IMG/VR virus record: IMGVR_UViG_3300028840_001620
Coordinates: 1 to 25,421 of that record
Source: a virus
DNA: 25,421 bases
Strand: one strand, 5' to 3'
Part shown: one piece after another, positions 1-25,421 of the stretch
Layout: each line of letters starts with the position of its first letter
Numbering within the stretch: position 1 is the stretch's first letter
Notes under the pieces: model-generated
What the model was told of the DNA's origin: nothing
What the model saw: only the letters and a program-made list of their open reading frames with translations
Database searches by the model: none
Position numbers and translations under genes: made by a program

Positions 1-12
1 GGTCGGAGGGCG
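1..12. other. cos: Left cohesive end (cos, 12-nt overhang copy)
   Basis: The first 12 bases, GGTCGGAGGGCG, recur exactly as the last 12 bases of the window (25410-25421), and identity stops there on both sides. Lambda has a 12-nt 5' overhang at the same place relative to its terminase genes. The next bases here, CGCGGTTTTCGC at 13-24, closely match what I recall of the lambda left end (CGCGGGTTTTCGC). The simplest reading is a linear virion molecule whose two sticky ends were both filled in before sequencing. A chance assembly overlap is less likely because lambda-like cos flanks occur on both sides. Confidence 0.85.
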
Positions 13-62
13 CGCGGTTTTCGCCTCTTTTTTTGAATTGAAATGTTCAATATACATATACC

Positions 63-671
63 GTGACACCAGATAAACGACTTTCGTCACTGCAAGGGGT
101 AAAAGTGACCGTAACGGCGCTCATGGAAGTGTTCGGCGTCAGCCGTGACATGATTATGAAGTACGTCAGCGAGCATGGCATGCCGAAGGCTGGCCGCGGC
201 ACATACGAACTTTTAGATTGCTTTAACTGGTACTCGAACAGATTAAAGCTGGCTGCAGATGGCGGCGAGAATGGTGATATTGCCGAAGAAAAGCTGAAAC
301 TTGTGAGGGCGCAGCGCCAGCGCGTCGAGCTGGAAAACAAGAAGAAGCGCAGCGAGCTGTTAGAGGCCGAGTTCGTCGGCACCGTGTACAACAAGGCGGC
401 GACAACGTACGCCTCGCAGCTTGACGGCCTGGGCGCCCGACTGGCGTCTGTTGTTGCCGGCATGGACGATCCGGGTGAAATACAAAGGGTGATTTTTAAT
501 GAATGTCGAGCCATCAGAGAATCAACAGCAGCAGAATTTGTCGGCCTCGCGTATGAATACGACGGCGGCGGCGATATTGCAGCCGCCCCGGTCAAGAAAC
601 GCCGGCGAGTGGGCGGACGAAAGCAGAATACTGCCAAAAGAAAGCCCGGAACCAGGGCCGTGGCGCACTGA
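63..671 (+). CDS. Terminase small subunit (Nu1-like)
   Basis: Recognises cos and recruits the large subunit for packaging. The 202-residue protein (lambda gpNu1 has 181) opens with a winged-helix-like segment at about residues 13-55, containing VTALMEVFGVSRDMIMKYV, then a long charged helix at about 73-105 rich in K, R and E. The last 30 residues are very basic (KKRRR near 178-182). The start is GTG at 63. No in-frame ATG comes before it, and the next ATG (residue 21) would cut into the DNA-binding domain. There is no Shine-Dalgarno, but TATACA lies six bases before the GTG. The gene stands first after cos, as Nu1 does in lambda. Its 3' end overlaps the large subunit gene by 173 nt in another frame. 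Confidence 0.85.
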   Translation: MTPDKRLSSLQGVKVTVTALMEVFGVSRDMIMKYVSEHGMPKAGRGTYELLDCFNWYSNRLKLAADGGENGDIAEEKLKLVRAQRQRVELENKKKRSELLEAEFVGTVYNKAATTYASQLDGLGARLASVVAGMDDPGEIQRVIFNECRAIRESTAAEFVGLAYEYDGGGDIAAAPVKKRRRVGGRKQNTAKRKPGTRAVAH

Positions 672-2433
672 CCGCATCCCCTTTTGGCGTGACATATACG
701 CCGCTTTTGATGATCCGACTGTTTCCGAGGTTTATGTCGTATGCGGCGCGCAGATGGCAAAAACCGAATCGATGTTCAATATCATCGGTCACAGAATGGA
801 CGATGGCCCCTATGTCCCGGCGTTATATGTGGGACCCACCGAAAAACAGGTTAAATCGATAAGCAAAGACCGCGTTGACAAGATGCTGCGCTCGACCGCA
901 TCGCTGTGGGAGAAAACCGAGAAAGGGCAGCGCTATGGCACGTTCGAGAAGTGGATCGCCGGCGTGCGCCTCGGCTTTGCCTGGTCGGGATCGGCAACTG
1001 AGCTGGCATCGCACCCCGCAGGGCTGGCCCTGGTCGATGAGCGCGACCGCATGATTAATGATGTCGGTGGCGAGGGCGATCCGGTCGAGTTAACTCGCGC
1101 ACGCCTCAAGAACTATCCAAATTCAAAGCTCGGCGTATTCAGCACGCCGACTACCGAGGGCATGTCGCCAGTATGGGATTTACTGGACTCGGGAACCTTG
1201 ATGTTTTGGGCCTGGCACTGCAAGCACTGCAAACAGGCATTTGTGCCGCAGCTGTCGCTGCTGTCATGGCAGGACGGGCGCACGATCGATGACTCTGCAG
1301 CGACCGCCCTGGTTGCGTGCCCGCATTGTGGCGGTGCACACGAGACACGGGACAAGCAGGCGCTGAACGCCGGCGGCATGTACATACAGCATCGTAGATT
1401 AAACGACCGGGAGCCGGTGCCGGTCGGCAGGCTGAAAGTCTTAGAGCACTATGTGAGCGATGATCGCGGCAATTCCTCGACTGCGTCGTTCTGGATATCC
1501 GGCCTTGCATCACCCTGGGCAAGTTTCTTTGATATCGCCAAAACCATGATAAACGCCTACAAGTCGGGCGAAAACGAGCGCATACAGACGGCGGTCAACA
1601 CATGGGGCGGCGAACTGTTCCGCATCAAGGGCGATGCGCCCGAGTGGGAGGAGGTCAGCGCCTGCAGGCTTGAATATCCGCCTTTGACGATACCATCGAG
1701 GCAGGTTCAGTTAATCACGCTGGGCGCAGACGTGCAGAAATACGGTATTTATTACATGATTCGCGGCTGGGGTGCTAATGGTGAGTCTTGGTTAATGGAC
1801 GCCGATTTTCTGACCGGTGAAACCGAGTACGACAATGTTTGGATATCGCTCGGGTCCGTATTGCAGCGCAAAGTCCAGGACCAGGTCATAAATCGGGCCT
1901 TTGTGGATTCGGGATATCGGCCAGGTGACACCCACCGCCGGCCCGACCATGCCGTATACACATTCTGCCGCCGGTTCCCGGGCATTGCGTTTCCGACCAA
2001 GGGCCACGACACCCAGGACAGACCGTTGAAGTTCTCGGATATGGACTACACACCGGGCGGCGGCAAGATCGTAAAAAACGGGATTCGGCTTTGTCACATC
2101 AACACGGATTATTTCAAGCATTGGATACACGGGCGCGTGTCATGGCCGGATGATCAGCCAGGCGGCTGGCACCTTTATAGCACCGTTTCAGAAGATTACT
2201 GCAGGCAGATCGTGGCGGAGGAATACATCGTCAAGGCATCAGGCCGCCCTGTATGGGTTCGCAAGTCGAAAGACAATCACTATCTTGACTGTGAAGTCGG
2301 CGCCACTGCAGCCGCGCATTCACTGAATATTCACAAGTTACTAGAGATCACCGACGAAACACCGCGCGAAAGTGTAACACCCGTTACACATTCAACAACC
2401 ACCACGCAATATAAACGCAAATCACTCTTTTAA
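499..2433 (+). CDS. Terminase large subunit (GpA family)
   Basis: ATPase and cos nuclease that cuts and translocates DNA into the prohead. The 644 residues match lambda gpA (641) in length. A region at 35-48 (NAGEWADESRILPK) resembles the gpA N terminus. A degenerate Walker A lies at about 82-90 (CGAQMAKTE) and a Walker B at 178-181 (LVDE). Two CxxC pairs, C241/C244 and C274/C277, form the expected zinc-binding insert. Candidate nuclease metal ligands are D411 (GADVQKYG), D470 (FVDSGY) and D597 (LDCEV). The start at 499 has an AAGGG about nine bases upstream; M19 (553) is an alternative. The first 58 codons share DNA with the small subunit gene. Confidence 0.92.
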   Translation: MNVEPSENQQQQNLSASRMNTTAAAILQPPRSRNAGEWADESRILPKESPEPGPWRTDRIPFWRDIYAAFDDPTVSEVYVVCGAQMAKTESMFNIIGHRMDDGPYVPALYVGPTEKQVKSISKDRVDKMLRSTASLWEKTEKGQRYGTFEKWIAGVRLGFAWSGSATELASHPAGLALVDERDRMINDVGGEGDPVELTRARLKNYPNSKLGVFSTPTTEGMSPVWDLLDSGTLMFWAWHCKHCKQAFVPQLSLLSWQDGRTIDDSAATALVACPHCGGAHETRDKQALNAGGMYIQHRRLNDREPVPVGRLKVLEHYVSDDRGNSSTASFWISGLASPWASFFDIAKTMINAYKSGENERIQTAVNTWGGELFRIKGDAPEWEEVSACRLEYPPLTIPSRQVQLITLGADVQKYGIYYMIRGWGANGESWLMDADFLTGETEYDNVWISLGSVLQRKVQDQVINRAFVDSGYRPGDTHRRPDHAVYTFCRRFPGIAFPTKGHDTQDRPLKFSDMDYTPGGGKIVKNGIRLCHINTDYFKHWIHGRVSWPDDQPGGWHLYSTVSEDYCRQIVAEEYIVKASGRPVWVRKSKDNHYLDCEVGATAAAHSLNIHKLLEITDETPRESVTPVTHSTTTTQYKRKSLF

Positions 2434-2457
2434 TCGTCATAAACTTAGTTTATTGAA

Positions 2458-2477
2458 AACCCGCGAGCTCACGGGTT
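2458..2477. other. Small inverted repeat between terL and gpW genes
   Basis: AACCCG at 2458-2463 pairs with CGGGTT at 2472-2477 across an 8-base loop that itself contains GAGCTC. No T-run follows, so it is not a convincing terminator. It sits in the only clear non-coding gap (61 bp) of the head operon and could act as an mRNA processing or stabilising hairpin. Confidence 0.4.
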
Positions 2478-2494
2478 ATTAATAATCTGAGTTT

Positions 2495-2728
2495 ATGGCG
2501 TCTACACTGACACTTGCAGAAGTACAGGCGAAAGTCACCCAAATCCGCATCGATATCGAGGCGGCCGAGCACGCGCTGTCCTATGGCAAAGGTGACAAGC
2601 AAGTAACACGCCAAAGTCTCGGGGTCCTGCAGCATCAGCTCAACAGATACCTACGCCACGAACGGCAACTGCTTGCCACGGCATCGGGCGCCAACAATGC
2701 CGGGGTGATTACACCGCTATGGAGTTGA
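2495..2728 (+). CDS. gpW-like head-tail joining protein
   Basis: A 77-residue, mostly helical protein between terminase and portal, where lambda carries gpW (68 aa). gpW enters the filled head and stabilises the packaged DNA before tails attach. A helix runs over residues 5-28, followed by a short polar turn (GKGDKQVTR, 31-39) and a second helix over 40-62. This is the helix-turn-helix hairpin plan of gpW and of the related DUF6148 family. The call rests on size, position and pattern, not on strong motifs. The ATG has no clear ribosome site; TAATCT lies six bases before it. The 3' end overlaps the portal gene by 10 nt. Confidence 0.7.
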   Translation: MASTLTLAEVQAKVTQIRIDIEAAEHALSYGKGDKQVTRQSLGVLQHQLNRYLRHERQLLATASGANNAGVITPLWS

Positions 2729-4242
2729 GCGCCTACCAGCAAAGCGGCACCAGCGAGCTATTGTTGCCCAATTCGTATATTGGCCGCGAACTGCAGCGCC
2801 TCGCACGACAGGACAAGGAATTACAGCGGCTGTACGAGGCCGCATCCGACAACCAGTTCAGACCTGTTGTTTCGAATCAGGCCAGCGGCGACTCGGTGAT
2901 GAACACCGCCGGCACCAAGCTCAGGCAGCTGGCCCGGCATCTCGAAGAAAATCATGATATCGTGGTATCGCTGTTCGATGACCTGCTCAATAACGTCATC
3001 GGTTCCGGCGCCTCGGTTACGCCGATGGTGCGCAAGCCTAACGGCCAGCTGGCTGATGATGTCAATCGCAGACTGTTCGATGAGTTTGTCGAGTGGGGCG
3101 ATTATCCCGAGGTTACGGGCGAGTTCGGATTCGAGCAAGTCGAGCGCCAGGTGGCCCGGCATCTATTCAGGGACGGCGAGATATTCGTGCGTCCTGTTTT
3201 TTCTGAGCGGTTCCGTTATCGCACCCGCACACGCTTTGCCCTGGAACTGACCGAGGCCGATTATTGCCCGTTCGATAGCAGTCTCGACGGTCGCATGGTG
3301 CACGGCATCGAGCGCAATCAGTGGGGCGCGCCAAGCTATTATTATTTCTACAAGGCGCACCCGGGCGACACCGTCAACGCCATGAATGTGGCGAACTATA
3401 AAGATTTACGCAGAGTCTCGGCTTCCGGCGTGCATCACATCAAGTTCACGCGAAGGATTAATCAGGCCCGTGGAGTGCCCATCGTTCATGCCGTGATTAA
3501 TCGCTTGCGCGACCTGAAAGATTACGAGGAGAGCGAAAGGATAGCGGCAAAGGTGGCTGCGGATTTCACATTTGCGATCACTAAAAGTTCAGAATTCGGC
3601 GCCGGGCCGACCACAGTCAACACCGCAGGCAATCGTGAGTTCTCGATGTCTGCCGGCATGGGGTTCGAGCTGCTACCGGGCGAGGACGTAAAAACCATAC
3701 AGAGCAACCGTCCGAACAACGGCCTGGCCGACTTCCGCGCGGCTATGGTGCGCGCGGTCGCAGGTGGCACCGGGACGCGATACAGCGCAATCGCCAAGGA
3801 CTACAACGGCACCTATTCAGCGCAGCGGCAGGAACTTGTCGAGGGCGCTGTGGCTTATCGCGTGCATTTTTCTTATCTGGTGCGTCGTTTCTACCGGCCG
3901 GTGTGGCGTGATTTCGTGCGTGCCCAGGTACTTTCCGGGCGTGTTGACCTGCAGGGCATCGATCCTGACTCGTTGTTCCGTTGCGACTTCCGCGCACCGG
4001 CGCTGCCGTGGATCGATCCGCAGAAAGAGGCTAAAGCCTGGCGAGAGCTGGTTGACGCCAAGCTCGAAAGCCGCTCAGAGATCATGCGCCAGCGTGGCCG
4101 CGATCCGCGGAAGGTGATCGAAGAAATGGAACAGGAAAACGAAAATGAATTGTTCGCCTCGGCTATTGAGCAGGCCAGCGACATGGTGCAGGAAACCGAC
4201 GACACAGAAGCACAAAACGACGATGAGGCCGAGGCCGCATGA
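2719..4242 (+). CDS. Portal protein (lambda GpB family)
   Basis: Forms the dodecameric ring at the capsid vertex through which DNA enters. The 507 residues (lambda gpB 533) include a helical N-terminal part with RQLARHLEENHDIVVSLFDD at about 69-88, then the typical DLLNNVIGSG stretch at 88-97 found in Phage_portal_2 proteins. A conserved aromatic and charged core follows at about 140-400. The C terminus is acidic (DDTEAQNDDEAEAA). The gene lies between the gpW-like gene and the capsid gene, and its TGA overlaps the next ATG (ATGA at 4239-4242), which suggests coupled translation. Confidence 0.93.
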   Translation: MELSAYQQSGTSELLLPNSYIGRELQRLARQDKELQRLYEAASDNQFRPVVSNQASGDSVMNTAGTKLRQLARHLEENHDIVVSLFDDLLNNVIGSGASVTPMVRKPNGQLADDVNRRLFDEFVEWGDYPEVTGEFGFEQVERQVARHLFRDGEIFVRPVFSERFRYRTRTRFALELTEADYCPFDSSLDGRMVHGIERNQWGAPSYYYFYKAHPGDTVNAMNVANYKDLRRVSASGVHHIKFTRRINQARGVPIVHAVINRLRDLKDYEESERIAAKVAADFTFAITKSSEFGAGPTTVNTAGNREFSMSAGMGFELLPGEDVKTIQSNRPNNGLADFRAAMVRAVAGGTGTRYSAIAKDYNGTYSAQRQELVEGAVAYRVHFSYLVRRFYRPVWRDFVRAQVLSGRVDLQGIDPDSLFRCDFRAPALPWIDPQKEAKAWRELVDAKLESRSEIMRQRGRDPRKVIEEMEQENENELFASAIEQASDMVQETDDTEAQNDDEAEAA

Positions 4243-6248
4243 AACGAAAACAGGATACAGAAACCTTTGAACGCACGCTAACCATCGAGCGCAAGGCAGA
4301 TCACGGCATCAACTTATATCAGGCCAGTTTATCGAGTGAATACCCGGTCGAGCGATGGGGTTACACCGAAGTATTAGAACATTCTGATACTGCGATCAAT
4401 ATGGAACGGGCAAAAAACGGCCTTGTCATGCTGTTCAATCACAACCCTGACGAGCCTATCGGGCGCGTAAACGACATTTCTGTTCGCAGCGATAAAAAAC
4501 TCGTGGGCAACCTGGTGTTTTCTAAAACTGACGCCGGCAAGCTGCGTCAGTCACAGGTTGACGAAGGCACGCTGACAGATATCTCGATTCGCTACAGCGT
4601 CGATGATTACCGAGAGTCCGAAGATGACGCCGGTCGCATCACGCGCACCGTGACACGCTTCACACCACAAGAGGCGTCAGTAGTATCCGTACCCGCCGAC
4701 CCGTCCGTTGGGATTGGTCGCAATCAACCAGCAAAAGAGGAAAAACCAATGTCGAAAGAAAACGACAACACGCCGAATGGCGAAGAAAAACGCGGCGGCG
4801 GCGATGTCGTTGTCGAATTTGAATCAGGCCTCAAAGCCGGATTGCAGCAAGGGGCAAGGGTCGAACGCGAACGTGTCGCGGCCATCGATGCCCTGTTCGA
4901 TGCTCCGGGCTTCCGTGGTACAAGCTACGACGGACTGCGTAAAACCCTGATCGATAATGGTTCGACTGTTGACCAGGCGCGCGATGCCCTGTTGTCGATG
5001 GTGGGCCGCGATCCTGAACAGGCGCGACCGATTACTGACTCAAAGTCCAGTGACACGCAGCAGCGCACCCATCGCGTCGAAGGTGGTGCGGACCAAAGCG
5101 AAAAAACACGCGAGGCGATGTTCAAGGCCACCGAATTTCGCGCAGGTCTGTATGACAAAGAAAAGGCCGCAGAAGCACACCGCGAACTTCATGAAAATCC
5201 ATACGGCGGCTGGTCATTGTCAGAAATTGCCCGCGCATGCCTCAATGATGCGGGCGCGGACACACGCGGCATGTCGGCTTATGACGTAGTCGGCTATGCG
5301 CTCAATCCGCAGGCACTGCCTGACAGCAAGCGCCACGGCTTTGTCGGCCAGGGAACCAGCAACTTTGCCGGCCTGGTCGAAAGTATTTCGAACAAGTCAC
5401 TGATGCAGGGCTTTCAGGAATCTGATGAGACTTGGCGTTCAATAGTACGCATCGGTTCTGTGAGCAGCTTCCGCCAGGAATCCCGTGTTGAATTATCAGA
5501 GTTCACTGATCTGGCAACCGTGAAAGAAAACGGTGAGTACAAGCACGGTGATATGACCGACAACCGCGAATACATCACCGCCGCCAAATACGGCAAGCTG
5601 TATGCACTAACGCGCGAAATGCTGATCAATGATGACCTTAACGCATTGACTCGCCTGCCCGCTGAAATGGGCCGCGCAGCTGACCGCAAAATCGGCGACC
5701 TGGTGTATGCTGTACTGACCACACCGAGCACACTGCGCGACGGCACCGCGATATTCGACGCCACAAGATCGAATATAATCACCAGTGGCGCAGCGCCCTC
5801 AATCGCACAGCTGGACGCCATGCGTAAACTTATGGCGCTGCAAAGTGGGTTGAATAGCGCCGCACACGGGCAGAACATCCGCCTGACTCGACTGATTGTA
5901 CCTGTTGCCCTGGAGATGACTGCCCGCATCCTGGCGACATCAACAGTCGATCCTGACCAGAAAACTGCTGAGTCTGGTGGTGGTGGTACACGGCCGAATC
6001 CGTTCTCGGGTACATTCGAAGTCATCGCCGATCCGCGTCTCGATGCGGCCAGCTCGGTGATCTATTACGGATCAGCCGATCCGAGTCTGTACGATACCAT
6101 CGAAGTCGCCTTTCTCAATGGCAATCAAATGCCGATGCTGGAAAGCCGCGAAGGCTGGACGGTTGACGGCACCGAGTACAAGGTCAGGCTCGAAGTGGGT
6201 GTTGCGCCGCTGGGTTACAAGGGCCTGGTCCGCAACGCTGGCGCTTAA
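4239..6248 (+). CDS. Prohead protease / major capsid fusion protein
   Basis: One reading frame of 669 residues carries two jobs that most phages split. Residues 1-165 are an HK97-type S78 maturation protease: H68 in LFNHN, S116 in TDISIRYS and E145 in TPQEASVVS fit the catalytic triad. Residues about 171-300 are charged and helical, as in a scaffold or delta domain. Residues about 330-669 are an HK97-fold major capsid protein, including RESRVELSEFTDLATVKENG-like text near 407-426 and the C-terminal EVIADPRLD to YKVRLEVGVAPL region. Fused protease-capsid genes of this kind are known in proteobacterial phages. An internal in-frame start at residue 171 could make the capsid part alone. No separate capsid gene exists in the window. 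Confidence 0.9.
   Translation: MKRKQDTETFERTLTIERKADHGINLYQASLSSEYPVERWGYTEVLEHSDTAINMERAKNGLVMLFNHNPDEPIGRVNDISVRSDKKLVGNLVFSKTDAGKLRQSQVDEGTLTDISIRYSVDDYRESEDDAGRITRTVTRFTPQEASVVSVPADPSVGIGRNQPAKEEKPMSKENDNTPNGEEKRGGGDVVVEFESGLKAGLQQGARVERERVAAIDALFDAPGFRGTSYDGLRKTLIDNGSTVDQARDALLSMVGRDPEQARPITDSKSSDTQQRTHRVEGGADQSEKTREAMFKATEFRAGLYDKEKAAEAHRELHENPYGGWSLSEIARACLNDAGADTRGMSAYDVVGYALNPQALPDSKRHGFVGQGTSNFAGLVESISNKSLMQGFQESDETWRSIVRIGSVSSFRQESRVELSEFTDLATVKENGEYKHGDMTDNREYITAAKYGKLYALTREMLINDDLNALTRLPAEMGRAADRKIGDLVYAVLTTPSTLRDGTAIFDATRSNIITSGAAPSIAQLDAMRKLMALQSGLNSAAHGQNIRLTRLIVPVALEMTARILATSTVDPDQKTAESGGGGTRPNPFSGTFEVIADPRLDAASSVIYYGSADPSLYDTIEVAFLNGNQMPMLESREGWTVDGTEYKVRLEVGVAPLGYKGLVRNAGA
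4749..6248 (+). CDS. Capsid/scaffold product from internal start
   Basis: Inside the fusion gene an ATG at 4749 lies in frame (codon 171) and is preceded by AGAGGA at 4736-4741, ending eight bases upstream: a near-ideal Shine-Dalgarno and spacing. Initiation here would give a 499-residue protein without the protease, starting MSKENDNTPNGEEK. This fits stoichiometry, because hundreds of capsid subunits are needed per few dozen proteases. Lambda uses the same trick for Nu3 inside gene C. The site is visible; its use is inferred. Confidence 0.55.
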   Translation: MSKENDNTPNGEEKRGGGDVVVEFESGLKAGLQQGARVERERVAAIDALFDAPGFRGTSYDGLRKTLIDNGSTVDQARDALLSMVGRDPEQARPITDSKSSDTQQRTHRVEGGADQSEKTREAMFKATEFRAGLYDKEKAAEAHRELHENPYGGWSLSEIARACLNDAGADTRGMSAYDVVGYALNPQALPDSKRHGFVGQGTSNFAGLVESISNKSLMQGFQESDETWRSIVRIGSVSSFRQESRVELSEFTDLATVKENGEYKHGDMTDNREYITAAKYGKLYALTREMLINDDLNALTRLPAEMGRAADRKIGDLVYAVLTTPSTLRDGTAIFDATRSNIITSGAAPSIAQLDAMRKLMALQSGLNSAAHGQNIRLTRLIVPVALEMTARILATSTVDPDQKTAESGGGGTRPNPFSGTFEVIADPRLDAASSVIYYGSADPSLYDTIEVAFLNGNQMPMLESREGWTVDGTEYKVRLEVGVAPLGYKGLVRNAGA

Positions 6249-6273
6249 TCATTAACTAACGAGGTATAAAGAA

Positions 6274-6615
6274 ATGTCAAACGGCTATTTAGGCGAAGGC
6301 GCCAGCATCAACTACACTGCAACGGGTAATGTCACCGAAGGTACTCTGGTGCAATTTACCAATGTAGTCGGTGTTGCGCTGAATACGGTTACGACCGGGA
6401 CGGTGGTCCCGGTTGCAGTAGTGGGTGAATACTCATTGACGAAAACAGCGGCGGCAGATACCGGGTTCACCCAGGGCGATGCGGTCTATGTTTCGTCAAC
6501 GGGCAAGATCAACAACACCGCAACCGGCGACAAGTTTGTCGGCTTTGCATCAGCTGCCGCTGTAACTGGTGCAACGTCAGTGACGGTCATTCTTGCCCCG
6601 AACGTAATTTTCTAA
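6274..6615 (+). CDS. Capsid cement/decoration protein (DUF2190-like)
   Basis: A 113-residue, Gly/Thr/Val-rich, beta-strand protein with no charged helices, directly after the capsid gene. Sequence such as GNVTEGTLVQF (18-28) and TQGDAVYVSSTGKI (66-79) is characteristic of DUF2190 proteins, small capsid-surface trimers that stabilise expanded heads, the role of lambda gpD. A good ribosome site (GAGG at 6262-6265) precedes the ATG. High expression would be expected for a decoration protein. Confidence 0.8.
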   Translation: MSNGYLGEGASINYTATGNVTEGTLVQFTNVVGVALNTVTTGTVVPVAVVGEYSLTKTAAADTGFTQGDAVYVSSTGKINNTATGDKFVGFASAAAVTGATSVTVILAPNVIF

Positions 6616-6618
6616 ACC

Positions 6619-6933
6619 ATGACGACCCTGCTGGATAGCATAGATTCAGATGTGACCGGAGACTATGTGTTCTATTCGAACAACACCGGATTCGCAGAAA
6701 CGATCAGTTATCCAGCGGGGACCAATTTCGTCGGCATATGGGAAGAAGAATATCAGGAACTCGACGCGGACGGGTATGTACGTGTGTCGGGCACGGCGCC
6801 GGCCTGCTGGTGCAGAACGAGCGATGCGCCCGCGGTTGACGAGGTCATCGTCAGGAACAGCACAAATTATGTCATTGTTGAGCACCAGCCCAATGATGAT
6901 GGTGAAACCCTGCTGATTCTGAGGGAGCAGTAG
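6619..6933 (+). CDS. Head-tail joining protein (FII-like)
   Basis: A 104-residue protein located between the decoration protein and the tail terminator, the place of lambda gpFII and related connector proteins. It looks beta-rich: DYVFYSNNTGFAETISYP at about 15-32 and a C-terminal hairpin (NYVIVEHQPNDDGETLLILR). This layout is common in connector proteins that plug the portal and dock the tail. No unique motif is present, so the role is taken mainly from position and size. Its TAG overlaps the next start (TAGTG). Confidence 0.6.
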   Translation: MTTLLDSIDSDVTGDYVFYSNNTGFAETISYPAGTNFVGIWEEEYQELDADGYVRVSGTAPACWCRTSDAPAVDEVIVRNSTNYVIVEHQPNDDGETLLILREQ

Positions 6934-7379
6934 TGGCGCACTATCGCGAACAGATACGCAAGGCGGTTGTAACGGCGGTCACGGGACTGACCACGACATC
7001 GACCCGGGTCAAGTCGGCGCCGGTTTATAACCTGGCCGACAACATGTCGCCAACGCTGGCCGTGTGGGCGCGGCAATCAACGCCGGATTATGAAGCGGGA
7101 CAGCTGCAGCAGGCGCCATTGTGGCAAGTCGAGATCATTGTCGAGGGTTATGTAAAACAGTTTACCGACCTGCTCGACACGCTCGACGACATCGCCAGCG
7201 AGGTCGAAACAGCGGTATACAGTGACAGCGCGCTCGGCGCATTGTGCAACGATTATATCGAGCTGGGTGAGCAGATCATCGAGCTTGATGTCGAGGGTAA
7301 CGAACCGCTCGGCAAAATACAGATCATTTTTAACATTTATTATCATGCGCAGGAAGGCGCGCCAGACGTTAAATATTAG
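6933..7379 (+). CDS. Tail terminator protein (gpU-like)
   Basis: A 148-residue protein beginning with GTG at 6933, overlapping the previous stop by one base, with GAGGGAG upstream. The helix-then-sheet layout (HYREQIRKAVVTAVTGL, then SPTLAVWARQ, then QVEIIVEGYVK, an acidic helix TDLLDTLDDIASEVETAV, and a C-terminal GKIQIIFNIYYH strand) matches lambda gpU and other tail terminators. These cap the growing tube and set the head-facing surface. It lies just before the tube protein, as expected. Lambda has Z between FII and U; here that gene is absent and a Z homologue is found at 23100. Confidence 0.75.
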   Translation: MAHYREQIRKAVVTAVTGLTTTSTRVKSAPVYNLADNMSPTLAVWARQSTPDYEAGQLQQAPLWQVEIIVEGYVKQFTDLLDTLDDIASEVETAVYSDSALGALCNDYIELGEQIIELDVEGNEPLGKIQIIFNIYYHAQEGAPDVKY

Positions 7380-7390
7380 AGGGTAAAAAT

Positions 7391-7813
7391 ATGAGCACAG
7401 CTATACGCGGTTGTTTTGGCAAAATCAAAACAAAAGACCTGGCCGCGACCGGCGCGGTTGCAGTGGTCGGCGGGATTCAGGAATGGACCTTGAGCGAAGA
7501 AGCCGAGGAAATCGACAGCAGCGAGATCGGGACGTGCACGAAGGCGGCCGTGGCCGGCGCGAACAGCCGCACGCTATCGATTACCGGATTCTATGCGCCG
7601 AGTGACGGCAATCAATCTGATTTGACCGTGGGCAATGTCGTGGACCTGGAAATTTACCCGGCCGGCTCGGGCTCGGGCAATGAATACTTTGCCACCACCA
7701 CCGGCGGCGGCACGGTATTGTCAGTCGAGCGCGGCGGCAGTAACGACGGCCTGGTATCGCTGAACCTGTCGATCAAGATCAACGGCGACATGACTACAAC
7801 CAGCGTGCCGTAA
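7391..7813 (+). CDS. Major tail tube protein
   Basis: A 140-residue beta-rich protein with AGAGGG-type ribosome site ten bases upstream. The sequence alternates short strands and Gly/Ser turns: GGIQEWTLSEEAEEID (27-42), SRTLSITGFYAP (59-70), GNVVDLEIYP (81-90), and a final strand LVSLNLSIKING. This is the tube-fold pattern of gpV-type and Hcp-like proteins. It lies between the terminator and the tail chaperones, the invariant place for the tube gene. It forms stacked hexamers around the tape measure. Confidence 0.85.
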   Translation: MSTAIRGCFGKIKTKDLAATGAVAVVGGIQEWTLSEEAEEIDSSEIGTCTKAAVAGANSRTLSITGFYAPSDGNQSDLTVGNVVDLEIYPAGSGSGNEYFATTTGGGTVLSVERGGSNDGLVSLNLSIKINGDMTTTSVP

Positions 7814-7814
7814 T

Positions 7815-8135
7815 ATGTCATTGACCGAGGACTTAAAACGCCGCTTTGCGGACATGACGCCGACCATTGTCAACGTCGACGGTTTGCCGACGATTCATGC
7901 AAAGCCGTTGACGCTGGGTCAGATTCGGCAGATTGAGGCCGAGAGCGATACATTTTCGCGTATTGCACGACATTTCCAGGTGCGAGCGAAGGATCTGGAA
8001 GGGCGCCCACTGGTACAGCCGAGCGAGTTTGACGAGTTTTTGCGCTATGCTGATGCGAATATTATCACCGAGGCAGTGGCGCAAATGCAGAAACATGACG
8101 GCGAGAGCTTCGAGGACACTGAAAAAAAGTCCTAG
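7815..8135 (+). CDS. Tail assembly chaperone, short form (gpG-like)
   Basis: A 106-residue protein in the position of lambda gpG. Chaperones of this class coat the tape measure and bring tube subunits but are not kept in the virion. It contains a small beta N terminus (TPTIVNVDGLPTIHAKPLT) followed by helices to residue 95. It ends in GAA AAA AAG TCC TAG, and the A-run carries a canonical -1 slippery heptamer, so this is the product made when ribosomes do not shift. Confidence 0.85.
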   Translation: MSLTEDLKRRFADMTPTIVNVDGLPTIHAKPLTLGQIRQIEAESDTFSRIARHFQVRAKDLEGRPLVQPSEFDEFLRYADANIITEAVAQMQKHDGESFEDTEKKS

Positions 8136-8284
8136 AGGACGGCGAGATATTGCAAGTGTACGACTTGGCTTATGAGCTAAAGATACTTGATATAACTCAA
8201 GTGCTGGATTTGCCGATCGATATATACCGAGGCTGGGTGGTGTGGATGAATAAACGCAACGCGGAGATAAAGCGCAGGCGATAA
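7815..8284 (+). CDS. Tail chaperone frameshift product (gpG-T-like)
   Basis: A -1 shift on A-AAA-AAG at 8123-8129 moves ribosomes into a frame that stays open until TAA at 8282-8284, two bases before the tape measure ATG. It adds 51 residues (VLEDGEILQVYDLAYELKIL... ending KRNAEIKRRR) for 156 in total. The shifted frame exactly fills the otherwise empty 8136-8285. GAGG at 8112-8115 lies seven bases upstream of the heptamer, as in stimulated shifts, and GTCC-TAGA-GGAC (8129-8140) can form a hairpin holding the stop codon. Frameshifted G/GT chaperones are conserved in long-tailed phages; the site here is read directly. Confidence 0.85.
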
Positions 8285-8285
8285 C

Positions 8286-10067
8286 ATGGCAAAGCCACGT
8301 ATAACCTACGAAATTACGGCTGAGGACAAATCTAAAAAGGCCGTCGAGGATGTTGAGAAACGCCTCAAAAGCGCGGCGAAGAACGGCGCCACCGTACTTG
8401 CGACCGTTGCCGCCACCGCCGCCGCCGGCCTGGTCACGCTGGGCGTGCGCGCCGCGGACGCGGCCGACAAAATCGACAAGCTGTCGACACAGCTCGGCAT
8501 CAGCACGAAGGCGTTATCCGAATATCAATTCATTGCCGGGCAAACCGGTGTTGCGTTCGACACGTTCGCACAAGCGCTGCAGCGCTCGACGCGGCGCGTG
8601 GCCGAGGCCGCGCAGGGCACCGGCGAAGCGCAGGACGCATTGAAGGAGCTGGGCATCGATGCCGAACGCCTGAATCAATTGGATCCGGGCGCACAGTTTG
8701 AAGTGCTGGCGCAACAGCTTAACAATGTGGCGTCTGAATCCGATCAGGTACGACTTGCATTCAAGCTGTTTGATTCCGAAGGCGTGCGCCTACTGAGAAC
8801 GGTCAAGGAGACCGGCGGCGAATTTTCAGAACTGAGCGAACGCGCGCGCCAGCTGGGTGCGGTTATCGATGACGACCTGGCGCAAAAAGGCGCCGACGTG
8901 CAAGATGCGTTTGCCGAGGTCGGCGCGGCATTGTCAGGCGTGGGCAATACCCTGCTTTCCAATTTTGGCCCGGCGATTGTCTCGGCAGCGAATAACCTGG
9001 TCGAGTTTATCAACAACACGCGGCGCGCGGCGGCCGATCTGGGCCTGTTGACACTGCGCGTCGGCGAGTTATCTGCGGCTGAGCTGAAAGCCGAGCAGTT
9101 GAAAAACGCAACACAGATTAACGAGCTGGAGCTGCAGAAAGAAACCACGCGCCGCTATCAGGCAAAAATTAATCTCGCCAATCAAATCAACACGATCGAG
9201 CAGCGCAACGTCGAGATAAAGAAACAGCTCGAACAGCTCGACATCGAGCAGGCCGAGCGCGACAAAGTGCGCCTGCTGCAGAAGACGGCCGTAACCGGTG
9301 AGGTCGGCGGCGCCGGTTCGCCGCAGATGGCGAAGCGTGAAGAAGAACTGCAGAAGTATTTAGAATCCCTGTATACAGAAGAAGAAATGCTGCGGGCCAG
9401 CTATGCGCGGCGTATACAGATCATTGATGAAAACACCACGGCCGGCAGTGATTTTAATCTACAGTTGAAGCAAGCCGAGTATGAACGGCTCGAACAGGCC
9501 ATGCTTGAACATCAGGCCCGGCTCGGCAACATCGAGGCGCAGGGTATATTGCAACGGCGCAAGTTCGATGAGCAAAACGCACGCCAGCGCACCAAGACCG
9601 TGCTCGGCGAAGTCGCCGCACTGACCGCCGGCGTGGCGCAAAATAACAAGGCGATGTTTGAAATTAACAAGGTCGCCGGCATTGCCAACGCGATCATTGG
9701 CGCGCATGAGGGCATAGCGAAAACACTGGCGGCCTATCCTTACCCGATCAACGTCGGCCTGGCTGCATTGCACGCGGCCGCCGCGTTCGCACAAGTGAGT
9801 GCAATCAAAAACACCAGCTACGAAGGCGGCGGCGCTGGCACCACGCCGAGTCTGGCGGGCAGCACGGGGACAATTAACGATATACCTGTTGACACAGCGC
9901 CCGTCGTTGACAGCGGATTGACCACGGCGCCAGCGGATAACGTAGTCAATATCACGTTCAATCCAGGTATTGCCGACAGCGAGAGCGTGCGCCAGTTTAT
10001 CGAAGAAGATTTGAGCGAAGCGCTGCGCGACGGTGCCGGGCTCGATGTCAGGGTGATTGCAGAATGA
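8286..10067 (+). CDS. Tail tape measure protein
   Basis: Sets tail length and is ejected with the DNA. The 593 residues are mainly helical, with Ala/Gln/Glu-rich coiled coils at about 55-330 and 360-460. Hydrophobic segments lie near 34-56 (ATVLATVAATAAAGLVTLGV) and at about 455-510 (NAIIGAHEGIAKTLAAYPYP onward). An alanine-rich end and a Gly/Thr linker precede the C terminus. At the usual rule of about 1.5 angstrom per residue it predicts a tail near 90 nm, short for a siphovirus (lambda's tape measure is 853 aa). It follows the chaperone pair directly and its TGA overlaps the next ATG. Confidence 0.92.
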   Translation: MAKPRITYEITAEDKSKKAVEDVEKRLKSAAKNGATVLATVAATAAAGLVTLGVRAADAADKIDKLSTQLGISTKALSEYQFIAGQTGVAFDTFAQALQRSTRRVAEAAQGTGEAQDALKELGIDAERLNQLDPGAQFEVLAQQLNNVASESDQVRLAFKLFDSEGVRLLRTVKETGGEFSELSERARQLGAVIDDDLAQKGADVQDAFAEVGAALSGVGNTLLSNFGPAIVSAANNLVEFINNTRRAAADLGLLTLRVGELSAAELKAEQLKNATQINELELQKETTRRYQAKINLANQINTIEQRNVEIKKQLEQLDIEQAERDKVRLLQKTAVTGEVGGAGSPQMAKREEELQKYLESLYTEEEMLRASYARRIQIIDENTTAGSDFNLQLKQAEYERLEQAMLEHQARLGNIEAQGILQRRKFDEQNARQRTKTVLGEVAALTAGVAQNNKAMFEINKVAGIANAIIGAHEGIAKTLAAYPYPINVGLAALHAAAAFAQVSAIKNTSYEGGGAGTTPSLAGSTGTINDIPVDTAPVVDSGLTTAPADNVVNITFNPGIADSESVRQFIEEDLSEALRDGAGLDVRVIAE

Positions 10068-10834
10068 CCGCTTACGTTCTATACGATAATGTTTTCAATG
10101 CAACCGGCGCGACGGTCACTTATTCGGACGAGGTCGACAACAGCGGGCCATTTGCTCATGACAATTTGTTGTATGACAGATGGGTGCACGGTGTAAGCAC
10201 AGGAGGACCATATATCAGGACCGTATTAGCGGGCTCAGAAACTATTAATGCGTGGTCGATATTCGGACATAACCTCGGAACCAACGGCGCAACAGTTTCT
10301 TTATTGCGTTATAATTCGGGCGCCTGGTCAACAGTCGACGCATATACACCGTCAGATGATAAGCCTATTTTCCGCATTGTCGACCCAGCCATTTCAGATA
10401 CAGGTTTCCAGATATCAATAACAAGCCCTAGCACTGACGACCAGATATATCACGCAGCAATCGGACAAGCCTTAAAATTAAAACCGCTCAACACCGGATT
10501 TAAGCCGCCGATGTTTGAACAGTACATAGCTAAAAACAGCGTAACCGAACAGAATCTATTATTGGGGCGGAGCGTTTCAAAAGTATCGCGTACACTCAAC
10601 ATCAAGCAGAATGCAATAACGACCGCTGAACTGTACGCCGATTACAAGGGCTTTTTAGATCATGCGGTGAAGTGGCCGTTTATGTTTTGCTGGAATTATG
10701 AAAGCTATCCCGGCGATTCGGTTTTTTGCTGGCTGGATGATATGGCGCCCGAGCCGGTCTATTCGAGTTTGTGCCATTTATCCATTGACATGAAAGTCAG
10801 GGCCTTATTGTGGAACGGGGTGTCGACGACATGA
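10064..10834 (+). CDS. Tail tip protein, unassigned
   Basis: A 256-residue protein immediately after the tape measure, overlapping it by ATGA. The N-terminal half is beta-rich and reads like a galactose-binding jelly roll (DRWVHGVSTGGPYIRTVLAG, NAWSIFGHNLGTNGATV). The C-terminal half has aromatic text (WPFMFCWNYESYPGDSVFCW). Its position is that of distal tail or lambda gpM/gpL-like proteins, so a role in the tail tip ring is likely. No family is recognised with certainty. An overlap with the next gene (ATGA at 10831-10834) ties it to the hub protein. Confidence 0.55.
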   Translation: MTAYVLYDNVFNATGATVTYSDEVDNSGPFAHDNLLYDRWVHGVSTGGPYIRTVLAGSETINAWSIFGHNLGTNGATVSLLRYNSGAWSTVDAYTPSDDKPIFRIVDPAISDTGFQISITSPSTDDQIYHAAIGQALKLKPLNTGFKPPMFEQYIAKNSVTEQNLLLGRSVSKVSRTLNIKQNAITTAELYADYKGFLDHAVKWPFMFCWNYESYPGDSVFCWLDDMAPEPVYSSLCHLSIDMKVRALLWNGVSTT

Positions 10835-12603
10835 GTTATGCCGCCGATTCACAAGACGCTGGCCGCCGGCCCGTTATGACATGCACGCTTGTGCTCGACA
10901 AGTGCGCTAATACATTCGGCTCGACGCCATGCAATGCGAGCGCAGCGACCGGGGGCGAGTGTTTTAATACATTTGAGACTTGCCAGGACCGCGATAATTA
11001 CGACGGTTCGGATACGCTTGAAATCGTGTTGACAGATAACAAGTCGGATATAGTCGAGGCTGAAGTTGCGACGCCGGGCAAAGTCTATATCCCGTGTATT
11101 CATAGCATTAATGTAGCGCCCGAGAAAATCACGCCGGGTAAGGGCATCGGTCACCGGGGCCGGGTCACGCTGACCTGTTTTGATTTTGCGCACCACGATA
11201 TAAACATCGATCCCTATGTATCAACGCGCACGTATAACCCATACACAAACGGCACGTTTTGGGGCAAATTATTAGCGCGCAATAAACACTATTTAAACCG
11301 CTCACTAATATTAAAACACGGTTTTTATGGCGGCGGCCGCACGGCCAGCGATCTACGGCAAAGTTATTATATTCTGGATAACATCGAAGGACCGGACGCC
11401 AACGGCAAGGTTAAGATCACGGCGAAAGATCCGTTATTATTAACCGAAGCGCTCAAGGCCCAATGCCCGGCACCGAGCACGGGCACGCTATCGGCGGCGC
11501 TGGCGGCGGCCACGACCAGCACATTTTCACTCAACACCGGCGACGGCGCAGACTATCCCAGCGGCGCGCATACGTTACGGATTAATGATGAGTTAATCTC
11601 GATCACATCGCGCAGCGGTGATGTGTTCACAATTTCCAGCCGTGGCTATGGCGGCACCGAGGCCGACGACCACGAACAGGATGACACAGTTCAGCTTTGC
11701 TATGAGGCCGACGGCACAAGCACGTATACAGTCAACAGCGTATTAAGTGACTTGTTGTTGAACTATGCGAATGTACCCGTGGGCTATGTGCCGGTTGCTG
11801 ATTGGTTAGCCGAGGCAAATACATGGACCGCGAGTTATTACCTGGAAACCATTATCAGCGAGCCGACGCCAGTGGCCGACTTGTTGAGCGAGATTTGTGT
11901 CGAGACAAATTCAGATTTGTGGTGGTCGCCAACGGACAATGAAATAAAATGGCAAACGCAAACGCCGAATTTTTCAGCGCTGGAAGCACTGGACGGGCGT
12001 AACTATGTCGGTCGAACATTCAGTAAAAAAGTCGAAGAAAAAGACCGAGTCAGTCAGGTGTTATATTATTCAGGGGTGCGCAACTGGACTGCTGACCTGG
12101 ACGTGCCAAATTATCAAAATTTACAGGTGCGCATCGATGCCACCGGCGAATCTGACGACGCCTATCAAACCGCATCAATCAAAAAGATATTCGCACGCTG
12201 GCTGCACCCGATTGCGAACACGGGCGAGATTGCCAGCCGTTATCTATCCCGGTTCAAAAACTCGCCTGAAGTATTCACGGTTGAACTGGATCTGAAAGAC
12301 ATCGACACGGTTTTGCCCGGCGATCACGTCAACATGACGGCCACCTACATGCAGGATATATACGGCGCAGCGGATACCATAGAAATGCAGGTTTTGTCAG
12401 CGCTGCATAATGTTAAAACGGAAACGGTGAAAATTGAGGCAATGCGCTTTCGCTATGAAGCGCAGAAGTATTTCACGGTTGGGCCTGACACGCTGGGCGA
12501 CTACACAACGGAAAGCCTGGCGAATACATACCGTTATGGTTATATGGCGGACACGACGACGGAAAAAATGAGCAACGGCGACGATCCTTATTTAATAACT
12601 TGA
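10831..12603 (+). CDS. Tail hub/tip protein with cysteine-rich N terminus
   Basis: The start is set at ATG 10831, which overlaps the previous TGA; an upstream in-frame ATG at 10810 would create a long overlap. The 590-residue protein begins with a strand then a cysteine cluster (CTLVLDKCANTFGSTPC ... ECFNTFETCQDRDNY). I know this signature from tail hub proteins of marine and other siphophages, where it may form disulfides or bind metal. The middle (about 215-300) is a Ser/Thr/Gly-rich beta insert. The C-terminal third contains FTVELDLKDIDTVLPGDHVN, a hub-like beta-barrel strand set. It is probably the adsorption hub equivalent to parts of lambda gpJ. Confidence 0.65.
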   Translation: MSYAADSQDAGRRPVMTCTLVLDKCANTFGSTPCNASAATGGECFNTFETCQDRDNYDGSDTLEIVLTDNKSDIVEAEVATPGKVYIPCIHSINVAPEKITPGKGIGHRGRVTLTCFDFAHHDINIDPYVSTRTYNPYTNGTFWGKLLARNKHYLNRSLILKHGFYGGGRTASDLRQSYYILDNIEGPDANGKVKITAKDPLLLTEALKAQCPAPSTGTLSAALAAATTSTFSLNTGDGADYPSGAHTLRINDELISITSRSGDVFTISSRGYGGTEADDHEQDDTVQLCYEADGTSTYTVNSVLSDLLLNYANVPVGYVPVADWLAEANTWTASYYLETIISEPTPVADLLSEICVETNSDLWWSPTDNEIKWQTQTPNFSALEALDGRNYVGRTFSKKVEEKDRVSQVLYYSGVRNWTADLDVPNYQNLQVRIDATGESDDAYQTASIKKIFARWLHPIANTGEIASRYLSRFKNSPEVFTVELDLKDIDTVLPGDHVNMTATYMQDIYGAADTIEMQVLSALHNVKTETVKIEAMRFRYEAQKYFTVGPDTLGDYTTESLANTYRYGYMADTTTEKMSNGDDPYLIT

Positions 12604-12607
12604 GATT

Positions 12608-13642
12608 ATGACAGCTTATACAACAATCACTAATAGTGAAATCGATACCGACTCGCCGGTCACTGAGTCATTGATGACGCGCATGCGCGATAACCCGATT
12701 GCAATCACGGAGGGGTCGAGCGGCGCGCCAGCGATTCAAACGGCGGCGCTGGAACAGACTGGCGGCAGTGAGGCGGTCACGGCCGCAACGATTCGAGCTG
12801 ACACAATCACTGCAACGGAAATCGCAGCAAATGCGGTGCATCAATCCGAGCTGTATACATTGACATCGGAGCAAACAGCATCAATCGGCGCTGGTAGTTT
12901 TGGCTGGATAACAAACTTAACAGGCGGCTTGCACACAATAGGCGCACAAACGAAGTGGTCAGTGCAGCCCGGCGTGGATAGCTATATCGATGTAATATCA
13001 GGCAATAACAGCCTGACTTATGTCACGCACGCCAAAGCGTTCGCCTCAGTAAACGGCGCTACCGCATACGTCAATTCAAGGTATGTCTCTGCATCGCCGC
13101 CCTACGACCTGGGCGACGGTGATTTTGATTATTTCCTGTTGCTGTGTGTTGCAAGCAATGGCGACATTTTGGGGACTTATTCGGCGCCCGATCCGGCATG
13201 GTTTAATAACGGTAAAAACAGAATCAATATCGTTAAAAAAGAAAAGACGAAGAACGGCGAGATAATATCTTATACATCAACTAAGGACATGAGCGGACAC
13301 GGCATGCCGTGGGAACAGGCGAAAACTAATCAATCTACAATGGAGGCATATATACAGGCGTTCAATGCCGCGCCTGAAGTATTGATGCCAATCACCAGGG
13401 AAATGAAAAATACAAATATGGATCAGTTACCGCACCCGTTCGCTCATTTACTACAGAATAATCCGGGGGCATCTGTGGTCATGCTTGATCCATTCTCGAA
13501 CTGGATGATTGATTACAAAGCATTGCGCGAGCATGATGAATTCACGATAGGCGATATCATTGAATATATAGACCTTTCGGCGCCTGAATCAACTTTTAAA
13601 TCACCTGGGGGTGTCGTTTCTCTGTCGGCGCGGTTTAAATAA
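12608..13642 (+). CDS. Tail fibre-like protein
   Basis: 344 residues. The first 32 (YTTITNSEIDTDSPVTESLM, then TRMRDNPIAI) match a short motif seen at the start of many siphophage fibre or tip-attached proteins, probably for docking on the hub. A Thr/Ala-rich repeat (40-85) forms a likely trimeric shaft with TATEIAANAVHQSEL. A beta-rich domain follows (90-200). The C-terminal 140 residues are charged and do not resemble a family I know. A receptor-binding or fibre shaft role is inferred from the N-terminal motif and position. Confidence 0.6.
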   Translation: MTAYTTITNSEIDTDSPVTESLMTRMRDNPIAITEGSSGAPAIQTAALEQTGGSEAVTAATIRADTITATEIAANAVHQSELYTLTSEQTASIGAGSFGWITNLTGGLHTIGAQTKWSVQPGVDSYIDVISGNNSLTYVTHAKAFASVNGATAYVNSRYVSASPPYDLGDGDFDYFLLLCVASNGDILGTYSAPDPAWFNNGKNRINIVKKEKTKNGEIISYTSTKDMSGHGMPWEQAKTNQSTMEAYIQAFNAAPEVLMPITREMKNTNMDQLPHPFAHLLQNNPGASVVMLDPFSNWMIDYKALREHDEFTIGDIIEYIDLSAPESTFKSPGGVVSLSARFK

Positions 13643-13665
13643 TTAACAAAATATGAGGATTTAAA

Positions 13666-14094
13666 ATGAGCGGATATATACCAAGACACGCGGAAGGCGT
13701 AACAGACTCCAGCGGTGGTTATGCGGCGAATACGGTTGCAGAAGTTTCAACATGGGACTATGGCAACTGGCCGAATACGCTTTATGTTGATACAACCGGA
13801 TCAGCAGGCACCAATGATAATGATGTGGTTTATACGGCAAATGATGTCAGCATGTATAACACGCATTATATCGAATGCACCGCTGGAACCATTGATGTTG
13901 ATGTCTCAATCGACGGTACTAACTGGATTGCCGCAGTGGTCGGCAGAAACATAGTAACAACAGGTGTATTTACACAAGTTAATGAAGCTGCCTCTGGTGT
14001 TTGCCTGGAAATCAAGGGCAAGTATCGCAAGCTCAGAGTAAATCAAAAAGGCGCGACTGCTTCTAATGCCAGAATATCTCATACGGTGGCATAA
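13666..14094 (+). CDS. Small beta-rich tail-region protein, unassigned
   Basis: 142 residues, rich in Gly, Thr, Val and Asn, with a strong ribosome site (GAGGA ten bases upstream). Predicted strands such as HYIECTAGTIDVDVSIDGTN and VCLEIKGKYRKLRVNQKG suggest a single beta-sandwich domain similar in style to fibre tips or accessory carbohydrate-binding modules. It lies between the fibre-like gene and the SGNH hydrolase, with its TAA followed at once by the next ATG. It is likely a virion protein; the precise role is unknown. Confidence 0.5.
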   Translation: MSGYIPRHAEGVTDSSGGYAANTVAEVSTWDYGNWPNTLYVDTTGSAGTNDNDVVYTANDVSMYNTHYIECTAGTIDVDVSIDGTNWIAAVVGRNIVTTGVFTQVNEAASGVCLEIKGKYRKLRVNQKGATASNARISHTVA

Positions 14095-15498
14095 ATGACC
14101 CAGAAAACCATATATTCTCAAGCCGGATGGCTGCCATATGGCGTGACTGATGATTCGATTCTGCTTCAGGTTGACATGACCTCAGAAGCAGAAATGTCGG
14201 CTATTTCCGCTACATCGAGCGCAGAATCAACCGCAACACCGGAATTTGATTCAACACTCGGCATGAAGTGTGGCGACAGTTCTGCTGGATGGCTTATCAC
14301 TGAATTGACCGGATACGCCGACCTTGATAATGAGGGGCAAATATCAATCGAGGTTGAAACCTCGCTGCTTGCATCATGGGTGCCTTCTGCTAATTCAGTA
14401 GGGGATGACACAACACAAGCAAACGACCCGACTGTTTTATGTATGCGGGATTCAGGAAGTAATTTTGGCACTGTCATCGGAGCAAATGACGATGTTGGTT
14501 CAGGCACATGGAAAGTAATATGGACAAATTTTGACGGAGCAATTGATACATCTGTGCCACATCAGTACGATGCTTCGATTCTTGGTGATGAACCAACAGG
14601 TGCATCTGCACCCAACTATCTACACAGTTTTGGTACGTCAAGGTTCTCCACGGTGAATATTGGCTGGTCCGGATCAAAAACATGGATGGCAATAAATGGA
14701 AAACTTCGGTGTGTTCAGTCATACACGCCCCATACTAACTACTGGAACCGTATTTATATCGGTTCATATATCGGCAATATTAATTATGCGGTCAAGAACT
14801 GGTATCTCAGAAAACTGCAAATTTCCAACAGACGACCAACATTCCCGGTTCATCCGAAACTAGCAAGAGTGGCGTTCTGGTCGGACTCGCTTTTTGAAAT
14901 CGTTAATTCTTATTCCGATACGACGATAACAGAATCAGCGGATATAATCGCTGCTGGTGCGTGTAGACAAGTATTGCAGCAAAAAGGAATTTATGCTGGC
15001 AACTTGAATGCTCGGGTAGATGATGGATATTCAATGATCGGGGCGGGAAATAACTTTTCGGATTCGTTATCTAATATAACCGCATTAAAGCCGACTCTGG
15101 TTGTATGTCAGATGGGCACAAATGACGTTACTAGTGGCGACTCATTCAATGCAACAAACTTCCTTGATACTGCAACAGACGGATATAAAGCAATAATAGA
15201 CGGACTCGATGCCGCAGGGGTGCAAAATATAATTGTATGCACCATACCAACAACGTCTAATGACACAGGTGGCGACGGAACCCAAGCAATACAGAACGCG
15301 ACAGACAGGGCTAATACAGCAATCAAAACGTTACCGGATTACAACAGCAAAGTATATGTTGCAGACGTATTCACCGCACTTGGCGGGCATAGCGCTGACT
15401 CAGACAACTTCCAGACAAATGACCTTCACTTACACTCGAAAGGCTGTTATAGGCAAGGGCGCGAAATAGGATTGACTATCCTCAAGACGCTGCGATGA
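14095..15498 (+). CDS. Tail-associated SGNH/GDSL esterase with lectin-like N terminus
   Basis: 467 residues. The N-terminal part (about 15-247) reads like a concanavalin A/LamG jelly roll: ISIEVETSLLASWV, WMAINGKLRC, IYIGSYIGNINYAVKNWYLR. From about 255 an SGNH hydrolase begins. Block I is FWSDSLFE, where S265 aligns with the GDS nucleophile. Block III is MGTND (340-344). The C-terminal block is NDLHLHSKG (442-450), with H445 or H447 as catalytic His. The Asp/His spacing is slightly off the usual DxxH. Tail-borne SGNH enzymes typically remove acetyl groups from surface polysaccharide, which would aid adsorption. Confidence 0.75.
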   Translation: MTQKTIYSQAGWLPYGVTDDSILLQVDMTSEAEMSAISATSSAESTATPEFDSTLGMKCGDSSAGWLITELTGYADLDNEGQISIEVETSLLASWVPSANSVGDDTTQANDPTVLCMRDSGSNFGTVIGANDDVGSGTWKVIWTNFDGAIDTSVPHQYDASILGDEPTGASAPNYLHSFGTSRFSTVNIGWSGSKTWMAINGKLRCVQSYTPHTNYWNRIYIGSYIGNINYAVKNWYLRKLQISNRRPTFPVHPKLARVAFWSDSLFEIVNSYSDTTITESADIIAAGACRQVLQQKGIYAGNLNARVDDGYSMIGAGNNFSDSLSNITALKPTLVVCQMGTNDVTSGDSFNATNFLDTATDGYKAIIDGLDAAGVQNIIVCTIPTTSNDTGGDGTQAIQNATDRANTAIKTLPDYNSKVYVADVFTALGGHSADSDNFQTNDLHLHSKGCYRQGREIGLTILKTLR

Positions 15499-16271
15499 AA
15501 ACCATCTGGATAGAGACTGACAGATCAGACCTGTCGTTTCTTGAAAGGGTTGATGTTTTTAGCGATGCGGTTATTTTATGTCGCAAAGCTTCGAGGTGGT
15601 TTGATGATGATGTGCCGGAGATACTACAGGAACTTGACAACAAGGGTGTTAAATCACATCTAGCGGTTAATCTTTGTTTTGCCCACTACGCACACCCAGA
15701 CGATAACCCCTATGTAACACCGCCTCAGTTTTTCGATATTCTTGACCCCTCGCATCGGGCACACATGGTTAATAGCGTTGCTGAGATCGAACAACGCTAT
15801 GGCAGGCCGATACAACTGGATTATGTTCGCTCAGGTGTAGCTGGTTATGACGAGGATTTTACTTATAGAAATGCAATGGCGCTACTGCTTCACCAGATCA
15901 GGAAGGCCACGTCTGTCGAGCTGTCAGTATGCACTTTTCCAACATTCCCAATATTGAATCCACAGTATTTAGCATGGGGTATCGATGTAGAACGGTGGTT
16001 CCGCGAAGGCTCGATTGATTGGGCTTTTGACATGAATTATGTTTATCCGGGCCATGATAAGTGGAGCGATATACACAATCGGACGAGAGGCGCTAAGGAA
16101 CTTGGGCGCTGTTATACGTTAGGCGGGTGTTATAAAAAGCCAAGCGAGTCAATGACTGCTGAGGAATTTGAATCGGTTATCGGTGCTTTAGAGGCATACG
16201 ACGGATATGGTATTTACCCGCATCAATTCTTCACTGACGAACACGCAGAAATAATGCAACGGTGGCGTTGA
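15495..16271 (+). CDS. Unassigned, possible glycan hydrolase (TIM-barrel-like)
   Basis: 258 residues, overlapping the esterase gene by ATGA and the next gene by TGATG. Alternating strands and helices, with strand ends rich in acidic and aromatic residues (IQLDYVRSGV at about 105-114, VELSVCTFPTFP, IDWAFDMNYVYPGHDKW, RCYTLGGCY), resemble an (alpha/beta)8 barrel of a family-10-like or GHL-type glycosidase. There is no signal peptide. Its place, between tail genes and holins, would suit either a tail depolymerase or an endolysin. No other endolysin is visible in the genome. I cannot assign a family; the fold is a guess from pattern. Confidence 0.45.
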   Translation: MKTIWIETDRSDLSFLERVDVFSDAVILCRKASRWFDDDVPEILQELDNKGVKSHLAVNLCFAHYAHPDDNPYVTPPQFFDILDPSHRAHMVNSVAEIEQRYGRPIQLDYVRSGVAGYDEDFTYRNAMALLLHQIRKATSVELSVCTFPTFPILNPQYLAWGIDVERWFREGSIDWAFDMNYVYPGHDKWSDIHNRTRGAKELGRCYTLGGCYKKPSESMTAEEFESVIGALEAYDGYGIYPHQFFTDEHAEIMQRWR

Positions 16272-16441
16272 TGTGGGATCAACTCGGAACCTGGACGCAA
16301 ATCCTGAAAGCGGCGGTGATAGGAATTGAGTTCGCAATCTCTGTTGGTGTGGGTTATTACCTGATGCACAGAGGCACATCGAGAACAATCGACCACCTGA
16401 AAGACCTGGTGAGGCAGAAATGGAATGTGACTGCGGATTAA
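16271..16441 (+). CDS. Small membrane protein, holin-like candidate 1
   Basis: A 56-residue protein whose ATG overlaps the preceding TGA (TGATG). One transmembrane helix runs over about residues 11-32 (ILKAAVIGIEFAISVGVGYY), followed by a basic amphipathic tail (HRGTSRTIDHLKDLVRQK). It starts a row of four small membrane genes that ends with a recognisable holin, so a role in lysis timing or as a holin partner is likely. It overlaps the next gene by 22 nt in another frame. Confidence 0.6.
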   Translation: MWDQLGTWTQILKAAVIGIEFAISVGVGYYLMHRGTSRTIDHLKDLVRQKWNVTAD

Positions 16442-16587
16442 TCGGTTTCATTCGTGACACATACCCGATCAGTTTTATTGCCTGGTTCGGTGCAGCTTTT
16501 GGTGCTTTAATCGATTATATACCCGCGATTAAAGAAATCAGGATACTTGAACGTCAACTTGGATTAAGGCCGGTGAAAGAGAAATGA
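16420..16587 (+). CDS. Small membrane protein, holin-like candidate 2
   Basis: 55 residues, starting inside the previous gene. A hydrophobic stretch at about 17-37 (ISFIAWFGAAFGALIDYIPA) is followed by a charged tail (KEIRILERQLGLRPVKEK). A short CDCG motif near the N terminus is not a lipobox in the usual position. It probably belongs to the same lysis cassette. No family is recognised. Confidence 0.55.
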   Translation: MECDCGLIGFIRDTYPISFIAWFGAAFGALIDYIPAIKEIRILERQLGLRPVKEK

Positions 16588-16588
16588 A

Positions 16589-16939
16589 ATGGAGTCTAAA
16601 AAACGTGAATTTACATTTTCGCTCGAAAATATCACTGATAGAATCGTACTTTTGGTGGTTCTTGGTATTATTGGCGGCCCTGGGGTTATTAGCATGGTGG
16701 TCCCAGGTGCTAGGCCAGACGCCTTTACTGCAAGCGACTGGGACGCCGGTAGAGACGAACTACAGCGACAGATCGATGAAATCAGGCAAAACGACACCGA
16801 GTTACGTGCAGCCCTTGCCGATCACATTAAAGCATACAACGAGCATATCCGCTGGGGAAGTGACGTGCGGTCGAATAATGAAGGCACCATGGAAAGGCAC
16901 GAGGCGCAAATCCAGGAACTCTACCGGAGACTACCTTAA
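16589..16939 (+). CDS. Membrane-anchored coiled-coil protein (spanin-like candidate)
   Basis: 116 residues beginning one base after the previous stop. Residues about 17-41 are a single membrane span (DRIVLLVVLGIIGGPGVISM) and residues 50-115 form a charged coiled coil (DELQRQIDEIRQNDTELRAA and MERHEAQIQELYRRL). An inner-membrane anchor plus periplasmic coiled coil resembles inner-membrane spanins, but no outer-membrane lipoprotein partner is seen. A second complete frame over the same DNA (16584-16946) also starts with a hydrophobic segment; I prefer this frame because of the regular coiled coil. Confidence 0.55.
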   Translation: MESKKREFTFSLENITDRIVLLVVLGIIGGPGVISMVVPGARPDAFTASDWDAGRDELQRQIDEIRQNDTELRAALADHIKAYNEHIRWGSDVRSNNEGTMERHEAQIQELYRRLP

Positions 16940-16959
16940 AATATAAATACGGTGAAATT

Positions 16960-17355
16960 ATGAGTTGGTTTAAATTAGTATCGAGTATTTTCAAGCCCGC
17001 AGCCGATCTAATCGACAATATTCATACGTCGGACGAAGAAAGGCTCCAGGCCAAGCAGGCCATGTTTGAACTCCAGGTAGAGGCATTTAACAAGGCGGAA
17101 GAATATGAGACTACTTTGCTTGACGCAAAGAAAACGATAATAACCGCTGAAGCTCAGAGTCAATCATGGATTGCAAGGAACTGGAGGCCGATAACAATGC
17201 TGACCTTTCTTGCTCTAGTTGTTGCTGATAGCTTTTCATTGCTTTCAAACCCGTTAAATCCTCAAGCATGGACTCTGCTTCAGATAGGGCTAGGAGGTTA
17301 TGTTGTAGGTCGTTCTGCGGAAAAAGTAACTTCATTGGTCAAGGCTCCTAAATAA
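16960..17355 (+). CDS. Holin of the 3TM superfamily
   Basis: 131 residues. The N-terminal half is helical and charged (ERLQAKQAMFELQVEAFNKA), followed by the signature AEAQSQSWIARNWRPITMLT (about 63-82) that leads into transmembrane helices at 76-98 and 101-121. This is the pattern of the 3TM holin family, also known from gene transfer agents. Holins form membrane lesions that end the infection cycle. It is the last gene of the rightward late operon and faces the leftward integrase operon across attP. Confidence 0.8.
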   Translation: MSWFKLVSSIFKPAADLIDNIHTSDEERLQAKQAMFELQVEAFNKAEEYETTLLDAKKTIITAEAQSQSWIARNWRPITMLTFLALVVADSFSLLSNPLNPQAWTLLQIGLGGYVVGRSAEKVTSLVKAPK

Positions 17356-17393
17356 TCTCACTTCATCCCCTCCACTGCTGCTGCGGTGCGTCT

Positions 17394-17404
17394 TTTTGTA
17401 AACT
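17394..17404 (+). repeat. Putative integrase arm site, P arm
   Basis: TTTTGTAAACT, identical to 17616-17626 and one base different at the end from 17594-17604. It lies about 108 bp left of the tRNA-derived core, as a P-arm site would. Lambda Int binds short arm repeats with its N-terminal domain, and the integrase here has that domain. Confidence 0.5.
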
Positions 17405-17476
17405 GCCGTGTAACTATCTGATTAATTATTTTGATTCTGACGAATATGACAGTGTTGTATTTTCAGTTTTTCCCTG

Positions 17477-17498
17477 TAAGATCAATCGATTGATCTTA
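17477..17498. repeat. 22-bp perfect palindrome beside the att core
   Basis: A loop-free inverted repeat centred on ATCGAT at 17485-17490, with arms TAAGATCAATC and GATTGATCTTA. It contains two GATC sites and ends 13 bp before the tRNA copy. It may bind a dimeric protein (excisionase, integrase or a host factor). No T-run follows, so it is not a terminator. Confidence 0.7.
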
Positions 17499-17511
17499 TA
17501 AGCGCACAGAA

Positions 17512-17556
17512 TTGACATGGTGGGGGTCGGTGGTTCGAATCCACTCGCGCCTACCA
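17512..17556 (+). other. attP core: 3' half of a tRNA-Val(GAC) gene
   Basis: The bases read as tRNA positions 32-76: TTGACAT anticodon loop with anticodon GAC (17514-17516), anticodon stem strand GGTGG (17519-17523), variable loop GGGTC, T stem GGTGG/CCACT around TTCGAAT, acceptor strand CGCGCCT, then A and CCA (17554-17556). The segment TTGACATGGTGGGGGTC is what I recall from E. coli tRNA-Val(GAC). The 5' partner CCACC of the anticodon stem is missing (CAGAA instead), so this is not a tRNA gene. Integration would rebuild the host tRNA 3' end from phage DNA. The boundary at the anticodon loop is a favoured crossover place for tyrosine recombinases. Confidence 0.85.
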
Positions 17557-17593
17557 ATTAAATCAACGCTTTGCGTCATTCCTTAAAATTCCA

Positions 17594-17626
17594 TTTTGTA
17601 AACATTTGGTAAAGATTTTGTAAACT
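17594..17626 (+). repeat. Putative integrase arm sites, P' arm cluster
   Basis: TTTTGTAAACA at 17594-17604 and TTTTGTAAACT at 17616-17626 lie 22 bp apart, with a weaker copy (ATTTGGTAAAG, 17604-17614) between them, giving spacing close to one helical turn. The cluster is about 40 bp right of the tRNA copy, like the P'1-P'3 group in lambda attP. The last copy overlaps the stop codon of the 90-aa gene. Confidence 0.5.
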
Positions 17627-17897
17627 ATTCGGCAATGTGCTTTTCTCGTTCGCGATCAAGGCGCGACTTTTTGATTAATTTATATTCAACCAGGTAAGTC
17701 ATTGCTCTTGCGATTGCGCGCGGCTCGATATCTGCTTTATCGGTTTCGGGATTAAAATAACCAGCAAGCTCTGCGATAACCCAGTCAATTTCAGACAAGT
17801 CAATTTCCAGCTCGCCAATCCACATCTCTGATCTACCGTCCTGCGCACCGGCTTTTTTGCCTTTGTGGTATCCGTGGCCCCATTGTTTTTGACTCAT
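17625..17897 (-). CDS. Unassigned 90-aa protein downstream of integrase
   Basis: I do not recognise a family. The protein has a Gly/Lys/His-rich start (WGHGYHKGKKAGAQDG), an acidic middle (IGELEIDLSEIDWVIAELAG) and a basic helical end (YKLIKKSRLDREREKH). No membrane span or zinc motif is present. Its ATG overlaps the integrase TGA (ATGA at 17894-17897), so it is the last gene of the leftward early operon and is coupled to integrase. Its stop codon lies inside an arm-like repeat of attP. Confidence 0.6.
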   Translation of the reverse strand: MSQKQWGHGYHKGKKAGAQDGRSEMWIGELEIDLSEIDWVIAELAGYFNPETDKADIEPRAIARAMTYLVEYKLIKKSRLDREREKHIAE

Positions 17898-18940
17898 AAT
17901 TTCAGCCCCGCCTCAGCCTGCACCCACTCGATTTTCCCATCCTCAAGATAATGTTCTGTCATTGCCTCGGAAGCATGCCCCATCAACACTTGAACAAACC
18001 CCTGCGAATAACCCTGCTCGATCAGCAAGCGCCCGCCAAGGGAGCGGATTTCGTGAAATGTGGCCGTCGTATCCATACCCTTGCGCAACCGCGCAAATTC
18101 CCGTGACAGCATTTCGGGCGTGACCTGGGTGTGGTGCTCTCTGCGCCGCCTGACTGCCTCTGATACGCGCAGCGGCTTTTTGTGTATCAGGTAGGGCGAT
18201 GTTATGCCCGACCACTGTGAACGCCTGAATACACCGCGCAGACCGTCGTTCGCCTTGATCCGCAGGGCTGTTTCTGTTTTCTGCTGGATGATCGGCAGCG
18301 TATCGTCCTGAAAATCGTCGAGCCTGATGCGCACCAGGTCGCCACGGCGCTGCAGGGTGTACAGGGCCGCATCCATGGCAATCTGGAACCAGGGCGCCGC
18401 CTTGTCATAAATCTTTTTATAGCCGTCAAGGCTCAAGCGATCCCGGCGCCGGGGTGCCTGGCGTTTCGGCAGCGTGGCCTCGGCTGCGTTGAATTGTGTC
18501 AGCCCCTTGGATATCGCAAAGCGGTAGATATTGCACCACAATGCCCGGTGTTTGATATAGGCGGCGCGTTCGTGCTTGTCGAGCCAGGCCGCGAACGTTT
18601 TCACGTCCAGCTCGCGAAGGTTGCCGCCGAACTCGGCCCGGTAGGCTTTCAATTTGATGCGGATCTCGGCCAGGGTGGACGCAGCGTATGCCTTCTCGGT
18701 CACATATTCGCGCTCGAACCGCTCCAGCAGGGCCGGGATGTTGTCATCGCGCAGGATCAGCCGCGGCGCCTGCTTAATGGCCTGATTCGCCTCTATTGCC
18801 AGCCCAATAGCCTCGGAACGGCTGCAATTAAGGCTGATCTTTTTCCCCGTGGCCGGGTTTTTGTAATAGAAATACTTCCCGTTGGTGTACAGGTTTTTCG
18901 GCAGATCGAGGTTTTTGCGGCTTCGGCGGGGTGGCATCAT
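17894..18940 (-). CDS. int: Tyrosine integrase (lambda Int type)
   Basis: 348 residues (lambda Int 356). Residues 5-33 (RRSRKNLDLPKNLY to NPATGKK) match the lambda arm-binding N-terminal domain. A core-binding domain spans about 65-160 and the catalytic domain 165-348. Catalytic residues are visible: R198 (LQRRGDL), K221 (QQKTE), H296 and R299 (FHEIRSL), H322 (MGHAS) and Y331 (EHYLEDG). All of the lambda set is present, so the enzyme should be active. It catalyses site-specific recombination between attP (17512-17556) and the host tRNA-Val gene. AAGGGG lies ten bases upstream of the ATG. It follows xis by six bases. Confidence 0.95.
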   Translation of the reverse strand: MMPPRRSRKNLDLPKNLYTNGKYFYYKNPATGKKISLNCSRSEAIGLAIEANQAIKQAPRLILRDDNIPALLERFEREYVTEKAYAASTLAEIRIKLKAYRAEFGGNLRELDVKTFAAWLDKHERAAYIKHRALWCNIYRFAISKGLTQFNAAEATLPKRQAPRRRDRLSLDGYKKIYDKAAPWFQIAMDAALYTLQRRGDLVRIRLDDFQDDTLPIIQQKTETALRIKANDGLRGVFRRSQWSGITSPYLIHKKPLRVSEAVRRRREHHTQVTPEMLSREFARLRKGMDTTATFHEIRSLGGRLLIEQGYSQGFVQVLMGHASEAMTEHYLEDGKIEWVQAEAGLKL

Positions 18941-18946
18941 TTCAGA

Positions 18947-19138
18947 TTAACCCCTTACCATTCTGTCGATCAAGGGATTATCAGGCCGATCCGGCGCACC
19001 CACATGCACAAAATACAGCCCGCCAATTTTCTCACCCGAGATAATACCCCGGTCAATCCAGCGTTTGATGGTGTTCGCGCATGGCGGTTTGCCCTCGAAG
19101 GCGAGGCGGCGGTATTCGTTGACAGTTATGCGGCGCAT
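18947..19138 (-). CDS. xis: Excisionase-like small HTH protein
   Basis: 63 residues, basic, with a winged-helix pattern: TVNEYRRL, then NTIKRWIDRGIISGEKIGGL (22-41), then a wing (YFVHV). This resembles lambda-type Xis and other MerR-fold excisionases that bend attachment-site DNA and turn integrase toward excision. It lies directly upstream of int in the same operon and overlaps the RecT-like gene by TAATG, the expected arrangement for co-expression after induction. Confidence 0.75.
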   Translation of the reverse strand: MRRITVNEYRRLAFEGKPPCANTIKRWIDRGIISGEKIGGLYFVHVGAPDRPDNPLIDRMVRG

Positions 19139-19857
19139 TAGTAATGATCAGGGTTTTCTCGCGGCTTATGCTCGGACTCAAGCACGACCTCGCCCAGCGG
19201 TTCGCCTGCCTGCCGCCTGCGCGTGGCCTCGGCCATCGTCTCAGACAGGGCGTTGCCTGGATCTTTAATAACGACGGGATCAACATCGATTATCTCGCCG
19301 CCCATCGAGGGCGCCGCCAGCATCAGCTCGGGTGCGTGTACGTCGATGAACCAGGCGGCTGCGCGGTACATGAGCATTTTCTCGGGTATCGTTTGCCATT
19401 TGCTGCCGCGTTTGCCGTACCACCCTTCTGCCTTTGCCATCGCGATATCGATCCACGGACCGGTCAGAAATTCCTCGGTTGAATTTTCAAGCACGACGGC
19501 CCTGCAGCCGCGTTCGTCTGAACCTTCCTTACCCTTCCACTCATAGCGCATCGGGCCATAGTCGGGCGAGGCATTAAAAGCAGATATCATGAACTTTGCA
19601 GAAAACGACGGCTTGCCCTCGATGATGTGCAAATTCTGCAGTACAGACATGGCCGAGACATTAAGCCGGTGTGCGATTTCGAGCGCAATCATGCAGTCGG
19701 CAATATCACCCTGAAATGCTTTTGGCACCAGGCGCGAATTGCACAGGGCTTTTGCCATGCGCTGCGCGAGCTCAAAGCTGTGTTCATTGTCGAATGGGGA
19801 GCCTGCCGGCAGGTTGCTTGCCTGTATCTCAGCAATTTCTGTTCTTTGGTCTGTCAT
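19138..19857 (-). CDS. RecT-like single-strand annealing protein (probable)
   Basis: 239 residues. The core at about 30-190 has LVPKAFQGDIADCMIALEIA, SVLQNLHIIEGKPSFSAKFM, PMRYEWKG and KWQTIPEKMLMYRAAAWFID. This text is typical of a phage family usually annotated as RecT-like or of unknown function next to nucleases. Such proteins anneal single strands during recombination and replication. The C terminus is charged and probably disordered. A VRR-NUC nuclease is encoded elsewhere in the genome and could be a partner, but no RecE-type exonuclease is adjacent. The gene is preceded by a Gly-rich repeat gene and followed by xis with a TAATG overlap. Confidence 0.6.
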   Translation of the reverse strand: MTDQRTEIAEIQASNLPAGSPFDNEHSFELAQRMAKALCNSRLVPKAFQGDIADCMIALEIAHRLNVSAMSVLQNLHIIEGKPSFSAKFMISAFNASPDYGPMRYEWKGKEGSDERGCRAVVLENSTEEFLTGPWIDIAMAKAEGWYGKRGSKWQTIPEKMLMYRAAAWFIDVHAPELMLAAPSMGGEIIDVDPVVIKDPGNALSETMAEATRRRQAGEPLGEVVLESEHKPRENPDHY

Positions 19858-19881
19858 ATTGGATTCCGTATTTGTTTGCTA

Positions 19882-20115
19882 TTAGCCGTCGCCGGAGCCG
19901 TCGCCGTCGCCGGAGCCGTCGCCGTCGCCGTAGCCCTCGCCGGAGCCGTCGCCGGAGCCGTAGCCGTCGCCGGAGCCGTAGCCGCAACCGTAGCCGGAGC
20001 CGGAGCCGTCGCCGGAGCCGTCGCCGTCGCCGTAGCCCTCGCCGGAGCCGTCGCCGGAGCCGGAGCCGTCGCCTCGACCGCGCCAGTTTTTAACGTGCAG
20101 ATCAACTTTGCTCAT
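19882..20115 (-). CDS. Gly-rich (G-x)n repeat protein
   Basis: Starting at the internal ATG 20115 the product has 77 residues: MSKVDLHVKNWRGRG, then more than 30 Gly-x pairs in which x is Asp, Ser, Tyr, Glu or Cys (DGSGSGDGSGEGYGDG style). I know similar tyrosine/serine/aspartate-glycine proteins next to DUF6948-like genes in other phages; function unknown. The ATG overlaps the previous gene by 14 nt. The same DNA is open in two other frames, because the hexamer repeat has no stops. One is an Ala/Thr/Pro frame on this strand with a TTG start at 20105 and an ATGA junction to the RecT-like gene. I prefer the Gly frame because of its ATG and known relatives. Confidence 0.55.
   Translation of the reverse strand: MSKVDLHVKNWRGRGDGSGSGDGSGEGYGDGDGSGDGSGSGYGCGYGSGDGYGSGDGSGEGYGDGDGSGDGDGSGDG
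19885..20077. repeat. Hexamer-based tandem repeat
   Basis: About 190 bp of imperfect six-base units on the minus strand, GGCGAC, GGCTCC and GGCTAC, with occasional GGCGAG or GGCTGC. Blocks of about 80 bp are themselves repeated: the string covering 19886-19960 recurs with few changes around 20009-20065. The third base of every second codon stays C. Such arrays vary in length by slippage. Confidence 0.9.
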
Positions 20116-20482
20116 GCGCTTTGTGTTCGCGGATCGAATTTGCAGCATCGGGATTGCAGAGAGTGATTGAGTAATCTTCGACAATCACTTTTTTATAGAC
20201 GACCGGCGAAACTTTCGAATCATCAGAAAGGCCGGAGATGGCGACACCCTCATACCATGACAAGCTTTTATCCTTCGGTCGGTGATACCAGATGCGCCGT
20301 GCGTTTTTAAGAACAACCCCCGTTTCATCGGCCTGTTCGACAACACCAGCATTAACGCCCTCATTGCGGCTGCGTACGATTACATACTCACCGATAACGC
20401 TGTCAGCAATACCAGATTTCGTATCGCAAAACAGACCTGCCAACTTTTTGGCCTCACGAATTGTTAAATCGTCTAAATTCAT
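20102..20482 (-). CDS. DUF6948-like small phage protein
   Basis: 126 residues. IGEYVIVRSRNEGVNAGVVE (30-49), TGVVLKNARRIWYHRPKDKS (54-73), LSWYEGVAISGL and YKKVIVEDYSI form a run of beta strands. I associate this pattern with DUF6948, a phage family of unknown role that often precedes Gly-Ser-Tyr-rich proteins, as here. The ribosome site AGGGG lies seven bases before the ATG. The first 12 codons and the leader belong to a 54-bp segment that is duplicated 125 bp upstream, so the translation start region exists twice. Confidence 0.6.
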   Translation of the reverse strand: MNLDDLTIREAKKLAGLFCDTKSGIADSVIGEYVIVRSRNEGVNAGVVEQADETGVVLKNARRIWYHRPKDKSLSWYEGVAISGLSDDSKVSPVVYKKVIVEDYSITLCNPDAANSIREHKAHEQS

Positions 20483-20498
20483 TTTTTACCCCTACAAT
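20445..20498. repeat. 54-bp direct repeat, copy 1
   Basis: Identical to 20570-20623. On the minus strand it carries the ribosome site, the ATG and the first 12 codons of the DUF6948-like gene. Identity stops sharply on both sides. The two copies bracket 71 bp of AT-rich DNA that contains a 29-bp palindrome. Confidence 0.9.
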
Positions 20499-20538
20499 AC
20501 TCAACTAAACAAGCCTAACTTCCTACCTTTTTGCATTA

Positions 20539-20567
20539 CTTGGAAATTCTAGACTAGAACTTCCAAG
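20539..20567. repeat. 29-bp palindrome between the 54-bp repeats
   Basis: CTTGGAA-A-TTCTAG-A-CTAGAA-C-TTCCAAG: 13 of 14 pairs match around a single central base. No T-run follows on the leftward transcript, so an operator or an RNA processing hairpin is more likely than a terminator. Confidence 0.7.
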
Positions 20568-20607
20568 CATTTTTGGCCTCACGAATTGTTAAATCGTCTA
20601 AATTCAT
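20554..20607 (-). CDS. 17-codon leader frame on the duplicated gene start
   Basis: The second copy of the duplicated start reads MNLDDLTIREAK, then NAWKF and TAG within the palindrome. Its ATG overlaps the stop of the 84-aa gene (ATGA at 20604-20607), the normal junction in this operon. It is probably a remnant of the original start of the DUF6948-like gene. It may still be translated as a leader peptide that ends inside the hairpin. Confidence 0.4.
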   Translation of the reverse strand: MNLDDLTIREAKNAWKF

Positions 20608-20623
20608 TTTTTACCCCTACAAT
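20570..20623. repeat. 54-bp direct repeat, copy 2
   Basis: Identical to 20445-20498. Here the segment also encodes the last codons of the 84-aa zinc-ribbon protein (N-C-R-G-K-K), so this copy is probably the ancestral one and copy 1 the duplicate. Confidence 0.9.
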
Positions 20624-20858
20624 TATGAAAGTTATTGCGCCGCACAATAAGATTGCCGCTGTGCGACCGCGATCCGTGCTTATTCACAGTGACCGGGTAC
20701 GGCTTACCCTGGGCGCTCTTTAAAAAAGCGATGTCCGTGCCGCAGTATTTACAGCGGCGCAGCTCGTGATCCTCGACGGTATCTTCGCCGGGCAGTAGCT
20801 TGTAACCCGGTTCGCCGGTGTAGGGCTTGCCCTGCTTTGGCGGCATAAACCCCATCAC
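20604..20858 (-). CDS. Small zinc-ribbon-like protein (84 aa)
   Basis: C36 and C39 in RRCKYCGTDIAFLKS, then a basic strand region and H78/C80 in NNFHNCRGKK, make a likely single zinc site. The form CxxCGTDIAFLKSAQGKPYPV resembles the small phage zinc-ribbon proteins common in early operons. The role is unknown; such proteins may bind nucleic acid or host factors. A Gly/Pro-rich N terminus (MPPKQGKPYTGEPGYKLL) precedes the ribbon. Both ends overlap neighbours by ATGA, so it is an integral operon member. Confidence 0.65.
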   Translation of the reverse strand: MMGFMPPKQGKPYTGEPGYKLLPGEDTVEDHELRRCKYCGTDIAFLKSAQGKPYPVTVNKHGSRSHSGNLIVRRNNFHNCRGKK

Positions 20859-21013
20859 TCGTAATCCTGCGCGTGTTCATCAGCGCGGGTGTGGTGCGCC
20901 AGCCTGATTTCTGCATCAGTGGAGTGCTTGAACAAAGAACGCCAGGCGCATCCGAGGAAAAAACCACAGATCATCGATAACCAGCAATAAATGAAAACGG
21001 TGAGCGCATCCAT
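20855..21013 (-). CDS. Small membrane protein (52 aa)
   Basis: The start is set at ATG 21013, which overlaps the upstream stop as TAATG; the frame is open further upstream but without need. Residues 4-24 (LTVFIYCWLSMICGFFLGCA) form one membrane span, followed by a basic junction and a hydrophilic tail rich in His and Asp. No family is recognised. The DNA for the tail (20888-20915) is a 28-bp exact repeat of 22669-22696 in the right operon. Confidence 0.6.
   Translation of the reverse strand: MDALTVFIYCWLSMICGFFLGCAWRSLFKHSTDAEIRLAHHTRADEHAQDYE
20888..20915 (+). repeat. 28-bp exact repeat, left copy
   Basis: GGTGTGGTGCGCC followed by AGCCTGATTTCTGCA, identical to 22669-22696 and in the same orientation. 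Because this copy is transcribed leftward and the other rightward, the two early mRNAs carry complementary 28-nt stretches. Confidence 0.9.
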
Positions 21014-21237
21014 TAGATGCCGCCCTGGTGGTGACGGTGGCACTCGAAACGACCGCATTCAGCCGCAAGGGTGGCGGGTATCTGCATCGCGCTGTTACAA
21101 GTCGAGCAGCGCACCCATGTGTGACGCACAGTTGTGGGCTTATTGCCGGTGGCCTTCAGCCAGCGATTTACCCAAAAATAACGACGGGTAAAATTTGTCA
21201 ATGGCCGTTCGCCGGCCAGATTTGGGATAGTTGTCAT
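21013..21237 (-). CDS. Small zinc-finger protein, first gene of PL operon
   Basis: 74 residues with a basic N-terminal half (TNFTRRYFWVNRWLKATGNK) and a C-terminal zinc site formed by C44, C47, C61 and C66 with H67, H69 and H70 close by (CSTCNSAM ... CGRFECHRHH). A strong ribosome site (AGGAG, eight bases upstream) and the PL promoter immediately upstream make it the first and probably most highly expressed leftward gene. That is the place lambda gives to N. I see no arginine-rich N-like motif sufficient to call it an antiterminator. Confidence 0.65.
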   Translation of the reverse strand: MTTIPNLAGERPLTNFTRRYFWVNRWLKATGNKPTTVRHTWVRCSTCNSAMQIPATLAAECGRFECHRHHQGGI

Positions 21238-21259
21238 TGTTTGTCTCCTCTTTTTTGAA

Positions 21260-21288
21260 AGTGTGAACTATAGTCCTGCGTATGTCAA
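21260..21288 (-). promoter_or_regulatory. Leftward early promoter PL
   Basis: On the minus strand TTGACA (21288-21283), a 17-bp spacer, then CACACT (21265-21260). The predicted start lies about 16 nt before the first gene. Operator copies abut the -35 on one side and the -10 on the other. The architecture mirrors PR. Confidence 0.65.
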
Positions 21289-21298
21289 GACTATAGTC
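21265..21298. promoter_or_regulatory. Left operators OL (two sites)
   Basis: Two copies of the palindromic core ACTATAGT, at 21267-21274 and 21290-21297, centres 23 bp apart. The second extends to the perfect ten-base palindrome GACTATAGTC. The same core occurs only around the repressor gene in this window, on both sides. Confidence 0.8.
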
Positions 21299-21321
21299 CG
21301 ATTCAAAGGAAAATAAACAAT

Positions 21322-21672
21322 TCAGTGATTATATTTTGATTCTTTTTCAGCTACGCGCAAAATGTAATCTTGGCCATCATCTGGCGTATCAATAAACATT
21401 TCGACTAGCTGGGCGAGTTGCTTTGAGCAATTCAAATCTTTAAGCAAGTTCGGCAGCAGCATCTGCCATCCATTAAGGCCAAAACCCCTGGCAATACTGT
21501 CTGCAACCTCAATAGTGGGCTTTCGCTCACCATCGAGAATAAAGCGAATCATTCGAGCCGATACCCCTGTCTCGCGCTCAAGCCTGGAAATTTTCATACC
21601 TGTTTTTGTTATTAACCCTTGCAGGTTGGTTCTGAATATTTCCGCAGGCTGCTGTTTCTTTGGCATAAACAT
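21322..21672 (-). CDS. CI-like repressor, short form without cleavage domain
   Basis: 116 residues. An HTH of the XRE/HTH_3 type lies at about 20-66: LITKTGMKISRLERETGVSA, then RMIRFILDGERKPTIEVADS, then IARGFGL. The C-terminal 45 residues are helical and acidic and have no S24/LexA peptidase domain, so RecA-stimulated self-cleavage is not expected. It lies between two operator groups and is transcribed leftward from PRM, exactly as lambda cI. It should repress PL and PR and maintain lysogeny. There are two in-frame ATGs (21672 and 21666) without a good ribosome site. Confidence 0.8.
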   Translation of the reverse strand: MFMPKKQQPAEIFRTNLQGLITKTGMKISRLERETGVSARMIRFILDGERKPTIEVADSIARGFGLNGWQMLLPNLLKDLNCSKQLAQLVEMFIDTPDDGQDYILRVAEKESKYNH

Positions 21673-21692
21673 AGTTTAAGCAGCGCTCACGG

Positions 21693-21743
21693 ACTATGGT
21701 TTTATTATGGGACTATAGTCTTGACACTACAAGGGACTATAGT
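21693..21743. promoter_or_regulatory. Right operators OR (three sites)
   Basis: Core ACTATAGT at 21712-21719 and 21736-21743, and a weaker ACTATGGT at 21693-21700. Centres are 19 and 24 bp apart. The two strong sites flank the PR -35 and reach the -10; the weak one lies at the predicted PRM start, like OR3 in lambda. Confidence 0.8.
21704..21732 (-). promoter_or_regulatory. Repressor maintenance promoter PRM (candidate)
   Basis: On the minus strand TTGTAG (21732-21727), a 17-bp spacer and CATAAT (21709-21704). It would start the repressor mRNA about 25 nt before its ATG. The middle operator fills the spacer and the weak operator lies just downstream, which would allow autoregulation. Confidence 0.5.
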
Positions 21744-21750
21744 TCATACT
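21721..21750 (+). promoter_or_regulatory. Rightward early promoter PR
   Basis: TTGACA (21721-21726), an 18-bp spacer that contains an operator, and CATACT (21745-21750). The predicted first transcribed base is at or within a base of the cro-like ATG at 21757, so the mRNA may be leaderless. Confidence 0.65.
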
Positions 21751-21756
21751 TCTGGC

Positions 21757-21969
21757 ATGAATGACCTGTATACAACAACGATGAGCATGTTGCAGGTAAC
21801 CAGCATTAACCCGAAACAGATTTCTCAAGATACTGGACTAGGTTACCGCTGGTTGCAGCGACTAAAAGATGGTGATTTCACAGACCCAGGCGTTAGGAAA
21901 ATACAAACGCTACACGACTATCTGCTGAAAACATCAAGCAACGACCGAAATGCGGCCCTAAACGGGTGA
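21757..21969 (+). CDS. Cro-like regulator
   Basis: The chosen start, ATG 21757, gives 70 residues; the frame is open further left but that part lies in the operators. Residues 19-58 (INPKQISQDTGLGYRWLQRL, then KDGDFTDPGVRKIQTLHDYL) form a compact HTH with a recognition helix around YRWLQRLK. Position, size and orientation are those of Cro: first gene from PR, divergent from the repressor. It should compete for the same ACTATAGT operators and favour lytic growth. It has no Shine-Dalgarno. A strong terminator follows after three bases. Confidence 0.7.
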   Translation: MNDLYTTTMSMLQVTSINPKQISQDTGLGYRWLQRLKDGDFTDPGVRKIQTLHDYLLKTSSNDRNAALNG

Positions 21970-21972
21970 TTC

Positions 21973-22010
21973 AACCGGTAAAAGTTACTCCTGCTTTTAC
22001 CGGTTTTTTT
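21973..22010 (+). terminator. Rho-independent terminator after cro
   Basis: AACCGGTAAAAG (21973-21984) pairs with CTTTTACCGGTT (21994-22005) across a nine-base loop, and T continues to 22010. A 12-bp stem plus T-run is a strong intrinsic terminator. It corresponds in place to lambda tR1, so right-operon genes need read-through or their own promoter. Confidence 0.9.
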
Positions 22011-22252
22011 ATAGGTGGAAAAAAAGAAAAACAAACAGCCCGACACGCTGAGAGTATGTGCACCCGATCACGGTGGCCTGTCATAAAAGTGATCTAAAAG
22101 TTCTCAATCAATAAAAGGGGTAACACCGCGAACTGCCCGATTGAGCCATAAGGAACCGAGAGGCGAAAGGGGACCGGAGTACTGATCTACCGATCAGGAA
22201 AGGGCGGTAAATACAACAAGTTAAAAAGTTATCCACAGGTTATACACAACGC
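22011..22252. other. Non-coding region, candidate replication origin or structured leader
   Basis: 242 bases without a credible gene. They contain four GATC sites (22066, 22091, 22184, 22192), the hairpin CTGATC-TACC-GATCAG (22182-22197), longer inverted pairs GATCAC/GTGATC (22066-22071 with 22089-22094) and CTCAATC/GATTGAG (22103-22109 with 22139-22145), an AT-rich stretch and two consensus DnaA boxes at the right edge. Clustered Dam sites plus DnaA boxes are typical of oriC-type origins. A structured 5' leader for the right operon is the alternative; both could apply. Confidence 0.45.
22229..22248 (+). promoter_or_regulatory. Tandem DnaA boxes
   Basis: TTATCCACA (22229-22237) and TTATACACA (22240-22248) both fit the TTATNCACA consensus exactly, in the same orientation with an 11-bp repeat distance, about one helical turn. 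They end four bases before the VRR-NUC ATG. TATACA within the second box lies six bases before that ATG and could serve as a -10 element. Confidence 0.8.
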
Positions 22253-22603
22253 ATGAAGCACCTCGAAGATAATGAACAAGCTGCCCTGTTCGATTGGGCC
22301 AGGAATATACCGGCATTGCGCTGGATGCACGCTATACCGAACGGTGGCAGGCGCAACATACGGGAAGCGGCACGGCTCAAACGCCAGGGCGTCAAGGCAG
22401 GTGTATCTGATATCTGCCTGCCTGCAGTCAAGCCACCCTATGCCGGCCTGTATATCGAAATGAAGCGGTCAAAGGGAAAAGCAACCCTGACAGACAAGCA
22501 AAGCGAGTTTATCAAGGCTATGGAGCTGCAGGGCTATAAATGCGCGGTGTGTCGCGGATTTGATGAGGCAAAAGCAACTATCGAGGAGTATTTAAAATTA
22601 TGA
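22253..22603 (+). CDS. VRR-NUC domain nuclease
   Basis: 116 residues, a complete small PD-(D/E)XK-like nuclease. Visible conserved positions are E8/Q9 (DNEQAALFDW), NGGRRN (30-35), G50-V-S-D53 (KAGVSDICLP), E69-M-K71 (GLYIEMKRSKG) and Q83 (TDKQSEFI), ending in GYKCAVCRGFDEA. VRR-NUC enzymes cut structured DNA such as Holliday junctions or flaps, and small stand-alone phage versions often accompany recombination genes. It may resolve replication or packaging intermediates together with the RecT-like protein. There is no Shine-Dalgarno; DnaA boxes lie directly upstream. Its TGA overlaps the next ATG. Confidence 0.85.
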   Translation: MKHLEDNEQAALFDWARNIPALRWMHAIPNGGRRNIREAARLKRQGVKAGVSDICLPAVKPPYAGLYIEMKRSKGKATLTDKQSEFIKAMELQGYKCAVCRGFDEAKATIEEYLKL

Positions 22604-22764
22604 GCGTCAGAGAAACAAAGGGACAGATACGCTCGCAGACTTCCCAGCGCGAATATGATCGTAAGCATGGTGTGGTGCGCCAGCCTGATTTCTGCAAGGG
22701 AAGCCGCGACCGAGCAAAAGAAAAACAAATTATTGCGCGCCTGGCTTGCGCCGAGGAGGGTTAA
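22600..22764 (+). CDS. Unassigned 54-aa basic protein
   Basis: Starts in an ATGA overlap with the nuclease gene and reads MSVRETKGQIRSQTSQREYD, then a segment encoded by the 28-bp repeat (GVVRQPDFC), then KGSRDRAKEKQIIARLACAE. It is strongly basic and probably helical. No family is recognised. The overlap, and the GGAGGG ribosome site at its 3' end for the next gene, support it as a real gene. Its mRNA contains a 28-nt segment complementary to the leftward early mRNA. Confidence 0.55.
   Translation: MSVRETKGQIRSQTSQREYDRKHGVVRQPDFCKGSRDRAKEKQIIARLACAEEG
22669..22696 (+). repeat. 28-bp exact repeat, right copy
   Basis: Identical to 20888-20915; flanking bases differ. It lies inside the 54-aa gene and is transcribed rightward. 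Confidence 0.9.
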
Positions 22765-22767
22765 TTC

Positions 22768-23103
22768 ATGACTGAATGGCCACACTTGAGAAGATCCGGC
22801 GAGTGGTATGACAGCGCCGGCACTCCATTCGACCCTGATAAACATTTCAGGAAAAAAGGCGAGAGCAAGCCGACCGTCAACAAAGACGGCACATTCAGGA
22901 AAAAACCAAAACAGAAAATAAAAAGCGACCCACTGCAGGAAAATCAACTGCTCGGCACATTCAAAAACCATGTTCATCAGGCAGGCACAGAGGCGCGCCT
23001 GAATGAATTAAGCACGCTCGCAGGAATGATGCACTTTACAGGCGATGAGGAATCGATGGCGCAAGAGTGGATCAGGACCAGGCGCGGGGAGCTGAAAGCA
23101 TGA
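22768..23103 (+). CDS. Unassigned 111-aa phage protein
   Basis: Good ribosome site (GAGGAGGG). The first half is polar with a repeated short motif, FRKKGESKP and FRKKPKQK, around TVNKDGT; the second half is helical (TEARLNELSTLAGMMHFTGD). A similar WPHLRRSGEWYDSAGTPFDP-type opening occurs in small phage proteins I cannot place. The stop overlaps the ATG of the gpZ-like gene (ATGA), suggesting co-translation with it. Confidence 0.5.
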   Translation: MTEWPHLRRSGEWYDSAGTPFDPDKHFRKKGESKPTVNKDGTFRKKPKQKIKSDPLQENQLLGTFKNHVHQAGTEARLNELSTLAGMMHFTGDEESMAQEWIRTRRGELKA

Positions 23104-23666
23104 CGGTATCTGTAAGGGTCGACACCAGCGAGCTTGAAAAGGCTTTCAAGCAAATCAACCGCAAGATGCCAGCGGTCACAGCCAAGGCGATTAATGAAAC
23201 AGCCCGTTTCGCCAAGTCCAATAGTGAAAAGGAGGTGGCGAAGGCCCTGCGCCTAAAGCCGCTCAAGCTGGTCACAAAACGATTCACCATCGAGGGCGAG
23301 GTAAAAGAGGACCGCACCAAGCTGACAGAAGCAAATCGCTCACGGTTGCGCTCAACGCTGTCGGTATATGTGCGCGGGATTCCTGTCGGGCAGATCGCCG
23401 GCAAGGCGACGAAAAGCCAACGCAAGCGCCCCGGTGTAAAAGCCAAGGCCGGGCGTTTTTACAAAGGCGCATTCTATAACCCGCGCGATAATCGCATGGT
23501 GTTCAAGCGGCGCAAAAGCGGACAGCTGATGATGCCGAAAGTCGGTGTACGGAAACTTTTGACTGACAAGTTCGGCACCTATGTTTCGGGGCGGCCTGGC
23601 CTGGTTGAGTTTCGCAAGCGGTGGGAACGTCTGGCAAGATTTGAACTGTCTAAGATAAGCATCTGA
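23100..23666 (+). CDS. Minor tail protein Z homologue (GPZ family)
   Basis: The start is set at ATG 23100, overlapping the previous TGA. 188 residues: VSVRVDTSELEKAFKQINRK, then MPAVTAKAINETARFAKSNS and a very basic stretch (PLKLVTKRF, RSRLRSTLSVYVRGIP, KATKSQRKRPGVKAKAGRFY). This is the pattern of Prophage_tail_Z, lambda gpZ (192 aa), needed to finish the tail end that meets the head. In lambda the gene lies between FII and U. Here it is displaced to the right end, which after circularisation is just upstream of terminase. It overlaps the methyltransferase start (TGATG). Confidence 0.75.
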   Translation: MTVSVRVDTSELEKAFKQINRKMPAVTAKAINETARFAKSNSEKEVAKALRLKPLKLVTKRFTIEGEVKEDRTKLTEANRSRLRSTLSVYVRGIPVGQIAGKATKSQRKRPGVKAKAGRFYKGAFYNPRDNRMVFKRRKSGQLMMPKVGVRKLLTDKFGTYVSGRPGLVEFRKRWERLARFELSKISI

Positions 23667-24256
23667 TGTGGGCTGACCAGGCATTTTATAAACTACTGTC
23701 GGATTACGACTTTGACACTGTGCTCGATGTCGGCTCGGGCACGGGCGAGCACTCAAAGATGTTTCGCGATCATGGAAAGCATGTAACTACAATTGATTTA
23801 ACGCAGCCTGCTGATATCACTGGGGACTTTTTAAGCTGTCCGCCCGAGCTTGTCAGCGAATCGCCCTATGCTTGCATCTGGTCCAGTCATGTACTCGAAC
23901 ACCAGACAAACGTCGGCGCATTTTTAGAGCGCTGTTTTTACCTGCTCGATGATGACGGCATCCTGGCTATAACCGTGCCACCACTAAAGCATGAGATTGT
24001 CGGCGGCCATGTTTCGTTGTGGAACGCCGGCCTGCTGCTTTACAACCTGGTGCTGGCCGGGTTCGATTGTTCACAGGCCGCTGTTAAAACATACGGCTAT
24101 AACATATCCGTGATCGTCAGAAAGAAACCCGCCAAGATGCCGCGCCTTTGCATGGATAGTGGCGACATCAATGCGCTAAAGCGATTTTTTCCCATGGTCG
24201 TCGATGAGGGATTCATCGGCCAGATCGATCAAATTAACTGGAACAAAACCGAATGA
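23666..24256 (+). CDS. SAM-dependent methyltransferase (class I)
   Basis: 196 residues with a Rossmann-type methyltransferase core: motif I VLDVGSGTGEHS (19-30), the acidic end of strand 2 (TTIDLTQPADITGDF), IWSSHVLEHQ (71-80) in the region of motif IV, and a motif-VI-like LDDDGILAITVPP. It resembles the Methyltransf_11/23 group that acts on small molecules or glycans more than DNA methylases: no NPPY or DPPY motif is present. It is coupled to gpZ by TGATG and to the next gene by overlap (ATGA at 24253). The substrate is unknown. Confidence 0.75.
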   Translation: MWADQAFYKLLSDYDFDTVLDVGSGTGEHSKMFRDHGKHVTTIDLTQPADITGDFLSCPPELVSESPYACIWSSHVLEHQTNVGAFLERCFYLLDDDGILAITVPPLKHEIVGGHVSLWNAGLLLYNLVLAGFDCSQAAVKTYGYNISVIVRKKPAKMPRLCMDSGDINALKRFFPMVVDEGFIGQIDQINWNKTE

Positions 24257-24975
24257 CAGACGAACAAGCAACACCAGACGAAAAACCAGAAGCACCTAAA
24301 AGCATACACATAATATGCAGCGGTGCCACAACAAAGGACTACCTGGCCGCCAATATGGGCTATGAGCGGGTGATACCTAAAGCGGATCAGGTGTGGTCAT
24401 TGAATAAATCGCTGCGTTCGTTTCGTGCAGATATGGGATTCGTGCTCGATGATTGGGTGGGAGAGTACGCCAAAAGCCGGGCGTATATGACGGACATTGT
24501 GCGCCTTACCCATGAGATACCTATTGTCACCACTGTGGTAGACCTGGAAACACAGAAGCTGATCGAGGGCATGGGCGGCAATCCTGACAACGTCATTGCC
24601 TATCCGGTTAAGGAGATACGCGACGCCCTGGGCGAGCATTTCTATAATAACTGCAGGGCCACTATTCCAGAGACACACACAAAAGAGCAGTTCATCAAAC
24701 AGAAGGGCAATTCAATGCTGTATATGAAAAACAGTGTGCCGATGATACTGGCCTATGCCTGGTGGCTGGGGGTCCGGTCTATCTACCTGTTTGGTGCCGA
24801 CTACTCGCACCCTATGAGTAACAGCAGAGAAGCCGACCAGCCTAATGCAGAATATTGGTGTGGTTTTCTTGAGGCATGCGGCGTGTCGCTATTCCTGCCT
24901 AATGACACCACCCTAAAGAGCGCGCGCATGGGTATGGATATCTATGGATATGGTGCAAGACAACCGATACTGTGA
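24253..24975 (+). CDS. MptE/DUF115-like Rossmann protein
   Basis: 240 residues. After a disordered acidic start (to about 15) comes IHIICSGATTKDYL (18-31), a glycine-poor Rossmann opening; then DQVWSLNKSLRSFRADMGFV and VLDDWV, and late in the protein YLFGADYSHPMSNSREADQP. The GADYSHP segment and the DxVW..N pattern recall phage proteins of the MptE-like/DUF115 group, related to pterin pyrophosphokinases and glycosyltransferase-like enzymes. The activity is unknown. It is coupled to the methyltransferase upstream and by GTGA to the HNH gene downstream, so the pair may act on the same substrate. Confidence 0.55.
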   Translation: MTDEQATPDEKPEAPKSIHIICSGATTKDYLAANMGYERVIPKADQVWSLNKSLRSFRADMGFVLDDWVGEYAKSRAYMTDIVRLTHEIPIVTTVVDLETQKLIEGMGGNPDNVIAYPVKEIRDALGEHFYNNCRATIPETHTKEQFIKQKGNSMLYMKNSVPMILAYAWWLGVRSIYLFGADYSHPMSNSREADQPNAEYWCGFLEACGVSLFLPNDTTLKSARMGMDIYGYGARQPIL

Positions 24976-25370
24976 GCATATACTGCAAGTATTGCGATAG
25001 AGATAGGGATGCTGGCGAGTTCTACCCCTACCAACTACATAAGTGCAAAGAGTGTCATCGAGAAGCAGTGAAAGAATGGGGGATTAAAAATAGCGAAAGA
25101 CGAGCCGCCTATGAACGCACAGCAGATAGGGCCCGGTCCCGTAGAGAGTACGCACAAGATAACCCGCGCATAAGGAACGCACACAAGGCTATTGAGAACG
25201 CGATAAGGCGGGGTAAATTAGTCAATCCTAATCATTGCTCGAAGTGTAACAAAGACATTAAAACGGTAGCACACCACGATGATTATTCATTGCCTAATAT
25301 TGTTAGATGGTTATGTAGTTCATGTCACAAGCAATGGCACGCAATAAATGGGCCAGGAAAGAATGCATAG
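24972..25370 (+). CDS. HNH/endonuclease VII-like zinc protein next to cos
   Basis: 132 residues, start GTG in a GTGA overlap. A first zinc knuckle uses C5, C8, C25 and C28 (YCKYCDRD, HKCKECHR). After a basic linker a second set uses C89, C92, C115 and C118 around the active-site-like AHHDDYS (100-106) and WLCSSCHKQWHA (113-124). This last block is the form seen in many small phage HNH or endo VII-like proteins. HNH proteins near terminase genes are known to assist cos cleavage in HK97-type phages. Here the gene ends 39 bases before the cos overhang, so the same role is likely. DNA cleavage itself is inferred. Confidence 0.7.
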   Translation: MSIYCKYCDRDRDAGEFYPYQLHKCKECHREAVKEWGIKNSERRAAYERTADRARSRREYAQDNPRIRNAHKAIENAIRRGKLVNPNHCSKCNKDIKTVAHHDDYSLPNIVRWLCSSCHKQWHAINGPGKNA

Positions 25371-25381
25371 TAAAATGTTTT

Positions 25382-25388
25382 GGGTCCT
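25382..25388 (+). promoter_or_regulatory. cosQ-like element
   Basis: GGGTCCT, followed by CCCG, resembles the lambda cosQ segment as I remember it (GGGTCCTTTCCG), which is needed to stop packaging and cut the right end. Its distance to the overhang is 28 nt here, against about 30 in lambda. Confidence 0.6.
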
Positions 25389-25418
25389 CCCGAAGGCGTG
25401 CGCCTTGCGGGTCGGAGG
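25386..25418. repeat. Hyphenated inverted repeat at the right cos end
   Basis: CCCG-AAGGCG (25389-25398), a TG centre, then CGCCTT-G-CGGG (25401-25411) gives a ten-pair stem with one bulged G. Outer CCT/AGG pairs extend it into the overhang. It fills the interval between the cosQ-like element and the nick. Confidence 0.65.
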
Positions 25419-25421
25419 GCG
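25410..25421. other. cos: Right cohesive end (cos, 12-nt overhang copy)
   Basis: The last 12 bases equal bases 1-12. Joined ends would read cosQ-like element, inverted repeat, the 12-nt overhang once, then CGCGGTTTTCGC and the terminase genes. Confidence 0.85.

Follow-up and report, generated by a model that had tools for sequence, protein, structure and literature searches.

Genome ends, gene content and immunity region

The window, by which we mean the whole stretch of 25,421 nucleotides analysed here, is one single virus record. The same 12-mer, GGTCGGAGGGCG, stands at its left end (1–12) and at its right end (25410–25421), resembling a cos-type cohesive end, and a relative (L349) contains TGCGGGTCGGAGGGCGCGC, the junction expected from joining the two ends; the 12-mer was thus found at both ends and joined in a relative, as for a lambda-type cos phage. 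A terminase relative (L351) starts at the base homologous to the first base of the window (GGACGGAGGGCG). Taken together with the lambda-type TerL, the shared 12-mer and the junction point to a filled-in 12-nt cohesive end, which indicates that the genome is complete, cos-ended and about 25.4 kb long. Contigs of several relatives begin at the base homologous to the left end of the window. The first 12.4 kb of a second contig, from another assembly, are 100% identical to the window; this contig starts one base earlier and ends near a Gly/Asp/Ser-rich array upstream of recT. Deposited phages gave no match to the window at the DNA level.

The gene products recognised are structural proteins, a holin, an integrase, an excisionase, RecT-like, CI-like, Cro-like, VRR-NUC and gpZ-like proteins, a methyltransferase and an HNH protein. 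The immunity region begins with a CI-like repressor gene (21322–21672, minus strand; profile match to HTH_3), followed by a predicted pR-like promoter (21721–21750, plus strand; TTGACA, 18 bp, CATACT) amid ACTATAGT operator-like repeats, a Cro-like repressor gene (21757–21969, plus strand; phrog_9425, E 2e-8), an intrinsic terminator with 12-nt perfect arms and a T run (21973–22012, plus strand), an intergenic gap, and the gene for a VRR-NUC nuclease (22253–22603, plus strand; PF08774, E 3e-8; phrog_824, E 8e-46). Lambda has this same order until cII-O-P and ori are reached, and the gap lies downstream of cro and its terminator, as a lambda-type O/P origin does. Repeats centred on ACTATAGT flank the CI gene (21260–21300 and 21690–21745) and resemble the left and right operators of lambda. 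No relatives of Cro appeared in a protein scan of viral contigs. A 43-aa ORF with a GTG start (21966–22097, plus strand) overlaps the cro stop codon and crosses the terminator; it has no family match. There is also a perfect 28-bp direct repeat (20888–20915 and 22669–22696; chance about 4e-9 by length), the copies of which lie in genes on opposite strands and flank the segment from CI through cro and the gap to VRR-NUC. It might mark an edge at which the immunity/origin module recombines.

That the phage has no visible replication genes, as a sequence-only reading of this DNA had stated, was borne out by profile searches. PHROGs, Pfam and NCBIfam profiles were run on the non-structural proteins and PHROGs profiles on nearly all other ORFs, and the six frames of the genome were searched for four families (DnaB_C, AAA_25, DNA_pol_A and HTH_36). 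Across nearly all ORFs there was no profile match to an initiator, an O-like gene, a helicase, a helicase loader, a primase or a polymerase, and none of the four families matched in any of the six frames. Instead of these, the phage has only the RecT-like and VRR-NUC genes. The O-like initiator gene (HTH_36) of a lambda-type system was thus absent from the six-frame, PHROGs and Pfam searches, and we found no Rep or primase-helicase gene with iterons of the kind that marks an iteron plasmid or phage-plasmid.

Three small products had been singled out by the sequence-only reading for profile searches as possible cryptic initiators, and none of them gave a match: those of a 54-aa ORF next to the nuclease gene (22600–22764, plus strand), of a 111-aa ORF (22768–23103, plus strand), and of a 90-aa ORF at 17625. 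The 111-aa protein is predicted to have a C-terminal three-helix domain (single-sequence model, pLDDT 70). The model has no PDB match, and the domain shows a weak, non-significant likeness to the C-terminal domains of UvsW.1 and ERF (best E 0.04), which may be taken as a lead towards recombination. The next gene encodes a gpZ-like tail completion protein (23112–23666, plus strand), which marks the syntenic slot in relatives. The RecT-like ssDNA annealing protein is encoded at 19138–19857 (minus strand; phrog_561, E 9e-57), and a short, repetitive Gly/Asp/Ser-rich ORF lies just upstream of its gene (19882–20115, minus strand). We considered the GC-rich 12/30-bp array at 19883–20073 as an iteron origin and set it aside, the open Gly/Asp/Ser-rich frame making a coding function the simpler reading.

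Tandem DnaA boxes and other features of the gap

Two exact DnaA boxes lie on the plus strand shortly before the VRR-NUC gene, box 1 (TTATCCACA) at 22229–22237 and box 2 (TTATACACA) at 22240–22248. Both are perfect and on the same strand, 11 bp apart from start to start with a GG linker, and the earlier claim of two consensus boxes one helical turn apart in the gap therefore stands. A third exact match in the window, TTATTCACA, is found within a gene (20680–20688). In 1,500 dinucleotide-preserving shuffles of the window, exact matches to TTATNCACA occur at a mean of 0.77 per genome. None of the 1,500 shuffles held a same-strand pair of TTATNCACA 12 bp or less apart, and the analytic expectation for the tandem pair is 3.5e-5. 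The pair is far beyond chance. The gap holds one more site with up to two mismatches to the DnaA box, a frequency not above that of the rest of the genome, and there is no oriC-like cluster of strong and weak boxes in the gap, the two strong boxes standing alone.

The sequence-only reading had also placed weight on Dam sites and inverted repeats, which these could not bear. Four GATC sites lie in the 242-bp gap (22066, 22091, 22184 and 22192), and they are weak evidence because 2.5% of all 242-bp stretches in the genome hold as many. The inverted repeats within the gap are short, and the sole strong one (21973–22005) is the terminator before it. The GC skew is uninformative on the origin, since it tracks the direction and strand of the genes. 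Iterons were not found in the gap, and its AT content is a modest 54%. Its least stable 30-bp stretch in a stability scan (22083–22112) is a candidate unwinding element, with an instability in the top 0.26% of the 30-bp windows of the genome; the signal fades in larger windows (1.5% for 50 bp, an unremarkable 7.7% for 100 bp). We rejected the reading of the gap as a structured RNA; no Rfam family covers it (the only match is a sub-threshold LhrC across the terminator, E 0.06), and its RNA fold is no better than that of shuffles (z = +0.76). Likewise rejected was a cryptic O-like remnant, as tblastn found nothing in the gap that resembles an O-like or a primase protein.

The boxes could serve transcription rather than replication. 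DnaA bound upstream of VRR-NUC would then repress or activate the right operon, or couple it to host growth, and replication would either begin at another site or depend on recombination or on priming by transcription. Because a terminator separates cro from the right operon, a promoter or antitermination is needed for that operon, and the hexamer TATACA (22241–22246) shares bases with box 2, 6 bp upstream of the VRR-NUC start codon. Lambda offers a parallel: its pR is stimulated by DnaA, which also binds two DnaA-box-like sites of the replication region, downstream of pO (PMC3985674). However, no −35 element stands at a usable distance from TATACA and the promoter scan makes no call there, so that the DnaA-controlled promoter proposed earlier was not upheld; moreover, the tandem boxes of relatives are found in surroundings typical of origins, among iterons and initiator genes, as described below. 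We therefore regard this explanation, with its alternative routes of replication, as unlikely. Upstream of both cro (21745–21759) and VRR-NUC (22241–22255) there is a −10-like hexamer with its end 6 bp from the start codon, and no clear Shine-Dalgarno sequence is seen; it is possible that both mRNAs are leaderless.

The corresponding slot in related phages

Two relatives with a 59% identical TerL (G401 and G402) encode a 628-aa AAA_25 primase-helicase-like protein a few small genes before gpZ, and their contigs (23.8 and 25.5 kb) hold no exact DnaA boxes. In a third (G406; TerL 47% identical), an HTH_36 O-like gene holds iteron-like repeats together with TTATCCACAGGTTGTCCACA, which is the tandem pair of the window except that its second box has one mismatch, on the strand opposite to the O-like gene. 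Another exact DnaA box is found 147 bp beyond TTATCCACAGGTTGTCCACA, and the product of the gene after the O-like gene resembles, by eye, that of 24253–24975 in the window (a GADY motif, unscored). These comparisons support the view that the gap occupies the slot where terminase relatives keep an origin or an initiator/primase gene. Comparable tandem pairs were absent (0 in 1.82 Mb) from other phage loci drawn by RecT and VRR-NUC. A second initiator-less genome that keeps the boxes was not found; apart from the 100% identical contig from the other assembly, nothing matched the window closely.

The nuclease gene leads to similar neighbourhoods. In L021 (VRR-NUC 59% identical) it comes after an O-like HTH_36 gene, which has one DnaA box and three 21-bp iterons. 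L234 (55%) has it on the downstream side of a gene with repeats, the match of which to HTH_36 falls just short of the Pfam cut-off. In a separate clade (L114, L115, L190 and L228, with L158) the order is a PriCT_2/AAA_25 protein, iterons, boxes, a small ORF and VRR-NUC, the boxes between iterons and small ORF being one single and one tandem DnaA box. A general linkage of VRR-NUC to DnaA boxes was rejected: of 80 other VRR-NUC loci, just 1 has a box in the 800 bp before the gene, which is below background, so VRR-NUC as such is no predictor of boxes.

TTATNCACA-NN-TTATNCACA occurs in at least 120 viral contigs, as against 26 for the reversed pattern in a full scan, an enrichment of at least 4.6-fold over this control. 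Among the matches listed, the tandem pairs favour C at the N, have GG, AG or CT as their preferred linkers and mostly lie outside ORFs; the identifiable neighbours of the listed matches recurrently belong to primase/helicase, VRR-NUC, TerL and ParB families. Tandem boxes spaced by 11 bp recur in IMG/VR contigs L113–L232, often as several pairs (L123, L130, L184). When the other long contigs with a tandem pair (28 records) were searched with four replication families, many had no match, and these contigs may be fragments.

An initiator or primase-helicase is encoded by every box-bearing relative (G406, L021 and the L114 clade), and the window may encode an initiator too, in a form that escapes recognition. 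The boxes would in that case be part of an origin at which, for example, one of the small products without any profile match (111-aa, 54-aa or 90-aa) starts replication, with DnaA auxiliary, as at O-gene and iteron origins. However, the gap offers such a protein no iterons to bind, lengths of 54 to 111 aa are small for an initiator, and the 111-aa protein has no relative in deposited phages even at E ≤ 1, its predicted domain being weakly like recombination proteins and unlike initiators. An overlooked initiator thus seems rather improbable to us.

It is far less probable still that the pair is a functionless relic of an ancestral O-type origin, left after gene loss, or a chance match. The relatives do have O-like genes with boxes where the window lacks such a gene, and nothing that resembles an O-like or a primase protein is left in the gap. 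Against this, both boxes are perfect, whereas neutral decay would have mutated them; the identical phage is present in two assemblies, and its terminal structure, typical of packaged DNA, implies that it replicates. In the best reading, the pair is instead an origin element for host DnaA, in a phage lineage that has swapped origin modules and whose present member lacks the initiator.

A candidate origin, possibly served by host DnaA

A complete temperate phage with no recognisable initiation gene may borrow host DnaA directly. On the sequence evidence, the tandem pair is most likely an origin element that would recruit host DnaA and DnaB at the position of the lambda ori, the O-type initiator being absent. 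Of the proposal that the phage replicates through host DnaA at this site, the parts that held are the boxes beyond chance, the complete genome without initiation genes, the slot and the similar pair in G406, while the promoter, the Dam sites and the inverted repeats fell away as support.

Each known system shares something with the gap and differs from it. The lambda and lambdoid ori, within gene O, has the same place after cro and its terminator in a cos phage with a cI/cro switch, and two DnaA-box-like sites, but the window lacks O, P and iterons and has its boxes between genes, as a perfect tandem pair spaced by 11 bp. The boxes of G406 and L021 occupy the phage replication slot, with the same GG linker in G406, but they are part of HTH_36 O-like genes that also contain iterons, and the window has neither such a gene nor iterons. 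Bacterial oriC has high-affinity TTATNCACA boxes with GATC sites close by (a weak point of likeness), whereas the window has just two, with neither an array of weaker sites nor demonstrated 13-mer repeats. Iteron plasmid origins such as P1 oriR and F ori2 combine perfect DnaA boxes with an AT-rich stretch nearby, and host DnaA participates there (PMC5043065), but no Rep gene or iterons were found in the window. DnaA alone is able to open the P1 and F plasmid origins; one DnaA box is enough at the P1 origin when its initiator is present, and opening by DnaA is greatly helped there by the plasmid initiator RepA (PMC5043065).

After derepression, transcription from the cro promoter would run across the gap, and host DnaA would bind to both boxes, adjacent and in helical phase. 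It could then open an AT-rich stretch, aided by transcription or supercoiling, and recruit host DnaB together with the DnaB loader, after which the genome would be copied by host enzymes. RecT and VRR-NUC may help to make the concatemers that cos packaging needs. Whether the gap (21970–22252) is a replication origin or its core, where host DnaA brings in host DnaB, is in our judgement an evenly balanced question; two boxes without iterons make a sparse origin. The stronger claim, that a tailed temperate dsDNA phage without its own initiator, helicase loader and helicase would start replication at an intergenic origin of two boxes with nothing but host DnaA and need no other phage protein, is put forward tentatively and must be called doubtful. 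The relatives with O-like origin boxes retain an initiator. The open-access literature searched reports no phage replicating by DnaA only.

Phages usually bring their own initiator, so as to escape the once-per-cycle control that the host puts on DnaA. Coliphage 186 is a tailed phage reported to need host DnaA and DnaC, but, unlike the phage of the window, it is a P2-type phage with its own A-type initiator. If the origin reading is true, reliance on host DnaA would tie the phage burst to the host cell cycle, and the phage would be a minimal natural DnaA-dependent replicon. It would also illustrate the loss of the initiator from O-type origins. The recurrent 11-bp-spaced DnaA pair in viral contigs is a simple marker with which more can be sought.
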